Below, one piece after another: positions 1 through 64,000 of a DNA stretch of 64,000 nt. The notes under the pieces are model-generated. The model ran no database searches, was not told the DNA's origin, and saw only the letters and a program-made list of their open reading frames with translations. How positions within the stretch are numbered: the first letter of the stretch is position 1; every line of letters starts with the position of its first letter. Location: the NCBI RefSeq assembly GCF_900106045.1, contig NZ_LT629802.1:620001-684000 (forward strand). The letters run 5' to 3'. Source of the stretch: Pseudomonas mucidolens. GTDB taxonomy: Bacteria > Pseudomonadota > Gammaproteobacteria > Pseudomonadales > Pseudomonadaceae. The translations under genes and the position numbers were made by a program.

Positions 1-564
1 CTGTTCTACCACGAAGATGCGTTCCTCAATACCGAGCAGATGCTGGCGCAATTGCAGGGCAAGCTCGGCAAGTTGGGAGGCAACTTCCAGTCGATCTGCG
101 TGCCACGCTCCCAGGTGGGCGTCGAGGACGCGGTGCGTTCCTATCTGTTCAACAGTCAGTTGCTGACCCGCCCTGACGGCACGATGCTGCTGATCGTGCC
201 GGAAGAGTGCCGCAACAACGAACGCGTCTGGCAGTATCTGCAAGGCTTGACCGCCTCCGGCGGCCTGATTCGCGAAGTCAACGTCTTCGACCTCAAGCAA
301 AGCATGCAGAACGGTGGTGGACCGGCCTGTCTGCGCCTGCGGGTAGCGTTGAATGAAACTGAACTGGCGGCGGTCAATCCAGGGGTTATCATGACGCCAC
401 CGCTGTACGACACCCTGACCCAATGGGTCGACATGCATTACCGCGACAGCCTGCGCGAGACTGACCTGGCTGACCCGCAGTTGTTGCTTGAGTGCCGGAC
501 GGCATTGGATGAACTGACGCAAATCCTTAAACTGGGCTCGGTTTATCCTTTCCAGATCAATTAA
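1..564 (+). CDS. astB: N-succinylarginine dihydrolase, C-terminal part
   Basis: The reading frame is open from base 1, so the gene starts upstream of the window and only about 187 C-terminal residues are present. AstB (AruB) hydrolyses N2-succinylarginine to succinylornithine, CO2 and ammonia, the second step of the arginine succinyltransferase (AST) catabolic pathway. I recognise the family from the C-terminal sequence ([11 protein letters not shown] near the edge, [23 protein letters not shown]). The downstream order small conserved gene then astE is that of the aru operon of pseudomonads. It is followed 25 bp later by the next gene with no terminator, which indicates cotranscription. Confidence 0.93.
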
Positions 565-588
565 TGCCCACCGGCTGAGAGCTATTTT

Positions 589-876
589 ATGACCGACACC
601 CTGAAACTGATTCTTGAAGACACCGACGGCACGCAACTGGAAACCTCCTGCACCCGCGTCGCGGTGGTCTGGCAGGGCAAGGAAATCTGGATCCAGCACG
701 ACGGCCGTGGCCAACTGCTGATCGGTGTCGACGTGGAAGAAGGCGACGCCGAATACGCCAACCTGCTGATGCGCCCACTGGCCACCAACCTGATGAGCCT
801 GCAGTTGGAAATGGAACCGGCCGACGTTGAAGGCGATGACGACGATCACGTCCACGGCCCAGGCTGCAACCACTAA
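589..876 (+). CDS. Conserved small protein of the ast (aru) operon
   Basis: This 95-residue acidic protein lies between astB and astE, 25 bp after the former and 12 bp before the latter, so it is almost certainly cotranscribed with them. Pseudomonads, including P. aeruginosa, carry a small uncharacterised gene at this position. The C terminus is rich in Asp and His (DDDDHVHGPGCNH), which could bind a metal. AstE next door is a zinc enzyme, so a metal-related accessory role is possible but unproven. No signal peptide or membrane segment is seen, and I recognise no catalytic motif. Confidence 0.85.
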   Translation: MTDTLKLILEDTDGTQLETSCTRVAVVWQGKEIWIQHDGRGQLLIGVDVEEGDAEYANLLMRPLATNLMSLQLEMEPADVEGDDDDHVHGPGCNH

Positions 877-888
877 GGAAGCTGCTTT

Positions 889-1893
889 ATGCTCGCCCTC
901 GGCAAACTGCTTGAACTGACCCTCGCCGGTCGCGAACCGGCGCAAAAAATTCAACTGACTGTCGACGGCGTGCAACTGCGCTGGCTCAGCGAGGGCGCGC
1001 TGGAGGTGCGGCCACCCGAGGCGCGGGACAACGGCAGCGACCTGCTGCTGTCGTCCGGCATCCATGGCAACGAAACCGCGCCGATCGAACTGCTCGACCG
1101 CCTGTTGCATGGCATCGCCCAGGGGCAAATCAAACTGCGTACCCGTATTCTGTTCCTGTTCGGTAACCCCGAGGCGATGCGCCGCGGCGAGCGTTATCTC
1201 GAACTTGACGTCAACCGATTGTTCAACGGTCGACATGAAAAAAACATCGGCCCGGAAGCCATTCGCGCTGCCGACCTGGAGCAGTTGGCGCGCAACTTTT
1301 TCAGCCTGCCAGGCCGCAGCCGCTTGCACTACGACCTGCACACGGCCATTCGTGGTTCGAAAATTGAACAGTTCGCCCTCTACCCGTGGAAGGACGGACG
1401 CAAGCATTCGCGCCATGAGCTGGCTCGCCTGCGCGCGGCCGGCATGGAAGCGGTATTGCTGCAGAACAAGCCCTCGATCACGTTCACGGCCTTCACCTAC
1501 GAGCAACTGGACGCCGAGTCGTTCACCCTGGAGCTCGGCAAGGCCCGCCCGTTCGGACAAAACCAGGGGGTTAACGTGTCCCGCCTGGAAACCCGTCTGC
1601 AACAGATCATCGAAGGCAACGAGCCGGTTACCGACAGCTTGGACGGTTTGCAACTGTTCAGCGTGGCGCGGGAAGTGATCAAGCACAGCGATGCCTTCCT
1701 GATGCACCTGCCGGCGGACGTGGAAAACTTCTCGCCGTTGGAGAAGGGCTACCTGTTGGCCGAGGATCTGGCCAAGACCCGCTGGGTGATCGAGGAGGAG
1801 GGCGCGCGAATCATCTTCCCCAACCCGAAGGTGAAGAACGGTCTGCGTGCGGGGATATTGATTGTGCCGACGACGGATGCCGGCCTGGTCTGA
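889..1893 (+). CDS. astE: Succinylglutamate desuccinylase
   Basis: AstE (AruE) is the last enzyme of the AST pathway. It cleaves N-succinylglutamate to succinate and glutamate in the cytoplasm. At 334 aa it has the usual family length. It shows the zinc-carboxypeptidase-like signature of the AstE/aspartoacylase family: [11 protein letters not shown] near residue 58 (His and Glu zinc ligands) and [11 protein letters not shown] near residue 145 (third ligand). The Shine-Dalgarno AAGGA lies 9 bases before the ATG. It closes the ast operon; a REP-type inverted repeat follows directly and may end transcription. Confidence 0.95.
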
Positions 1894-1910
1894 ACTAAAG
1901 GACGATCACA

Positions 1911-1950
1911 AACACGTGTGGGAGCGAGCAAGCCCGCTCCCACATGTGTT
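1911..1950. repeat. REP-type palindrome between astE and ribH
   Basis: A near-perfect inverted repeat (arms 1911-1926 and 1935-1950) carries the GTGGGAGCG...CGCTCCCAC core with the AGCAAGC centre of the fluorescens-group REP family. It lies between two convergent genes, where such elements commonly help stop transcription from both sides. Confidence 0.8.
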
Positions 1951-1962
1951 TGTCGGTGTTGC

Positions 1963-2472
1963 TTAAACCGCTACCGCCCGCGGCTCGTTGCGGCGCAGCG
2001 CACGAATCTTGTTCAGGGTGTCGGCGCAGGTTTTTGCCGCTTCTTCGCCCTTGTGCACGAAGTGCTCGAAGAAGAAGGTCTGGTGCTCGACGCCTGCGTG
2101 GAAATGATGCGGCGTCAGGGACACGGAGAACACCGGTACTTCGGTTTCCAACTGAACCTGCATCAGGCCGCTGACGACCGATTGGGCGACGAACTCGTGG
2201 CGATAGATCCCGCCGTCTACTACCAGCGCCGCGGCGACGATGCCGGCATAACGGCCAGACTTGGCCAGCAGCTTGGCGTGCAGCGGCATTTCAAAGGCGC
2301 CGCCGACTTCAAAGAAGTCGATATCCGACTCCTGGTAGCCCTGGGCGATCATTTCGGCGAGGAATCCTTTACGGCTCTGATCGACAATATCCTTGTGCCA
2401 GCAGGCCTGGATAAACGCGACGCGCTCGCCGTGGTGGTTTTTGCTTTTGCTGTCGATTGCGGTGGGTTGCAT
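1963..2472 (-). CDS. ribH: 6,7-dimethyl-8-ribityllumazine synthase, RibH2 type
   Basis: Lumazine synthase condenses 5-amino-6-ribitylaminouracil with 3,4-dihydroxy-2-butanone 4-phosphate to give the direct precursor of riboflavin. The 169-aa sequence fits the RibH2 branch known from Brucella and rhizobia: it starts RVAFIQACWHKDIV, has EVGGAFEMPLHAK, then IVAAALVVDGGIYRHEFVAQ where classical RibH has a GAVIRG-type segment, and SVSLTPHHFH. The start has a good Shine-Dalgarno AGGAG 7 bases upstream. An FMN riboswitch lies in its leader, so it is a flavin-repressed, monocistronic-looking gene. A REP palindrome separates it from convergent astE. Confidence 0.92.
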   Translation of the reverse strand: MQPTAIDSKSKNHHGERVAFIQACWHKDIVDQSRKGFLAEMIAQGYQESDIDFFEVGGAFEMPLHAKLLAKSGRYAGIVAAALVVDGGIYRHEFVAQSVVSGLMQVQLETEVPVFSVSLTPHHFHAGVEHQTFFFEHFVHKGEEAAKTCADTLNKIRALRRNEPRAVAV

Positions 2473-2586
2473 GTTCTGACTCCTGTTTAAGAAAAAAACA
2501 GGGCGTTATGAATCGAATGGGATTCAAGGGCGCGAATCACTGCGTCATGCACGTATGCGACAGCGCGCGGCCCTTGGATGGCAATC

Positions 2587-2752
2587 CCGTTCTCTCTTCA
2601 TCCGGACTATGACCGTCGGCCCCGGAATCACACCGGGTCTGCTGACCTTGGCGCCGTCCTGCACAAGCAGTTCGAGGCGCCAAGCGCTCGCGGGCTATGC
2701 GCATTGCGCGCAATTACCGCCGGTGGGGAATTACACCCCGCCCTGAGAACGT
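2587..2752 (-). promoter_or_regulatory. FMN riboswitch (RFN element)
   Basis: Read on the minus strand the region contains the conserved RFN blocks in order: a CTCAGGGCGGGG strand, AATTCCCCACCGGCGGTA, AGCCCGCGAGCG, GGTCAGCAGACCCGG, ATTCCGGGGCCGACGGT and AGTCCGGATGAAGAGAGAAC. Its 3' end is about 115 bases before the ribH start. Known RFN elements bind FMN and shut off transcription or translation. Between aptamer and start, the complementary segments AAGGGC and GCCCTT and a T-run (CCCTGTTTTTTT) could form the expression platform, but that part is inference. Confidence 0.96.
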
Positions 2753-2925
2753 TGCCGCCAGAACCCTGGCAGCGGTGAGTTTTTAACACGCTTTTCAAAA
2801 AACTGCACGGCTGTCGTATCGATTAGCTATATCGGTTTGTTTGGTTGGTATTCAGTTTTCCCTTGCAGGGGCGAGCTTGTTATCGTGAGCAAAAGGGCTG
2901 ACCGAAACCGTTAGAGGCAAGTGTG

Positions 2926-3930
2926 ATGACTGTGATTGACCTGCGTAGCGATACCGTGACCCAACCTACCCCCGGTATGCGCGAGGCCATGGCGAATGCC
3001 GCCAGCGGTGATGATGTCTACGGCGAGGATCCCAGCGTCAATCAGTTGGAAGCCGAACTGGCCCGTCGTCTGGGGTTTGCGAGTGCGTTGTTCGTCCCCA
3101 CTGGCACCATGAGCAACCTGTTGGCGTTGATGGCCCACTGCGAGCGGGGCGAGGAGTACATCGTCGGCCAACAGGCCCACACCTATAAGTACGAGGGTGG
3201 CGGTGCGGCCGTGCTGGGCTCGATCCAGCCCCAGCCGCTGGACGTGCAGGCCGATGGTTCGCTGGACCTGACCCAGGTGGCAGAAGCGATCAAACCCGAT
3301 GACTTCCATTTCGCCCGTACCCGACTGCTGGCACTGGAAAACACCATGCAGGGCAAAGTCTTGCCGCTGTCGTACCTGGCGGCTGCACGGGCGTTTACCC
3401 GCGAGCACGGCCTGGCCCTGCACTTGGACGGTGCGCGTCTCTACAACGCGGCAGTCAAGCTGGGGGTGGATGCCCGGGAGATAGCGCAGCACTTCGACTC
3501 GGTGTCGGTCTGCCTGTCCAAGGGACTCGGTGCCCCCATCGGCTCGGTGTTGTGCGGTTCCAGTGAATTGATTGCCAAGGCGCGTCGTCTGCGCAAAATG
3601 GTCGGTGGCGGTATGCGCCAGGCGGGCTCGCTGGCGGCGGCCGGACTGTATGCGCTTGACCATCAGGTCGAGCGCCTGGCCGAAGACCATGCCAACGCCC
3701 AATGGCTGGGCGAGGAATTGCGCAAGGCCGGTTATACGGTAGAGCCGGTGCAGACCAACATGGTCTATGTACAGGTCGGGGATCAGGCTCAGGCCTTGAA
3801 ACGTTTTGCCGCTGCGCGCGGGATCACGTTGAGTGCCGCCTCGCGGCTGCGAATGGTCACGCACCTGGACGTCAGCCGGGCGCAGATCGAGCAGGTTGTC
3901 GCGACATTCGTCGAGTTTTCCCGAAAATGA
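2926..3930 (+). CDS. ltaE: Low-specificity L-threonine aldolase
   Basis: This PLP enzyme of fold type I cleaves L-threonine and L-allo-threonine to glycine and acetaldehyde. It has the family opening [13 protein letters not shown], the [13 protein letters not shown] segment, the [11 protein letters not shown] motif (PLP aspartate) and [19 protein letters not shown] with the Schiff-base lysine. Length is 334 aa from the ATG at 2926. A GTG at 2923 directly in front would add one residue, and AGAGG lies upstream of both. It is followed by the palindrome before alaS. Transcription is probably separate from alaS, which has its own -10-like element. Confidence 0.94.
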
Positions 3931-3982
3931 CAGTGCTGACCGTCTAATTGACGGTTTCTATCGCATAAACACGCTGTACCAC

Positions 3983-4016
3983 CGGCAAAGGGCCGATATA
4001 ATGCGGCCCTTTGCCG
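3983..4016. promoter_or_regulatory. 13-bp perfect palindrome around a consensus -10 before alaS
   Basis: The arms CGGCAAAGGGCCG (3983-3995) and CGGCCCTTTGCCG (4004-4016) are perfect complements around an 8-base centre that contains TATAAT (3997-4002). The -35 position (3974-3979) is a poor match. In E. coli AlaRS is known to repress its own gene by binding a palindrome flanking the alaS start region. The structure here suggests a similar operator, or a hairpin ending ltaE transcription; it has no T-run. Confidence 0.5.
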
Positions 4017-4076
4017 TCGCTCCGTCTGATGATGTTGCGCACTGGCCTTTGGCCGCAGCCTCCGTGGAAGAACCTA

Positions 4077-6695
4077 ATGAAAAGCGCAGAAATCCGTGAA
4101 GCCTTCCTTCGCTTCTTCGAAGAGCAAGGTCACACCCGTGTCTCCTCCAGCTCCTTGATCCCAGGTAATGATCCGACCCTGCTGTTCACTAACGCGGGGA
4201 TGAACCAGTTCAAGGACTGCTTCCTGGGCCAGGAAAAGCGCGCCTATACCCGCGCCGTCAGCAGTCAGAAGTGCGTACGCGCCGGTGGTAAACACAACGA
4301 TCTGGAAAACGTCGGCTACACCGCCCGTCACCACACTTTTTTCGAAATGCTCGGCAACTTCAGCTTTGGCGATTATTTCAAGCAAGACGCGATCAATTTC
4401 GCCTGGACCTTCCTGACTGGTGTGCTGAAACTGCCGAAGGAAAAACTCTGGGTCACCGTCTACGCCAGCGATGACGAGGCCTACGACATCTGGACCAAGC
4501 AGGTCGGCGTCCCAGCCGAACGCATGGTGCGTATTGGCGACAACAAAGGTGCGCCGTACGCCTCTGACAACTTCTGGACCATGGGCGATACCGGTCCGTG
4601 CGGTCCTTGCACCGAGATCTTTTATGATCACGGCGCCGACATCTGGGGCGGCCCGCCGGGCTCGCCAGAGGAAGACGGCGACCGCTACATCGAGATCTGG
4701 AACAACGTGTTCATGCAGTTCAACCGCACCGCCGATGGCGTGTTGCACCCGTTGCCAGCGCCGTCGGTCGACACCGGCATGGGTCTGGAGCGAATCAGTG
4801 CGGTGATGCAACACGTTCACTCCAACTACGAAATCGACCTGTTCCAGAGCCTGCTGGCCGCGGCCGCCAAGGCCATTGGTTGCAGCAACGATGACCAGGC
4901 CTCGCTCAAGGTTGTGGCTGACCACATCCGTTCCTGCGGCTTCCTGATTGCCGACGGTGTGCTGCCGTCCAACGAAGGCCGTGGCTACGTGCTGCGTCGC
5001 ATCATTCGTCGCGCTTGCCGCCACGGCAACAAACTGGGCGCCAACGGCAGCTTCTTCTACCAGATCGTTGCGGCCCTGGTTGCCGAGATGGGCGACGCCT
5101 TCCCGGAACTCAAGCAAAACCAGGCGCACATCGAGCGCGTGTTGAAGGCTGAAGAAGAGCAGTTCGCCAAGACCCTGGAGCAGGGCCTGAAAATCCTCGA
5201 GCAAGACCTCGCCAGCCTGCAGGGCAGCGTGGTACCGGGCGATGTGGTGTTCAAACTCTACGACACCTACGGTTTCCCGATGGACCTGACCGGCGACATC
5301 GCCCGTGAGCGCAACCTGACCCTCGACGAGGAAGGTTTCGAGCGCGAGATGGAAGCCCAGCGCGTGCGTGCACGTTCGGCCAGCTCGTTCGGCATGGACT
5401 ACAACAGCCTGGTCAAGGTTGACGTGGCCACCGAGTTCACCGGCTACAAGGCCACCAGCGGTTCGGCCAAAGTGGTTGCCCTCTATAAGGAAGGCCAGTC
5501 GGTTGATGTATTGAGTGAAGGCGATGAAGGCGTTGTGGTCCTCGACCAGACCCCGTTCTACGCTGAATCCGGTGGCCAGATTGGCGACTGCGGTTTCCTC
5601 AAGGCGGCTTCCGGTCGTTTTGATGTGCGTGACACCACCAAGACCGGCGGCGCGTTCCTGCACCACGGTGTGTTGGCATCGGGCAGCCTGACCGTCGGTT
5701 CGCCGGTGGAGACCCAGGTCGACGCTGACGTGCGCCACGCCACTTCGCTGAACCACTCGGCGACGCACCTGCTGCACGCCGCGCTGCGCCAGGTATTGGG
5801 CGAGCACGTCCAGCAGAAAGGTTCCTTGGTCGACAGCCAGCGTCTGCGTTTCGACTTCAGCCACTTTGAAGCGATCAAGCCTGAGCAGATCAAGGCCCTG
5901 GAAGACATCGTCAACGCTGAGATTCGCAAGAACACCGCCGTTGAAACCGAAGAAACCGACATCGAGACCGCCAAGGCCAAGGGCGCCATGGCGCTGTTTG
6001 GCGAAAAATACGGCGACAGTGTGCGCGTATTGAGCATGGGTGGCGATTTCTCGGTGGAGCTGTGTGGCGGCATCCACGCCAACCGCACCGGCGACATCGC
6101 CCTGCTGAAAATTATCAGCGAAGGTGGTGTGGCTTCGGGTGTGCGTCGTATTGAGGCCGTGACGGGGGCTGCGGCCCTGGCTTACCTCAATGCGGCGGAA
6201 GAACAACTCAAGGAAGCGGCCAGCCTGGTCAAAGGCAGCCGCGACAACCTGATCGACAAACTGTCCGCCGTGCTGGAGCGCAACCGCGCCCTGGAGAAAC
6301 AACTGGAGCAGTTGCAAGCCAAGGCTGCCAGCGCGGCGGGCGACGATCTGTCGGCTTCGGCGCTGGACGTCAAGGGTGTGAACGTCCTGGCTGCACGCCT
6401 GGACGGCCAGGATGGCAAGGCGCTGTTGGCCTTGGTCGACCAGTTGAAGAACAAACTCGGCCGCGCAGTGATCCTGCTCGGCAGTGTCCACGAGGAAAAG
6501 GTCGTGCTGGTTGCCGGTGTGACCAAAGACCTGACTGGCCAACTCAAAGCCGGTGATTTGATGAAACAAGCTGCCGCGGCAGTGGGCGGGAAGGGCGGTG
6601 GTCGTCCGGACATGGCGCAAGGCGGTGGTGTTGACGCCGGTGCCCTGGACGCGGCCCTGGCGCTGACCGTTCCGTTTGTCGAGGCAGGTATTTAA
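4077..6695 (+). CDS. alaS: Alanyl-tRNA synthetase
   Basis: AlaRS charges tRNA-Ala and hydrolyses mischarged Ser- and Gly-tRNA-Ala. At 872 aa it has the usual length. Domain order is clear: class II catalytic core (motif 1 around [15 protein letters not shown], motif 2 around [16 protein letters not shown]), the tRNA-recognition helices, the editing domain with [12 protein letters not shown] and the [12 protein letters not shown] zinc-site segment, then a coiled coil and the C-Ala domain ([15 protein letters not shown] near the end). The ATG at 4077 opens the [15 protein letters not shown] consensus start; the in-frame extension upstream does not fit the family. A palindrome with a -10-like centre lies 60 bp upstream. 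Confidence 0.98.
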
Positions 6696-6709
6696 GGCGC
6701 TGTTATTCG

Positions 6710-6730
6710 GCCCATGCTCTAGTCATGGGC
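6710..6730. terminator. Small hairpin between alaS and lysC
   Basis: GCCCATG (6710-6716) and CATGGGC (6724-6730) pair around a 7-base loop. No T-run follows, so it is a weak candidate for termination or mRNA protection. Confidence 0.3.
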
Positions 6731-6792
6731 TCGATCGGCTGCTGGAAGATTTGTTTATTGGGCGCCCCTTTACGGGCTGAGGCGGCTTAGAA

Positions 6793-8034
6793 ATGGCTTT
6801 GATCGTACAGAAATTCGGAGGCACCTCGGTCGGCTCTGTCGAAAGAATCGAGCAGGTGGCCGACAAGGTTAAAAAATTCCGCGATGCCGGCGATGACCTG
6901 GTAGTGGTGTTGTCTGCCATGAGCGGCGAGACCAATCGTCTGATCGATCTGGCCAAGTCAATCAGTGGCGATCAGCAACCGCTTCCTCGTGAGTTGGACG
7001 TGATTGTGTCCACGGGCGAGCAGGTGACCATTGCCCTGTTGGCGATGGCGCTGAACAAACGTGGGGTGCCGGCGGTGTCCTACACTGGGAGTCAGGTGCG
7101 CATCCTGACCGACAGCGCGCACACTAAGGCGCGTATCCTGCAGATTGATGATCAGAAGATTCGTGTTGATCTGAAGGAAGGTCGGGTCGTGGTTGTCGCC
7201 GGTTTCCAGGGTGTGGACGAAAACGGCAACATCACCACGCTCGGTCGTGGCGGCTCGGACACCACCGGCGTGGCGCTGGCGGCAGCTCTCAAGGCTGACG
7301 AATGCCAGATATACACCGATGTAGATGGTGTTTACACCACCGATCCTCGCGTGGTGCCCGTGGCTCAGCGCCTGGACAAGATCACCTTCGAAGAGATGCT
7401 GGAAATGGCCAGCCTCGGTTCCAAGGTACTGCAGATTCGTGCGGTGGAGTTCGCCGGCAAGTACAACGTTCCGCTGCGCGTATTGCACAGCTTCAAGGAG
7501 GGTCCGGGTACCCTCATTACTATTGATGAAGAGGAATCCATGGAACAGCCGATCATTTCCGGCATCGCTTTCAACCGCGATGAAGCCAAGCTGACGATCC
7601 GTGGCGTGCCAGACACTCCGGGCGTGGCCTTCAAGATTCTGGGCCCCATCAGCGGCGCGAACATTGAAGTCGACATGATCGTGCAGAACGTTGCGCACGA
7701 TAACACCACGGACTTCACCTTCACCGTGCATCGCAATGAATACGATGCGGCGGAACGGATCCTGAAAAATACCGCCCGCGAAATCGGCGCCCGTGAAGTA
7801 GTGGGCGATACCAAGATCGCCAAGGTTTCGATCGTCGGTGTCGGCATGCGCTCCCACGCGGGTGTCGCCAGCCGCATGTTTGAGTCCCTGGCCAAGGAAA
7901 CTATCAATATCCAGATGATTTCCACCTCGGAAATCAAGGTTTCGGTGGTCATCGAAGAGAAATATCTGGAATTGGCCGTGCGCGCGCTGCATACCGCGTT
8001 TGAGCTGGATGCTCCTGCCCGACAGGGTGAGTGA
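6793..8034 (+). CDS. lysC: Aspartate kinase, lysine/threonine-type alpha/beta
   Basis: LysC phosphorylates L-aspartate, the first step to lysine, threonine, methionine and diaminopimelate. The 413-aa protein has the kinase domain (KFGGTSVGS at the start, STGEQVTIALLAMAL, GRGGSDTTGVALAAAL, DVDGVYTTDPR) followed by two ACT regulatory domains from about residue 265. An internal in-frame ATG at 7540 with GAGGA 4 bases upstream could give a separate 164-aa beta subunit holding both ACT domains, as known for the alpha2beta2 aspartokinases of Bacillus and Corynebacterium. A rho-independent terminator follows 12 bp after the stop. Confidence 0.96.
   Translation: MALIVQKFGGTSVGSVERIEQVADKVKKFRDAGDDLVVVLSAMSGETNRLIDLAKSISGDQQPLPRELDVIVSTGEQVTIALLAMALNKRGVPAVSYTGSQVRILTDSAHTKARILQIDDQKIRVDLKEGRVVVVAGFQGVDENGNITTLGRGGSDTTGVALAAALKADECQIYTDVDGVYTTDPRVVPVAQRLDKITFEEMLEMASLGSKVLQIRAVEFAGKYNVPLRVLHSFKEGPGTLITIDEEESMEQPIISGIAFNRDEAKLTIRGVPDTPGVAFKILGPISGANIEVDMIVQNVAHDNTTDFTFTVHRNEYDAAERILKNTAREIGAREVVGDTKIAKVSIVGVGMRSHAGVASRMFESLAKETINIQMISTSEIKVSVVIEEKYLELAVRALHTAFELDAPARQGE
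7540..8034 (+). CDS. Possible internal start for the LysC beta subunit
   Basis: Within lysC, codon 250 is ATG and is preceded by GAAGAGGA, a good Shine-Dalgarno at correct spacing. Translation from here gives 164 aa (MEQPIISGIAFNRDEAKLT...), the two ACT domains only. Internal initiation of this kind is established for homologous aspartokinases. For this organism it is an inference from the sequence. Confidence 0.45.
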   Translation: MEQPIISGIAFNRDEAKLTIRGVPDTPGVAFKILGPISGANIEVDMIVQNVAHDNTTDFTFTVHRNEYDAAERILKNTAREIGAREVVGDTKIAKVSIVGVGMRSHAGVASRMFESLAKETINIQMISTSEIKVSVVIEEKYLELAVRALHTAFELDAPARQGE

Positions 8035-8046
8035 CGCAATGCCAGG

Positions 8047-8079
8047 AAGGCGCGGTTGATCCGCGCCTTTCATTTTTTT
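8047..8079 (+). terminator. Rho-independent terminator of lysC
   Basis: AAGGCGCGG (8047-8055) pairs with CCGCGCCTT (8061-8069) and is followed by TCATTTTTTT. Confidence 0.88.
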
Positions 8080-8220
8080 GCCGGGTGGGTGTATGGACCT
8101 GTTCTTTTACGCGTGCTCGACAATACTTAGGCAGATAAGGCTATGACCGTCTGGTTGTAGGTCGAATGCCTTTTTTTTGCAGACTGTTGTCCCTGAACTG
8201 AAATGCGTGAGGAGAAAGGC

Positions 8221-8409
8221 ATGCTGATTCTGACTCGTCGATGCGCAGAAAGCCTGATTATTGGTGATGGCGAAATCACCGTGACCGTGCTCGGCGTCAA
8301 AGGCAATCAAGTACGGATCGGGGTTAACGCCCCGAAAGAGGTGGCTGTCCGCCGTGAGGAAATCTACTTGCGGATCAAGAAAGAGAAGGACGACGAACCA
8401 AGCCATTAA
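8221..8409 (+). CDS. rsmA: Carbon storage / secondary metabolism translational regulator
   Basis: RsmA (CsrA family) is a small homodimer that binds GGA motifs in mRNA leaders and represses translation. It is titrated by GacA-dependent sRNAs. The 62-aa sequence starts [16 protein letters not shown] and contains [25 protein letters not shown], including the GVxAP and RREEIY residues that contact RNA. The correct start is the ATG at 8221; an in-frame ATG at 8203 overlaps the Shine-Dalgarno GAGGAGAAAGGC. It follows lysC, the usual order in pseudomonads, and tRNA-Ser follows with its own promoter. Confidence 0.97.
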
Positions 8410-8428
8410 TTTTTATCGTTTTTTATGT

Positions 8429-8457
8429 TTGCAAACGGGGATGAAGCTGGTTAATAT
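8429..8457 (+). promoter_or_regulatory. Promoter of tRNA-Ser
   Basis: TTGCAA (8429-8434), 17-bp spacer, TAATAT (8452-8457), followed 8 bases later by a GC-rich CGCCCCG stretch and then the tRNA. Confidence 0.65.
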
Positions 8458-8471
8458 ACGCCCCGTGTTGC

Positions 8472-8562
8472 GGAGAGCTGGCCGAGTGGCCGAAGGCGCT
8501 CCCCTGCTAAGGGAGTACACCTCAAAAGGGTGTCGGGGGTTCGAATCCCCCGTTCTCCGCCA
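8472..8562 (+). tRNA. tRNA-Ser(GCU)
   Basis: A 91-base type II tRNA with encoded CCA. The acceptor pairs GGAGAGC with GTTCTCC, the discriminator is G, and the anticodon stem CTCCC/GGGAG holds the loop CTGCTAA, anticodon GCU. The variable arm is long (GTACACCTCAAAAGGGTGTC) and the T arm is GGGGGTTCGAATCCCCC. Confidence 0.97.
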
Positions 8563-8629
8563 TTATTTGCTTAGTACGTTGCAATCTGTATTTTTTCGGT
8601 AAGTTGTTGAAATTACTAGAAAAAATAGC

Positions 8630-8657
8630 TTTACATAGAGATTGGACGGCCTATAAT
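8630..8657 (+). promoter_or_regulatory. Promoter of the tRNA-Arg pair
   Basis: TTTACA (8630-8635), 16-bp spacer, TATAAT (8652-8657), followed by GCGCGGC (a GC-rich discriminator typical of stable-RNA promoters), 14 bases before the tRNA. Confidence 0.8.
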
Positions 8658-8671
8658 GCGCGGCAACAAAT

Positions 8672-8748
8672 GCACTCGTAGCTCAGCTGGATAGAGTACT
8701 CGGCTACGAACCGAGCGGTCACAGGTTCGAATCCTGTCGAGTGCACCA
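8672..8748 (+). tRNA. tRNA-Arg(ACG), copy 1
   Basis: A 77-base tRNA with encoded CCA, acceptor GCACTCG/CGAGTGC, anticodon stem CTCGG/CCGAG, loop CTACGAA, anticodon ACG (wobble A read as inosine after editing). Confidence 0.97.
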
Positions 8749-8820
8749 TTTAAGAGTTAGTTGCAGTGATGCAGTTAGCTTTGCTTCAGCCAGTTGTGAT
8801 CTGGTATAAAAACACAACCT

Positions 8821-8897
8821 GCACTCGTAGCTCAGCTGGATAGAGTACTCGGCTACGAACCGAGCGGTCACAGGTTCGAATCCTGTCGAGTGCACCA
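8821..8897 (+). tRNA. tRNA-Arg(ACG), copy 2
   Basis: Identical over all 77 bases to the copy 72 bp upstream. No separate promoter is obvious in the spacer and a terminator follows, so both are probably made from one transcript. Confidence 0.97.
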
Positions 8898-8904
8898 TAC
8901 AAAC

Positions 8905-8931
8905 AAAAAGCCCGCCTAGTGCGGGCTTTTT
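8905..8931 (+). terminator. Terminator of the tRNA-Arg unit
   Basis: AAAAAGCCCGC (8905-8915) and GCGGGCTTTTT (8921-8931) form an 11-bp stem with a 5-base loop, ending in T. Confidence 0.9.
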
Positions 8932-9280
8932 GCCGTCTGGGGTATTTGTTTTGTTGCGAGCATGTTGTCGTGAGCCTTTTCGTGGGGAGAATCCATGGCT
9001 TTCGGTTTTTCTCTCGGGGCCATGTGTTTTCTTTGCGTCCTGTGTCGTCGCAGCATACGTGTGGCCGCTACTCAGCTTTGCTTCGCAAGCGCTTGTTCTT
9101 TCCAGTTTTTTAACGTTTAAAACGGCCGGGCGGTGTATCATTGCGCTCGTCAGCCCCGCCGGGGCTTGTGGAATACCTCCATGGACTTACCCAGTAGTTA
9201 CTCAGTACCCCGTTTTACCAATCATGAATTGACTGATTGATCCTTCCGGCGTGCCCCGCTGCTGGGAGTGGAGTTCGCCT
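8932..9280. other. Intergenic region before mgtE
   Basis: About 350 bp without a convincing gene; apparent ORFs here are tRNA read-through or antisense. A compact hairpin AGCCCC-GCC-GGGGCT lies near 9151-9165 in what is probably the mgtE leader. I see no riboswitch consensus that I can name. Confidence 0.4.
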
Positions 9281-10723
9281 ATGACCGAAGTAGAAGTAAA
9301 GAAAACACAAGAAAGCCTGCAGGATCGCCTGGCTCAAGTCGTTGAGCTGCTGCAGCGCCAGCGTGTGGTTGAAGACCTGACTCATCGCCAGGAAGGTCCT
9401 CACCAGGATCGGGTCGAGAATCTGGTCCACCGGCAAAATCTCGTCGAGCTGCAGCGCAAGCTCGATGATCTGCACTCCGCCGACGTCGCCTATATCCTTG
9501 AAGCCTTACCGCTGGATGATCGTCTGACCCTTTGGCAGTTGGTCAAGGCGGACCGCGACGGCGACATCCTTCTCGAAGTATCCGACTCGGTACGTGAAAC
9601 GCTGATCGCCGACATGGACGATCACGAGCTGCTGGCGGCCGCCAAGGAAATGGACGCCGACGAACTGGCCGACCTCGCGCCTGAGCTGCCGCGCGATGTT
9701 GTCCATGAGCTGATGGAGACCCTTGACGGTCAGCAGCGTGAGCGCGTTCGCTCCGCGTTGTCCTATGACGAGGATCAGGTCGGCGCGCTGATGGACTTCG
9801 AAATGGTGACCATTCGTGAGGATGTGAGCCTGGAAGTGGTTCTGCGTTACCTGCGTCGGCTCAAGGAGTTGCCGGGCCACACTGACAAACTGTTCGTGGT
9901 CGATTACGAAGGTATTCTCAAGGGCGTGCTGCCGATCAAGCGTCTGCTGGTCAATGACCCGGACAAGCAGGTTGCGGAGGTCATGGCCAGCGATCCGGTG
10001 AGTTTTCACCCGGATGAAGATGCCTATGATGCTGCCCAGGCGTTCGAGCGCTATGACTTGATCTCGGCCCCGGTCGTCGACAAGAACGGCAAGCTGATCG
10101 GTCGTTTGACCATCGATGAAATGGTCGACCTGATTCGTGAGGAAAGCGAAAGCGAAGTCCTCAACATGGCGGGTCTGCGTGAAGAGGAAGATATTTTTGC
10201 GTCAGTCTGGAAATCCCTGCGCAACCGCTGGGCGTGGCTGGCAGTGAACCTGATTACAGCATTTATTGCTTCTCGTGTAATTGGCCTGTTTGAAGGTTCC
10301 ATCGAGAAGTTGGTGGCATTGGCTGCGCTGATGCCCATCGTTGCGGGGATTGGCGGCAACTCCGGCAACCAGACGATTACCATGATCGTGCGGGCGATGG
10401 CGCTGGACCAGGTGAGCACGGGTAACACTTCGCGGCTGATGCGCAAGGAATTGGCCGTAGGCCTGATCAACGGTCTGGTGTGGGGTGGGGTGATCGGTGT
10501 GGTTGCCTACCTGCTTTACGGCAGTTGGTCCCTGGGCGTGGTGATGACGGCCGCCATGACCCTCAATCTGTTGCTGGCAGCCTTGATGGGGGTGTTGATC
10601 CCGATGACCCTGGCGCGCCTTGGTCGCGACCCGGCAATGGGCGCCAGCGTGATGATCACGGCTGTGACCGACAGCGGTGGCTTCTTCATCTTCCTTGGGC
10701 TGGCAACCATCTTCCTGCTCTGA
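9281..10723 (+). CDS. mgtE: Magnesium transporter MgtE
   Basis: MgtE is a Mg2+-gated Mg2+ channel of the inner membrane. The 480-aa protein has the cytosolic superhelical N domain (about residues 30-150, ELADLAPELPRDVVHELME), a CBS-domain pair (about 155-275, MDFEMVTIREDVSLEVV and VMASDPVSFHPDEDAYDA), a plug helix, and five membrane segments from about residue 300, including PIVAGIGGNSGNQTITMIVRAMAL, whose NSGNQ region is part of the conserved pore. The start is the ATG at 9281 (MTEVEVKKTQ) with GGGAGTGGAG upstream; an in-frame extension would place the Shine-Dalgarno inside the gene. A GC-rich hairpin follows the stop. Confidence 0.96.
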   Translation: MTEVEVKKTQESLQDRLAQVVELLQRQRVVEDLTHRQEGPHQDRVENLVHRQNLVELQRKLDDLHSADVAYILEALPLDDRLTLWQLVKADRDGDILLEVSDSVRETLIADMDDHELLAAAKEMDADELADLAPELPRDVVHELMETLDGQQRERVRSALSYDEDQVGALMDFEMVTIREDVSLEVVLRYLRRLKELPGHTDKLFVVDYEGILKGVLPIKRLLVNDPDKQVAEVMASDPVSFHPDEDAYDAAQAFERYDLISAPVVDKNGKLIGRLTIDEMVDLIREESESEVLNMAGLREEEDIFASVWKSLRNRWAWLAVNLITAFIASRVIGLFEGSIEKLVALAALMPIVAGIGGNSGNQTITMIVRAMALDQVSTGNTSRLMRKELAVGLINGLVWGGVIGVVAYLLYGSWSLGVVMTAAMTLNLLLAALMGVLIPMTLARLGRDPAMGASVMITAVTDSGGFFIFLGLATIFLL

Positions 10724-10730
10724 ACCCTTC

Positions 10731-10757
10731 CCGCGCAGCCCGATAAGGGCTGCGCGG
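10731..10757 (+). terminator. Hairpin after mgtE
   Basis: CCGCGCAGCCC (10731-10741) and GGGCTGCGCGG (10747-10757) form an 11-bp stem with a 5-base loop. It is strong but lacks a T-run. Confidence 0.5.
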
Positions 10758-10782
10758 TCCGCGTACCCGTCAAATTCCAGGC

Positions 10783-10809
10783 AAAAAAAAGCCAGCACAA
10801 GGCTGGCTT
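10783..10809 (-). terminator. Rho-independent terminator of amrZ
   Basis: Read on the minus strand, AAGCCAGC (10802-10809) and GCTGGCTT (10789-10796) pair and run into an eight-base T tract (10783-10790). Confidence 0.85.
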
Positions 10810-10826
10810 CAGCTTTCAATTGCCGG

Positions 10827-11153
10827 CTATTCGGCTACTGCGGCTGCCTCAGCGTCATGGGCAATCAGCGACACAAGCGCATTTTGCTGACGGTGAGAGA
10901 GCTGACGGAAACGTTGCAGCAGTTCGCGTTCATGCAGTGACAGCTCCGGGCTGTCCAGTCGCATGCTCAACTCGTCGCCCAGCGCGCCTTCCTGAATAAG
11001 GCTTTGCTCCATGCGCGCGATGATTTCGGAGTTCATGCTGCGATGATGATTGCGAGCCACCTCGGCAATGCGTTCCCGCATTCCGTCTGGCAGACGTACG
11101 ACGAACTTGTCAGCCGTACGGCTGGAATAAATTGCCTGTTTCAATGGGCGCAT
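10827..11153 (-). CDS. amrZ: Ribbon-helix-helix regulator AmrZ
   Basis: AmrZ (AlgZ) is an Arc-like ribbon-helix-helix DNA-binding protein that controls alginate, motility, c-di-GMP and exopolysaccharide genes in pseudomonads. The 108-aa product has the flexible N terminus [17 protein letters not shown], the RHH beta strand [13 protein letters not shown], the helices [20 protein letters not shown], and the C-terminal tetramerisation part [27 protein letters not shown]. The ATG at 11153 matches the known AmrZ start; the longer in-frame version is not supported. The Shine-Dalgarno is weak. Its own terminator separates it from mgtE. Confidence 0.92.
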
Positions 11154-11558
11154 ATATTTAACCGGTAAGTTCAGGGGAGCGGTTCTTGGGATTGGCCGCA
11201 ACATGTGTGTTAGGACAAGGTTTGCTGCCAAATGTTCAACCCGAATTGCAAAGAGGCCGCATCATGCCTCAAATCCGCCGGTTCACTGGCGTCAATTCTG
11301 TGACAAATATTGAACCCGATACAGGCTTTATGCCAGTACTGCTTTTCAAATTTGCGGACTGGTTAGAAAAATTTTCGCGCGGTACTCAGTCGATGCTCGA
11401 GCCGCATGTGCCCAATCAGAAGGTGGGTTGGCACGCCCATCGTATAGCAATGCCGACCTTCGCCTTTCATTTTAAGACTAGTGGCAAATTGCCGATTTGC
11501 TCGGGCGGGTGACCTACGGCTGGGCGTCGGAAGGGCGGGTCTTGGCGGGAGAAAGCAA
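11154..11558. other. Upstream region of amrZ
   Basis: About 400 bp without a supported gene. It contains an 11-bp palindrome GGCAAATTGCC at 11483-11493 that could be an operator, but I cannot assign the protein. Confidence 0.35.
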
Positions 11559-11738
11559 TCAGCGCAATACGGGGTCGAACTTGAAGCGCTTCCCGGCGAT
11601 GAGGGACAGTACGCCAGTCGCAGTCAATATACCGCTGGCGACAAAGGCGGCGATCTGCATGCCATGCGACGTGACATCGAGGCCGAGGAGGCCGGCGGCC
11701 AAGGCTAAGGTCAGAGACAGCCAGGCTGGCTTGGTCAT
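11559..11738 (-). CDS. Small membrane protein, function unknown
   Basis: A 59-aa frame, MTKPAWLSLTLALAAGLLG at the start, with two predicted hydrophobic segments (about residues 5-21 and 28-48) and a basic C terminus (GKRFKFDPVLR). GGAG stands 6 bases before the ATG. Two short hydrophobic helices with a polar end suggest an inner-membrane protein. I do not recognise a named family. It is followed at 11766-11990 on the same strand by another small gene. Confidence 0.6.
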   Translation of the reverse strand: MTKPAWLSLTLALAAGLLGLDVTSHGMQIAAFVASGILTATGVLSLIAGKRFKFDPVLR

Positions 11739-11765
11739 GAGTCGCTCCGGTAAAACAAAACGGTG

Positions 11766-11990
11766 TCAGAAAACCCAGTGGTCAGAAACGTTCGCCGACT
11801 GCGTGCCGTGTGTCAGGCGCGTCGATGATTGATCATTGACGGTCATGATCGCCAGCTGTGGACGCTGTTGGGTGTAGCGGCTGCCTGTCTGGCTGGTCGG
11901 TGCCATATCGTCGCTACCCGTGTTCTGGAAGTGGAAGACCAGCAAGGTGGCCAACGCCAGTGAATTCAGGAGCAGGAGCGTACTGTTCAT
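11766..11990 (-). CDS. Small secreted or membrane-anchored protein, unknown
   Basis: A 74-aa protein with an N-terminal hydrophobic segment (MNSTLLLLNSLALATLLVF, residues 1-19) and a polar, Ser/Thr/Gln-rich remainder. This fits a single-pass anchor with a short periplasmic tail. AGGGG lies about 10 bases before the ATG, and it ends 27 bp before the next small membrane-protein gene, with which it probably forms a unit. No named family recognised. Confidence 0.55.
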   Translation of the reverse strand: MNSTLLLLNSLALATLLVFHFQNTGSDDMAPTSQTGSRYTQQRPQLAIMTVNDQSSTRLTHGTQSANVSDHWVF

Positions 11991-12318
11991 TGGTGTGGAC
12001 CCCTTTTTTATCGAGTGGTGTAAGTATACCCACTGCAGCTGTCATGCCAGCTCCTGGTTTTTAATAAAATCCTTTAAAAACAATAGTATATGTTGATTCC
12101 AAACTCATGGCCCGTTGCAGTTTGCAATGAAGCTCCTTTGGGATAGTGCAATTTGCATGATGGCATTTTGAACAGGCTTAATATCGAACCGTACGGCTCA
12201 TCTGGTTGGTGTAAAAACCGACTTGCGAAAAGCTGACGGACGACATGACAAAACTCACCTTGGCCGTTAACATGCACGCCGTCTGTCGCAACGCCTTTGA
12301 GCGGTGCGACTGTCATTT
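11991..12318. other. AT-rich intergenic region before tRNA-Arg(CCU)
   Basis: About 330 bp with no supported gene. It is notably AT-rich at 12060-12090 and must hold the promoters of tRNA-Arg (rightward) and of the small gene at 11990 (leftward). No site is clear enough to place. Confidence 0.3.
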
Positions 12319-12395
12319 GTCCCAGTAGCTCAATTGGATAGAGCATCCCCCTCCTAAGGGGAAGGTTGGCCGTTCGAACCGGCCCTGGGACACCA
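12319..12395 (+). tRNA. tRNA-Arg(CCU), island integration target
   Basis: A 77-base tRNA with encoded CCA, acceptor GTCCCAG/CTGGGAC, anticodon stem TCCCC/GGGGA, loop CTCCTAA, anticodon CCU. Its 3' part from the anticodon stem to the CCA is duplicated at 27227-27274, so the intact gene is reconstituted at the left end of the island. Confidence 0.97.
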
Positions 12396-12396
12396 T
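12349..12396 (+). repeat. attL core, 48-bp direct repeat
   Basis: Identical to 27227-27274. It covers the anticodon-stem region through the CCA of tRNA-Arg(CCU), starting CCCTCCTAAGGGG. Confidence 0.95.
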
Positions 12397-12440
12397 ACAA
12401 ATAGGGCCTTTCGCGTCGATCCACTGTCACCGCACTTTTT

Positions 12441-12462
12441 CCGTGACAGCAGGGTGACAGCA
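12441..12462 (+). repeat. Putative integrase arm site, left
   Basis: Twenty-two bases opening CCGTGACAGCAGGGTG, matching 27111-27132 in the same orientation with a single difference (A or G at base 17). It lies 45 bp inside the left att core, where arm-type binding sites of tyrosine integrases are expected. Confidence 0.55.
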
Positions 12463-12477
12463 GTAGAGGTCACAGTG

Positions 12478-12972
12478 TCATCTCTCCAACCCGTACGCAC
12501 GTGGAGCGAGCGCTTCGCATATTTTGCCTAGGTGCTCGGCAACGTCGAACATCTCGCTCCTGATTATGCCTATCGCACCTGGTTCATATTCGTACCGGAT
12601 ACCTACGAAATGATTTTTGTAGCGTTCGATCTTCTCCCGAAGGCCGAACCCGGGCGAAAGCTCTTCTGAGGCGTCATTTATGGCTTTGAGGAACTCAGCG
12701 GGCAAACTATCGTAAAGCTTCAATAGGTCATGCCCGTGTGCGGACTTTAAAGCACCGCAGAACATCTCAACTGACCCGAACCCCTGAAGTGGAATGCTTG
12801 CGTCTCGCGCGTGAAAGGCTTTGAGAAAAAGCTCCATTGAGAAAGCAGCCAGCATACTGGCGGGCCCCAACGCGCCGGGCCCAGATCTTGATTGCTCAAG
12901 AACGAGAGCTGCGTCTAGATAATTCTGTGCTATCTGAATAATTTCAAAACTAGGCAAAGGTATTTTTGGCAC
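12478..12972 (-). CDS. HEPN-like protein, possible defence component
   Basis: A 164-aa protein next to attL. It starts at GTG 12972 with GAGG 5 bases upstream. The all-helical pattern, with AAFSMELFLKAFHA and GHDLLKLYDSLP, resembles HEPN-superfamily proteins, which often act as RNases or accessory subunits in defence and toxin-antitoxin systems. A canonical R-x4-6-H motif is not obvious, so catalytic activity is doubtful. It has no nucleotidyltransferase partner next to it; a serine recombinase gene lies 45 bp upstream on the same strand. The family assignment is by pattern only. Confidence 0.6.
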   Translation of the reverse strand: MPKIPLPSFEIIQIAQNYLDAALVLEQSRSGPGALGPASMLAAFSMELFLKAFHARDASIPLQGFGSVEMFCGALKSAHGHDLLKLYDSLPAEFLKAINDASEELSPGFGLREKIERYKNHFVGIRYEYEPGAIGIIRSEMFDVAEHLGKICEALAPRAYGLER

Positions 12973-13017
12973 ATAGACCTCGATCTATTGGGTGGCTAAG
13001 GATGGAGCTAACAACGT

Positions 13018-13641
13018 TCAATTAACGCGGCTGTGAAGATCTCTAATTCGAAGCACCGTCGTGGTCGAGCATCCTGCGTGTCGGGCCGTTGCGCGAATTC
13101 CCAGGCCGGCGCCGAGCAGCTCGGTGACGCGCTTGTGCAGGTCGGCATCCACGGGGCGCCCCTGGTACTTGCCGGCGGCCTTGGCTTTCTCGATGCCCTG
13201 GGCCTGGCGGTCGCGGCGCTGCTCGTAATCCTTGCGCGCGATTGCGGCCATCATTTCCACCAGCATCGAGTTGATGGCCCCAAGCATCCGCCCGGTGAAC
13301 TCGTCGCCCTTGGTGTCCTGCATTCCCTGGTGGCTGGTCGGCAGGTCTAGCGCGACGATGCGCAGGCCCTTGGAGTCGATAGCGGCCTTGAGCTTTTGCC
13401 AATCCTCAACCGGCAGGCGGGAGAGACGGTCGATCGATTCCACCAGCAGAACGTCACCCTTGCGCGCATCTTTCAGCAGGCGCAGCAGCTCCGGCCGGTC
13501 GGCGGTGGCGCCGCTGGCGTTCTCCAGGTACACGCTGGCGATGACCTTGTTATGGTCGCTGGCGAACTGCTCAAGCGAGGCGCGGGCGCGGCTGGCGTCT
13601 TGCTCTTCGGTGGATGCTCGGAGGTATGCGCGGATGAACAT
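13018..13641 (-). CDS. Serine recombinase / resolvase family protein
   Basis: A small serine recombinase of 207 aa. The N-terminal catalytic domain has YLRASTEEQDASRA with the nucleophilic serine at residue 10, ENASGATADRPELLRLLKDARKGD and VESIDRLSRLP with the conserved arginines. The long E helix precedes GRPVD and a C-terminal helix-turn-helix (IRATARHAGCSTTTVLRIRD). Such enzymes resolve or invert DNA. No res or inverted site is obvious nearby. It is much more GC-rich than the cassette that follows, which suggests a separate origin. Confidence 0.88.
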   Translation of the reverse strand: MFIRAYLRASTEEQDASRARASLEQFASDHNKVIASVYLENASGATADRPELLRLLKDARKGDVLLVESIDRLSRLPVEDWQKLKAAIDSKGLRIVALDLPTSHQGMQDTKGDEFTGRMLGAINSMLVEMMAAIARKDYEQRRDRQAQGIEKAKAAGKYQGRPVDADLHKRVTELLGAGLGIRATARHAGCSTTTVLRIRDLHSRVN

Positions 13642-13860
13642 GATGTGTGCCTGTATCAGTTAGGGCGTTTCACTAATACTGTTGCACTTTGGATGTTACT
13701 TATCAAGCGGAAAGCCCGAAAAAGGCAAAATAAGCCTGTATCTGGATAGGCATACACAAAAAAACGACAAAGCGCTCGTGCCTTCCATGAGCTAGGCGGC
13801 TATTATTGTGCCACTATTTTGTGACGCTAATCAGCTGTACTCTAAAAAGAAAGGACTCGT

Positions 13861-14763
13861 ATGCACTCGCTATCTGCTTACACTTTAAAGGTTCACGATA
13901 ATCTTTTGGATGGTCCCAAAGGCGAGAGATATCATGAGCTGAATAATATCAGAACTAATGATATGTTAGATTTTATACATGCTTTTCTCGAAACACTTAA
14001 AAAAGAGATGCATGATGATACCGAGACAAAAAAGACCATTCAGGTGGTGAGTGTCGAGAAAAAAGGTCGTAGCGTTTTCGGCTGGTTGGAGTACGGTGAG
14101 TATGGGCTTGCCGGTAGCATCGTTGATATAAAAAGCCGGAAAAAGACTCATGATAAAAAACATGACGAAACTGATGTGAAGTCTTTGTATTTTAGTTTCT
14201 GTATCCCTGAAAAAAGTAAAACAGGGGTGGTATTGCTACACACCGCTGGGGGTAAGGGTGTAAAGACATTTTTCCATAAGGAATTCGGTGCATATTTCAA
14301 TAAGATGGTAGGCCTCCATGTGCAGATGCCAGCGCTTGCACATGAAGCCTCCGTTAAAGAGTGGCTCGATAAGTCCGATGTTAAGGAGATTCGACTAGGG
14401 CGCTACAATCTTACGGATAAAGGTGCTGATATAGCTGATAATTTGGGCGTAGAACGTGCAGAACTAATTCTTAAGCCCAAAAGAGGTATGGGCTTTGGGA
14501 ACATCAAGGGACTCAGAGAAAAGGTCGATGGAGCAGATCGCTCTTACGTAGAGATGCTATCTGATATTTCTGCGGATGTTAAAGCCGTTGTGGAGTCGGG
14601 GGGACGAAAAAAAGTGCTGTCGCTCAGGAATGGAGAGCCGATAGCCGCTATCGATATCGACGAGGAGAATGTTGCCATGGAAAACGGTAGTCCTGATCCG
14701 AGCAGCTTGCATGACTATGCGCAACATCTGATGAAGGAGTTTGTTCAGAAGGTGTCAAAATGA
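13861..14763 (+). CDS. Unknown 300-aa protein, first gene of a putative defence cassette
   Basis: I do not recognise the family. The protein is soluble and charged. It has an N-terminal part with a beta-rich look (SLSAYTLKVHDN, TIQVVSVEKKGRSVFGWLEYGEYG), a middle KTGVVLLHTAGGKGVKTFFHKEF segment, and a C-terminal lysine-rich half (LILKPKRGMGFGNIKGLREK). AAAGGA lies 5 bases before the ATG. The stop overlaps the start of the next gene in ATGA, so the two are translationally coupled. Base composition is clearly AT-richer than the chromosome. Position in an island plus pairing with a four-helix membrane protein recalls two-gene anti-phage systems such as Kiwa, but no homology is shown. Confidence 0.75.
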   Translation: MHSLSAYTLKVHDNLLDGPKGERYHELNNIRTNDMLDFIHAFLETLKKEMHDDTETKKTIQVVSVEKKGRSVFGWLEYGEYGLAGSIVDIKSRKKTHDKKHDETDVKSLYFSFCIPEKSKTGVVLLHTAGGKGVKTFFHKEFGAYFNKMVGLHVQMPALAHEASVKEWLDKSDVKEIRLGRYNLTDKGADIADNLGVERAELILKPKRGMGFGNIKGLREKVDGADRSYVEMLSDISADVKAVVESGGRKKVLSLRNGEPIAAIDIDEENVAMENGSPDPSSLHDYAQHLMKEFVQKVSK

Positions 14764-15404
14764 GCCAAAAAATTAACATCTGGTTTATTCTCGTCCGGCA
14801 TTGCAGGTCTGCCGTTCGCAACTCTTCGACTGACAAGATTTCGTTGTCAGACTTGACTATTTTTCTGTTGGTTCCTGCTGCTACAGCCGTATTGGTTTTT
14901 TTTAGTGAGATTGTTGATAAAGCGAACACCATAAGTCTATTGACTTCTGTGTGTGCGATTTTTGCAGGTTTGCTGCTGAACTTACTTGTTCTGGTTTATG
15001 ATCAGAGTAAGAGGGTGAGCGAGAAGTTGATCGTTTTGACTGAGGCTCGTCGAGGCCTAATTAAGTCAGCAGAAAGCTTGGGGGTGCTCAAATCTGGTGA
15101 TATAGACTCACCTGAGGATTTTCCCATTCGTAGGTATAGCCAACATAAGAGACTGCTGAGTGAGTTAGTGGTGAATATCTCTTATTCGGTTATTGTTTCG
15201 GTCTTTGCGTCTGTGTTATGTATGATTGCTTATTTGGCATCGCCACCCAAGGTTGGTACCCCGATTCAGGGAGTATGGTCGGCTATTCTTAGTTTTGACT
15301 ATAAGAATTTGCTTTTCTCTCTTTCTGTTTTTCTTACTGCTAATTTAGTTCTGACTCTTTTAATGATAGTTAAGCGCGTATTCAAGTTAATGGATGATGA
15401 GTAA
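14760..15404 (+). CDS. Four-helix membrane protein, second gene of the cassette
   Basis: The 214-aa protein has four clear hydrophobic segments at about residues 33-50 (IFLLVPAATAVLVFF), 58-80 (LLTSVCAIFAGLLLNLLVLVY), 138-160 (NISYSVIVSVFASVLCMIAYL) and 183-206 (LFSLSVFLTANLVLTLLMIV). A charged cytoplasmic-type loop between helices 2 and 3 holds DQSKRVSEKLIVLTEARRG. It overlaps the preceding gene by four bases and is AT-rich like it. It is probably the membrane-sensing or membrane-effector partner of the 300-aa protein; I cannot tell which. A hairpin follows the stop. Confidence 0.75.
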   Translation: MSQKINIWFILVRHCRSAVRNSSTDKISLSDLTIFLLVPAATAVLVFFSEIVDKANTISLLTSVCAIFAGLLLNLLVLVYDQSKRVSEKLIVLTEARRGLIKSAESLGVLKSGDIDSPEDFPIRRYSQHKRLLSELVVNISYSVIVSVFASVLCMIAYLASPPKVGTPIQGVWSAILSFDYKNLLFSLSVFLTANLVLTLLMIVKRVFKLMDDE

Positions 15405-15415
15405 TCATTAATGCA

Positions 15416-15450
15416 AATGCCCGGCACGAAAACGCTCAAGGCCGGGCATT
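15416..15450. terminator. Hairpin between convergent cassette and phage block
   Basis: AATGCCCGGC (15416-15425) and GCCGGGCATT (15441-15450) form a 10-bp stem with a 15-base loop. T-runs are short on both sides, so it is a plausible bidirectional terminator. Confidence 0.5.
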
Positions 15451-15497
15451 TATCATCCGAAGGTCGAACCGCAAGAAGAGTTCTTTATTCCGGTAAC

Positions 15498-16094
15498 TTA
15501 CATCCGATCCTCAGCGTAAATCGCCGCGCTGATGATCGCGCCACCCCAGCGCCGGTAGCCGCAGCAAAGCGGTACTGGGTTGCCAGAGGCAGTGGTGTTT
15601 CGTGCTGCGCCAAATGCATACGATGGCGTGTTCTCCGGCGCTGCGCTGGTCTTGAGACCGCCGGCCTGGGGGCTGAGCATTTGAATAACACCGCCGGCAA
15701 CCATACCCACTCCAGATGCAAACAAGCCGGCTGATACTGGAGGCGCCCAGAACGTGAAGAATGACGCTGCGATCAGCACGGCGCCGATTACGGTTTGCAG
15801 AACTCCAGAGCGTTTGCTGCCCACTATCACGGGGGCGATGATGATGTCGCCCTTGCCTTGAAACCCAAGCTCACCCTCACCGATATTTTTCTTGCCTCGA
15901 AATACCGCGAACACGAGGCCGCGAGACTTCGCATTCGACAGAAACCGTTCAAACCCAGGGATCTGCACTGACAATGCTTTGATTGCCTCGGCCGGCGTTC
16001 GGATGGAGAACTGGTAGGACTTACCGAACTGCCGTAGCTGTCCGTACAGTTTGATTGTGGTGAGCTGGGCGTATTCGATTGCTGTAGCGGCCAT
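15498..16094 (-). CDS. Phage tail assembly protein, lambda gpI family
   Basis: At 198 aa this resembles lambda-type tail-assembly protein I: N-terminal beta domain (TIKLYGQLRQFGKSYQF, AEAIKALSVQIPGFERFL), a central glycine/hydrophobic stretch and the family ending NPVPLCCGYRRWGGAIISA. The gene appears full length. The start is the ATG at 16094 with AGGAGG 4 bases upstream; longer frames lack support. In siphophages it lies between K and the central fibre gene J. Here neither is present, and it is the last gene of a leftward block of small phage-type genes. Confidence 0.8.
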   Translation of the reverse strand: MAATAIEYAQLTTIKLYGQLRQFGKSYQFSIRTPAEAIKALSVQIPGFERFLSNAKSRGLVFAVFRGKKNIGEGELGFQGKGDIIIAPVIVGSKRSGVLQTVIGAVLIAASFFTFWAPPVSAGLFASGVGMVAGGVIQMLSPQAGGLKTSAAPENTPSYAFGAARNTTASGNPVPLCCGYRRWGGAIISAAIYAEDRM

Positions 16095-16102
16095 GGGGCC
16101 TC

Positions 16103-16447
16103 CTATGGCTTGGTGGATGGGGCGGGCAGCCCAAGACGAATGGCGAGTACTGCACGCGACATATGCGCCTGGTCGATGGTCAGTTGCTCCTGGCGCGGGT
16201 CGTAGTTCCACACCCGGTTGTAGATCGCATCGCTGGCCCGGGCGCCTCGGAATGTCCCCCTCAGCAGGTCGGCGGAAACCCTGGCCTCTTCCTCAGTGAA
16301 GAAGGGGCCGTCGACTGTCACTTGTTGGCCACCACTGACGTGCTGGACCTCCCACACCGTGTAGCCGGCGTCCGGCCCCTGGATCAGTTCGTAGGGTTTG
16401 AATTTCTGCGTTTTGCACGCTTCGGTAAAACGCTCTTGAAAGGTCAT
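16103..16447 (-). CDS. Phage-type hypothetical protein
   Basis: A 114-aa soluble protein (MTFQERFTEACKTQKF start) that ends 8 bp before the gpI-like gene, so cotranscribed with it. GAAG stands just before the ATG at 16447; an in-frame ATG at 16489 is possible. No motif recognised. Its centre has GPFFTEEEARVSADLLRG. Confidence 0.6.
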   Translation of the reverse strand: MTFQERFTEACKTQKFKPYELIQGPDAGYTVWEVQHVSGGQQVTVDGPFFTEEEARVSADLLRGTFRGARASDAIYNRVWNYDPRQEQLTIDQAHMSRAVLAIRLGLPAPSTKP

Positions 16448-16515
16448 GTCTTCACACTCACAGAGTCTGCCGTTGATTGGCGCTACCAATACTTGCGTAG
16501 CGCACGGAGGGGCAG

Positions 16516-17349
16516 TTAGGCCGCTTCGGATTGATCAGGAGACGCTTTTGCGGTGGTGCGAGTGGGCATTTTCGCCAGCCATTCGCGAAGCGCTTCGGAA
16601 CCCTCACAGCCCGATCGCCACTTCTCAAACCGGCCGGTGTACCCATTCGAATTGGCGACCATACCGCTCAGTGCGACACCAGCATTGGAGGCGGTGGCCA
16701 GCACGTCGTCGTAGATCGCTAGCATCTGCTTGAGCCCTTCGATGTCTTCGGCGCGCGATGCGGCAATGCCTGCACGCGAAAGGCTGTCAGCCGCCTCTGG
16801 CGACAGCCCGGAGAGCATTGGGTTTGCCCTGAGCACCGCCTCTACAACGTCGGGGTGACTGCCTGCGCGCGCTTCAGCTACTAGCCGCTGGCGCTCCTCC
16901 GGCTTGAGGCCTCGCACGATCGCTCGCAGCTCCTGATCTGCCAGGAAACCAACAACGTCCGAGCTAGCGCGAGGCGTGACCGCTGCAAAGCCGCTGGCAA
17001 CTGTTTGGGCCAGCGTGAGCATATCTTTTGCCGCCTTCTCCATCGCCGGCATCAGGGCGGGGATGATTCCATCAATCTGCTCCTTACCCTTGCGCTCAAT
17101 GGCTGCGGCGTTGAGGTCCTTGTTCTCGCGAATCGAGAGGATTTCTTCTCCGAGGTCCTTGAACGCCTCCAGGGACAATCCCTGCAAATGGCGGACAGAC
17201 TTCAGCAAGCCACCTGCCTGCCAGGTGCCTTTGGTGCCATCTGGTCGCTGAATATTGAATGTTCTCGCCTCTACCTGGGAGTGTTCGTATTCGGAGTAAT
17301 GGAGGTTGGCCAAGCCAACTTTGAGGACGGATCGTTTGCCGATTTTCAT
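16516..17349 (-). CDS. Phage-type hypothetical protein, 277 aa
   Basis: The protein is largely helical and alanine-rich, with a short beta-rich start (KIGKRSVLKVGLANLHYSEYEHSQVEART), a central helix-rich part (IIPALMPAMEKAAKDMLTLAQTV) and an NPMLSGLSPEAADSLSRAG segment. The ending is rich in Thr, Ala and Lys. AAGG precedes the ATG. It follows a 69-aa gene after 4 bp, in the same leftward block that ends with the gpI-like gene. No family recognised. Confidence 0.65.
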   Translation of the reverse strand: MKIGKRSVLKVGLANLHYSEYEHSQVEARTFNIQRPDGTKGTWQAGGLLKSVRHLQGLSLEAFKDLGEEILSIRENKDLNAAAIERKGKEQIDGIIPALMPAMEKAAKDMLTLAQTVASGFAAVTPRASSDVVGFLADQELRAIVRGLKPEERQRLVAEARAGSHPDVVEAVLRANPMLSGLSPEAADSLSRAGIAASRAEDIEGLKQMLAIYDDVLATASNAGVALSGMVANSNGYTGRFEKWRSGCEGSEALREWLAKMPTRTTAKASPDQSEAA

Positions 17350-17353
17350 TGAG

Positions 17354-17563
17354 TTACCTTTTGATTGTCTGGCCGTGGGGCGGCCGGTTTTGGTCTGAGG
17401 CTTCGCTCAGAATTTCGAGTAGGGACACGTTTTCTCGGGTGCCACCGCCGGTTTCTGTTACGTGCAACTCGTCCATAAGGGCGCTGATCTCTCGCACGTC
17501 ACGATTGAATTGAGTGAGCCCGGATTGCTGACGCAGCTTTGCCACCTGGTTACGGATGTTCAT
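17354..17563 (-). CDS. Small phage-type hypothetical protein
   Basis: 69 aa, MNIRNQVAKLRQQSGLTQFNRDVREI, polar and probably helical. It overlaps the end of the preceding gene by 14 bp and is followed 4 bp later by the next. The first half looks like a short helix-turn-helix, but it is too small to assign. Confidence 0.55.
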   Translation of the reverse strand: MNIRNQVAKLRQQSGLTQFNRDVREISALMDELHVTETGGGTRENVSLLEILSEASDQNRPPHGQTIKR

Positions 17564-17981
17564 GGCGGGTCTCGATGATCAGTTGGTACTGTTCTGCGAC
17601 GTGCTCTTTGATGTTTTGCCCATCAGCCAGCGGCGGGAAGATCCAGGCACCAGAACTTGGGAATGGCCGCATATCCATCACACCTACCGGAGCGGGGCGG
17701 CGGAGGCTTTCAATTGCGCGGACGTGGAGAATGAACGCCTCTGCCAGATTGGCCGCGTCATAGCTGTTCATGGTGCACAGTGGGAGGTGCATGACCGTCT
17801 GTACGCCCTGGACGGGATAGTTGAACGAATGGCCCACTGTCTCGGGGTAATCCATCTCCCCCTCAACCGCGTCAACCCTGCAGTCCACCACCGTCAACAT
17901 AACGAGCACTGTCTCTTCGTCTTCGGTGCCGATCTTCTCTGCAATTCGTTTGAGCTCGGCCCGCATCCACTTAATGCTCAT
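17550..17981 (-). CDS. Phage-type hypothetical protein, 143 aa
   Basis: Starts at the ATG 17981 (MSIKWMRAELKRIAEK), which overlaps the stop of the DUF5681-like gene by four bases (ATGA). The longer in-frame ORF is antisense-like and rejected. Acidic, with CTMNSYDAANLAEAFILHVRAIE and a Pro-rich MRPFPSSGAWIFPPL end. No family recognised. Confidence 0.6.
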   Translation of the reverse strand: MSIKWMRAELKRIAEKIGTEDEETVLVMLTVVDCRVDAVEGEMDYPETVGHSFNYPVQGVQTVMHLPLCTMNSYDAANLAEAFILHVRAIESLRRPAPVGVMDMRPFPSSGAWIFPPLADGQNIKEHVAEQYQLIIETRHEHP

Positions 17982-18394
17982 TGCCGCATTCCCTCCATCT
18001 GTTCGCGGAGTTCTTCGACGGCCTTCTGTAGCTCGGCAACCTCGATGACTCGGGCAACAGCGCCTAGCCCTTCGATCAATGCCTTGCCCTGGTCGGGCGG
18101 TAGCTCGCCGGCGGCAACTGCGCGAAGGATTGATTTGGCTGCGCTGGGCAGGTCGGTGTCGTCCAGGTCGAAGCACACTGTCTCGGCAGTTGGCTTGATT
18201 GGCGGTACCAGGCGTTCAAGGATCAGTCGGCAAGCCTGCATATCGCCCTTCTTGGCCGCTGTCAGAACCTTCTTTGTCACGGCGTCTGCACCTTCCGCGA
18301 GTCGGGCGCGCAGTTCCTGCGTTTGGCCAGAACGGCCACCTGGATTACCTGACTGCCCCGGCTTCCATTTGCCGGCTTTATCGCGATCAGTCAT
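17978..18394 (-). CDS. DUF5681-type phage-associated protein
   Basis: 138 aa. The N-terminal KWKPGQSGNPGGRSGQ motif is the signature of the DUF5681 family, frequent in phage and mobile-element gene blocks. The rest is helical and ends in a short coiled-coil-like stretch (LQKAVEELREQMEG). It overlaps the upstream 58-aa gene and the downstream 143-aa gene by ATGA junctions. Function unknown. Confidence 0.75.
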   Translation of the reverse strand: MTDRDKAGKWKPGQSGNPGGRSGQTQELRARLAEGADAVTKKVLTAAKKGDMQACRLILERLVPPIKPTAETVCFDLDDTDLPSAAKSILRAVAAGELPPDQGKALIEGLGAVARVIEVAELQKAVEELREQMEGMRQ

Positions 18395-18567
18395 GCCGTG
18401 GGCGATTCCATAGCGATGACCGGTTTGTTTTCAGCGAGCGCTATCAGCAGGGCGGATGCTTGAACGCTCCCGTCGGCTGCGGCTTCGCGAAGGCGGCCCC
18501 AGGCGGCAGCAACTTCAGAGCGAGTTGGTTTGTGCTGGCGTCCTCGGGCGGGCTTAGCTGTGTTCAT
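18391..18567 (-). CDS. Small 58-aa protein upstream of the DUF5681 gene
   Basis: A short frame starting ATG 18567, MNTAKPARGRQHKPTRSEVA, with a helical middle (AAAWGRLREAAADGSVQASALLIALAE is split over the central part). Its stop TGA overlaps the next start in ATGA, the same coupling as in the rest of the block, which is the main reason to believe it. Confidence 0.5.
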   Translation of the reverse strand: MNTAKPARGRQHKPTRSEVAAAWGRLREAAADGSVQASALLIALAENKPVIAMESPTA

Positions 18568-19260
18568 AGATGCGGCCTCGAATGGGGTTCTGAGTGGCTC
18601 AAAAACTCACATTAGGCATGATCTGATCATTTATCCAGTGCTTTTTAGGTGCACTCTAGGTGATACACTTAACCGGATTAAACGGGACTGAAATAGTTGG
18701 TTTACAGCGAATCTAGAAGAGGTTTTTTGTTGCAGTAAGTCGCGGATAGGCAAAGTGATACGCAGCCGGGTTTTCGGCTCAGATCGATCTCAGATTGAGG
18801 ATGGAGCGGGGAGGGCTGGCCTACCGTTTCGGTATGTCAGGTTTCTGCGCCACGTTTTGCGAGATAAGAAAACGTGGCGCGTAGTGGAGATGAGCGATTT
18901 TGCTCACATCTTCCCTCATTGGGGAAATACCCCTGATCGGCGGGATTTACGAACCACTGAGAAATCCTCGGCGCTTCGCAGCGCAGGCAGAGTGGGAGAA
19001 TCCCGCTTCGGTCACGATGGTTTAAGGTGAACAAGGATCACATTTGAGCGAAGGTGTTGCTGTCCTCGCAACACCTGCTCCAGCCTGCTGCCAGGAGGAG
19101 AGGGAGCCAAGCAGACCAAATGGTCCGACTCGGTTCATTCGGTCTGTCTCGCCGCTGCGGGAGCGAGTATCGAGAAAATTTGAACGACTCCTGATCTGCA
19201 GTCTTATTCCGAGCTAGGTGAATTGTCGCCAGCAAATCGATGGGATCGTACCTTGGGTGG
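18568..19260. other. Gene-poor island region with inverted repeats
   Basis: About 690 bp with no convincing gene; candidate ORFs on both strands have no good start site and unnatural composition. It carries a 12-bp inverted repeat (GCGCCACGTTTT 18847-18858, AAAACGTGGCGC 18869-18880) and a 9-bp hairpin (AGGTGTTGC 19052-19060, GCAACACCT 19068-19076). It may hold a structured RNA or control sites for the leftward phage block. Confidence 0.45.
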
Positions 19261-19701
19261 CTAGGACGCAACCAGTGCTCCAGTTACGCACCCAGCCACT
19301 ATCGCGCTGACTAGCCCAAGCGCGGCGACGGCCCACCATTCTTTTCGCTTTTCTTTGTACTCATGAAAGTACAAGAGCCCTTTTGCGGCGATGAAAACGT
19401 CGCTCTCACCCGCACCAGTAAGAATTGTAACCTCCTGGTAGCGCTGATTTCCCGTGCCCTGGGAGTAGCACTGGAATACCCGAGATAGGAGATAGGCATC
19501 TTGATGAGTGATTGTTTCGTCCTGCCTCAATGTCGGTAGACCGCCAGTGAAGCCAATAAAGCCTTCTAGCACCAGGCCGGCTAACGGGTAGAAATCACGA
19601 TGATCGTTATATTTTCTCTCCATCGCTCCCGTTAGCACACGGACTTTCACCTCATTGCGCTCGTAAATGTATTTGAGAACATCATGCTGTAAACGATTCA
19701 T
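19261..19701 (-). CDS. Island protein with C-terminal membrane anchor
   Basis: 146 aa from the ATG 19701 (AGGGACGG upstream). The N-terminal 75 residues (MNRLQHDVLKYIYERNEVKVRVLTGAMER is the first part) look like a winged-helix-type fold. The C terminus has one hydrophobic segment of about 22 residues preceded by KEKRKEWW, a tail anchor with positive-inside charge. Function unknown. Confidence 0.6.
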   Translation of the reverse strand: MNRLQHDVLKYIYERNEVKVRVLTGAMERKYNDHRDFYPLAGLVLEGFIGFTGGLPTLRQDETITHQDAYLLSRVFQCYSQGTGNQRYQEVTILTGAGESDVFIAAKGLLYFHEYKEKRKEWWAVAALGLVSAIVAGCVTGALVAS

Positions 19702-19782
19702 TGCCGTCCCTGATCGTTGAGACCAATGCATGTTGGTGAGGCGGGGGTTCTCAAGTTAAGGCCCCCGATACATTTATGTGGA

Positions 19783-20049
19783 TCAACCTCTGGCATCGCG
19801 GCCTGGTTCATCCTCTGCCACCCGAAATCGCCAATAACGATCTGGCTTCACCCAAACCACCGTATCGGGCGTCAATCTTCGGAAGGCTGCCAGGACTTGC
19901 TTGCCAATGACCTGATTGCCATCGGAATTTTCAGTCAGCAAATCTTCTCGCTTGGCCCTGACTAGATGATCCACTACCTCGTCTTGATAGACGCACGCGT
20001 CATTGTGAATTTGAGCGAGCATCCAAACCGCAACCGAGTCAGCGTCCAT
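19783..20049 (-). CDS. Phage-type hypothetical protein, 88 aa
   Basis: MDADSVAVWMLAQIHND start, ending VVWVKPDRYWRFRVAEDEPGRDARG. I recognise it as a type common in proteobacterial prophages (DUF6953-like; name from memory). The mostly helical N-terminal half contains VYQDEVVDHLVRA. It overlaps the upstream YodC-like gene at the ATG by one base, so the two are coupled. Function unknown. Confidence 0.65.
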   Translation of the reverse strand: MDADSVAVWMLAQIHNDACVYQDEVVDHLVRAKREDLLTENSDGNQVIGKQVLAAFRRLTPDTVVWVKPDRYWRFRVAEDEPGRDARG

Positions 20050-20243
20050 CAGGTCACCTTTTCCTCTATGGTCGTAGCTACCAAGCTATCCGGGAAAAAC
20101 TCTCCCTGCTCGAGCTTCTTCCCTGCGAACCATTGGCAAATGAATGCATCGCTAATCTTCCGATATCCCTTCACTGTCATCACCGGCCCACCCGACTTCA
20201 GCTTTACAAAGTCTCCAGTAGCAAACTCATTCCCTTCAGCCAT
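20049..20243 (-). CDS. YodC / DUF2158 family protein
   Basis: 64 aa with the family core GDFVKLKSGGPVMTVKGY followed by ICQWFAGKKLEQGEFFPDSLV, a small SH3-like beta barrel found in many prophages. Function unknown. It is the first gene of a leftward pair with the 88-aa gene. Confidence 0.8.
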   Translation of the reverse strand: MAEGNEFATGDFVKLKSGGPVMTVKGYRKISDAFICQWFAGKKLEQGEFFPDSLVATTIEEKVT

Positions 20244-20367
20244 GGCTCTGAACCCTTTCTATTTGAGGAGTAATTCCCTTTAGCGAAAGTACATGTAATG
20301 GCTATTTGCATTCAAGCGACAGGGCTTGCGAATGTGTGCAAGGTGCAAACTGTTTAAAGCACTTTGG

Positions 20368-20402
20368 GTGAGACCAAACCGTCTCAGTGAGACCAAATCG
20401 TC
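20368..20402 (+). repeat. Two tandem 16-bp repeats, operator-like
   Basis: GTGAGACCAAACCGTC (20368-20383) and GTGAGACCAAATCGTC (20387-20402) differ at one base and repeat with a 19-bp period in an intergenic region between divergent genes. Confidence 0.5.
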
Positions 20403-20463
20403 ACACAGCACGATAATCTTCTGTCTTTTCGTGTTTCTGTAGAGATTTCGCCTGGCTTAACGC

Positions 20464-20493
20464 GGGAATATCCTCAAAACTCAGGGTATTCCC
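20464..20493. repeat. Inverted repeat just before the 67-aa gene
   Basis: GGGAATA (20464-20470) and TATTCCC (20487-20493) flank a centre with further pairing CCT/AGG. It ends immediately before the Shine-Dalgarno AGGAG, so it may be an operator or translational hairpin. Confidence 0.4.
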
Positions 20494-20503
20494 AGGAGCC
20501 CCT

Positions 20504-20707
20504 ATGTCAGTCATTGATTGCGATTACCTGCCCGCCCCATCCAAGACCGCATTCCCACCAGAACTGGCGCTGCTGATCGTGCGCAAAGCTGCATCGCTCG
20601 CCGATGCATTCGAGCAGCAGGCACTGGATCAGCTCACCAGGGACGCAACCTCAGCGTTATCCGCCGGCGCAGATCCGCGGCAGGTGATTCGGCAGATGCG
20701 CCTGTAA
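20504..20707 (+). CDS. Small island protein, 67 aa
   Basis: MSVIDCDYLPAPSKTAFPPE start, then a helical stretch (ALLIVRKAASLADAFEQQAL) and a C-terminal DPRQVIRQMRL. AGGAG lies 5 bases before the ATG. Soluble, no family recognised. It is the first rightward gene after a regulatory-looking region with direct and inverted repeats. Confidence 0.6.
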   Translation: MSVIDCDYLPAPSKTAFPPELALLIVRKAASLADAFEQQALDQLTRDATSALSAGADPRQVIRQMRL

Positions 20708-20997
20708 CTTCCACCATTAGTGAAAGACGAGGTATTTCACCAGCGGTGGAACGTCGAGGCTTTCTCCTACGGAGTAAACCTCCCACATCTATCCCCATTG
20801 AAGGATCACCACAGCGGCCATCTGTTTCGGTCTGTCGTCTGGCTCTTTTTCGTCCTCTCGCTAATTGGGGAAGGGCGCGCTTTATTCGAGATGGCTGCCT
20901 CCCTGGATGGAACACCAGTTGCGCGTCATGTCTTATTGATATTACATACGTTAGCGCTTAGATAGCGTGCCCGAATAATCGAAAGGATGCATTGCTG

Positions 20998-21990
20998 ATG
21001 TCTGAAATTATTGATCAGTTTAGAGATGCCAAGCCGAAGCTTGAGAGGTTGAGGCAAAATATTGAGAGTGTGATTAAGCAAATTGTCGGTGAAAGAAATA
21101 TTCCAGTCTTTGGAATTGAGTCTCGAATTAAGAATGAAGAGTCGTTTGTCGGAAAAGTGGCGAGAAAATCATATAGTGCGCCGTTAGATGAAATTGACGA
21201 TCTGTGTGGTGTAAGAGTTATTTGCTATTATCAAGAAGATATAGAAAATATATGTGGTATCGTTGAAAGTGAGTTCGAGGTTCTTCAAAAAGATAACAAA
21301 AAAGACGCTCTTAATGATAATCAGTTTGGATATACCTCTTACCATTATATCGTTCGGTTGAAGAATGAGTGGTTGGCCCATCCAGGGGCTCGGGGCTTGG
21401 GCGGATTTCGTGCAGAAATACAAATTCGAACCATGCTTATGCATACTTGGGCTGCAATAAGCCATAAATTACTTTATAAAAGGGAGGCAGATGTTCCTCC
21501 TCAGTTTAAGCGGCAGTTAAATAGATTGAGCGCGTTAATTGAACTTGCTGATGAGCAGTTCGACGCTATTAAGAACGTTAAGGTCAAGCTTGTTGAGAAG
21601 TTGACGGAGAATAAGCTTAATTTGGAGGATTTTTCTGAGTTGAGTTCTGATTCACTTGTTGCTATTTACAATCGTTATTTTAGCGATCGTGCTCATGATG
21701 ATAATCATATTCCAAGCTTGCTCGAAGAAATTAGAGAGGCGGGATTCAATTTTAAGGATTTGGTGGAAAAGATTGAGTTGTGCCTCCCCATTCTAACGAA
21801 CTTTGAGAAGGAAGAGGTGGAGTATGAAACCGGAGTGGGGGGCGAGAGAGAGCTACCTAAATGGCATTTTTCTGGGGCTGTTCGGACAATCTTGGATCTG
21901 ACTAGCGATAAGTACTTCGAGAGTCGCGCGGAAACGTTTCCACCTGAAATTGTTGCAATAACTGAGAAGTACCGTCGCCTAATTCGATAA
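20998..21990 (+). CDS. RelA/SpoT-domain nucleotide pyrophosphokinase (alarmone synthetase)
   Basis: 330 aa. The N-terminal 170 residues are a RelA/SpoT synthetase domain: ESRIKNEESFVGKVARK (ATP-binding basic helix), EIDDLCGVRVICYY (catalytic Asp region), FGYTSYHYIVRL (the G-loop-type Tyr/His segment) and AEIQIRTMLMHTWAAISHKLLYK with the essential glutamate. No HD hydrolase, TGS or ACT domain is seen, so it is a single-function synthetase with a helical C-terminal region of about 160 residues. The family makes (p)ppGpp or, in toxic members (toxSAS such as CapRel), modifies tRNA or makes ppApp. AT-rich, island-borne. ATG 20998 or TTG 20992 could start it; AAAGG fits the TTG better. Confidence 0.88.
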   Translation: MSEIIDQFRDAKPKLERLRQNIESVIKQIVGERNIPVFGIESRIKNEESFVGKVARKSYSAPLDEIDDLCGVRVICYYQEDIENICGIVESEFEVLQKDNKKDALNDNQFGYTSYHYIVRLKNEWLAHPGARGLGGFRAEIQIRTMLMHTWAAISHKLLYKREADVPPQFKRQLNRLSALIELADEQFDAIKNVKVKLVEKLTENKLNLEDFSELSSDSLVAIYNRYFSDRAHDDNHIPSLLEEIREAGFNFKDLVEKIELCLPILTNFEKEEVEYETGVGGERELPKWHFSGAVRTILDLTSDKYFESRAETFPPEIVAITEKYRRLIR

Positions 21991-22059
21991 ATTATCCTTT
22001 TGTTGATTCTGACATCTTTATTATTAGTGGGGTAGATGCACATCGTTACTTGATGCTGA

Positions 22060-22722
22060 TCATTGAAGCGTCGCAGTGAGAAAACGCTCCACATCATCGA
22101 TCATGCTCCTCACGTCCGCGGCCGTGAACTCCTCTGGCTTACCATGGGCGGCACTGTTGCGGATTGCAGCCAAGGCGGTGATCCGCTTTTTCTGACTGGC
22201 ATTGTATGCACCTACCTTGGCTAGGTCATCGTTCATTTTGTTGAGGCTACCGTGCTCTAGCTCATGGGTAGAACACAGATCGCGCAGAGTCGTCTCGAGG
22301 ACAACACCTGCGATTACCGCCGCAGCAGTGGCGTAGCTGTTTCTGAATAGCTCCTCTGCTTGCTCTAGCTCATTGGAAAATACCTCTGCTTGGACCAGGT
22401 TGCGGTACGACACTAAGTAGCCGCCTTCGAAATCCTCCTTGGTAGCGAGGAAGATCGCTCTGAGGCGCTTCAGGCGATCTACCTCCGAATCAAATGATCG
22501 ATATTCCTCGGCTTCAATAAATGTCTTTAACTGACTTGCCGCTTCTGAGCCCAACCGCTCAAACAATGATTTGACCTTCACGCCCCAATTGAGCACTAGG
22601 TCCGATTCGATGTGCTCGTAACTTGAACCTGTATACGAACTGTTTCTATGGGTTTTAGACGCCAGGATCTCTTCCAATTGCTGCTCAAGCTCGACAAACC
22701 GCCTTGCGATCATCGCAGTCAT
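22060..22722 (-). CDS. HEPN / DUF4145-like protein
   Basis: 220 aa, helical. The C-terminal half has AAAVIAGVVLETTLRDLC followed by ITALAAIRNSAAHGKPEEFTAADV; RNSAAH matches the R-x4-6-H motif of HEPN ribonucleases, and the arrangement resembles DUF4145-type proteins. The N-terminal half (LEQQLEEILASK onwards) may be a separate helical domain. Its Shine-Dalgarno is GGAAGGA 7 bases before the ATG. It converges on the alarmone synthetase gene with 69 bp between them. A role in RNA cleavage or as a toxin partner is possible and untested. Confidence 0.7.
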   Translation of the reverse strand: MTAMIARRFVELEQQLEEILASKTHRNSSYTGSSYEHIESDLVLNWGVKVKSLFERLGSEAASQLKTFIEAEEYRSFDSEVDRLKRLRAIFLATKEDFEGGYLVSYRNLVQAEVFSNELEQAEELFRNSYATAAAVIAGVVLETTLRDLCSTHELEHGSLNKMNDDLAKVGAYNASQKKRITALAAIRNSAAHGKPEEFTAADVRSMIDDVERFLTATLQ

Positions 22723-22835
22723 CAGATTTTCCTTCCGTGAGTGATCGCTGATCTTGGCCTGCGTCGGGTCAGGACGGCAATACTCAAATGATAAGTCGAT
22801 CGGAGCCCTGTAATTATTTGCATACCCTGTATTGC

Positions 22836-22881
22836 GTTACCACTCACAATAATCCATCATCTCTTTTTCGTAAGTGGTAAC
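22836..22881. repeat. 9-bp inverted repeat overlapping a ribosome-binding site
   Basis: GTTACCACT (22836-22844) and AGTGGTAAC (22873-22881) are perfect complements with 28 bases between. The right arm ends right at CGGAGGAA, the Shine-Dalgarno of the 76-aa gene. It may be two half-operators or an RNA hairpin. Confidence 0.5.
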
Positions 22882-22890
22882 GGAGGAAAT

Positions 22891-23121
22891 ATGGCAGATC
22901 AGGAAAACCAGAAGCAGCCTCTGTCAGCGGCAGAGCGTCAGAGGCTCTTCAAGGAGCGTCAGCGCGAGGCAGGATTCAGGCACACCACAGTATGGATTCA
23001 CTCCGAAACAGAGGATCAGGGAAAGCAGGCAGCACGCGACGGGAAGCCACTCGAGCCGATGGAGTCGAAAGACCCCTTGAGCTGGGCGGCTGGCTGGATC
23101 AGCGAGAAGGGTAAGCAATAG
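22891..23121 (+). CDS. Small basic/acidic island protein, 76 aa
   Basis: MADQENQKQPLSAAERQRLF start, then KERQREAGFRHTTVWIHSET and a C-terminal DPLSWAAGWISEKGKQ. The pattern of a charged helix, then GFRHTTVWIH as a short beta strand, then a helix recalls small phage ribbon-helix-helix regulators, but this is a weak call. GGAGG stands 6 bases before the ATG. It is divergent from the HEPN-like gene, with an inverted repeat in its leader. Confidence 0.65.
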   Translation: MADQENQKQPLSAAERQRLFKERQREAGFRHTTVWIHSETEDQGKQAARDGKPLEPMESKDPLSWAAGWISEKGKQ

Positions 23122-23266
23122 ATGCGGGTGAATCCCGTATGCAGATCGGCTTAAACCGTAGCCGATTGAATCGATGGTCCAGATTTGGGCCATCTCAGAA
23201 GAGGTGCCAAGCCGCTGCGTCAACAGCGGCCTGGCGATCACACGACGAAACTTCAAGGTACACGTC

Positions 23267-23350
23267 ATGCAACTTTACCAAAATATCAGTAACGCCCTGA
23301 AAGGCCAAGAAAAGTCCGGATTAGAAGCGGAGGGGGGCGGTAGCCACTGA
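23267..23350 (+). CDS. Putative 27-aa leader peptide gene
   Basis: ATG 23267 with AAGG 8 bases upstream encodes MQLYQNISNALKGQEKSGLE and a few more residues. Its TGA is one base before the GTG of the next gene, and a G-rich AGGGGGG lies in its last codons. Such close coupling explains why the next gene has a GTG start and no closer Shine-Dalgarno. A hairpin (GCCGCTG 23211-23217, CAGCGGC 23224-23230) precedes it. Confidence 0.4.
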   Translation: MQLYQNISNALKGQEKSGLEAEGGGSH

Positions 23351-23351
23351 G

Positions 23352-23633
23352 GTGTACGACTCTAGCGCCGTAGACTTGCCTCTCTTCACCGAGAACCAGC
23401 GAACCTTGGTGGTGGAGCTAATCCTAGCAGAGCGTCGTTACGCTACGCGCTGGTGGACGCACCTAAGCGAGATGCGGCGGCGTAAGGAGCTCCCTGAGTG
23501 GGTTGCAGCGGACATTGGCACTCATGATGAGCATGACCTTCTGCTTGAGAGTAGGAAGGCCGTCAATCAGGCTCTGTTCGGCTCAGATGACCTGGGCGGC
23601 GATCAGCAATACCACGCGGTGGTGTTGGAGTAG
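23352..23633 (+). CDS. Island hypothetical protein, 93 aa
   Basis: Starts at GTG 23352, the only usable start after an in-frame TAG upstream. Soluble and mostly helical: TENQRTLVVELILAERRYA then WWTHLSEMRRRKELPEWV. No family recognised. It probably is coupled to the 27-aa frame in front of it. A strong terminator follows 32 bp after the stop, so the rightward unit 22891-23633 ends here. Confidence 0.55.
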   Translation: MYDSSAVDLPLFTENQRTLVVELILAERRYATRWWTHLSEMRRRKELPEWVAADIGTHDEHDLLLESRKAVNQALFGSDDLGGDQQYHAVVLE

Positions 23634-23664
23634 GGCTGACAAGCAACGAAACCTTTGCGGCATC

Positions 23665-23702
23665 AAGGGCGCTACCCCGAAACAGGGTGGTGCCCTTTTT
23701 TC
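23665..23702 (+). terminator. Rho-independent terminator
   Basis: AAGGGC (23665-23670) pairs with GCCCTT (23692-23697) around an inner ACCC/GGGT hairpin and is followed by a T-run. Confidence 0.8.
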
Positions 23703-23737
23703 ATTTGTTGGCGGTGGGTAAATTCTCAGCAAGGTGG

Positions 23738-24574
23738 TCAGGTCGAGCTGTATGCCTCCAACCACTCGTCAACACTCTGATCCTGAGGAGGCTTAGGAAT
23801 AGGTAAATCAGTTCTGGAAGCTGTCTTGTATTCGTCCTTTCTTATTAACTTGTTTTCGTGGTTTGAAACGCACGTAGTTGGAATCGGCTGTAACCCGTGC
23901 ATTACATGGGCTGTAGCGTTTTCCTTGTCCGGGGCTCTTGTCCGGAAGTTGTCCGGCAGTTGTCCGGATATTGTCCGGAACTTGTCCGGCAAAACTGCCG
24001 TTCTGAATTGCTCGGTACTCAGGCTGACAGGCACCAGACTGCCGGCGTTAATACGGTCGTCAGTCAGTAATCCGGTCAGCATGACGCTTCGCAGTTTCCC
24101 CATGTAATCGTGCATAGCTGAGAGGCGCCTAGGGAATGGCAAGCCCGTGCCCATCCAGAATTTGTAGAAGTGGCTCCGCTTGCCGATGCGGAATTGCCCC
24201 CTGGGAAGCAGCGCGCCAGCCTTAGCTGCGGCCGTGTTCCGCTGACGGGTCAGGTCTGCATTGAACACGGCGTATACAGACTCCCCATTTACTAGCGAGA
24301 CGAACCTCAGCGTGATACCGGCGCTTCGGGTTTTGCCATAGTGCCCAGTTGAGTAATCCGTGTACTCGAAAGCATCCATGCCTAATGAAATAAGCACTTC
24401 ACGGCAAATTCTGGCCCGGTTGGTACTGACCCACTCCGGCGGTACAGGCTTGCCGCTCGCCGGTTGAATGACGAGCTGCCCAAGCTCAATGCTAACCGTG
24501 TCGCCGCGGCTAAGTAGTTTTGTGGCTAGGCATTCCACTGAATCGACCTCAGCGTAATTCGGCTGGATAAACAA
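23738..24574 (-). CDS. Island protein, possible replication/control protein
   Basis: 278 aa. The N-terminal two thirds are mixed alpha/beta (VSIELGQLVIQPASGKPVP, ARICREVLISLGMDAFEY, AVFNADLTRQRNTAAAKAG) with LPRGQFRIGKRSHFYKFWMGTG. The C-terminal part is low-complexity, with repeated FRT and LPDNF units because the DNA contains a TTGTCCGG array. No catalytic motif recognised. It lies downstream of the excisionase/HTH genes on the same strand. An array of direct repeats inside such a gene is typical of replication initiators, so a Rep-like role is suspected, but nothing in the protein proves it. Confidence 0.6.
   Translation of the reverse strand: MFIQPNYAEVDSVECLATKLLSRGDTVSIELGQLVIQPASGKPVPPEWVSTNRARICREVLISLGMDAFEYTDYSTGHYGKTRSAGITLRFVSLVNGESVYAVFNADLTRQRNTAAAKAGALLPRGQFRIGKRSHFYKFWMGTGLPFPRRLSAMHDYMGKLRSVMLTGLLTDDRINAGSLVPVSLSTEQFRTAVLPDKFRTISGQLPDNFRTRAPDKENATAHVMHGLQPIPTTCVSNHENKLIRKDEYKTASRTDLPIPKPPQDQSVDEWLEAYSST
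23925..23989. repeat. Iteron-like array, six TTGTCCGG copies
   Basis: TTGTCCGG occurs at 23925, 23938, 23949, 23960, 23971 and 23982. The last five are spaced exactly 11 bp, about one helical turn, so all copies face the same side of the DNA. The period is not a multiple of three, so selection on the protein alone does not explain it. Confidence 0.75.
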
Positions 24575-24652
24575 CGGGCCGAAGCCCGCCAGCAGCTCGC
24601 AGGCAGGTACAAGGGACGTCGCAATTTCGCGGCGTCTCTTGTGGTCTCCCGA

Positions 24653-24889
24653 TTACGAGGCTTCGCGCATCAGGATGTACTTGGCCACGCGGTGTGGCGG
24701 CCGGCCTGGCTCAGTGGACTGATGCGTCCAGTAGGTCCGGATTTCGTGACCCTTTTTTCTGAGGCGCCGGATCGTGTTGGGGGGCTGGACTATATCCAGG
24801 TCTTTGGCGGCTTCGATGGTCGATACCGGCCCGTTTCGCAGGGCCTCCATCATCTTGCGGTCTTGCTCGGTTGAAGAATGCCGTGTCAT
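24653..24889 (-). CDS. Helix-turn-helix protein, 78 aa
   Basis: MTRHSSTEQDRKMMEALRNG start, then PVSTIEAAKDLDIVQPPNTIRRLRKKGHEI, a winged helix-turn-helix of a type common in proteobacterial integrated elements, ending in HRVAKYILMREAS. Probably a control protein for excision or replication. Its ATG overlaps the stop of the 41-aa frame upstream (ATGA). Confidence 0.8.
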   Translation of the reverse strand: MTRHSSTEQDRKMMEALRNGPVSTIEAAKDLDIVQPPNTIRRLRKKGHEIRTYWTHQSTEPGRPPHRVAKYILMREAS

Positions 24890-25011
24890 AGTTTGCCCTT
24901 CACGTTGGTGCTATCCAGTGTGTTTTCGCTAAGGCGGTGTTCGAGCACCGCCTTGGCAACCTCTCGCGCAGCCTTGCGCAATCCCCACTCCCTATTCTTT
25001 TCGCACGTCAC
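24886..25011 (-). CDS. Small 41-aa protein between excisionase and HTH genes
   Basis: A GTG start at 25011 overlaps the excisionase stop (GTGA) and its own TGA overlaps the next ATG (ATGA). The peptide is basic and helical (REWGLRKAAREVAKAVLEHR). The double overlap is the evidence that it is translated. Confidence 0.5.
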   Translation of the reverse strand: MTCEKNREWGLRKAAREVAKAVLEHRLSENTLDSTNVKGKL

Positions 25012-25211
25012 CGTGCGCCGACCTTTGCTGCGCGCTCGATAAAAGCCTTCAGCTCGGATGCGAGTGCCAGGCGTCGGCGGCCGATTTTGAAAGTCTTGAT
25101 TTCGCCTTGAGCGATCAACTCGTAGGTAGCCGAGCGCGAGATACCCAAAATGCGGGCAGATTCTTCGACGCTCACCGACAGCGGCGCCATTTGTTGCTGT
25201 GCTTGTTCCAT
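25008..25211 (-). CDS. Excisionase-family DNA-binding protein
   Basis: 67 aa with a MerR/Xis-type helix-turn-helix: SVEESARILGISRSATYELI then GEIKTFKIGRRRLALASELKAFI, the pattern of small excisionase/AlpA-like proteins (TIGR01764 type). These bend att DNA to direct the integrase to excision, or activate integrase expression. It heads the leftward unit excisionase, 41-aa frame, HTH protein, 278-aa protein. Confidence 0.88.
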   Translation of the reverse strand: MEQAQQQMAPLSVSVEESARILGISRSATYELIAQGEIKTFKIGRRRLALASELKAFIERAAKVGAR

Positions 25212-25396
25212 GGTTGTCTCCCAAAAAACGAAGCCAGAGAGGCGTCGTGTGATGCTAGCTTACATCGCATAAAACTATATCTGCAAGCAAATGCTAAACA
25301 GTCTCGCACTCGCATGGATTGACAGAGATTTGCGTGTCACGCAAGCTGTGGCAATTAGGCCGGTTAGGCTGGCCGCATCAGAGTAGATGGAAGGAT

Positions 25397-25894
25397 ATGG
25401 CGACTAAGACGAGTAAGCGCGCGGGTGAATCGAGCACGACAGTGAGCGTTGGGATTCGGATCGATCCTAAAATCAAGTTCGCTCTGGACATCATGGGTCG
25501 GCTGCAAAAGCGCTCTCTGACGGCCGTTATTGAATGGTCGATCTCTCAGGCAATCGCTAATCAGGCGACGGATTTTGATGGCGGGACATTGGCTAGCTCG
25601 ATAGACAAAATTTGGTCTACAGATGAAGCGGTTAGAATGGTGAACCTGGCGATAAATATGCCGGAAGCCCTCACGTATGATGAGTTAAGAGTGTGGGAGA
25701 CAATCAGATCTAGTGCTTATTTTTGGGACGTGTACCCAGACGGCTCATTCGGAGACAATTTCAATCGGCTTGAACTGAATCTCATCAGGTCTCACTGGGC
25801 GCTGATCCAGTCTCATGTCGAAAAGCACAAATCGTCACCGACAGTGGTCCCCATCTATGACGACGACTTCATGCCTGACGACATACCGTTCTAA
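25397..25894 (+). CDS. Putative ribbon-helix-helix-like island protein
   Basis: 165 aa from the ATG 25397. After a basic tail (MATKTSKRAGESSTTVSV), the segment GIRIDPKIKFALDIMGRLQKRSLTAVIEW (given here in part) resembles a strand-helix-helix DNA-binding fold. The remaining 110 residues are acidic and end YDDDFMPDDIPF. It is convergent with the integrase, overlapping its stop by four bases, and divergent from the excisionase unit. Possible repressor; uncertain. Confidence 0.6.
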   Translation: MATKTSKRAGESSTTVSVGIRIDPKIKFALDIMGRLQKRSLTAVIEWSISQAIANQATDFDGGTLASSIDKIWSTDEAVRMVNLAINMPEALTYDELRVWETIRSSAYFWDVYPDGSFGDNFNRLELNLIRSHWALIQSHVEKHKSSPTVVPIYDDDFMPDDIPF

Positions 25895-27102
25895 ATCAGT
25901 TCCACAGCAGCGGCCTTTGTTCCTGGCGCCAGATGTGCGTAGCGCAAAGTCATCTTGATGTCGGCGTGCCCCAGCAGATCCCGTACCGTATTGAGCGGTA
26001 CGCCGGCCATTACCAGGCGTGACGCAAAGTCGTGACGCATATCGTGCCAGCGGAATCCGTCGATCTGAGCCCGCTCAAGCAACTTGAGCCAGGCGCTTTT
26101 GACGTCCTCAAAGCGACCGCCGCCCTGACCTGGGAAGACATACGGCGACTTGCTCACCTGCTTCTTCCAGGCTTCCAGCACACCAATAGTCTCCTTGTTC
26201 ATCGGGATGTGGCGCGTATCGCTTGTCTTGGTGGTGGCCCCGGCGACTGTGATTGTCTTCGTGTCGAAGTTCACCGCTGACCATTTAAGGTCGAACAGCT
26301 CTCCGCGCCTCATGCCGGTATTCAACGATACCAACACCATTGGCTTCAGGTGATCGGTGAAGGGCAGTTCCAGCAGGCTTGGCATCGGCTCTCTGTGGCG
26401 GTCCGTCCGCCAAGTGTTCGCACTCTCACGCTCGGTCCTCATTTCATCCTGTCGAGCGTCCAGGGCATCGCGTAGACGTTTGGTCTCGTCAGCAGCCAGG
26501 TAGCGAATCACTCCCTTTGAATCGACTTTGAGCTGTTTCAGCTTGGCCAGCGGATGTGTATCGATGTAATCCCACTCGACCGCCCGGCTGAATACTCCGC
26601 TGATAGAGCCCATTTTCCGGTTGACCGTGGAGGGCTTGTTGCCGCCCTGCATCCATCCTGTGCGGATCAGCTCCAGGTCTCGCCCGGTGATCGCGTCCAA
26701 GCGCTGGGCCATGATTGGGTCGAAGTTATTGCTGAGGGTGTGCTGCGTCTTCTCATGGCCTTTGTGATGGGCTTTGAACCACGGCATATAGGTGTCGTCG
26801 ATAAAGTCGCGCAGCGAGGGCAGGGCTGACCCTTTGCGGCCCTGGGCGATGGCGAGAGGCTCGCCATGGGCGTGCGCATCGGCTAAGTACTGGGCGGCCT
26901 CGGTTCGGGCTTGGTCAAGAGTAAGCACGCCGACACGCCCGAGGGTGGCGTTCTTGTTTCGGCCCCAAGTGACCATGTAGGACTTGTGACCGCTGGGCAG
27001 TACACGAATGAAGAAACCGGGTTGCACGGTGTCATGCACGCGGTATGCTTTCGCCTCGGCGGCTAGGCTGCCAATTAGCTTCTGAGTGATTTTGGTTTTC
27101 AA
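25891..27102 (-). CDS. int: Tyrosine-type site-specific integrase
   Basis: About 403 aa. N-terminal arm-binding domain of the P4/DUF4102 kind (GFFIRVLPSGHKSYMVTWGR), core-binding SAM-like domain around residues 100-200, and a C-terminal catalytic domain with the arginine in NTGMRRGELFDLKW, HDMRHDFASRL (His and Arg), LLGHADIKMTLRYAHL (His and the tyrosine nucleophile). All key residues are present. It lies next to the right att core, as expected. I prefer the TTG at 27102 (KTKITQKLIGSL); a GTG at 27159 would add 19 residues but would put the arm-site repeat inside the gene. Confidence 0.93.
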   Translation of the reverse strand: MKTKITQKLIGSLAAEAKAYRVHDTVQPGFFIRVLPSGHKSYMVTWGRNKNATLGRVGVLTLDQARTEAAQYLADAHAHGEPLAIAQGRKGSALPSLRDFIDDTYMPWFKAHHKGHEKTQHTLSNNFDPIMAQRLDAITGRDLELIRTGWMQGGNKPSTVNRKMGSISGVFSRAVEWDYIDTHPLAKLKQLKVDSKGVIRYLAADETKRLRDALDARQDEMRTERESANTWRTDRHREPMPSLLELPFTDHLKPMVLVSLNTGMRRGELFDLKWSAVNFDTKTITVAGATTKTSDTRHIPMNKETIGVLEAWKKQVSKSPYVFPGQGGGRFEDVKSAWLKLLERAQIDGFRWHDMRHDFASRLVMAGVPLNTVRDLLGHADIKMTLRYAHLAPGTKAAAVELI

Positions 27103-27110
27103 GGGTTCGA

Positions 27111-27132
27111 CCGTGACAGCAGGGTGGCAGCA
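27111..27132 (+). repeat. Putative integrase arm site, right
   Basis: Twenty-two bases matching 12441-12462 at 21 positions, same orientation, about 95 bp inside the right att core and just upstream of the integrase gene. Confidence 0.55.
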
Positions 27133-27226
27133 AAAAGCACTATACCGCTCGATGTTCACGGACTCAATGGGACTAAAGGGCCCATTAATACTGGGCTTGT
27201 GGCTGTGCCTGTTGGGTCGAAATTGA

Positions 27227-27274
27227 CCCTCCTAAGGGGAAGGTTGGCCGTTCGAACCGGCCCTGGGACACCAT
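27227..27274 (+). repeat. attR core, 48-bp direct repeat
   Basis: Identical to 12349-12396; the displaced 3' end of tRNA-Arg(CCU). Chromosomal sequence with the original tRNA terminator resumes directly after it. Confidence 0.95.
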
Positions 27275-27706
27275 CTTTTTCCCATGTTGTGGGTCCACCG
27301 GTGTACCCGCCACGTGGCCAAGAAAAAGCTCCGCTCAGGTTTCCTGGCGGAGCTTTTTCGTATCTGGGACTGCATTTCAAGGAACGCCAGGGATTCGCCA
27401 AGGGTCTGACCTGCTAACCGACAGTTCTGCCAGGGGTAAGCAGCCTGCTGGCAGTGTCCGCGTGCCTATGTGAAAAACTCGGAAAAGTGACAGCCTGGAA
27501 GCGATAGCGGAGAGTGAAAATGCTGGCCACCCTGGAGGCATCCAATTGCGCTGGGGGCCGAGCGTGCGCGCTCGATACGGACAGAGGTTGTCGGGTGCTT
27601 GGAAAAGCTTGTTACGATAGCAGGGTTCACATCTCGTTTTTACCATAGGAACAGCGGGGATAACGATAAATGCACGTTGTAACGTGCCTTAACCAAGGAG
27701 GCTCTT
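27275..27706. other. Intergenic region, original tRNA downstream sequence and BCCT leader
   Basis: About 430 bp. It holds the tRNA terminator at 27322 and the promoter region of the BCCT gene; no gene is supported. Confidence 0.4.
27322..27359 (+). terminator. Terminator that originally followed tRNA-Arg(CCU)
   Basis: GAAAAAGCTCCGC (27322-27334) and GCGGAGCTTTTTC (27347-27359) form a 13-bp stem with a 12-base loop. The island has separated it from the tRNA. Confidence 0.85.
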
Positions 27707-29374
27707 ATGGGTCAAAAACCAGAGGACGATCTACCTGTCAGCCCTCAATCTACAAGTGAGGACGGTATTCGTGCGCCTAGCGGCGCTGCCAACCTGATAG
27801 ATACCGACTACGTCATTGGCCAAGACAATATCAAAGGAGAGTTTTCGTTCTCGCTCGATATCCACGGCAAAGTCTTCATCATCTCCGCCGCCACGATTTT
27901 GCTATTCGTCATTCTGACGCTATCGCTGCAAAATGAAGTTGAACCGCTGTTCAGCGCTATCCGCAATTGGCTGACCGGTCATCTAGCCTGGCTCTTCATG
28001 AGCATCGCCAACATTTTTGTGGTGCTTTGTCTTGCGCTGATCTGCTCGCCGTTAGGCAAGGTTCGCTTGGGGGGTAGAGACGCCAAGCCAGACCACAGCT
28101 ACGTCGGATGGTTTTCAATGCTGTTTGCCGCCGGTATGGGCATCGGCTTGATGTTCTACGGTGTGGCGGAACCGATGTCTCACTACGCTGCATCCATGGG
28201 TGGTATCACCGTCGATGCCAGCGGAGCGCGCACCGACTGGGCGCCGTTAGGCGGCGCGGCGGGCGATATGAAGGCATCCGCCGATCTGGCAATGGCGGCC
28301 ACGATCTTCCACTGGGGTCTGCACCCTTGGGCGATATACGCGATTGTTGCGTTGTCCCTGGCGCTGTTTTCCTACAACAAGGGCTTGCCGCTGTCGATAC
28401 GTTCGGTCTTCTATCCGATGCTGGGGGAGCGCGTGTGGGGATGGCCGGGGCATTGCATCGATATCCTCGCGGTATTCGCCACGTTGTTCGGGCTGGCGAC
28501 ATCTTTAGGGATCGGCGCGGAGCAGGCCGCAGCGGGTATCGAGTACCTGTTCGGCATCCAATCGACGAATCTCAGCAAGGTCGTACTGATCGTCGGGATT
28601 ACCTTGATCGCCCTGTGGTTGGTTCTGGCGGGGTTGGACAAGGGCGTCAAGATGCTCTCCCAGATCAATATGGCACTCGCATTGCTCTTGTTGGTGTTTA
28701 TCATCGTGGTTGGCCCGACCTTGGCCATTTTCACCGGTTTCTTCAAGAATCTGGTCACTTACGTGGAGTATCTGCCGGCGCTTTCCAATCCTTTCGGGCG
28801 CACTGATACCGAGTTCACTCAAGGCTGGACTGCGTTTTACTGGGCCTGGTGGATCAGTTGGTCGCCATTTGTCGGGATGTTTATCGCACGTGTGAGTCGT
28901 GGTCGAACCGTCAGAGAGTTTCTGATTTCGGTGTTGCTCGTTCCGTCAGTGGTTTCTGTGCTGTGGATGACGACGTTCGGCGGGACAGCCATTGATCAAG
29001 CGACCGTACAAGGCGTGATGGGCGTCAAGGACGCGGTCCTGGAGCTGAAACTGTTCGCCATGCTGGGAGAGCTGCCGCTGAAGGAAATCACCTCGTTCCT
29101 GGGCATTATCCTGGTGATCGTGTTCTTCATTACCTCCTCTGACTCCGGCTCGTTGGTCATCGATACGATCACGGCGGGCGGCAAGGTGGATGCACCTGTG
29201 CCTCAGCGGGTGTTCTGGGCGGTCATCGAGGGTGTGATTGCGATTGCTCTTCTACTCGGGGGCGGTCTGGTGGCATTGCAGGCGATGGCGGTGTCCACGG
29301 GCTTGCCGTTCGCTATCGTGCTGATGCTGGGATGTATATCCCTGGTGAAAGGACTGATGTCTGAACCGCGTTAG
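27707..29374 (+). CDS. BCCT-family betaine/choline/carnitine transporter
   Basis: 555 aa with a cytoplasmic N-terminal tail of about 50 residues and about 12 membrane segments. Family signatures are SYVGWFSMLFAAGMGIGLMF followed by GVAEPMSHY, and FYWAWWISWSPFVGMFIARVSRGRTVREF, given here in part, with the Trp-rich substrate-binding helix. The family imports quaternary amines such as glycine betaine with Na+ or H+. The short C-terminal tail lacks a long osmosensing domain, so regulation by osmolarity is not evident. AAGGAGG is 5 bases before the ATG. Substrate cannot be read from the sequence. Confidence 0.93.
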   Translation: MGQKPEDDLPVSPQSTSEDGIRAPSGAANLIDTDYVIGQDNIKGEFSFSLDIHGKVFIISAATILLFVILTLSLQNEVEPLFSAIRNWLTGHLAWLFMSIANIFVVLCLALICSPLGKVRLGGRDAKPDHSYVGWFSMLFAAGMGIGLMFYGVAEPMSHYAASMGGITVDASGARTDWAPLGGAAGDMKASADLAMAATIFHWGLHPWAIYAIVALSLALFSYNKGLPLSIRSVFYPMLGERVWGWPGHCIDILAVFATLFGLATSLGIGAEQAAAGIEYLFGIQSTNLSKVVLIVGITLIALWLVLAGLDKGVKMLSQINMALALLLLVFIIVVGPTLAIFTGFFKNLVTYVEYLPALSNPFGRTDTEFTQGWTAFYWAWWISWSPFVGMFIARVSRGRTVREFLISVLLVPSVVSVLWMTTFGGTAIDQATVQGVMGVKDAVLELKLFAMLGELPLKEITSFLGIILVIVFFITSSDSGSLVIDTITAGGKVDAPVPQRVFWAVIEGVIAIALLLGGGLVALQAMAVSTGLPFAIVLMLGCISLVKGLMSEPR

Positions 29375-29421
29375 CACGCTGCCTGTGAGTTAAGCGGCGC
29401 GTACGTTTAACTCACCCTTGG

Positions 29422-29450
29422 AGGTATAGCCCGGCCAAAGGGCTATACCT
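29422..29450. terminator. Hairpin after the BCCT gene
   Basis: AGGTATAGCCC (29422-29432) and GGGCTATACCT (29440-29450), perfect 11-bp stem with a 7-base loop and no T-run. Confidence 0.5.
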
Positions 29451-29473
29451 GTGAGGATCTGCACTGCGTCAAG

Positions 29474-29497
29474 AACCATCGCTCGATGGTTTTCTTT
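29474..29497 (+). terminator. Second hairpin with T-rich tail
   Basis: AACCATCG (29474-29481) and CGATGGTT (29484-29491), followed by TTCTTTC. It lies between convergent genes. Confidence 0.55.
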
Positions 29498-29515
29498 CTG
29501 ATAAAGCTACCTGAC

Positions 29516-30238
29516 TCAGTTCCATAACGCCCCGACCGGCGTCGACGGGGAGTGGAGAGTGGCGATCTGCGCCTGCAATAATTCAGCAGTCGCCAGGGCA
29601 TCGGTCAACGCATGGTGGGCGTGATACGCCGGAAGGTTATAGCGCTCGCGGCTATCAGCCAAGCGTATGGAGGCTTGTGAGCGGCGCATCAGCCGGGCAA
29701 ACCATCCCCGTTTCTGGCGATGTATTCGAGCTTCCAACTGCATCGTGTCGATCACCGGAAACGCCAGCTCTTCCTTCAGCAGTCTAAGTACTGCCTGCCC
29801 GAGAAACGCGCGTTCAAGGTTCCGGTAATGGACCACCATTACTTTGCCTGCCATAGCTTCCAGGAGTGGATCCAGCACTGCTTCGAAGGTAGGCGCATTC
29901 AAGATTTCGGTATGGGTGATGTGATGAAAAGTGACAGACTTTTCACTCAGTTCCGACGTGGGTTTCAGCACCCAATACTGTGCCTGGCTGCAATGAATTC
30001 GCTGCAGTGTGAAAGGTATCAGGCCGATGCTGACAATGCTGTGAGCCTGCGGGTTAAGCCCGGTGGTTTCCACGTCCATGGCCAGAAATTGCACCTCATC
30101 GATTGAGGTCTGTGCCGGGACGACGCCTGCTTGGTAGTACTGTCGCAAGCCAGGGTGACGGGCCTTTTTTGCCAAGACCTCAAACTGCGCGGACCAATCC
30201 GGCAGCTGCGGGTTTGGATTCGATTTGAGCGCCCTCAT
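29516..30238 (-). CDS. DnaQ-like 3'-5' exonuclease
   Basis: 240 aa, DEDDh family: ExoI motif FLAMDVETTGLNPQ (Asp and Glu near residue 55), ExoII HNxxFD-like region VVHYRNLERAFL (divergent) and ExoIII YHAHHALTDALATAELL (catalytic His and Asp). It resembles the epsilon-type exonucleases that are encoded next to DUF294/CBS proteins in many proteobacteria. Its ATG overlaps the stop of that gene by four bases (ATGA), so the two are made together and probably work together; the substrate is unknown. Confidence 0.9.
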   Translation of the reverse strand: MRALKSNPNPQLPDWSAQFEVLAKKARHPGLRQYYQAGVVPAQTSIDEVQFLAMDVETTGLNPQAHSIVSIGLIPFTLQRIHCSQAQYWVLKPTSELSEKSVTFHHITHTEILNAPTFEAVLDPLLEAMAGKVMVVHYRNLERAFLGQAVLRLLKEELAFPVIDTMQLEARIHRQKRGWFARLMRRSQASIRLADSRERYNLPAYHAHHALTDALATAELLQAQIATLHSPSTPVGALWN

Positions 30239-32112
30239 TGCGAAAGACGGCCCTTTGCCGGGTAACGGAATCGCAGGAAGTTCTGGGCATTGCTCAAGAC
30301 CTGAAATGCCTCTTTTAGGTTATGTCGCTCGCTGTTGGAGAAGCGCTCTGGTTCAACGTAGTTGTTGGGCGTTGCGCCTTGTTCCAAGGCGTCGGCCTGG
30401 TGCCGGATTCTGACCATGGACAGGAATTCCAGCGCGTAGCGCAGTTGCTTCAACGCGTCCGGCGGCATGAGATGAGTGTCGGCAATTGCATCTAGGCGAT
30501 CAAACGAATTTTGTGCGGTACTGCCGCACGCCAGCGCGTGGATGCGGATAAGGTCGGTCAGCGGCGCGGTGCCACGACCCTTGAGGTTGATGATTCTTTT
30601 CTGCTGGCCATCGGTCTCGACGACAAAGGTTCGGAAAAAACCCAAGGGTGGCGTCCGGTTGAGGGCGATCCTGGCCATGGCATTCAGAAACCCATGATGT
30701 GCACTGGATTTGCTGGCGCACAACTTCTTGAGTTCTTGCACCAATTCAAGCTGGCCAAACACGCCATCCAGATCGAAAAAAATGCAGCTGTTCAGCAACG
30801 TTGTCGGGTTTGGCTTGTCGATCCACTGATCAAAGTAATTGCGCCACACCTTCAACGGTTGGCGCCACTGATCATTGGTCGCCATTATCTTGCCTTTGCA
30901 GTAGCTGTAACCGCAGGCGGCGAGACCGTCACTCACAAACGTCGCCAAACTGCGGAAGTACGCATCATGCAGGGCGGGATCGAAGCTATCATCCAGCACC
31001 AGCGCATTATCCTGGTCAGTCACCAGCAACTGCTCGTCACGTGCCATGGAACCCAGCACCATGAAGCAGTAGGGCACCGGAGGAGGGCCGAGTTTTTTCT
31101 CCGCCAGCTCCAGCAAGCGCTGGGTGAAGGCACGGCCTATACCGGAAATCGCACTGCCGATCATGTGCGCGGTGGCGCCATCGCGCACCATGCGGATGTA
31201 GGTGCCTCGCAGGTCGCGTAATAGCGACTTCAGGCCTTCGACGGAGGTCTGGTTGGAGATTCTGTTCACCAGGTACAAGCTGCTATGGGACTCGTAGCGG
31301 ATGATGTCCGACAGATTGATCAAGCCAATCGGCCGGCCATGGTGAAGGACCGGCAAATGGTGAATATTGCGCCGCAACATCACTAGCATGGCCTCGAAGA
31401 CGGAGTCATCTGCGCTGATCGCCACCGGATCGGTGGTCATGATATCGCTGACGGACGTTGTGTTGCTGTCTCTTGCGGCAGCGACGACGCGCGTACGCAG
31501 GTCCCTGTCGGTCACGATACCTTCGATCTCTGCTTGGATCCCCGCTGGCGGCATGACCAGGACGCAAGCAACACTTTGCTCGGTCATTATCTTTGCAGCT
31601 TGGCCAACGGACGTGTCAGAGGTCACCCACACCAGGGAGCGTGAAATCAACGCACGGCACTTGAGCTGGATAAGTTCGCTCGCTCGGCCCTGGGCTTCGA
31701 CGGCGGACTTGAGCCTGGAGTGGCCCTCGGCCTCAACGAAGTCCGCAAAGGCGTCATGCTGAGCGCACAGGTCGGCGAAGACCTCGGCGGGAATGTAGTA
31801 GATCAAACTGTCTTCCAGCGCCCTTGCAGGAAAGCGCACCTTGTTACTGCGCAGCAGACCGGCTTGCCCGAAGAGATCGCCTTCGACGAGTCGGTTGTAG
31901 AGGTCCCCGTTGCGCCGATAAATCTCCACCGCGCCGCTACGTACGTAGTGCAAATCCTTGACGATTGCGCCCGCTTCGAGGATGTCGCTGCCAGCCTTGA
32001 AGTAACTGACTTCAACCCGTCGGGCTATGGCATCTACCGACTCCTTCGGCAGTGTATCAAACGGTGCGAAACGATAGAGATGGTCGCTGATCTCCTGTAA
32101 CTCGATTTGCAT
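30235..32112 (-). CDS. Cyclic-nucleotide-binding, CBS and DUF294 nucleotidyltransferase-like protein
   Basis: 625 aa from ATG 32112. Order: cNMP-binding-like beta barrel (about 20-135, GDLFGQAGLLRSNKVRFPARAL with the family's usual pattern), a pair of CBS domains (about 155-285, DIMTTDPVAISADDSVFEAM), the DUF294 nucleotidyltransferase-like domain with GSMARDEQLLVTDQDNAL (about 355; GS and Asp residues of the pol-beta type), and a helical C-terminal domain. It resembles proteins that uridylylate or sense nucleotides, but its own reaction is unknown. Coupled to the exonuclease downstream. Confidence 0.9.
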   Translation of the reverse strand: MQIELQEISDHLYRFAPFDTLPKESVDAIARRVEVSYFKAGSDILEAGAIVKDLHYVRSGAVEIYRRNGDLYNRLVEGDLFGQAGLLRSNKVRFPARALEDSLIYYIPAEVFADLCAQHDAFADFVEAEGHSRLKSAVEAQGRASELIQLKCRALISRSLVWVTSDTSVGQAAKIMTEQSVACVLVMPPAGIQAEIEGIVTDRDLRTRVVAAARDSNTTSVSDIMTTDPVAISADDSVFEAMLVMLRRNIHHLPVLHHGRPIGLINLSDIIRYESHSSLYLVNRISNQTSVEGLKSLLRDLRGTYIRMVRDGATAHMIGSAISGIGRAFTQRLLELAEKKLGPPPVPYCFMVLGSMARDEQLLVTDQDNALVLDDSFDPALHDAYFRSLATFVSDGLAACGYSYCKGKIMATNDQWRQPLKVWRNYFDQWIDKPNPTTLLNSCIFFDLDGVFGQLELVQELKKLCASKSSAHHGFLNAMARIALNRTPPLGFFRTFVVETDGQQKRIINLKGRGTAPLTDLIRIHALACGSTAQNSFDRLDAIADTHLMPPDALKQLRYALEFLSMVRIRHQADALEQGATPNNYVEPERFSNSERHNLKEAFQVLSNAQNFLRFRYPAKGRLSQ

Positions 32113-32462
32113 GAAACCTCGGAATGCTGGGCAAAATGGGGCTTTCGAGAGCCTGACTGGGTAAAGGCCGTCGACCTTTGCGTGGCAACTACCAGACCAC
32201 ATCCCACTATGATCATCAAGCGCACGCACAAAACGCCTTGAAGTGCTTCGTATCCCGTAAAATAGCTATCGAGCCTGTTCTGCCGTGAGCATGATGACAT
32301 AGCAACTGGAGTCGCTTGATTGCAGAAGGTTCACTCGGCGTTCGCCCGCAAAATTTGCGCCTCGGATGATACCTTCATACCATCAGCCGGCTGAACTGCT
32401 GCATGACGCGCAGAGCAGGTTGAATTTATCGTGTGGGTCGCACCGCCAACCGGAGAGTTTCA
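32113..32462. other. Intergenic region between divergent DUF294 and nhaA genes
   Basis: About 350 bp with no supported gene. It must contain both promoters; none is clear enough to place. Confidence 0.3.
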
Positions 32463-33833
32463 GTGCCTGGAAATAAGCCGTCCTCAACCGTCATCCCGCG
32501 CCCTCAAGTGCTGACCGAAAAGGCACTCTCAGCGCTTGAACGTTTTTCGCATATTGAAGCCCTCAGCGGCATCGCGCTGCTGATAGCGGCGATTATCGCC
32601 TTGGTTTGGGCAAACAGTACTTTTGCGCAAAGTTACATACATCTTTGGCACACCCCGGTCACCCTTGGCTTTGGCGACGCCAGCGTCTCGCAATCCCTGC
32701 ATTTTCTGGTGAATGACGGGCTCATGACGATCTTCTTCCTGGTCGTCGGCGCAGAGATACGGCAGGAAATCCACGCCGGTGCGTTGGCCAGCGTCAAACT
32801 GGCGTTGCTGCCCATGGGCGCTGCATTGGGCGGGGTACTGGTGCCGGCGCTGATTTACCTCGCCATCAATCAGGGAACTGAGGCGAGTAGCGGCTGGGCC
32901 GTGCCGACTGCCACAGATATTGCATTCGCTGTCGGGGTGCTGGCGCTGCTCGGTAAGTCGATTCCAGCGGGCGTGAGGGTGTTATTGCTGGCGCTGGCGA
33001 TCATTGACGATATCGTGGCCATCTTGATTATCGCGGTGTTCTACACCTCAAATCTTGATTACACGGGGATCGTAGTCGTACTGGGCGGCATGCTGCTGGT
33101 ATTGATGCTCCAGCGAATGGGCATAGGCAATATGCTCCTTTACATAGTGCCGGGTGTGGTCATCTGGTATGGATTACTCAAGACCGGCGTGCATCCCACA
33201 TTGGCTGGCGTGATCCTCGGGCTTATGAGCCCGGTGCGCTCGATGCCTATGCGCGAGCAACCGCTGGAAACCATTCAAAAAAACTTTCATGAGTTGGTGG
33301 ACAGATTCTCTTCAAAGGACAACGGCGCACAGGCCATCTCGAAGCCCCTGAAACAGATACGCCAGGCTCAGCGAGAAGTGCTTTCCCCGGTTCAGCGGAT
33401 TCAAACCGCACTGCATCCCTGGGTGGCGTTCGGGATCATGCCGCTCTTCGCTCTTGCGAATGCCGGGGTGAGTTTTTCCGGCGCGAACCTGGAAAGCGCG
33501 CTCTCCCAGCACGTGTTTATCGCGGTGATACTCGCGCTGGTGGTAGGCAAGCCACTGGGCGTAATACTCGCCTCGGGTTTGTTGGTGAAGTCGAAATTGT
33601 GTCAGCTGCCTGATGACGTAACCTGGTCTGGCGTCGTCCTCGTAGGCTTGCTTGCGGGTATCGGTTTTACCATGTCGATTTTTATCGCCGCGCTGGCGTT
33701 TGAGGATGCCAGTTTGCTCTCGGCGGCAAAGTTGAGCGTCCTCTGCGCTTCGACCGCTGCGGCCGCGCTGGGCCTGAGTTGGGGCTGGATACAACGAGCA
33801 TCCCGGCAAAAACAGGCTGGAAAAGGCTCTTAG
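32463..33833 (+). CDS. nhaA: Na+/H+ antiporter NhaA
   Basis: NhaA expels Na+ or Li+ in exchange for two H+ at alkaline pH. The 456-aa protein has the family core: [55 protein letters not shown] with the paired aspartates of the ion site, and [20 protein letters not shown]. An insertion of about 40 residues with [15 protein letters not shown] lies in the middle, longer than the E. coli protein. The GTG at 32463 has GGAGAG 5 bases upstream; the in-frame GTG at 32433 has none. A terminator follows. Confidence 0.95.
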
Positions 33834-34206
33834 CTGCCCGGCAGCATTGACGACCTCGACCCGAGGTGATCGATAAGCGCCCCGCCTGGAACTTTCAAGC
33901 GGGGTTTTTTTGTGCCTGCACCTTTCTGCCGGTGCCGGTGGCCTGATTGGCGAGATATATTGTCGTCGGCGTGTACCTTGTCTCCTGCCCGTGAGCGTCT
34001 GATAAAGCGCAAAGGCAAGGGAACTGTTGCGCGACGTGTTCATCGAAGGCTTCAAGCTTCGAAGATCCCGGCGTTGACCTGCTTGTCGGATTAAACAGAC
34101 CTTGGTATCGCTGTGTTTTGGTGCCCGGGTTTCATGACGCTTTTCGTTATCAGGCTATCGTGTAGAGAGTCTGACACCCCACTGCAAGGAGCCGCTCGGA
34201 ACGCCG
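33834..34206. other. Intergenic region after nhaA
   Basis: About 370 bp with a terminator at 33880 and the promoter region of the MFS gene. No other feature is seen. Confidence 0.4.
33880..33911 (+). terminator. Rho-independent terminator of nhaA
   Basis: CCCCGC (33880-33885) and GCGGGG (33899-33904) with a 13-base loop, followed by seven T. Confidence 0.8.
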
Positions 34207-35607
34207 ATGCGCCAAATCTGGAAATCTTTTCGAGCCCTTTACTTCGCCTCATTAATGATGCTGATTGGCTCTGGTCTGCTCAGCACTTACCTGGCCTTGC
34301 GCCTGGCGGCCGATAATGTCGACAGTCTGTGGGTCGGTGCGTTGATGGCGGCCAACTATTTTGGCCTGGTCCTGGGCGGCAAGATCGGTCACCGGCTGAT
34401 TGCCCGGGTCGGCCATATTCGTGCCTATGCCACGTGTGCCGGGATTGTCGGCGCGGCTGTGCTGGGCCATGGGTTGGTCGACTGGTTATCGGCCTGGATC
34501 GTGCTGCGGGTTATTGTCGGCCTGGGCATGATGTGCCAGTACATGGTCATCGAGAGCTGGCTCAATGAGCAGGCGGATGCCAACCAGCGAGGCTTGGTGT
34601 TCAGTGGCTATATGATCGCCTCTTATCTGGGCTTGGTATTGGGCCAGTTGATCCTGGTCATGCACCCTGAGCTGGGGCTTGAGCTGTTGATGCTGGTCGC
34701 GCTGTGTTTTGCCCTGTGTCTGGTGCCGGTCGCCATGACTCGGCGTATTCACCCGGCGCCCTTGCATCCGGCGCCGATGGAACCGCGCTTCTTTATCAAG
34801 CGGGTACCGCAGTCCCTCAGCACGGTGCTGGGCGCGGGGCTGATTGTCGGCTCGTTCTACGGCCTGGCACCGCTGTATGCATCCCAGCAGGGGCTGACCA
34901 CTGAACAGGTCGGTCTGTTCATGGGCAGCTGTATTTTCGCAGGATTGGTGGTGCAGTGGCCATTGGGTTGGCTTTCGGATCGATATGACCGTGCGCTATT
35001 GATTCGCTGCTTCGCCTTGAGCCTGGCGGTCGCGGCTTTGCCGTTGGCGATCATGAGCCAGGTGCCCTTGGAAGTGCTGTTTATCGTAGGCTTTTTGTGT
35101 TCGCTGGTGCAGTTCTGCCTTTATCCGTTGGCGGTTGCATTCTCCAACGACCACGTTGAAGGCGATCGCCGCGTATCGCTGACTGCCATGTTGCTGGTGA
35201 CTTACGGTATCGGCGCGAGTATCGGGCCGCTGTTGGCCGGTGTGGTCATGAAACTGTTCGGCAGCCAGATGCTCTATGCGTTTTTCAGTCTGTGCGCATT
35301 GGTTCTGGTCTGGCGCATTCGACCCAAAGCGGTGACCAACCTGCATCAGGTGGACGATGCGCCGCTGCATCACGTGGCCATGCCCGACAGCATGTCCAGC
35401 TCGCCGCTGGTGGCCGCGCTTGATCCGCGGGTCGACGAGCAGGTGGTGCAGGATCAAATGCAGACGACTCCGACGGAGACTGAGCTCGAACCTGAGCCTG
35501 AGACTGACGCTGAGACCGTTGCGCAGCGATCGTCCGCCGAGGATGGGCCACCGGAGCCACTGGATCCGGACGAGCATCCGCATGACTTGAGCAGGGCGCG
35601 CCCCTGA
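34207..35607 (+). CDS. MFS transporter, YcaD-like
   Basis: 466 aa with 12 membrane helices over the first 375 residues and a long hydrophilic, acidic C-terminal tail (TELEPEPETDAETVAQ). The N-terminal half holds FGLVLGGKIGHRLIARVGHIRAYA, the MFS loop 2-3 motif, and GMMCQYMVIESWLN typical of the YcaD subfamily. Substrate unknown. The 90-residue tail is unusual for the family and may bind a partner. A strong terminator follows 5 bases after the stop. Confidence 0.88.
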   Translation: MRQIWKSFRALYFASLMMLIGSGLLSTYLALRLAADNVDSLWVGALMAANYFGLVLGGKIGHRLIARVGHIRAYATCAGIVGAAVLGHGLVDWLSAWIVLRVIVGLGMMCQYMVIESWLNEQADANQRGLVFSGYMIASYLGLVLGQLILVMHPELGLELLMLVALCFALCLVPVAMTRRIHPAPLHPAPMEPRFFIKRVPQSLSTVLGAGLIVGSFYGLAPLYASQQGLTTEQVGLFMGSCIFAGLVVQWPLGWLSDRYDRALLIRCFALSLAVAALPLAIMSQVPLEVLFIVGFLCSLVQFCLYPLAVAFSNDHVEGDRRVSLTAMLLVTYGIGASIGPLLAGVVMKLFGSQMLYAFFSLCALVLVWRIRPKAVTNLHQVDDAPLHHVAMPDSMSSSPLVAALDPRVDEQVVQDQMQTTPTETELEPEPETDAETVAQRSSAEDGPPEPLDPDEHPHDLSRARP

Positions 35608-35612
35608 AACCG

Positions 35613-35647
35613 AAAACGGGCAGTTCCGAAAGGAGCTGCCCGTTTTT
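35613..35647. terminator. Bidirectional terminator between the MFS gene and ycgR
   Basis: AAAACGGGCAGTTCC (35613-35627) and GGAGCTGCCCGTTTT (35632-35646) make a 15-bp stem (one mismatch) with a GAAA loop, T-run on + and A-run on the other side. Confidence 0.9.
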
Positions 35648-35665
35648 TCTGCTGCGGTTCAGTGC

Positions 35666-36415
35666 TTAAAAATCGTCGTCTTTATCAAACCGCCGGGCTT
35701 CACGTTGCAGTTGGTAAACAAAGCGTTCCACCTGCCGCTGCACCAGGCCGCTCATGTTGTGGAAGCGTACGCCAGCAAAGGTGGCGTCGATCTTTTCTTC
35801 GAAGTGCAAGTAACGCAATTCCACGGCGGTGGTCATGTTGCCGAAGGGCAGGGCGGCGATAAATCGGTCATAGACCTGACCCAATTGCAGGCGCTGGGAG
35901 ATATCGCCCTCAAAGCGCAGCTTGCAACCAGTAGCGGAAATATCCAGCAGTTTGCCGTTGACGGGGGCTTTGAGTTTCTCGCCGCCCAGATCGACATTGA
36001 TCAATTGTGCCAGTTTCAACGCTGCGCGGAAGGCGTTGCGCCGCTGATGGTAAACCACCTCATTGGGCATGCTGCCTTGATACGTGCGATGGCCGTCTTC
36101 TTCGCTGATGGTCAGGTTGCCGTTGCTTTCCCAGGCCACCCGGACACCTTCGTGAAAGCCTTCCACGCGAAACGCTTCGCCATTCTCAAGATAACGCTCA
36201 CCGTCCCGCGGGATCATTTCGTCGAGGATCAGCGTCTTGCCGTCGCGATCAATGTCCACCAGGTAGCTCTGGAAACGCTGGTTGCGCTCCTGGAAAGTGA
36301 TGATCAGAGGATCATTGCTCTCTTGTAGCAGTCGCAAGGTACCGGCAATTTCCAGAGGTGTAGTGAGGACCTTGGGCGGCTGCGGAGCATCTTCCGCGTT
36401 GAGGGTATTGAACAC
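35666..36415 (-). CDS. ycgR: Flagellar brake protein YcgR
   Basis: YcgR binds c-di-GMP and slows or biases the flagellar motor. The 249-aa protein has an N-terminal YcgR domain ([20 protein letters not shown]) and a C-terminal PilZ domain with the c-di-GMP signature: YHQRRNAFR (RxxxR) near residue 123 and [11 protein letters not shown] (D/NxSxxG) about 35 residues later. The GTG at 36415 has GGAAG 4 bases upstream and gives the usual length. It is transcribed in line with flgM and flgN, giving flgM-flgN-ycgR on one strand. Confidence 0.93.
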
Positions 36416-36510
36416 GGTTCTTCCATCTCCAGGCAAAATACGACTACATGCAAGAGTGGGCATTTTGCCAGCATGTTGCGCGCCTTGATAGGGCGCGTGG
36501 TAAAACCGGG

Positions 36511-36978
36511 TCAGGCTTGACTGAGAGTGCTGGGCTTGACCAGTCGCGAGGTGGAACCCTGGGCGTTATACAAGGCCGGAGGTTCGCCGCCATGGAGGAT
36601 GCGCAGCTGGTTTGCGGTGGTGGCTTGTTGAATCTGGATGGACTGGCCGTTAAGCGCGTTGGCTTCCTGGCAACTGAGCAGCAACTGGTTGAGTGCTTCG
36701 CTCTGGGCGCGCAACTGCTCACCGACCGACGAATGGCTCGCCAGCTGTTGCAGGCCGTCGTGGTCGGTCGTCAGCCCGAGGCTGAGAAGAATCTGGCTGC
36801 GTTTCTTGCCGTGTTGTTCAAGCAGGACGATCAGTGATTGCTTGCGTGCCAGGATATCTTCCAGCAGCCGCATATCCCGGCCATGCAGGGCCAGGGACTC
36901 TTCTTGAAGCAGCTCGAGCAAGCGTTGTGCGGGAGCCAGGTCTTCAATGATCAGTTGCAACAAATTTTCGTCGTGCAT
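36511..36978 (-). CDS. flgN: Flagellar export chaperone FlgN
   Basis: FlgN delivers the hook-associated proteins FlgK and FlgL to the export gate. The 155-aa protein is helical with the FlgN N-terminal pattern ([20 protein letters not shown]) and [20 protein letters not shown]. It lies 48 bp after flgM, the usual pair, and probably shares its FliA-type promoter. The C-terminal third is Gln/Ser/Thr-rich and disordered, where clients are held. Confidence 0.92.
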
Positions 36979-37026
36979 GGCTGGCCTTGGGTTTTAAGCG
37001 TCCAAAAGCCTGGCGCAGGCCTTTGC

Positions 37027-37350
37027 CTAGCGCTCGGCTTCGAAGTTAAGCAGTTTGCTGGCTACACGGTTGCTGTCGACTTTGTAGCTGCCATCGGCAA
37101 TCGCCTGTTTCAATTCGGCCACGCGGGCTTCATTGACAACGGGTTGATGGCGCAGCGAGTCAGTGACCTTCTGCAACTGTTGAGCCTCATTGCTCAGGTG
37201 GACAGATTCCCCACTTTTGCTGGCGTCGGCTTGTTCGGCCGGAGCGGGCGAAGGTTGGGACTTGGCCTCGACGCTGTCCTTGGCACCGCTGGTGCGCGTA
37301 TTGCCGGACAACGCCGGAGCGTTATTCAAACGATTGAAATCAATGACCAT
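37027..37350 (-). CDS. flgM: Anti-sigma-28 factor FlgM
   Basis: FlgM holds FliA inactive until the hook is finished, then is exported. The 107-aa protein starts [16 protein letters not shown], has a disordered middle rich in Ser, Ala, Pro and Lys, and ends with the sigma-binding helices [20 protein letters not shown] and [10 protein letters not shown]. The ATG at 37350 matches other FlgM proteins. A FliA-type promoter lies about 37-63 bp upstream. Confidence 0.93.
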
Positions 37351-37386
37351 GTTAAAAAACCTCTGGGTATTTGGACGCTTGCCATG

Positions 37387-37413
37387 TTTTCGGCCATACC
37401 CGGACAAACTTTA
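37387..37413 (-). promoter_or_regulatory. FliA (sigma-28) promoter of flgM
   Basis: Read on the minus strand: TAAAGTTT, 11-bp spacer, GCCGAAAA. This matches the sigma-28 consensus TAAAGTTT-N11-GCCGATAA with the correct spacing. Confidence 0.88.
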
Positions 37414-37491
37414 GGCTCGATTGACAATAAACCTACGTGCAATGAAATTCAGTTCACAGTGTAGGAAAAGCCAGCGTCCCACGCCAGTGAT

Positions 37492-38256
37492 CTATAGCGC
37501 GACCTCCACTTGGCCGGGAGCGGTCACCCGGGCCTTGATCACGCGTTTGGAATTGAGGTTCTTGACCCTGATCTGTTCGCTCATCCCGCCATTCGCCAGG
37601 GCTTCGCCAGGCATCTTGACGCTCAGGCCGCCGCTGCTGGCGGAAATGACCACCTGATCCCCTTTGCGTATCACTTCGGCCTGTTCCATGTGCACCAAGG
37701 TGATGACTTGGTCGGTGACCATTGGTCGCGTCAGTTTCTGGCCGATGGCCTGGTCCAGCGAGGTGAGATAACCCTGACTGATCTGGCTGATGTCTCGTTC
37801 ACGCAGGGCGACGTCTTCAAAACCAATGATTCCCGTGCGTTTAAGTGGGCGAGTGACGGTGACTACTTCACGAAACAGCCGGACCTGAGCGGGCACGAAC
37901 ACGGTCCAGGGCGAGGCGCCGTCGCAGCGCAACCGTACCGTGACCCGACCGATGGGCTGGGCGGGGCTTTCCAGGGTGGCTGTCAATTCCTTGTCGCACA
38001 TTGGCATGCGCAGACGAGGATCCAACTGTTTGACTTCGATCTCGTAGCGCCCCGGTGTCTGGGTGGTCGCGAGATAATCTTCTACAGTGAACTCAAGAAA
38101 GCCCTGGGTGACGCCGATAAGTACATCAGGCAAGGTGGCGTTGTCGGCTCGAACCTGTTGCCCCGCGCACAAGGCGAGCAACGCCATCCAGGCGCAGAGC
38201 AATCTGCGGTGACGGGATAAGCCAAGGTGTCGGGAAACTGTCGTTTTGATGTCCAT
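37492..38256 (-). CDS. flgA: P-ring assembly chaperone FlgA
   Basis: FlgA is a periplasmic chaperone needed for P-ring (FlgI) polymerisation. The 254-aa product has a signal peptide (hydrophobic LLCAWMALLALCAG around residues 20-33, then VRADN) and the SAF-type C-terminal domain with RDISQISQGYLTSLDQAIGQ and VVISASSGGLSVKMPGEAL. The ATG at 38256 is preferred to a TTG two codons earlier. It is divergent from cheV and upstream of flgM on the same strand. Confidence 0.93.
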   Translation of the reverse strand: MDIKTTVSRHLGLSRHRRLLCAWMALLALCAGQQVRADNATLPDVLIGVTQGFLEFTVEDYLATTQTPGRYEIEVKQLDPRLRMPMCDKELTATLESPAQPIGRVTVRLRCDGASPWTVFVPAQVRLFREVVTVTRPLKRTGIIGFEDVALRERDISQISQGYLTSLDQAIGQKLTRPMVTDQVITLVHMEQAEVIRKGDQVVISASSGGLSVKMPGEALANGGMSEQIRVKNLNSKRVIKARVTAPGQVEVAL

Positions 38257-38337
38257 GGCCAATAAAAAGCAAAGCTCGTGCCGTTTAGTGTTGGGTACGC
38301 GTCGTATCCGTAGATTTTGTAGCGTAGGAGTCTGTGC

Positions 38338-39270
38338 ATGGCAGGTGTAATGGATTCGGTAAACCAGCGCACACAGCTGGTAGGGCAGAATCGCCTGGAG
38401 TTATTGCTGTTTCGGCTTGATGGCAATCAGCTCTATGGCATCAATGTCTTCAAAGTGCGGGAGGTGTTGCAATGTCCCAAGCTGACAATAATGCCCAAGT
38501 CCAACCCTGTAGTGTGTGGCGTGGCCAATATTCGCGGCTCGACGATTCCGATTCTTGATCTTTCCATGGCAACTGGTTCGGCTGGTTTGCAGGATCGTGG
38601 CAGTCCGTTCGTGATCATCACCGAGTACAACACCAAGACCCAGGGGTTCCTGGTGCGTTCGGTGGAGCGCATCGTCAACATGAACTGGGAAGAGATTCAT
38701 CCGCCACCCAAGGGTACCGGACGTGATCATTACCTCACGGCAGTGACGCGGGTTGACAACCAGTTGGTGGAAATCATCGACGTGGAAAAAGTCCTGGCTG
38801 AAGTTGCACCTACCTCGGAAGCCATCTCGGTGGGTGTGGTAGATGCCGAGACGGCGCACAAGGCGATTTCGCTGCGGGTGCTGACGGTCGACGATTCCTC
38901 GGTGGCACGCAAGCAGGTGTCCCGTTGCCTGCAGGCGGTTGGCGTGGAAGTGGTGGCACTCAATGATGGTCGCCAGGCGCTGGATTATCTGCGCAAGCTG
39001 GTGGATGAGGGCAAGAAGCCGGAAGACGAATTCTTGATGATGATTTCCGACATCGAGATGCCAGAAATGGACGGCTACACGCTCACTGCCGAGATACGCA
39101 ACGACCCGCGCATGCAAAAATTGCATATCATCCTGCATACTTCCTTGTCAGGTGTATTCAATCAAGCGATGGTCAAGAAGGTCGGTGCCGATGACTTCCT
39201 GGCCAAGTTTCGTCCTGATGACCTGGCATCCCGGGTGGTTGACCGGATCAAGGCAGCAGATCACGGCTAA
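38338..39270 (+). CDS. cheV: Chemotaxis coupling protein CheV
   Basis: CheV joins a CheW-like scaffold domain (about 15-165, ELLLFRLDGNQLYGINVFKV, ANIRGSTIPILDLSMA) to a receiver domain (about 178-305; VLTVDDSSVARKQVSR, MMISDIEMPEMDGY with the phospho-acceptor Asp, lysine in FLAKF). It couples receptors to CheA and is thought to buffer phosphate. The start is the ATG with AGGAG 7 bases upstream. The next gene is cheR after 43 bp, the usual cheVR-flgB order of pseudomonads. Confidence 0.95.
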   Translation: MAGVMDSVNQRTQLVGQNRLELLLFRLDGNQLYGINVFKVREVLQCPKLTIMPKSNPVVCGVANIRGSTIPILDLSMATGSAGLQDRGSPFVIITEYNTKTQGFLVRSVERIVNMNWEEIHPPPKGTGRDHYLTAVTRVDNQLVEIIDVEKVLAEVAPTSEAISVGVVDAETAHKAISLRVLTVDDSSVARKQVSRCLQAVGVEVVALNDGRQALDYLRKLVDEGKKPEDEFLMMISDIEMPEMDGYTLTAEIRNDPRMQKLHIILHTSLSGVFNQAMVKKVGADDFLAKFRPDDLASRVVDRIKAADHG

Positions 39271-39313
39271 GGGCTTTTTCCTTGGCGTTCACACGATTTG
39301 AGAGGCGGTATCA

Positions 39314-40141
39314 TTGTCTACGGGTAATTTGGATTTCGAACAGTTCCGGGTCTTCCTGGAGAAAGCCTGTGGCATATTGCTCGGTGAAAACAAGCAGTAT
39401 CTGGTATCCAGCCGCCTCAATAAATTGATGGAGCAGCAGGGGATCAAGACACTGAGCGAGCTGGTCCAGCGGATCCAGGGTCAGCCGCGCAGCGGGCTCA
39501 AGGAATTGGTGGTCGATGCCATGACCACCAACGAAACCCTGTGGTTTCGCGACACCTATCCCTTTGAAGTGCTCAAGAACAAAGTACTGCCTGCGGCAAT
39601 CAAGGCCAGCCCGGGCCAGCGTCTGCGGATCTGGTCCGCGGCGTGTTCTTCGGGCCAGGAACCCTATTCGCTGTCGATGTCCATCGATGAGTTCGAGCGG
39701 ACCAACATGGGGCAGTTGAAGGCCGGGGTGCAGATTGTCGCCACGGATTTGTCCGGCTCCATGCTCACCAACTGCAAGACCGGCGAGTACGACAGCCTGG
39801 CCTTGGGACGTGGCTTGTCTCCGGAACGCTTGCAGCGTTATTTCGACCCCAAGGGCGCCGGGCGTTGGGCGATCAAGGCACCGATCAAGAGTCGGGTCGA
39901 GTTTCGCTCGTTCAACCTGCTGGACAGTTATGCCAGCCTGGGCAAGTTCGATATCGTGTTTTGCCGCAACGTGTTGATCTATTTCTCGGCTGAAGTGAAG
40001 AAAGGCATTTTGTTGCGCATTCACGGCACCCTTAAGCGCGGTGGCTACCTGTTCCTGGGGGCGTCCGAAGCCTTGAATGGCTTGCCGGACCATTATCAGA
40101 TGGTGCAGTGCAGTCCAGGGATCATTTACCAGGCCAAGTAA
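39314..40141 (+). CDS. cheR: Chemotaxis protein methyltransferase CheR
   Basis: CheR methylates glutamates of receptors with S-adenosylmethionine. The 275-aa protein has the N-terminal helical domain (FEQFRVFLEKACGILLG), the SAM-binding motif IWSAACSSGQEPYSLSM and the FDIVFCRNVLIYF motif. The start is a TTG at 39314, the only fit to the family N terminus (STGNLDFEQF), with AGGCGG upstream. It is in line with cheV. A REPIN follows the stop. Confidence 0.95.
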   Translation: MSTGNLDFEQFRVFLEKACGILLGENKQYLVSSRLNKLMEQQGIKTLSELVQRIQGQPRSGLKELVVDAMTTNETLWFRDTYPFEVLKNKVLPAAIKASPGQRLRIWSAACSSGQEPYSLSMSIDEFERTNMGQLKAGVQIVATDLSGSMLTNCKTGEYDSLALGRGLSPERLQRYFDPKGAGRWAIKAPIKSRVEFRSFNLLDSYASLGKFDIVFCRNVLIYFSAEVKKGILLRIHGTLKRGGYLFLGASEALNGLPDHYQMVQCSPGIIYQAK

Positions 40142-40177
40142 CACCCCGAAAATCACCTCCGATAAGCAGTGGAACCC

Positions 40178-40265
40178 GTGGGAGCGGGCTTGCTCGCAAA
40201 ATGGGTGTGGCAGGCAACATCAATGTTGACTGTTACGCCACTTTCGCGAGCAAGCCCGCTCCCAC
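40178..40265. repeat. REPIN, two REP sequences in inverted orientation
   Basis: GTGGGAGCGGGCTTGCTCGC (40178-40197) and its exact reverse complement (40246-40265) flank 48 bases. This is the standard REP doublet of fluorescens-group pseudomonads. Confidence 0.92.
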
Positions 40266-40447
40266 AGTCGTTTTGCCTGACTGACCGGCATTCAGCGCCA
40301 CACCCATTTTTTTGCGGCAAATTATTGGATGGTGGCAACGGCTATTGCCGCTTTACTGGCGTCAAAGCGGAAGACGGTTGCCGCTTTTCTGGCATTGCCG
40401 CTACCTGGATTTACTCAACGCATTGATTTATATGGGCTTAAGCTACT

Positions 40448-40462
40448 TGGCATGGCACTTGC
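40448..40462 (+). promoter_or_regulatory. Sigma-54 promoter of flgBCDE
   Basis: TGGCATG-GCAC-TTGC matches the RpoN -24/-12 consensus (GG and GC 10 bases apart) and lies 44 bp before flgB. RpoN/FleR control of flagellar rod and hook genes is established in pseudomonads. Confidence 0.85.
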
Positions 40463-40506
40463 TAAATCCGTATTACGAAAAGCAGGTCAGCCTAAAGGTT
40501 TCCGCC

Positions 40507-40914
40507 ATGAGCATCAGCTTCGATAAAGCGCTCGGTATCCACGAACAAGCCCTGGGGTTCCGCGCCCAGCGCGCTGAAGTCCTGGCTAATAACATCGCCA
40601 ACGCCGACACCCCGAACTACAAGGCCCGGGATTTGGACTTTGCTGCTGTGCTCGCCGCGCAGAGTGACAAGACCAAGAATGGCGCCTTTGCGTTGAACAT
40701 GACCAACAACCGTCATATCGAAGCACAAGGCCTGGGCAATGGTGATGAGTCGCTGATGTATCGCACGCCGATGCAGCCGTCGATAGACCAGAACACCGTC
40801 GATGCCCAGTTGGAACAGTCGAACTACGCCGAAAACTCGGTGAACTTCCAAGCCAGCTTTACCCTGCTCAACAGCAAATTCAAAGGGCTGATGTCGGCCC
40901 TGCGCGGAGAGTAA
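40507..40914 (+). CDS. flgB: Flagellar basal-body rod protein FlgB
   Basis: Proximal rod subunit, 135 aa. It carries the rod-protein signature LANNIANADTPNYKARDLDF near residue 27 and a C-terminal helix (SFTLLNSKFKGLMSALRG) for rod packing. The ATG at 40507 matches the family start MSISFDKALG; longer frames are not supported. It opens the flgBCDE operon behind a sigma-54 promoter. Confidence 0.95.
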   Translation: MSISFDKALGIHEQALGFRAQRAEVLANNIANADTPNYKARDLDFAAVLAAQSDKTKNGAFALNMTNNRHIEAQGLGNGDESLMYRTPMQPSIDQNTVDAQLEQSNYAENSVNFQASFTLLNSKFKGLMSALRGE

Positions 40915-40917
40915 TTC

Positions 40918-41361
40918 ATGTCTCTATCCAGTGTTTTCAATATTGCCGGTAGTGGCATGAGTGCGCAGACCACGCGTCTGAACACCGTTGCCAGTAACAT
41001 CGCCAACGCCGAAACCGTATCGTCGAGCATTGACCAGACGTACCGTGCGCGCCACCCGGTGTTCGCCACCATGTTCCAGGCTGGCCAGAATGGCGGCAGC
41101 GATTCGCTGTTCCAGAGCCAGGATGCCGCGGGCCAGGGCGTCCAGGTCCTGGGTGTGGTCGAAGACCAGAGCAATCTGGAAGCGCGTTACGAACCCAACC
41201 ATCCTGCCGCGAACGAAAAGGGCTACGTGTATTACCCCAACGTCAACGTGGTCGAGGAAATGGCTGACATGATTTCCGCCAGTCGCTCGTTCCAGACCAA
41301 TGCGGAAATGATGAACACCGCCAAAACCATGATGCAGAAGGTCCTGACCCTGGGTCAGTGA
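40918..41361 (+). CDS. flgC: Flagellar basal-body rod protein FlgC
   Basis: Proximal rod subunit, 147 aa, 3 bases after flgB. It has the rod motif TRLNTVASNIANAETVSSSI and the typical C-terminal helix region VVEEMADMISASRSFQTNAE followed by MMNTAKTMMQKVLTLGQ. Exported by the flagellar type III system without a cleaved signal. Confidence 0.95.
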   Translation: MSLSSVFNIAGSGMSAQTTRLNTVASNIANAETVSSSIDQTYRARHPVFATMFQAGQNGGSDSLFQSQDAAGQGVQVLGVVEDQSNLEARYEPNHPAANEKGYVYYPNVNVVEEMADMISASRSFQTNAEMMNTAKTMMQKVLTLGQ

Positions 41362-41377
41362 TAAGGGGCGCCAAAGA

Positions 41378-42109
41378 ATGTCCGTCACTAACGATGTGTC
41401 GAGTAACTCGACGATCCAGGATCTGTTCAACACCAACGTCAAGGACACGGCGGCCAATAAGGACAGCCTGTCCGACGCTGCCAAGTCGGCTTCCGGCAAT
41501 CAGGCCCTGGGCAAGGACGCGTTCCTGCAATTGTTGGTTACCCAATTGAAAAACCAGAACCCGCTGTCGCCTCAGGACAACGGCGCGTTCGTGGCGCAAC
41601 TGGCGCAGTTCAGCAGTCTGGAAGGCATCAACACCTTGAACGACTCGGTGAATGCCATCTCCAGCAACTACAAGTCCTCGCAGGCATTGCAAGCGTCGTC
41701 GCTGGTGGGCCGTTCGGTGATTATTGATACCGACAAGGCGCTGGTTGATACGAGCAAGAGCTTCACCGGCTCGGTGGCCGTCACTTCGTCGGTGGGCAAC
41801 GTCACCGTCAAGGTCTCCGACAAAGACGGCAATCTGGTCAAGACCATCGAGCTGGGTGCCCAAGGCGCCGGCAAGTCGGACTTCATCTGGGACGGCAAGA
41901 ACGAAGCCGGCGAGACCGTCGACTCCGGCAATTACACCTTCGCGGCCAGCACAAAAAATGACGCGGGCGATACGGTGGCTCTGAGCACTTCGCTGCCGGC
42001 CACCGTTACCAGCGTCACCTTGAGCCAGACGGGCGGCGAAATGCTGCTCAATCTGTCGGGCGGCTTGGGCAGTATCAGGCTGTCGCAAATTCAGACTATC
42101 GGTACATAG
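41378..42109 (+). CDS. flgD: Flagellar hook capping protein FlgD
   Basis: FlgD caps the growing hook and is absent from the finished filament. The 243-aa protein shows the N-terminal secretion and capping region (LGKDAFLQLLVTQLKNQNPL, DNGAFVAQLAQFSSLEG) and the C-terminal Ig-like FlgD domain (SDFIWDGKNEAGETVDSGNY). It follows flgC after 16 bp. Confidence 0.95.
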   Translation: MSVTNDVSSNSTIQDLFNTNVKDTAANKDSLSDAAKSASGNQALGKDAFLQLLVTQLKNQNPLSPQDNGAFVAQLAQFSSLEGINTLNDSVNAISSNYKSSQALQASSLVGRSVIIDTDKALVDTSKSFTGSVAVTSSVGNVTVKVSDKDGNLVKTIELGAQGAGKSDFIWDGKNEAGETVDSGNYTFAASTKNDAGDTVALSTSLPATVTSVTLSQTGGEMLLNLSGGLGSIRLSQIQTIGT

Positions 42110-42139
42110 AGCCGGCTAAACACGGCAAGAGGAGAGAAC

Positions 42140-43456
42140 ATGTCTTTTAATATCGGCCTCAGCGGCCTCTATGCGGCCAATAAACAACTGGACGTGACCG
42201 GCAATAACATCGCCAACGTCGCCACCACCGGCTTCAAGTCGTCTCGTGCGGAGTTTGCCGATATCTACGCGGCGTCCAAGCTCGGTACTGGCCATAACGC
42301 CATCGGCAGCGGGGTTAACCTCGCCGCTGTTTCCCAGCAATTCAGCCAAGGTGAAATCAACGGTACTGGCGGACTGCTGGACATGGCGATCAAGGGCGGT
42401 GGTTTTTTTGTACAGAAGGGTAGCGATGGCTCCCTGGAGTACACGCGTGCCGGCACCTTCAAACCGGACAAAGATGGCTTTGTCACCAACTCCGGCGGCA
42501 CTTCGCGCCTGCAAGGCTATGCGGCGGACGAAAACGGCAAGATCATCAAGGGCGAACTGATTGACCTGCGTATCGATCAGTCGAACCTGCCACCGAAAGC
42601 CTCGACCAAGGTTGATTCGAGCAGCAACCTCAAGTCCACGGAACCGGTGATTGACCAGGCGCTTCATCCGTTCGACCCGAATGAAACATCGACTTTCACC
42701 ACCCAGTACACCACCACGCTGTATGACACCCAGGGCAACTCGCACCCGATGGTGCAATACATGGTCAAGACCGGCTCCAATGAGTGGAAGTCCTACACCT
42801 TGATCGATGGCCGCAACCCTGATGGCACGCCTATCAGCGGTGTCGGTGCGGTCCCGCCCGTGGCCTCGACGCTGACGTTTGACACGGCCGGTGCCCTTGC
42901 AGGCATCGTCACACCGCCGAGCACCGTTTCCAATACCACCCTGACCGTTGATGACTGGAAGCCGGGCGTACTGAACAATGGTGTGTGGGAAGACAATGGC
43001 GCAGCGGCCAACCCTACCGGGATTGCCATCAACATGGCCAACATCACCCAGTACAATTCGGCCAGCTACCGTAACCCACCGGTCACCGACGGCTACGCCA
43101 CGGGTGAAATCACGGGCTTGAAAATCGACGGCAGCGGCGTGCTGTTCGCCACCTTCAGCAACCAGCAGAGCAAGGCGATCGGCCAGCTCTCCCTGGCGAG
43201 CTTCAACAATGAACAGGGCCTGCAGGCAAATGGCGGCACTACCTGGAAAGAGACGTTCGCTTCCGGCCAACCAGGCTACGACGCGCCACAATCCGGTACC
43301 TTGGGGACGATTGTTGCCAACTCCCTGGAAAACTCCAACGTCAACCTGACCAGCGAACTGGTCGAACTGATCAAGGCCCAGAGCAACTTCCAGGCGAACT
43401 CGAAGACTATCTCCACGCAAAGCACCATCATGCAGACCATCATTCAGATGACCTGA
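42140..43456 (+). CDS. flgE: Flagellar hook protein FlgE
   Basis: Hook subunit, 438 aa. It starts with the conserved MSFNIGLSGLYAANKQLDV, has the NNIANVATTGFKSSRAEFAD rod/hook motif, variable surface domains in the middle, and the C-terminal helix ending SNFQANSKTISTQSTIMQTI. It is the last gene of this operon here: a terminator follows within 26 bp, and flgF is not next to it. Confidence 0.95.
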   Translation: MSFNIGLSGLYAANKQLDVTGNNIANVATTGFKSSRAEFADIYAASKLGTGHNAIGSGVNLAAVSQQFSQGEINGTGGLLDMAIKGGGFFVQKGSDGSLEYTRAGTFKPDKDGFVTNSGGTSRLQGYAADENGKIIKGELIDLRIDQSNLPPKASTKVDSSSNLKSTEPVIDQALHPFDPNETSTFTTQYTTTLYDTQGNSHPMVQYMVKTGSNEWKSYTLIDGRNPDGTPISGVGAVPPVASTLTFDTAGALAGIVTPPSTVSNTTLTVDDWKPGVLNNGVWEDNGAAANPTGIAINMANITQYNSASYRNPPVTDGYATGEITGLKIDGSGVLFATFSNQQSKAIGQLSLASFNNEQGLQANGGTTWKETFASGQPGYDAPQSGTLGTIVANSLENSNVNLTSELVELIKAQSNFQANSKTISTQSTIMQTIIQMT

Positions 43457-43481
43457 TGCGGTTGGCCTGACGCTTCACTTG

Positions 43482-43508
43482 AAAGCCCCTCGATCGAGGG
43501 GCTTTTTT
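43482..43508 (+). terminator. Rho-independent terminator of flgBCDE
   Basis: AAAGCCCCTCG (43482-43492) and CGAGGGGCTTT (43495-43505), an 11-bp stem with a 2-base apex that would open to a larger loop, followed by T. Confidence 0.88.
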
Positions 43509-43544
43509 ATGCGCGTCATTTGAAGGCAAACCGCAGGCAAAAGA

Positions 43545-43589
43545 AAACCCCCGATGGATCCCGTTGCAGCCAGGGTCTATCGGGGGTTT
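43545..43589 (-). terminator. Rho-independent terminator of nrdA
   Basis: AAACCCCCGAT (43545-43555) and ATCGGGGGTTT (43579-43589) with a 23-base loop; on the minus strand the stem is followed by TTCTTTT. Confidence 0.85.
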
Positions 43590-43626
43590 CTCAACCTTGG
43601 AGGATTAGCCCCAAGGCAGGCTCAGC

Positions 43627-46521
43627 TTATTGGCAGGCTTCGCAATCCGGCTCGTCGATCGCGCAGGCCTTTGGCACTGGCGCTGGGCCGGCTGGAGCGG
43701 CGAGAACCGAGTCATCACCGTGGTTGCCGCTGGAAACCGCGTTCAGCTTGCCGGTGTTGATGGTCGACTTCTCGGTGCTGGTAGCGGCCAGGGCACGGAG
43801 GTAGTAAGTGGTTTTCAGGCCACGGTACCAAGCCATGCGGTAGGTCACGTCGAGCTTCTTGCCCGATGCGCCGGCGATGTACAGGTTCAGGGACTGAGCC
43901 TGGTCGATCCACTTCTGGCGACGGCTGGCAGCGTCGACGATCCACTTGGTGTCCACTTCGAACGCAGTCGCGTAGAGCTCTTTGAGTTCTTGCGGGATGC
44001 GCTCGATCTGCTGCACCGAACCGTCGTAGTACTTCAGGTCGTTGATCATGACCGAGTCCCACAGGCCACGGGCTTTCAGGTCGCGAACCAGGTATGGGTT
44101 GATCACGGTGAATTCGCCCGACAGGTTCGATTTCACATACAGGTTCTGGTAGGTCGGTTCGATCGACTGCGATACGCCGGTGATGTTGGCGATGGTCGCG
44201 GTCGGTGCGATGGCCATGATGTTGGAGTTACGAATGCCTTTCTGCACACGGGCACGTACCGGCGCCCAGTCCAGGGATTCGTTCAGGTCAACGTCGATGT
44301 ACTTCTGGCCCCGCTGCTCGATCAGGATCTGTTGCGAATCCAGCGGCAGGATGCCTTTGGACCACAGCGAACCCTGGAACGTCTCGTAGGCGCCGCGCTC
44401 GTCGGCCAGGTCGCAGGAAGCCTGGATCGCGTAGTAGCTGACCGCTTCCATGGACTTGTCGGCGAACTCCACCGCAGCGTCCGAACCGTAAGGAATGTGC
44501 TGCAGGTACAGCGCGTCCTGGAAGCCCATGATGCCCAGGCCAACCGGACGGTGCTTGAAGTTGGAGTTCTGCGCCTGTGGTACCGAGTAGTAGTTGATGT
44601 CGATCACGTTATCGAGCATACGAACGGCGGTGTTCACGGTGCGTGCAAGCTTGGCGGTGTCCAGCTTGCCGTTGACGATGTGGTTCGGCAGGTTGATCGA
44701 GCCCAGGTTGCAAACGGCGATCTCGTCCTTGTTGGTGTTCAAGGTGATCTCGGTGCACAGGTTCGAGCTGTGGACCACGCCCACGTGCTGCTGCGGGCTG
44801 CGCAGGTTGCACGGGTCTTTGAAGGTCAACCATGGGTGGCCGGTTTCGAACAGCATGGAGAGCATCTTGCGCCACAGGTCTTTGGCCTGGATGGTCTTGA
44901 ACAGTTTGATCTTGCCTGGGTACTGAGCCAGGGCTTCGTAGTACTCGTAACGCTCTTCGAAAGCCTTGCCGGTCAGGTCGTGCAGGTCGGGCACTTCGGA
45001 GGGCGAGAACAGGGTCCACTGGCCGTCATCGAAGACACGCTTCATGAACAGGTCAGGGATCCAGTTGGCAGTGTTCATGTCGTGGGTACGACGGCGATCA
45101 TCACCGGTGTTCTTGCGCAGCTCGATGAACTCTTCAATGTCCATGTGCCAGGTTTCCAGGTAGGCGCAGACAGCGCCTTTGCGCTTGCCACCCTGGTTCA
45201 CGGCGACGGCGGTGTCGTTCACTACTTTGAGGAACGGTACAACGCCCTGGGACTTGCCGTTGGTGCCCTTGATGTACGAACCCAGCGCACGCACCGGCGT
45301 CCAGTCGTTGCCCAGGCCGCCAGCGAACTTGGACAGCATGGCGTTGTCGTGGATCGCGTGGTAGATGCCCGACAGGTCATCCGGCACGGTGGTCAGGTAG
45401 CAGCTCGACAGCTGTGGACGCAAGGTACCGGCGTTGAACAGCGTCGGCGTCGACGACATGTAGTCGAACGACGACAGCAGGTTGTAGAACTCGATGGCGC
45501 GGTCTTCTTTGTGCTTCTCTTCGATCGCCAGGCCCATGGCCACGCGCATGAAGAACACTTGCGGCAGTTCGAAGCGGATACCGTCCTTGTGGATGAAGTA
45601 ACGGTCATACAGGGTTTGCAGGCCCAGGTAGGTGAACTGCTGGTCGCGCTCGTGGTTGATCGCCTTGCCGAGTTTTTCCAGGTCGAAAGTGGCCAGGATC
45701 GGGTTCAGCAGCTCGAATTCGATACCCTTGGCGATGTAGGCAGGCAGGGCCTTGGCGTACAGGTCGGCCATTTCGTGATGGGTAGCGCTTTCGGCGACTT
45801 GCAGGAAGCCCAGGCCTTCGGCGCGCAGGGTGTCCATCAGCAGGCGGGCGGTCACGAACGAGTAGTTCGGCTCGCGCTCGACCAGGGTCCGGGCAGTCAT
45901 TACCAGGGCGGTGTTGACGTCGGTCAGGGCCACGCCGTCATACAGGTTTTTCAGGGTTTCGCGCTGGATCAGGTCACCGTCGACTTCTTCCAGGCCTTCG
46001 CAGGCCTCGGTGATGATAGTGTTCAGGCGGCCCAGGTCCAGCGGTGCAAAAGTACCGTCGGCGAGAGTGATGCGGATCGACGGGTGCGCTTGTACGGCAG
46101 TCTCGTCGGCAGGGGTGCGCACGGCACGCTCCTTGGCGCGCGAATCACGGTAGATCACGTAGTCGCGAGCGACTTTCTGCTCGCCGGCACGCATCAGGGC
46201 CAGTTCGACCTGGTCCTGGATCTCTTCGATGTGGATGGTGCCGCCGGATGGCATGCGACGCTTGAAGGTCGCGGTGACTTGTTCGGTCAGACGGGCAACG
46301 GTGTCATGAATGCGCGACGAGGCGGCAGCGCTGCCGCCTTCAACTGCAAGAAACGCTTTGGTGATCGCGACGGTGATTTTGTCATCGGTGTAAGGAACGA
46401 CAGTGCCGTTTCGCTTGATCACTCGCAATTGGCCGGGCGCGGTGGCGGACAGATCCATATTCGAATCAGCGGCCTGCGGCACGGAGCCTTGCGGGTTCTC
46501 GCGAGTTGTGTCGGTTTGCAT
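43627..46521 (-). CDS. nrdA: Ribonucleoside-diphosphate reductase class Ia, large subunit
   Basis: NrdA reduces the four NDPs to dNDPs using a radical from NrdB. The 964-aa protein has two N-terminal ATP-cone domains (about 32-130, VIKRNGTVVPYTDDKI; and about 148-235, RITLADGTFAPLDLGRL), as known for P. aeruginosa NrdA. The catalytic barrel has SSCYLTTVPDDLSGIY and NLCTEITLNTNKDEIAVCNLGSINL (given in part), with the thiyl-radical cysteine and its Asn and Glu partners. The C terminus ends CEACQ, the redox cysteine pair. nrdB is not directly downstream here. Its leader has DnaA-box and NrdR-box sequences about 360-450 bp upstream. Confidence 0.97.
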   Translation of the reverse strand: MQTDTTRENPQGSVPQAADSNMDLSATAPGQLRVIKRNGTVVPYTDDKITVAITKAFLAVEGGSAAASSRIHDTVARLTEQVTATFKRRMPSGGTIHIEEIQDQVELALMRAGEQKVARDYVIYRDSRAKERAVRTPADETAVQAHPSIRITLADGTFAPLDLGRLNTIITEACEGLEEVDGDLIQRETLKNLYDGVALTDVNTALVMTARTLVEREPNYSFVTARLLMDTLRAEGLGFLQVAESATHHEMADLYAKALPAYIAKGIEFELLNPILATFDLEKLGKAINHERDQQFTYLGLQTLYDRYFIHKDGIRFELPQVFFMRVAMGLAIEEKHKEDRAIEFYNLLSSFDYMSSTPTLFNAGTLRPQLSSCYLTTVPDDLSGIYHAIHDNAMLSKFAGGLGNDWTPVRALGSYIKGTNGKSQGVVPFLKVVNDTAVAVNQGGKRKGAVCAYLETWHMDIEEFIELRKNTGDDRRRTHDMNTANWIPDLFMKRVFDDGQWTLFSPSEVPDLHDLTGKAFEERYEYYEALAQYPGKIKLFKTIQAKDLWRKMLSMLFETGHPWLTFKDPCNLRSPQQHVGVVHSSNLCTEITLNTNKDEIAVCNLGSINLPNHIVNGKLDTAKLARTVNTAVRMLDNVIDINYYSVPQAQNSNFKHRPVGLGIMGFQDALYLQHIPYGSDAAVEFADKSMEAVSYYAIQASCDLADERGAYETFQGSLWSKGILPLDSQQILIEQRGQKYIDVDLNESLDWAPVRARVQKGIRNSNIMAIAPTATIANITGVSQSIEPTYQNLYVKSNLSGEFTVINPYLVRDLKARGLWDSVMINDLKYYDGSVQQIERIPQELKELYATAFEVDTKWIVDAASRRQKWIDQAQSLNLYIAGASGKKLDVTYRMAWYRGLKTTYYLRALAATSTEKSTINTGKLNAVSSGNHGDDSVLAAPAGPAPVPKACAIDEPDCEACQ

Positions 46522-46882
46522 GGGGGGTTATCTCCACATTCTGTATTTATTTGGGCACCATCAAAGTGCCCACCGTTCCGTCCTGAAGCACTTACAACAA
46601 GCCTTGGCCTGGCATAACAACTTCGGGACAGGAGGAAGGGAGCTGTTCGCGCCGCTTCCATGCCGAAGTCTGCGGTTCCGAGCCGTTGGCTCTTCACCGT
46701 ATTCCTAATTGGGTGCCACTGTGTACTGCAACACCCGTACCGTTTTCTCCCATTCGGGGTTGGAAAACAGCGACCGACCGCACGGGCGATTGGTCTTCTG
46801 AAAAATGCATTAGTTCAACCAAGCAGGTGCAAGAAAGAGCTTGAGTTTCTTGTCTGATTTGTGTTTGGTTTTTTGGCTGAAA

Positions 46883-46898
46883 ACCCTATATGTAGGGT
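46883..46898. promoter_or_regulatory. NrdR-box-like palindrome
   Basis: ACCCTATATGTAGGGT agrees with the NrdR consensus ACAcWATATaTWGtGt at 13 of 16 positions and is a near-perfect palindrome. It is embedded in AAA...TTT. A second, weaker candidate lies about 31 bp further (46914-46929). Confidence 0.65.
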
Positions 46899-46955
46899 TT
46901 TTTTAGCACCGAGCTACAAGATAATGCGTTTTGGGAGGCTTAGCAACGCACGACC

Positions 46956-46976
46956 TGTGGATAACGCTGTGGGTAA
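46956..46976. promoter_or_regulatory. DnaA box upstream of nrdA
   Basis: TGTGGATAA (46956-46964), the exact complement of the consensus TTATCCACA, followed 12 bp later by TGTGGGTAA (46968-46976), one mismatch. DnaA control of nrdAB is established in E. coli. Confidence 0.65.
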
Positions 46977-47228
46977 AATGTGTATGAATGGTGTAACTGC
47001 CGTGTAGGCCGCAGTGCTGCTGCATTGCACCGTTTGTCACCGAATATTCCAAGACCAACACACCCGGTTGAATTTTTGCGGGCGCGCACCCTACCACACA
47101 AAAACGCGATCGCCGAGTGCAATTCCAGGCTTGTATTCGAGGGCGGGCGCGTTGCTACAATCGACTTGCTATTGATCAGTGTTATGCCCTGATTACATGA
47201 CAAATGCAGTGCGGCGGGCGAAGATCAA

Positions 47229-47262
47229 AAATGTGGCAGCGGGCAAGTGCGCTCCCACATTT
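47229..47262. repeat. REP-type palindrome before rstA
   Basis: AAATGTGG-C-AGCG ... CGCT-C-CCACATTT, a diverged single REP with a GGGCAAGTG centre. Confidence 0.7.
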
Positions 47263-47308
47263 GAACTGCGCTGTCCTGACATATTTCTTATAAAAACGAG
47301 GATCGCCG

Positions 47309-48034
47309 GTGGAACAAGAAGCCTGGCAGGTGCTGATAGTCGAGGACGATCAGCGTCTGGCCGAACTGACCCGGGACTATCTGGAGAGCAATGGCCTGAG
47401 CGTCGCGGTGGAGGGGAACGGCGCGTTGGCCGCCGCCCGGATCATCGCCGAGCAACCTGACCTGGTGATTCTCGACCTGATGCTGCCGGGCGAAGACGGC
47501 TTGAGCATTTGCCGCAAAGTGCGCGCGCGCTACGACGGGGTGATCCTGATGTTGACTGCGCGTACCGATGACATGGACCAGGTACTGGGCCTGGACATGG
47601 GTGCCGACGATTACGTCTGTAAACCGGTGCGTCCGCGCCTGTTACTGGCACGCATCCAGGCCTTATTGCGTCGCAGCGACAGTGCGGAGCCTGCGGCGCC
47701 GCAACCGCAGCGGCGCCTGCAATTCGGGCCACTGGTGGTCGACAATGCCTTGCGCGAAGCCTGGCTGCACGAGGCCGGCATCGAATTGACCAGCGCCGAG
47801 TTCGATTTATTGTGGCTGTTGGTGGTCAACGCCGGTCGCATTCTGTCCCGGGAAGAAATATTCACCGCCTTGCGCGGTATTGGCTACGACGGCCAGGACC
47901 GCTCCATCGATGTGCGTATTTCACGGATTCGCCCGAAAATCGGTGACGATCCGATCCACCCACGGCTGATCAAGACGATCCGCAGCAAAGGCTACCTGTT
48001 CGTCCCCGAAGCTGCCGCTGACTTGCGCCCGTGA
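47309..48034 (+). CDS. rstA: OmpR-family response regulator RstA
   Basis: 241 aa. Receiver domain (VLIVEDDQRLAELTRDYL; phospho-acceptor Asp56 in LVILDLMLPGEDG; Lys in YVCKPVRP) and a C-terminal winged helix of the OmpR type (LTSAEFDLLWLLVVNAGRIL, DVRISRIRPKIGDDP). The start is GTG 47309 with GAGG 7 bases upstream. Coupled to the kinase gene by a GTGA overlap. Signal and targets cannot be read from the sequence; naming rests on similarity to RstA/RstB. Confidence 0.92.
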   Translation: MEQEAWQVLIVEDDQRLAELTRDYLESNGLSVAVEGNGALAAARIIAEQPDLVILDLMLPGEDGLSICRKVRARYDGVILMLTARTDDMDQVLGLDMGADDYVCKPVRPRLLLARIQALLRRSDSAEPAAPQPQRRLQFGPLVVDNALREAWLHEAGIELTSAEFDLLWLLVVNAGRILSREEIFTALRGIGYDGQDRSIDVRISRIRPKIGDDPIHPRLIKTIRSKGYLFVPEAAADLRP

Positions 48035-49641
48035 ACTCCATCTTTCTGCGCATCTACGGCGGCATGTGCGCGGCGCTGATCCTGGTGGCCCTGCTGGGGG
48101 TGCTGGCCTTGCACCTGCTCAATGAAGTGCGCAGTGGCCAGTATCGCGAGCGTCTGGCCCATGGCACGTTTGCCCTGATGGGTGACAACCTGCAGCCGAT
48201 GAGTGCCATTGAGCGCCGACGCGCCCTGGCGGTGTGGGAGCGCCTGCTGGGGATTCCCCTGGAACTGCAGAAGGTGGCCGATGCCCATTTGGACCTGAGC
48301 CAGCGTAATCGCTTGCAGCGCGGCCAGGTGCTGGTCGAGCAGACCGGGCCCCACGCGGCCAAAGTCATGCGCCTGGTCAGTGAAAAAGAGCAACTGTTAC
48401 TCACCGGCGAGGTGCAACAAATCAGTGAGCAATTGGCTCGCGCAACCATTTACCTGTTGGCCGATGAGCTGGTGCGCTTCCCGGACGCCGAGCAACCACA
48501 ACGCCTGGCCGACCTGAAACAGGCCAAGGGTTTTGGTTTCGATATACATTTGGTCCCGCTGGACCAGGCTGACATGGATGACGACCAGCGCCGCCGCGTG
48601 GCTGAAGGCGATACCGTCATGGCGCTGGGCAAGGGCGGTGATTCGATCCGGGTGTTTGCCGGCATGGTTGGTACGCCGTGGGTGCTGGAGATCGGCCCGC
48701 TGTACCAGATGAACCCGTATCCGGTGCAGTGGTTGGTGCTGATCGCCTTGATTGGCCTGACCCTGATTGGCTTGATCGTGTATTTCCTGGTGCGTCAGCT
48801 GGAGCGGCGCCTGCGCGGGTTGGAGGCAGCGGCCACACGCATTGCCAAAGGCAACCTGGAAGTCAGGGTGCCGGCGCGCGGGGCTGATTCGGTAGGGCGA
48901 CTGGCAGCCGCCTTCAATGGCATGGCCGAGCATTTGCAGCGATTGTTGGCTATCCAGCGCGAACTGGTGCGGGCGGTGTCACACGAGCTGCGTACGCCGG
49001 TGGCGCGCCTGCGCTTTGGTCTCGAGATGATTGCGCAAGCCACGACGCCCGAGGCCCGGCGCAAGTACATGGAAGGCATGGACAGTGATATCCAGGACCT
49101 GGATGGCCTGGTGGACGAAATGCTGACCTATGCGCGCCTTGAGCAGGGATCACCGGCGCTGAGTTTCCAGCGGGTCGATCTCAGTACCTTGCTGGATCAG
49201 GTTATCGGTGAACTGGCGCCGTTGCGTCCTGAAATTGCGGTGGAGCGGGGGATTTGTCTGGCATCGGCGCACTTGGATGGGGCATGGGTCGAGGCCGAGC
49301 CGCGCTATTTGCACCGTGCCCTGCAGAACCTGGTGAGCAATGCGATGCGCCATGCCCAGTCCCGGGTATTGATCAGCTATCAAGTCGGGCAGGTACGTTG
49401 CCGTATAGATGTCGAGGACGACGGTCCGGGTGTGCCGGAAAGCGCCTGGGAACGGATCTTCACACCGTTCCTGCGCCTGGACGATAGCCGCACCCGTGCC
49501 TCGGGCGGTCACGGCCTGGGCTTGTCGATTGTACGGCGGATCATCCATTGGCACGGCGGGCGTGCGTTGATCAGCAAGAGCAATAACTTGGGCGGTGCCT
49601 GTTTCAGCTTGAGTTGGCCGCGCTATCAGGAAAAAACCTGA
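48031..49641 (+). CDS. rstB: Sensor histidine kinase RstB
   Basis: 536 aa, GTG start overlapping the rstA stop. Two membrane helices (about 9-28 and 231-253, QWLVLIALIGLTLIGLIVYF) enclose a periplasmic sensor domain. A HAMP domain follows, then the dimerisation helix with the phospho-histidine in AVSHELRTPVARLRFGLEM, and the ATPase domain with NLVSNAMRHA (N box), DDGPGVPESAWERIF (G1/F box) and GGHGLGLSIVRRI (G2). The box ELRTPVARLRF is characteristic of the RstB group. Confidence 0.92.
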   Translation: MNSIFLRIYGGMCAALILVALLGVLALHLLNEVRSGQYRERLAHGTFALMGDNLQPMSAIERRRALAVWERLLGIPLELQKVADAHLDLSQRNRLQRGQVLVEQTGPHAAKVMRLVSEKEQLLLTGEVQQISEQLARATIYLLADELVRFPDAEQPQRLADLKQAKGFGFDIHLVPLDQADMDDDQRRRVAEGDTVMALGKGGDSIRVFAGMVGTPWVLEIGPLYQMNPYPVQWLVLIALIGLTLIGLIVYFLVRQLERRLRGLEAAATRIAKGNLEVRVPARGADSVGRLAAAFNGMAEHLQRLLAIQRELVRAVSHELRTPVARLRFGLEMIAQATTPEARRKYMEGMDSDIQDLDGLVDEMLTYARLEQGSPALSFQRVDLSTLLDQVIGELAPLRPEIAVERGICLASAHLDGAWVEAEPRYLHRALQNLVSNAMRHAQSRVLISYQVGQVRCRIDVEDDGPGVPESAWERIFTPFLRLDDSRTRASGGHGLGLSIVRRIIHWHGGRALISKSNNLGGACFSLSWPRYQEKT

Positions 49642-49653
49642 CACATTGGCCGC

Positions 49654-49687
49654 CCCGTAGCAGTTGGCGCTCGACAGCTGCTACGGG
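49654..49687. terminator. Hairpin between rstB and the transferase gene
   Basis: CCCGTAGCAG (49654-49663) and CTGCTACGGG (49678-49687), 10-bp stem with a 14-base loop between convergent genes. It may be a bidirectional terminator or an uncommon repeat type. Confidence 0.55.
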
Positions 49688-49719
49688 ATGCTCAATTGGA
49701 CCTTGCCCGGTAGGTTTCA

Positions 49720-50439
49720 CTACGGCGTCTTGATAGCCACCAAGCTCAGCAATTGCTCCCCCTGCACCACAAACTGCGCGTCCAGTTCCTTGCCGTGGCA
49801 CCACTCACCGGACAGGTCCGTCAACAACCTTAGCCGTGCGTGTCCGGTATCAGACCACTCCAGCAACTCGGCGTGTTCAAAGTAAAAGCGCTTCTGCACA
49901 ATAGGGTAGAGCGCCTTGAACAGGCTTTCCTTGGCCGAGAAGGTCAGGGTCACCCGCCGGGCAATCTGCTCCCGTGGTCCGGCCGCCATGCGCTGCAACT
50001 CATCCGGTGTGAGGATTTCCCCGGCCAGGCGTTCGGCCCGCTCCAGTGACAGCACATTCTCCAGGTCCATGCCCAGTCCGCGCCATTGTGTCTTGTGCGC
50101 GACGATAGCCGCGGCGTGGCCGGTGCTGTGGGTGATCGAACCGGTGATATGACCCGGCCATACCGGCGCGCGATCGTCGCCGATGGCCGGAATGCAGTCC
50201 AAGCCTTCAAGCGCTTGCAGCGCGGCACGGGCGCACAGCCGGCCGGCGAGAAACTCGGCCTGGCGCTTGGCCACCGAACGCTGGATGCTGGCCGGTGGAG
50301 GCACCGCACAGCGTTGAAAATCGCCGGCATCCAATAAGGCCGGATCGAATCGGGTGCTCAGAAACACCGTGCCCGGAAGCGGCTCGGGCAGTGGCCAGTG
50401 GGCATCTAATGGGGTGCAACAGGCAGGTAATAAATTCAT
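49720..50439 (-). CDS. 4'-phosphopantetheinyl transferase, PcpS/EntD type
   Basis: Moves the 4'-phosphopantetheine of CoA to a serine of acyl and peptidyl carrier proteins. 239 aa with the conserved PPTase motifs: GSITHSTGHAAAIV, GMDLENV with the Mg2+ Asp/Glu, and FSAKESLFKALYP. This is the single broad-range enzyme of pseudomonads (PcpS), serving fatty acid, siderophore and lipopeptide synthesis. ATG 50439 is preferred over 50469. It stands between rstAB and phoPQ, as in other fluorescent pseudomonads. Confidence 0.93.
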   Translation of the reverse strand: MNLLPACCTPLDAHWPLPEPLPGTVFLSTRFDPALLDAGDFQRCAVPPPASIQRSVAKRQAEFLAGRLCARAALQALEGLDCIPAIGDDRAPVWPGHITGSITHSTGHAAAIVAHKTQWRGLGMDLENVLSLERAERLAGEILTPDELQRMAAGPREQIARRVTLTFSAKESLFKALYPIVQKRFYFEHAELLEWSDTGHARLRLLTDLSGEWCHGKELDAQFVVQGEQLLSLVAIKTP

Positions 50440-50600
50440 GCTGGCTATTCTGCATGGATCGGGAGGCACCTGGGTAGCCCGACGGGTGGGCTGGCGGTTC
50501 AGACAGCGTTCAGTTCAACCGCCGTAAACTGTGTGAGCAAGACCTTCAGGGCCGCTATGATGTTTCCCTGTGGGACAGTCGATTGACCTTGGAGGGTGTT

Positions 50601-51278
50601 ATGAAATTGCTGGTTGTCGAAGATGAGGCGCTGCTGCGTCATCACCTGTTGACCCGCCTTACCGACAGCGGTCATGTGGTCGAAGCCGTGGCCAATGCCG
50701 AAGAGGCGCTGTACCAGACCGGACAATTCAATCATGACCTGGCGATCATCGACCTGGGCTTGCCGGGCATGGGCGGCCTGGATCTGATCCGTCAATTGCG
50801 CACCCTGGGCAAGAGCTTCCCGATCCTGATCCTCACGGCGCGCGGCAACTGGCAGGACAAGGTCGAAGGCCTGGCCGCCGGGGCTGACGATTATGTGGTC
50901 AAGCCGTTCCAGTTCGAGGAGCTGGAGGCGCGGATGAACGCGTTGCTGCGCCGCTCCAGCGGTTTTACCCAGTCGACGATTGTCGCCGGGCCGCTGCTGC
51001 TGGACCTTAACCGCAAGCAGGCGTCCCTTGACGAACAACCCTTGGCGCTGACCGCCTACGAATACCGGATCCTCGAATACCTGATGCGTCATCATCAACA
51101 AGTGGTGGCCAAGGATCGATTGATGGAGCAACTGTATCCTGATGACGACGAGCGTGATCCGAACGTCATCGAAGTGCTGGTGGGGCGTCTGCGTCGCAAG
51201 CTCGAGGCCCCGGCCGGCTTCAAGCCGATCGACACCGTACGTGGCCTGGGTTACCTGTTTAACGAGCGCTGCCGTTGA
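50601..51278 (+). CDS. phoP: Response regulator PhoP
   Basis: 225 aa, OmpR family, responding to low Mg2+ and cationic peptides through PhoQ. Receiver: MKLLVVEDEALLRHHL, Asp51 in LAIIDLGLPGMGGLDL, Lys in YVVKPFQFEELEAR. The DNA-binding part has LTAYEYRILEYLMRHHQQVV and VLVGRLRRKLEA. ATG 50601 is the family start, with GGAGGG 7 bases upstream. Unlike the oprH-phoP-phoQ operon of P. aeruginosa, no oprH precedes it. Confidence 0.95.
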   Translation: MKLLVVEDEALLRHHLLTRLTDSGHVVEAVANAEEALYQTGQFNHDLAIIDLGLPGMGGLDLIRQLRTLGKSFPILILTARGNWQDKVEGLAAGADDYVVKPFQFEELEARMNALLRRSSGFTQSTIVAGPLLLDLNRKQASLDEQPLALTAYEYRILEYLMRHHQQVVAKDRLMEQLYPDDDERDPNVIEVLVGRLRRKLEAPAGFKPIDTVRGLGYLFNERCR

Positions 51279-52621
51279 TTCGCTCGTTACGTGTACGCCT
51301 GATGCTGGCGGCCGCGACCCTGGCCGTGTTGTTCATGCTCGCTTTACTGCCGGCGATGCAAGGGGCCTTCAGTCTGGCGTTGCAAGACTCCATCGAGCAG
51401 CGCCTGGCGTCGGACGTGACGACATTGATTTCGGCTGCGCGGGTCGACAACAACCGTTTGCTGATGCCCGCGCAATTGCCCGATGAGCGCTTCAACCTGA
51501 CCGACAGCCGTCTGCTGGGCTACATCTATGACCGCGAAGGTCATCTGGTCTGGCGCTCACGCGCATCGCAGGCAGAAAACATCAACTACCGACCGCGCTA
51601 CGACGGGCGCGGCAACGAGTTCGCAAGAATTCGCGAGGCCGATGGCCAGGAATTCTTTGTCTATGACGTCGAGGTCAAGCTGCTGGGGGGCAAGAGCGCG
51701 GCGTTCAGCATCATAGCCTTGCAACCGGTGCGCGAATATCAACTGACCCTCGAAGGCCTGCGAGAAAACCTGTACCTGGGGTTTGGCGCCGCCTTGCTGG
51801 TGCTCCTGACCCTGCTCTGGTTTGGTCTGAGCTGGAGCTTGCGGGCGCTGCGCCGCTTGAGCCAGGAGTTGGATGAAATCGAAGGCGGCACCCGCGAAAG
51901 CCTCAGCGAGCAGCACCCGCGGGAATTACTGCGCCTGACCGGATCCCTCAACCGCTTGCTCCACAGCGAACGCGAGCAGCGCAGCCGTTACCGCGATTCC
52001 CTGGATGACTTGGCCCACAGCCTGAAAACCCCGCTGGCGGTCTTGCAAGGTGTGAGTGAGGACATGGCGCAGCGTCCTGAGGAGCGGGATCAAGCGAGGG
52101 TCCTGCAATCGCAGATCGAGCGCATGAGTCAGCAGATCAGCTACCAATTACAACGCGCCAGCCTGCGCAAAAGCGGCCTGGTACGCCATCAGGTGCAACT
52201 GCGCCCCGTGCTGCAAAGCCTGTGTGACACTCTGGGCAAGGTTTATCGCGACAAACAGGTGACGGTGACTTTCGATCTGCCGGACGAATGCGAGGTGCCT
52301 ATTGAACAGGGTGCCTTGCTGGAGTTGCTTGGCAACTTGCTGGAAAACGCCTATCGACTGTGCCTGAGCCAGGTACGCATCACGCTGGACGAGGGGCTTG
52401 ATGGGATTCGCGTGTGCATTGAAGATGACGGCCCGGGTGTACCGCCGGACCAGCGAGCGCGGATTCTGCAAAGGGGAGAGCGCCTGGATCGCCAGCACCC
52501 GGGGCAGGGGATCGGGTTGGCGGTGGTCAAGGACATCATAGAAAGCTACGGTGCGCGGTTGACCTTGGGGGATTCGCCATTGGGCGGGGCGGCGTTCAGG
52601 ATTCATTTTCCTGCGGTTTGA
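51275..52621 (+). CDS. phoQ: Sensor histidine kinase PhoQ
   Basis: 448 aa, identical length to the P. aeruginosa protein. It starts with TTG overlapping the phoP stop (TTGA). TM1 is at about 7-27, the periplasmic sensor domain at about 28-165, and TM2 at about 166-186 (LLVLLTLLWFGLSWSL). HAMP follows, then the phospho-histidine in DDLAHSLKTPLAVLQGV and ATPase motifs NLLENAYRL, EDDGPGVPPDQRARIL and GQGIGLAVVKDII. It senses divalent cations and controls PhoP. Confidence 0.95.
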   Translation: MIRSLRVRLMLAAATLAVLFMLALLPAMQGAFSLALQDSIEQRLASDVTTLISAARVDNNRLLMPAQLPDERFNLTDSRLLGYIYDREGHLVWRSRASQAENINYRPRYDGRGNEFARIREADGQEFFVYDVEVKLLGGKSAAFSIIALQPVREYQLTLEGLRENLYLGFGAALLVLLTLLWFGLSWSLRALRRLSQELDEIEGGTRESLSEQHPRELLRLTGSLNRLLHSEREQRSRYRDSLDDLAHSLKTPLAVLQGVSEDMAQRPEERDQARVLQSQIERMSQQISYQLQRASLRKSGLVRHQVQLRPVLQSLCDTLGKVYRDKQVTVTFDLPDECEVPIEQGALLELLGNLLENAYRLCLSQVRITLDEGLDGIRVCIEDDGPGVPPDQRARILQRGERLDRQHPGQGIGLAVVKDIIESYGARLTLGDSPLGGAAFRIHFPAV

Positions 52622-52640
52622 GAGGCAGGGCAAAAGCCGT

Positions 52641-52810
52641 CCTCACCCTAACCCTCTCCCGGAGGGAGAGGGGACTGACCGAAGTGTGCTGAGACAATGG
52701 GCGACCTGAAAAACCGTATTGATTATGGATTCAAAGCCGCTCTTTCAGGTCACAGTAAAACGCCAATATCCCCCCGCTCAGTTCCCTCTCCCTCCGGGAG
52801 AGGGTGAGGG
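52641..52810. repeat. Inverted-repeat element between phoQ and the AraC gene
   Basis: Both ends carry a CCTCACCC...CTCTCCCGGAGGGAGAGGG type sequence in opposite orientation, with about 100 bp between. Each end is itself a hairpin (CTCTCCC/GGGAGAG). This looks like a REPIN-like or MITE-like dispersed element without coding capacity. Confidence 0.75.
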
Positions 52811-52823
52811 CTGACTTTACGTC

Positions 52824-53822
52824 TTACCCTCCCTGCGCCCGATAAGCCCCCGGCGTCAACCCGGTCCACTTCTTGAACGCCCGATGGAACGCCGAAGGCT
52901 CGGAAAAGCCCAATTGCTCGGCGATCTCCTGCAGCGACAGATTTGCCCGTCCCAGATGATAAATCGCAATATCGCGACGCAGTTCATCTTTGAGGGCCTG
53001 AAAGCTGGTGCCTTCCTCCCGCAAATGCCGACGCAATGTTTGTGCGCTGATGTGCAGGTGCTGGGCCACGGCTTCCAGGTCCGGCCAGGGCGTGCGGTCG
53101 CGACTCAGCAGACGACGTATCTGGCTGCTCAGGCTGTCGCCTTCATCCGGCCGTGACAACAGGTCGGCGGGCGAGCGTTCGAGGAAATGTTTGAGGGTGC
53201 GCTCGTCCTGTAGCAGCGGCAAGCTCAGGTAGCGGCTGTGGAACACCAGACTGCTGCCGGGTGCGTTGAACATCAGGGAGCAAGGGAACAGCAGATCATA
53301 CTCGCCGCCATGGGCCGGCATCGGGTAGCTGAAAGTCACCTGCTCCAGGCGAATGCGCTGGCCGATCAGCCAACTGCCAAGACGGTGCCAGATCACCAGC
53401 AGGCATTCGCTCAAAAAGTGATCCGGATCCCACAGCTGCGAGTCATCCAGGCTCAAGCGTGCCATGTCGCCCTCGCGCGTCAGTTGCCAGCGCGGCCCTT
53501 GAGGGAACAGGCTGTAAAACAGTAAACCGCGCTCTAGCGCCTTTTCCAGGGTGCGACAGTGGATCAGCGCGTGGCACATCATGGCAAAGGTGCCCCGTTT
53601 GCTCGGCCCTTCGGCAAATCCCAGGTATTCGTCATCCAGCGCCAGCCAGAGCATTTGCAGCAGGCGGGTGAATTGTTCCGGCGCAATGCGCGCGCGAGGT
53701 TCGGCGAGTAGTTCCGGGGTGATGCCCACTTGCTGCAACAGCGCCGAATAGTCATGGCCAGCCCGGCGCGCGCCACCCAAGGCGGCACGGGCGAAATGAC
53801 TGGCGATGGTTCGTTCACGCAT
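52824..53822 (-). CDS. AraC-family regulator with N-terminal arabinose-binding-like domain
   Basis: 332 aa. N-terminal PF12625-type domain (ARIAPEQFTRLLQMLWLALDD, GTFAMMCHALIHCRTLEKAL) and C-terminal AraC double helix-turn-helix (LEAVAQHLHISAQTLRRHLR, LSLQEIAEQLGFSEPSAFHRAFKKWTG in part). Regulators of this architecture (OruR/ArgR-like and lipid-catabolism types) control nearby catabolic genes. It is divergent from dctA, 333 bp away, but dctA has its own RpoN-type promoter, so the target is uncertain. Confidence 0.92.
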   Translation of the reverse strand: MRERTIASHFARAALGGARRAGHDYSALLQQVGITPELLAEPRARIAPEQFTRLLQMLWLALDDEYLGFAEGPSKRGTFAMMCHALIHCRTLEKALERGLLFYSLFPQGPRWQLTREGDMARLSLDDSQLWDPDHFLSECLLVIWHRLGSWLIGQRIRLEQVTFSYPMPAHGGEYDLLFPCSLMFNAPGSSLVFHSRYLSLPLLQDERTLKHFLERSPADLLSRPDEGDSLSSQIRRLLSRDRTPWPDLEAVAQHLHISAQTLRRHLREEGTSFQALKDELRRDIAIYHLGRANLSLQEIAEQLGFSEPSAFHRAFKKWTGLTPGAYRAQGG

Positions 53823-54155
53823 GCGGGGACCTCAAGCATTGAGGGACCGATGGTAGCTATCGGGCAGACGGCGAACAAGGCGGATATCCGCCAAATTGTA
53901 GGACGAGACCCGGGGCATGGGCGGAAATCCGCCAGCCTTTTTCGAGGCTGTCCCACTCACTGCAAAGCCTCAGGCCTTATGCCTAAAGGCCTCCAGGCTA
54001 TTTCCATAAAGTGGCATGGCGCTTGCGATAGGAGAGGCAGAGCTGCCAGGTGCCGCTCGCCAAAACAAATCCCTCCAGTGCAGGAGGGTTCGCAATTCAG
54101 GTGTCGTGGGCAATGGCGGATCTTTGCCACGCGGGACTCTTGAGGAAACTTTGCA
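53823..54155. other. Regulatory region between the AraC gene and dctA
   Basis: About 330 bp with the sigma-54 promoter of dctA at 54012. The DctD-type upstream site expected in this interval is not clearly recognisable. Confidence 0.5.
54012..54026 (+). promoter_or_regulatory. Sigma-54 promoter of dctA
   Basis: TGGCATG-GCGC-TTGC, matching the RpoN -24/-12 consensus, about 130 bp before dctA. RpoN- and DctBD-dependent dctA expression is established in Pseudomonas. Confidence 0.88.
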
Positions 54156-55487
54156 ATGACGACTCGTCAGCCGTTCTACAAAACCCTGTATTTCCAGGTA
54201 ATCGTTGCCATCGTTATCGGTATTTTGCTCGGCCACTTCTACCCGCAGACCGGTGTGGCCCTCAAACCACTGGGTGACGGCTTTATCAAGCTGATCAAAA
54301 TGGTTATTGCCCCGATCATCTTCTGTACCGTTGTCAGCGGTATCGCTGGTATGCAGAGCATGAAATCGGTCGGCAAGACGGGTGGCTACGCGCTGCTGTA
54401 CTTCGAGGTGGTTTCCACCATTGCCCTGTTGATCGGCCTGGTGGTGGTCAACGTCGTGCAACCGGGCGCCGGCATGCACATTGACGTCTCGACCCTGGAC
54501 GCCTCCAAAGTGGCGGCCTACGTCACCGCCGGTAAAGACCAGAGCATTGTTGGCTTTATCCTCAACGTGATCCCGAACACCATCGTCGGTGCTTTCGCCA
54601 ATGGCGATATCCTGCAAGTGTTGATGTTCTCGGTGATCTTCGGTTTTGCCCTGCATCGCCTGGGTGCCTATGGCAAACCGGTGCTGGACTTCATCGATCG
54701 GTTTGCCCACGTGATGTTCAACATCATCAACATGATCATGAAGCTCGCGCCAATCGGGGCCTTGGGCGCCATGGCATTCACCATTGGTGCCTACGGCGTG
54801 GGTTCCCTGGTGCAACTGGGCCAGTTGATGATCTGCTTCTACATCACCTGCGTGCTGTTTGTGTTGGTCGTGCTGGGTAGCATCTGCCGTGCTCACGGCT
54901 TCAGCGTGCTGAAACTGGTGCGCTACATCCGTGAAGAGCTGCTGATCGTACTGGGGACTTCATCGTCCGAGTCCGCGCTGCCACGTATGTTGATCAAGAT
55001 GGAGCGTCTGGGGGCCAAGAAGTCGGTGGTAGGTCTGGTTATTCCGACTGGCTACTCGTTCAACCTCGACGGTACTTCGATCTACCTGACCATGGCCGCG
55101 GTGTTCATTGCCCAGGCAACCGACACGCACATGGACATCACCCACCAGATCACGCTGTTGCTGGTGCTGCTGCTGTCATCCAAAGGTGCCGCTGGTGTGA
55201 CCGGCAGTGGTTTCATCGTGCTCGCCGCGACCTTGTCGGCAGTCGGCCACCTGCCGGTTGCCGGTCTGGCGCTGATCCTCGGTATCGACCGTTTCATGTC
55301 CGAAGCGCGGGCCCTGACCAACCTGGTCGGCAACGCAGTCGCGACCCTGGTTGTGGCTAAGTGGGTCAAGGAACTGGACACTGACACGCTGCACCGCGAG
55401 TTGGCTTCCGGCGGTACCGGTATCTCCGAAACCCGTGAACTCGACGACTTGGGTGTGGCCGAAGGCCCGGCGCCAGCCCTCAAGTAA
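54156..55487 (+). CDS. dctA: C4-dicarboxylate:H+ (Na+) symporter DctA
   Basis: Imports succinate, fumarate and malate. 443 aa, about eight membrane helices and two re-entrant loops, with the DAACS-family signature: the serine-rich loop [34 protein letters not shown] and [14 protein letters not shown]. Both hairpin loops and the [18 protein letters not shown] segment that lines the transport site are intact. Transcription starts at a sigma-54 promoter and a strong terminator follows. Confidence 0.96.
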
Positions 55488-55502
55488 CCGCTGAGGCCGT
55501 AC

Positions 55503-55531
55503 AAAAAACCCATCTTCGGATGGGTTTTTTT
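55503..55531 (+). terminator. Rho-independent terminator of dctA
   Basis: AAAAAACCCATC (55503-55514), TTCG tetraloop, GATGGGTTTTTT; a 12-bp stem with T-run. Confidence 0.93.
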
Positions 55532-55646
55532 ATGCGTTGGATTACGGGGCGAGCACAACGGTCAGTGTCGATGACGGTTACGGTAATTGCCGCTGCGGTC
55601 CAAGGCTGCCTACTCTGTATTCCATCGAAACGGAAACGGAGCTCCT

Positions 55647-56828
55647 ATGTCAGGTCCCTTGGCGTCCCTCAAAGTGCTGGATTTCTCGACCTTGCTGCCT
55701 GGCCCGTTCGCCTCGCTGCTGTTGGCGGACATGGGCGCCGAGGTGCTGCGCATCGAATCCCCCGTGCGCATCGACCTGTTGCGTGTATTGCCGCCGCATG
55801 ACCGTGGCGTATCGGCCAGTCACGCTTATCTCAATCGCAACAAGCGCAGCCTGGCGCTTGACCTCAAGCAGCCGCAAGCGCTGGACATCGTCCGGCAACT
55901 GGTGAAGGACTACGACATCGTCCTTGAACAGTTTCGACCCGGTGTCATGGAGCGTCTGGGCCTGGGGTATGAGGCGCTGAAGGCGATCAATCCGAAGCTG
56001 ATTTACGTCTCCATCACCGGTTACGGCCAGACGGGTCCTTATAAGGATCGCGCCGGTCACGACATCAATTACCTGGCGTTGTCCGGCGTGGCCAGTTACA
56101 CCGGACGACGGGACAGCGGCCCGTTGCCTTTGGGCGTGCAAGTGGCGGATGTGGGTGGCGGCTCGCTGCACGCGGTGGTCGGCCTGCTGGCGGCGGTGAT
56201 CGCACGGCAACAAAGCGGGGTGGGCCAGTATCTGGATGTGAGCATGACCGACTGTGCATTTAGCTTGCATGCCATGGCGGGCGCTGCCTACCTGGCTTGC
56301 GGTGTGGAGCCGGAGATGGAAAACCAGGTGCTCAATGGCGGCAGCTTTTATGACTATTACCGCTCGCGGGACGGGCGTTGGTGGTCGGTGGGCAGCCTGG
56401 AGCCGGCTTTTATGCAGCAATTATGTACGGCGTTGGGGCGTCCGGAGCTGGCGGCCCAAGGCTTGTCGCTTGAGCCCGAGCGACAGCAGGCGCTGAAGCA
56501 GGCGTTGCAGATTGAGTTTGAGAAGCACAGCTTTGAGGAACTATGCCGATTGTTTGCCGCGGTGGACGCCTGCGTCGAGCCGGTGCTCAGCCTGGGTGAA
56601 GCGCTTGAGCATCCACAACTCAAAGCCCGGGACCTGCTCCACCAGGTGCCGCGTGAGGACGGTTCATTCCAGGCGCAGATGGCCTGTCCGCTGAAGTTTT
56701 CAGCAGGCCTGCCAGCGCCAAGGCATATAGGCGTGGCGTTGGGCGCCCACAGTGACGAGGTGCTGGGCGAACTGGGGTTCAGTGCTCAGCGGATAGCCCA
56801 GTTGCGGGGGGCCAAAGTGGTGGGGTAG
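55647..56828 (+). CDS. CaiB/BaiF-type CoA transferase (or alpha-methylacyl-CoA racemase)
   Basis: 393 aa, class III CoA-transferase family: VLDFSTLLPGPFASLLLADMGAEVLRIE (in part) at the N terminus, NRNKRSLALDLKQPQ, and DVADVGGGSLHAVVGLLAAVIARQ with conserved residues of the transferase/racemase fold. GHDINYLALSG contains the aspartate at the usual catalytic position. A close match to the alpha-methylacyl-CoA racemase branch is suggested by GHDINYLALSGV. Substrate unknown. GGAG is 5 bases before the ATG. Confidence 0.9.
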   Translation: MSGPLASLKVLDFSTLLPGPFASLLLADMGAEVLRIESPVRIDLLRVLPPHDRGVSASHAYLNRNKRSLALDLKQPQALDIVRQLVKDYDIVLEQFRPGVMERLGLGYEALKAINPKLIYVSITGYGQTGPYKDRAGHDINYLALSGVASYTGRRDSGPLPLGVQVADVGGGSLHAVVGLLAAVIARQQSGVGQYLDVSMTDCAFSLHAMAGAAYLACGVEPEMENQVLNGGSFYDYYRSRDGRWWSVGSLEPAFMQQLCTALGRPELAAQGLSLEPERQQALKQALQIEFEKHSFEELCRLFAAVDACVEPVLSLGEALEHPQLKARDLLHQVPREDGSFQAQMACPLKFSAGLPAPRHIGVALGAHSDEVLGELGFSAQRIAQLRGAKVVG

Positions 56829-56837
56829 TGCCTGTCC

Positions 56838-56858
56838 GGGCTTGCTCGCGATGAGGCC
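56838..56858 (+). repeat. Isolated half REP sequence
   Basis: GGGCTTGCTCGCGATGAGGC continues the REP core without its GTGGGAGC end. Probably a decayed REP between convergent genes. Confidence 0.5.
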
Positions 56859-56877
56859 AGAACAGACGCCCCAACCC

Positions 56878-57372
56878 TCACTCCACCCGAGTCTCCCCGG
56901 TAAATACCAAGGTTTCGCGACACTTTCGGCACAAATACCGCCGGCCTTGCCTCACCAACCCATGGCGTTGGGCCGAGAACGGGAAGTCACTGTCGGCACA
57001 CGGGCAGCGGTAGATATAGCGGGTTACCCGCCGACGCTGGACTTCATACGTGTGGCACCGATCAGGCGGCAGTTCGTACACGCCGCGCATGATCAGTTGC
57101 CATTCCTCGCCATGCGCTTGGATTCGCTCGCCGAACAATTGGTGGGCGATCAGGTGCGCCACTTCATGGGCGACGGTCTGTTTAAGGAAGTGTTGGCTGT
57201 TTTCCCGGTACAACTGCGGGTTGAAGCGCAGCAGGTTCTCGTGCAAATGCGCGACACCGGCTTTCTGCCCGCGCAGCTTGAGGCTGACTTGGGGGCGTTT
57301 GAAACTTCGTTTGAAAAAGGATTCGGCTTGCAGGAAACAATCTTCGACGCGGGTATTGAGTTGCTCGGGCAT
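56878..57372 (-). CDS. sprT: SprT-family zinc metalloprotein
   Basis: 164 aa with the zinc motif TVAHEVAHLIAHQLFG (HExxH, near residue 71) and a C-terminal zinc ribbon (YRCPC, YLCRKC). The human homologue SPRTN cuts DNA-protein crosslinks; the bacterial role is unproven. ATG 57372 gives MPEQLNTRVEDC, the family start, with GGAGAG 9 bases upstream. Confidence 0.93.
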   Translation of the reverse strand: MPEQLNTRVEDCFLQAESFFKRSFKRPQVSLKLRGQKAGVAHLHENLLRFNPQLYRENSQHFLKQTVAHEVAHLIAHQLFGERIQAHGEEWQLIMRGVYELPPDRCHTYEVQRRRVTRYIYRCPCADSDFPFSAQRHGLVRQGRRYLCRKCRETLVFTGETRVE

Positions 57373-57501
57373 GCTGTACATCTCTCCAGAGACATCCAGT
57401 ATGCCGCATCGTGGGGTGTTTCCGAATCTATCAGGCGCCGAATGGTCATGCATGACGCACAAAGCCACCTTGCGGTGGCTTCTCCTGCGATCCGATCCAG
57501 G

Positions 57502-58104
57502 TCAGCTGGTGTAGATCGGGCCGACACCCAAGCCCCAGACAATCACGGTAAACGCCATGATCGCTACCAGCACCACCAGGCCCACTGCCAGTACTGAGCT
57601 GGAAAACAGAAAGCCCTCATCCGGGTCGATGTTCATGAAGGTCGGCAACCCGACATACAGCAAGTACACGGTGTAGCAGATGGCAGCGGTACCGACGACC
57701 ATTCCCAGCCACAAGTGGGGATAAAGCGCTGCCAGCCCGCCGATAAACAGCGGTGTCGCGGTGTAGGTGGCGAATGCGACGCAGCGCGCCATGTTGGGGG
57801 TGGCATCATAAGTGCGCGCCATCCAGTGAATAAAAGCGCCCATGACCGCTACGCCACCAAGCATTGCCAGGTACGACATGATGGTCATCCACAAGGCGCT
57901 TTCCTGGGTCAGCATGACCGGAGCGCGTTCGCCGATGACCCAGCCGACCTGGGTGGTGCCGATAAAGGCTGATACGGCCGGAATCGCCGCGAGAATCAGC
58001 GTGTGAGTGAGGTACATGTGGCTGATGCTTTCTTCCTTATCGCCACGAATTTCCCGCCATTCCTGGTCGGGGTGAGTAAACAGCCCCACGACGTGATGGA
58101 TCAT
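57502..58104 (-). CDS. Yip1-domain inner-membrane protein
   Basis: 200 aa with about five membrane helices: LILAAIPAVSAFIG, MTIMSYLAMLGGVAVMGAFI, TYTATPLFIGGLAALYP, MVVGTAAICYTVYLLYVGL and VLAVGLVVLVAIMAFTVIV. The N terminus MIHHVVGLFTHPDQEWREIR is typical of Yip1-domain proteins of pseudomonads. Function unknown. AGGAG lies 8 bases before ATG 58104. Confidence 0.85.
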   Translation of the reverse strand: MIHHVVGLFTHPDQEWREIRGDKEESISHMYLTHTLILAAIPAVSAFIGTTQVGWVIGERAPVMLTQESALWMTIMSYLAMLGGVAVMGAFIHWMARTYDATPNMARCVAFATYTATPLFIGGLAALYPHLWLGMVVGTAAICYTVYLLYVGLPTFMNIDPDEGFLFSSSVLAVGLVVLVAIMAFTVIVWGLGVGPIYTS

Positions 58105-58309
58105 GCCTGTCACTCCTGTCGTTATTACCATCGCCCCCCAGCGGAGCGCCCGCCGGCCAATTGGCCTAAAAGGTCTGGATATATGTATGCGACCTTATGT
58201 CGCAGTATAGGAATGAATGACCGGAAAAACTGTGCGGCTTTAGAGCAAATCGCGCTGTAAACACGGGGCTTAATCGCGGTGAGGTCTGTAAGAAGTCCCA
58301 CACTGGGCC

Positions 58310-58334
58310 AACGTCGCTCATGCGGCGTTTTTTG
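58310..58334 (+). terminator. Terminator-like hairpin upstream of ttcA
   Basis: AACGTCGC and GCGGCGTT (one G-T pair, loop TCAT) followed by TTTT. It lies 50 bp before ttcA, so it could be a leader attenuator. Confidence 0.5.
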
Positions 58335-58383
58335 CGTAAAATACCCGGCTTTTCGTCACATACCTTTCGCGGATCCTAGCGCC

Positions 58384-59208
58384 ATGGGCACTCTTACAGT
58401 TAACCAGAACAAGCTGCAAAAACGCCTGCGTCGCCTGGCCGGTGAAGCCGTGGCTGACTTCAACATGATCGAGGAGGGCGACAAGGTCATGGTCTGCCTG
58501 TCCGGTGGCAAGGACAGCTACACCATGCTGGATGTGCTCATGCACCTGCAAAAGGTCGCACCCATCAGGTTCGAGATCGTCGCAGTCAATATGGACCAGA
58601 AACAGCCCGGGTTTCCCGAGGATGTGTTGCCGGCCTATCTCAAGACAGTGGGTATCGAGTACCACATCGTCGAGAAAGACACCTATTCGGTGGTCAAGGA
58701 GTTGATCCCGGAGGGCAAGACCACCTGTTCGCTGTGCTCACGCCTGCGTCGTGGCACCTTGTACACCTTTGCCGATGAAATCGGCGCGAACAAAATGGCT
58801 CTCGGCCATCATCGCGATGACATCGTCGAAACCTTCTTTCTCAACATGTTCTTCAACGGCTCTCTGAAGGCCATGCCGCCCAAGCTGCGAGCCGATGACG
58901 GGCGCAATGTGGTGATCCGCCCACTGGCGTATTGCAACGAGAAGGACATCCAGGCCTATTCTGACTTCAAGCAATTCCCGATCATTCCCTGCAACCTCTG
59001 CGGCTCCCAGGAGAACCTGCAGCGCCAAGTGGTCAAGGAGATGCTTCAAGAATGGGAGCGCAAGACGCCAGGTCGTACCGAAAGCATCTTCCGCAGCCTG
59101 CAGAATGTGATTCCGTCGCAACTGGCCGATCGCAACCTGTTCGACTTCAGCAACCTGCGTATCGATGAAAACGCGGCATCGCGTTTCGTCAATGTGGTGA
59201 ACCTCTGA
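58384..59208 (+). CDS. ttcA: tRNA-cytidine(32) 2-sulfurtransferase TtcA
   Basis: Makes 2-thiocytidine at position 32 of certain tRNAs. 274 aa with the PP-loop [15 protein letters not shown], the catalytic pair [10 protein letters not shown] (CxxC) and a further cysteine pair in [10 protein letters not shown]; these Cys ligate the [4Fe-4S] cluster of the family. ATG 58384 opens [18 protein letters not shown], the family start. A terminator follows. Confidence 0.96.
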
Positions 59209-59229
59209 GTCTTTTCAAGGCTCTGACTG

Positions 59230-59252
59230 ACGGCGCTCCTGGGCGCCGTTTT
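59230..59252 (+). terminator. Rho-independent terminator of ttcA
   Basis: ACGGCGC (59230-59236) and GCGCCGT (59243-59249), loop of six, followed by TTTC. Confidence 0.75.
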
Positions 59253-59275
59253 CATTTCAACCGGTAGGAGAGGGC

Positions 59276-59947
59276 ATGCGCGATTACAAGTGGCTGCACG
59301 AATATTGTCTGAATCGTTTCGGTTCAGTGGCCGAGCTGGAAGCGCACCTGCCCGTGCCCAAGACGCCGGCGCAGTTGCGCAAGATCAGCGCTGACCGCTA
59401 CCTCTCGACGCTGTCGCTGCGGGTGTTTCGCGCCGGACTCAAACACAGCGTGGTGGACGCCAAGTGGCCGGCGTTCGAGCAGGTGTTTTTCGGTTTCGAT
59501 CCGCAGAAAGTCGTGTTGATGGGCGCCGAGCACCTCGAGCGACTAATGCAGGACACGCGAATCATCCGGCACCTGGGCAAGCTCAAGAGCGTGCCGCGCA
59601 ATGCGCAGATGATCCTCGATATCGAGCAGGAAAAGGGTAGCTTTGGTGCACTGATTGCCGACTGGCCGGTGACCGATATCGTCGGCCTGTGGAAATACCT
59701 CAGCAAGCACGGCCATCAGCTGGGCGGACTGTCGGCGCCGCGCTTTTTGCGCATGGTCGGCAAGGACACCTTTGTACCGGGCTACGATGTGGTGGCAGCG
59801 CTCAATGCGCAGAACATCGTCGACAAGGTACCCAGCAGCCTGCGCGATCTGGCGACCGTGCAGGGCGCGTTCAACCAGTGGCACGCCGAGAGTGGACGGC
59901 CCATGTGCCAGTTGTCGATGATGTTGGCCTACACCGTCAATCACTGA
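59276..59947 (+). CDS. DNA-3-methyladenine glycosylase I (Tag) family protein
   Basis: 223 aa of the helix-hairpin-helix glycosylase superfamily, longer than E. coli Tag (187 aa). Recognisable parts are MRDYKWLHEYCLNRFGS, LSTLSLRVFRAGLKHSVVDAKW and FEQVFFGFDPQKVVLM, which match the Tag-type fold. The zinc-binding Cys/His set of classical Tag is not evident. A close match of the whole family is likely, but the substrate is unproven. GTAGGAGAG stands before the ATG. Confidence 0.8.
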   Translation: MRDYKWLHEYCLNRFGSVAELEAHLPVPKTPAQLRKISADRYLSTLSLRVFRAGLKHSVVDAKWPAFEQVFFGFDPQKVVLMGAEHLERLMQDTRIIRHLGKLKSVPRNAQMILDIEQEKGSFGALIADWPVTDIVGLWKYLSKHGHQLGGLSAPRFLRMVGKDTFVPGYDVVAALNAQNIVDKVPSSLRDLATVQGAFNQWHAESGRPMCQLSMMLAYTVNH

Positions 59948-60014
59948 CCGCACGTGTGAGGAATATCCCGCAGCAGCTGGCGTGTGAGGTGTTCGGTGAG
60001 ATTCAAGACGTTAT

Positions 60015-61394
<1,380 letters not shown>

Positions 61395-61510
61395 GTGCGG
61401 GTCGCATCTTGCGTAAGGTGGCGGGTATTCTACCTGCGCTGCGGGTGGTCCTTAAACCGTAAGAGGCGTTAGGCCGCAGCCCTTGTTCATTTTTTGCAAA
61501 GGATTTCCCC

Positions 61511-61972
61511 ATGACACGGCGACTGATAGGCGCGTTGGCAGTGATCACTACCCTGCTGCTCAGCGGCTGCGGCAATGATTACGGCATCGATCAATACGGC
61601 CAGAAAGTGGCGTCCGAGCGCGTCGACAAGCAATGGCTGGTGATCAATTACTGGGCCGAGTGGTGCGGTCCCTGCCGTATCGAAATCCCGGAACTCAATA
61701 CGCTGGCCGAGCAGTTGAAAGGGCAGCCGGTGAGCGTGTTCGGGGTCAACTTCGATAATGTGCAGGGTGAAGAGCTGAAGAGTGCCAGTGAAAAGCTCGG
61801 TATCAAGTTCACCGTGCTGGCGCAGAACCCCGAGGCGATTTTCGATATCCCCCGCAGTGAAGTGTTGCCCGTGACCTACATCATTGATGACAAGGGCAAA
61901 GTGCGTGAGCAGTTGTTGGGCGAACAGACAGCGGCCGGGGTGATGGCCAGGCTCAAGGCCTTGCGGGGATGA
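61511..61972 (+). CDS. TlpA-like thioredoxin-fold lipoprotein
   Basis: 153 aa. The signal has a lipobox LLLSGC (Cys at residue 20), so it is a lipoprotein in the periplasm. The thioredoxin fold has the active site WAEWCGPCRIEIPEL (CGPC) and a cis-proline in LPVTYIID. It probably serves disulfide reduction, perhaps in cytochrome or protein repair. It is separated from the divergent arsC by 116 bp. Confidence 0.92.
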   Translation: MTRRLIGALAVITTLLLSGCGNDYGIDQYGQKVASERVDKQWLVINYWAEWCGPCRIEIPELNTLAEQLKGQPVSVFGVNFDNVQGEELKSASEKLGIKFTVLAQNPEAIFDIPRSEVLPVTYIIDDKGKVREQLLGEQTAAGVMARLKALRG

Positions 61973-62040
61973 GCGGGTGGGGGCGCATATCCGTTGCTGC
62001 GGCAACGGACATGCACTTCGACTCGACTTCGCGGCAATCC

Positions 62041-63339
62041 TCAGAGTGCCACTTTCTCCGGCATCGGCAAATGACTTGTCCCCAGCACCGCGGGTAAGAT
62101 GCCCGCCCTTAAATCATTGCCGCTTGGCTGCTGGTACAGGCTCAAGCCAAATTCCGGCAGCACCGCCAGCAGGTAATCGAAGATATCGCCTTGGATGCGC
62201 TCGTAGTCAGCCCACACCGTGGTACGGGTAAAGCAGTAGATTTCCAGCGGAACACCTTGGGCAGAGGTTTGCATCTGGCGGACCATGCAGGTCATATTGG
62301 GCTGGATGTCCGGATGGCTTTTCAGATAAGCCAGGGCGTAGGCACGGAAGGTGCCCAGATTGGTCATGCGCCGACGGTTCGCCGATAGCTGCGCACTGTG
62401 GCCCTGAGCCTCGTTCCAGGCTTTCAACTCCGCCTGCTTGCGGCTGATGTAGTCGGTCAGCAGATGGACCTGGGTCATGCGCGCTTCTTCGTCATCGCTC
62501 AGAAAACGCACGCCGGCCGCATCGATATACACGCTGCGTTTGATCCGCCGCCCGCCCGAGGCTTGCATGCCACGCCAATTCTTGAAGGACTCGGACATCA
62601 GGCGCCACGTAGGAATGGAGACGATGGTCTTGTCAAAATTCTGCACCTTGACGGTGTGCAGAGTGATGTCGACCACATCGCCACTGGCACCGACTTGGGG
62701 CATCTCGATCCAGTCACCCACGCGTAGCATATCGTTACTGGTCAATTGCACGCTGGCGACAAATGACAGCAGGGTGTCCTTATAGACCAACAGAATTACC
62801 GCCGACATGGCACCCAGGCCAGACAGTAGCAGTAACGGCGAACGGTCGATCAAGGTCGCGACGATGATGATGGCGCCAAATATGAACAGCACCATTTTTG
62901 CCAGCTGCACGTAACCCTTGATCGAGCGCGTGCGGGCATGTTCGGTGCGTGCGTAGATATCCAGCAAGGCGTTGAGCACCGCGCCCAAGACCAGCACCTG
63001 GAACAGAATAGTGAACGCCAGGGCCACATTGCCAATGAACAGCGCGCTGGTCTTGCCCAGTCCCGGTACTAGATGCAGGCCGAACTGAATCACCAGTGAC
63101 GGGGTCATTTGCGCCAGCCGGTGGAAGACTTTGTTGTGCCGCAGGTCATTGAGCCAATGCAGCGCGGGTTGGCGGCCGAGCAATTTAACGGCGTGGAGGA
63201 TAAGGTAACGTGCCACCCGACCGACAATCAGCGCCACCACCAGCAACACCAGCAGAGCCAGGCTTGAATGCAGCAGCGGGTGTTGGTCCAGGGCGCCCCA
63301 GAGGTCCTGGATGTTGAGCCAGAGCTGTTTGATATCCAT
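62041..63339 (-). CDS. Mechanosensitive channel, YbdG/MscM type
   Basis: 432 aa. About five membrane helices in the first 185 residues, then the MscS core: LTSNDMLRVGDWIEMPQVGASGDVVDI and KTIVSIPTWRLMSESFKNW, the beta domain. A C-terminal cytoplasmic domain follows. The YbdG subfamily opens under hypo-osmotic shock. Start is ATG 63339 (MDIKQLWLNIQDLWG), the family-like start. The longer frame is not supported. Confidence 0.92.
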   Translation of the reverse strand: MDIKQLWLNIQDLWGALDQHPLLHSSLALLVLLVVALIVGRVARYLILHAVKLLGRQPALHWLNDLRHNKVFHRLAQMTPSLVIQFGLHLVPGLGKTSALFIGNVALAFTILFQVLVLGAVLNALLDIYARTEHARTRSIKGYVQLAKMVLFIFGAIIIVATLIDRSPLLLLSGLGAMSAVILLVYKDTLLSFVASVQLTSNDMLRVGDWIEMPQVGASGDVVDITLHTVKVQNFDKTIVSIPTWRLMSESFKNWRGMQASGGRRIKRSVYIDAAGVRFLSDDEEARMTQVHLLTDYISRKQAELKAWNEAQGHSAQLSANRRRMTNLGTFRAYALAYLKSHPDIQPNMTCMVRQMQTSAQGVPLEIYCFTRTTVWADYERIQGDIFDYLLAVLPEFGLSLYQQPSGNDLRAGILPAVLGTSHLPMPEKVAL

Positions 63340-63532
63340 GGATAAACGCAATTCTTCTGTAAGACATGATGGGGCAATTAGAGCACTGAAGTGCTGCAAA
63401 GTTGTGGTTGTAGACAAATTCCCTCACAAAAAACCATCCGATTGTCATTGTTCGCGTAAAGAAACTCGGCCTCGGCGCCCGAAACCGTTACCCTATGCAG
63501 CTGATTTTTTGTATTTCTTCGAGGTAGCACCC

Positions 63533-64000
63533 GTGTTTTCCCAATTCGCCCTGCACGAACGCCTGCTCAAAGCCGTGGCCGAGCTTAAATTTGTCGAGCC
63601 TACGCCTGTGCAAGCAGCGGCCATCCCGCTCGCGCTGGAAGGGCGTGACCTGCGGGTGACGGCTCAAACCGGGAGCGGCAAGACCGCCGCTTTCGTGCTG
63701 CCCATCCTCAATCGCCTGATCGGCCCGGCAAAAGTCCGTGTCAGCATCAAGACCCTGATCCTGCTGCCTACCCGCGAGCTGGCCCAGCAGACCCTGAAGG
63801 AAGTGGAGCGCTTTTCGCAGTTCACCTTCATCAAGGCCGGCCTGATTACCGGCGGCGAAGACTTCAAGGTCCAGGCGGCCATGCTGCGCAAGGTGCCGGA
63901 CATCCTGATCGGTACGCCCGGCCGGATGATCGAGCAACTGAACGCCGGCAACCTCGATCTCAAGGAAGTCGAAGTGTTGGTGCTCGACGAAGCCGACCGC
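63533..64000 (+). CDS. DEAD-box RNA helicase, N-terminal part
   Basis: The frame runs off the window; the first 156 residues are present. Starts at GTG 63533 with GAGG 8 bases upstream. Motifs Q (FVEPTPVQAAAIP), I (AQTGSGKT), Ia (PTRELAQQ), GG (ITGG), Ib (TPGR) and II (VLDEADR) are all visible, so it is an ATP-dependent helicase. It resembles the SrmB/PA2840-like group of pseudomonads. The RNA target is unknown. Confidence 0.95.
   Translation, partial: MFSQFALHERLLKAVAELKFVEPTPVQAAAIPLALEGRDLRVTAQTGSGKTAAFVLPILNRLIGPAKVRVSIKTLILLPTRELAQQTLKEVERFSQFTFIKAGLITGGEDFKVQAAMLRKVPDILIGTPGRMIEQLNAGNLDLKEVEVLVLDEADR

Follow-up and report, generated by a model that had tools for sequence, protein, structure and literature searches.

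We analysed a window of 64,000 nucleotides from Pseudomonas mucidolens, a genome assembled as one contig of 5,853,067 bases. Within the window, two genes in tandem encode a 300-residue soluble protein and a 214-residue membrane protein (Table 1). Both reading frames are intact, and the second start codon lies inside the first gene, so that the two overlap by ATGA. The genes are AT-rich (GC 0.436 and 0.411, respectively, against 0.57 in the window), and hydrophobic segments number none in the 300-aa protein and four in the 214-aa protein, whose structure model contains four long helices. These observations bear out a preliminary description of this DNA, made from the letters alone, as an overlapping, AT-rich cassette for a soluble and a four-transmembrane (TM) protein. 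An AAAGGA site can be read off the sequence five bases 5' of the first ATG, while a sigma-70 promoter scan of positions 13642–13860, 5' of the pair, gave no match. Directly past the pair, the stretch 15401–15465, which spans a terminator-like inverted repeat, folds at −19.9 kcal/mol (z = −2.6); the consensus terminator scan called none for the pair. Compared with five relatives, pN/pS was 0.10–0.37 for the soluble gene and 0.20–0.54 for the membrane gene; because synonymous sites are saturated or nearly so, these ratios indicate constraint qualitatively rather than its strength. Judged by their sequences, both genes look maintained.

The pair lies in an element of 14.9 kb bounded by two identical copies of a 48-bp direct repeat, the left one falling over the end of a tRNA-Arg gene. 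A 26-base piece of this repeat is present twice, against a chance expectation of 0.00 in 100 shuffles, and a tyrosine integrase gene lies by the right copy. These features agree with the tRNA island proposed earlier, including the distance of 1.5 kb from attL to the start of the 300-aa gene and the position of the pair between a serine recombinase and a convergent phage block. Among ten element proteins, only three received a named PHROG function, as integrase, as tail assembly protein and, by a weak match, as DNA-binding protein; the remaining proteins fell into unnamed PHROG families or had no match. We infer that the element is a degraded prophage or a satellite. In Pseudomonas viridiflava (contig L014), the same recombinase is found with the pair and with tail-side genes at 55–90% identity, so at least two genomes have the pair in a cargo slot that runs from the serine recombinase to the tail side. 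At a further locus (L021), the pair is again preceded by a related recombinase (49%), here oriented the same way as the pair.

Table 1. Positions of the gene pair and of other features of the element, numbered along the window.
Feature	Position	Strand	Evidence
attL, 48-bp repeat over 3' part of tRNA-Arg(CCT) (12319–12395)	12349–12396	+	repeat search
164-aa protein gene beside attL	12478–12972	−	
Serine recombinase, divergent from pair, upstream	13018–13641	−	Pfam Resolvase 1.5e-25; 95% identical to L014 copy
RexA-like soluble protein gene, 300 aa	13861–14763	+	RexA/RdgC fold; profile homology to CarolAnn gp44/Sbash gp30/Sejanus gp46
RexB-like four-TM protein gene, 214 aa	14760–15404	+	hydrophobic segments; helices; position after first gene
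Terminator-like inverted repeat, 11-bp arms, directly past pair	15415–15451	+	folding
Phage tail assembly protein, convergent with pair, downstream	15498–16211	−	phrog_32 3.4e-69
RelA/SpoT-domain protein gene, 332 aa	20992–21990	+	Pfam RelA_SpoT 3.8e-25; PADLOC candidate PDC-S33 1.5e-17; phrog_9640 7.5e-52
220-aa protein gene, DUF4145/HEPN-like C-terminal part	22060–22722	−	DUF4145 8.1e-6
Tyrosine integrase of element	25891–27159	−	phrog_1 1.4e-63; Pfam Phage_integrase 1e-29
attR, other copy of 48-bp repeat	27227–27274	+	repeat search

The element also carries a RelA/SpoT-domain gene (GC 0.406), a possible second defence cargo, which the gene for the DUF4145/HEPN-like protein adjoins. The protein encoded beside attL had no match in Pfam, PADLOC, NCBIfam or PHROGs and was absent from the other fetched loci at E ≤ 1e-5. 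The small size of the element and its few recognised phage genes are what would be expected if the pair were a functionless prophage relic carried along in degraded DNA. We regard this as extremely unlikely, since both frames are intact and constrained, the coupling of the two genes is conserved among relatives, and the P. viridiflava genome holds the pair in the same slot.

Neither protein was accepted by any Pfam, PADLOC or NCBIfam family, and the only two Pfam rows for the 214-aa protein (0.051 and 0.056) were below their cut-offs. In PHROGs, the 300-aa protein matched phrog_15676 (7.6e-12) and phrog_36224 (2.4e-8), and the 214-aa protein matched phrog_15250 (3.2e-6), all three unnamed families. 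The earlier statement that the pair has no recognisable domain therefore holds for the curated HMM libraries and fails against the unnamed PHROG families and the fold comparison described below. A housekeeping or known toxin family was without support in Pfam, NCBIfam or PADLOC. Scattered weak family rows, each with a single or few members (E 0.0017–0.1), were taken as chance; the widest of these was DUF805, with five of 22 membrane-family members and a best value of 0.0039. A PDB sequence search with the family profiles returned nothing at E ≤ 0.001. SLATT models, which Pfam presumably includes, were matched neither by the window protein (E ≤ 1) nor by any of the 22 family members (E ≤ 0.1), in a search run without a positive control.

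Homologous pairs were found by tblastn in the Pf-type phage PfAC16, in a second P. aeruginosa phage record and in four Acinetobacter plasmids; on the membrane side these matches were weak (E 0.07–0.4), and homology there rests on position and alignment. The named close homologues of the 300-aa protein comprise Pseudomonas rows and one Pantoea row, and one of the same-genus genomes has a stretch that agrees in layout and coordinates with the P. batumici contig. The family was extended by protein searches and by scans of viral and genome contigs, and its named sources include Pseudomonas, Acinetobacter, Vibrio, enterobacteria, Alteromonas, Methylomonas and a Phycisphaerae bin. The resulting soluble alignment (A4, 103 rows) combines 95 of 130 proteins returned with the window protein and seven locus translations, near-duplicates and fragments having been dropped by eye, and the membrane alignment (A5, 22 rows) holds the window protein and 21 membrane partners. 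Nine positions of the soluble family (K10, R70, K99, K135, K175, K205, K241, R249 and K251) are Lys or Arg in at least 100 of the 103 rows, a pattern of kept basic residues that would fit the needs of a DNA-binding surface. Two sizes occur among the membrane partners: the window protein, L008 and L013–L016 are 210–215 aa long and carry additional residues between TM2 and TM3, and the other 16 rows are 176–194 aa long.

The coupling of the two genes was followed in two surveys that have ten loci in common, four contigs appearing twice in the second. In the first, the ORF after the soluble gene has at least three hydrophobic segments in 16/16 loci and four in 15; CarolAnn gp43 has three by the threshold used. 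In the second, a membrane-protein ORF follows the soluble gene in 31 of 32 loci, by four-base overlap in 26 of the 31. One of the 31 loci (L042) has an ORF that is shorter and contains three segments; the single exception is a contig that stops 130 bp past the soluble gene. Among 398 genomes of the same genus, the soluble gene was detected in eight (E ≤ 0.001) and the membrane gene in ten (E ≤ 0.01). All eight soluble-gene carriers have the membrane gene adjacent and near full length, and the remaining two membrane-gene genomes (G367 and G017) show weak partial matches. Across 369 genomes of the class, four had the soluble gene, the window's own among them and one by a short partial match. Uncommon as the pair is, its two genes are closely linked. 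The preliminary description had named a lack of co-occurrence in other genomes as a ground for dropping its proposal, and these surveys show that the genes do co-occur. In Pf phages, the accessory region on the left holds a Rex-like pair in PfAC16 (L001 412–1883) and Kiwa in PfAC02a (L064 628–2033), with ShosTA beyond, as if defence cassettes were swapped at this site.

The model of the 300-aa protein (pTM 0.71, with pLDDT below 50 at residues 188–198) has the fold of lambda RexA. PDB searches were led by RexA (8TWQ), RdgC and Iml3, the latter two being published structural relatives of RexA; RdgC was the best Foldseek PDB match (3.6e-5), and TM-scores to RexA and RdgC were low (0.30–0.35). 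The 50 viral-model matches listed for this model include none named as lambda RexA or CarolAnn gp44, and the membrane-protein model drew no Foldseek match at E ≤ 0.001. Profile comparison ties the soluble family to Rex-like phage proteins: the 103-row alignment matched the set of CarolAnn gp44, Sbash gp30 and Sejanus gp46 with 88.8% probability (E 2.5e-6) over 282 columns, almost the full length of the family, and tblastn of the 300-aa protein gave a marginal match to gp44 of Gordonia phage CarolAnn (8e-3, 24.3% identity). Against the lambda RexA family, the same alignment reached 4.6%; the CarolAnn/Sbash/Sejanus set itself reached 0.2% against lambda RexA, indicating that even accepted Rex-like proteins do not reveal a link to lambda in this comparison. 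The membrane-family profile scored 3.5%, below significance, against CarolAnn gp43, Sbash gp31 and the Sejanus partner, and 0.1% against lambda RexB. Earlier, smaller alignments were also negative (24 rows against lambda RexA, 0.5%; six rows against lambda RexB, 0.4%).

PF15969/PF15968 and the PADLOC RexA and RexB models gave no match in the window pair, whereas lambda RexA and RexB, used as a control, were recovered at 1e-97 and 8.5e-92 (Pfam) and at 9e-110 and 8.6e-61 (PADLOC). With the same libraries, the CarolAnn pair fails both, and the Sbash and PfAC16 pairs fail PADLOC. The preliminary description had pointed to DUF4747 as a family worth comparing. By HMMER, the 300-aa protein had no Pfam match to it at E ≤ 1, and DUF4747 is not among the best 25 of 26 Pfam families listed for the 103 soluble-family members; in the available parts of the published work, weak DUF4747 matches are given for RexA, CarolAnn gp44 and Sbash gp30. 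The pointer was thus in the right direction; the published matches came from HHpred and are weak, and HMMER is not expected to show such matches. A lambda-RexA profile search of the 398 same-genus genomes returned one strong relative (G350, 5.3e-35) and eight more at E 0.25–0.96. At the G350 locus (ORFs at L055 1008–1478, 1363–2322 and 2868–3656, all on the reverse strand), the RexA relative has a 156-aa hydrophobic ORF after it and, before it, an ORF labelled repressor-like from its sequence.

The gene order, the RexA fold and the profile homology to CarolAnn gp44 and Sbash gp30 place the pair with RexAB. It looks like a diverged sequence branch of this known kind, without a model in the libraries used, and the earlier suggestion of an undescribed kind of system is not supported; we found no name in print for this pair's family in the open-licence PMC literature. 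We consider it about 80% probable that the pair acts as an exclusion (abortive-infection) system of RexAB type carried by a prophage, a function suggested by homology, fold and context. The first proposal of a two-gene pair on a mobile element is supported, and its anti-phage role is probable.

Like the window pair, gp44/gp43 of CarolAnn and gp30/gp31 of the Mycobacterium phage Sbash comprise a soluble protein and, from an overlapping second gene, a membrane protein, here with four published TM segments; both pairs are carried by temperate phages. Their soluble proteins are longer (370 and 372 aa, against 300 aa), and the CarolAnn pair sits behind a repressor, unlike the window pair, which has no adjoining repressor gene and whose upstream neighbor is the divergent serine recombinase. 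The published passages present both as proven defence systems in which both genes are needed, and describe Sbash 30/31 as transcribed from its own promoter; a position downstream of CI is therefore not defining for the broad Rex kind. In lambda, RexA and RexB share with the window pair the gene order, a four-TM second protein and the RexA fold of the first, whereas the rex genes do not overlap and lie downstream of cI. Closest in host is RexABpp (PP_5643/PP_5644) of P. putida prophage P1, published in January 2026 (PMC12894663). According to the accessible parts of that paper, it is likewise a prophage-borne Pseudomonas pair of a RexA-like DNA-binding protein and a four-TM effector, though located downstream of a CI-like repressor; our comparison with it is by description and by seven RexBpp residues, of which, by raw position, at most two of seven occur in the pair's membrane family and none of seven in the RexB-like neighbor at G350.

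Kiwa, the comparison drawn in the preliminary description, resembles the window pair as a two-gene membrane-plus-soluble defence system that also occurs in Pf phages. The likeness did not survive scrutiny: the gene order is opposite, the PADLOC models were silent on the window pair at E ≤ 10 while scoring 2.6e-68 (KwaA) and 8.7e-106 (KwaB) in PfAC02a, and profile comparison gave probabilities of 1.4% (soluble family against KwaB) and 0.3%. The exclusion genes of phage Fc02 overlap on opposite strands, as described in the available portion of the source (PMC9936078), and there was no Fc02 record among the tblastn matches.

RdgC is a cellular, non-specific DNA-binding protein for which the passages at hand describe no membrane partner, and the window protein, judging from its length, appears to lack RdgC's tip domain. 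Its rank as best Foldseek match, together with the published bias that lambda RexA exerts on the lambda bistable switch (excerpts of PMC11077077), would fit a pair that mainly tunes a prophage lysis–lysogeny switch or recombination, with exclusion a side effect or absent. Such a role seems very improbable: no repressor adjoins the pair, homologous pairs also reside on plasmids and in Pf filamentous phage, the membrane partner has no evident job in a switch, and rexABpp, in the parts of the report available, is without effect on its repressor promoter (PMC12894663).

Within the RexAB-type reading, we predict that the 300-aa protein is the infection sensor and a DNA-binding clamp, and that the four-TM protein is the membrane effector. 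By analogy with published relatives, the soluble protein would clamp DNA as a dimer, irrespective of sequence, and remain inactive until the trigger is produced by an infecting phage; this trigger could be a phage protein or a DNA–protein intermediate of replication or recombination. The triggered protein would then activate the membrane protein, perhaps via the region between TM2 and TM3. In Sbash gp31, R70A and D73A, both in this region, abolish defence in the published excerpts. Membrane-protein residues Y80, D81 and Q82 are kept in 20/22, 21/22 and 22/22 family members, and the Sbash R70/D73 stretch adjoins them in an alignment made with CarolAnn gp43, which is weak evidence. Once activated, the membrane protein would damage the inner membrane and growth would stop, so that the phage infection fails and the remaining cells of the population are spared. 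The consulted sections on RexABpp describe activation that lets dyes in and stops growth, with the membrane protein as effector, and report no two-hybrid contact between the two proteins and no detected depolarisation (PMC12894663).

An alternative wiring is offered by Butters gp30/gp31, a cytoplasmic and a four-TM protein of the same layout: in the available parts of PMC7542560, gp30 is sufficient to block phage PurpleHaze, and its action is tempered by gp31. By this scheme, the soluble RexA-like protein would itself be antiviral and be held at the membrane by its partner until infection. We think this unlikely for the window pair, because CarolAnn and Sbash, whose soluble proteins are profile-homologous to that of the window, need both genes in the published passages, and because the RexABpp effector is described as the membrane protein (PMC12894663). 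Execution by the membrane protein, one of two roles the preliminary description had allowed it, is probably the correct assignment.

If the pair is indeed of the RexAB kind, PfAC16 ORF1/ORF2 gain a likely function; the defence table of the PfAC16 paper, in the part available, names TA and PfsE and not this pair. The PADLOC version used misses the window pair and those of PfAC16, CarolAnn and Sbash, so that counts of RexAB-type defence are probably too low. A further proposal, which we advance tentatively and hold to be doubtful, is that the pair belongs to a large, unmodelled and mostly gammaproteobacterial Rex family in which an RdgC-fold clamp has been turned into a sensor of RdgC-type phage intermediates and signals to a family-specific four-helix effector; these would be phage recombination or replication intermediates resembling those that RdgC would bind in normal cells. 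With members on filamentous phages, small plasmids and prophage-like elements, such a family would, if real, make RexAB a general form of mobile immunity rather than a lambda oddity. Lambda RexAB activation is described, in the accessible text, as still unexplained some 70 years after its discovery (PMC12894663), and the family offers many diverged, compact pairs, some of them in Pseudomonas, in which the trigger and the membrane effector may be tested.
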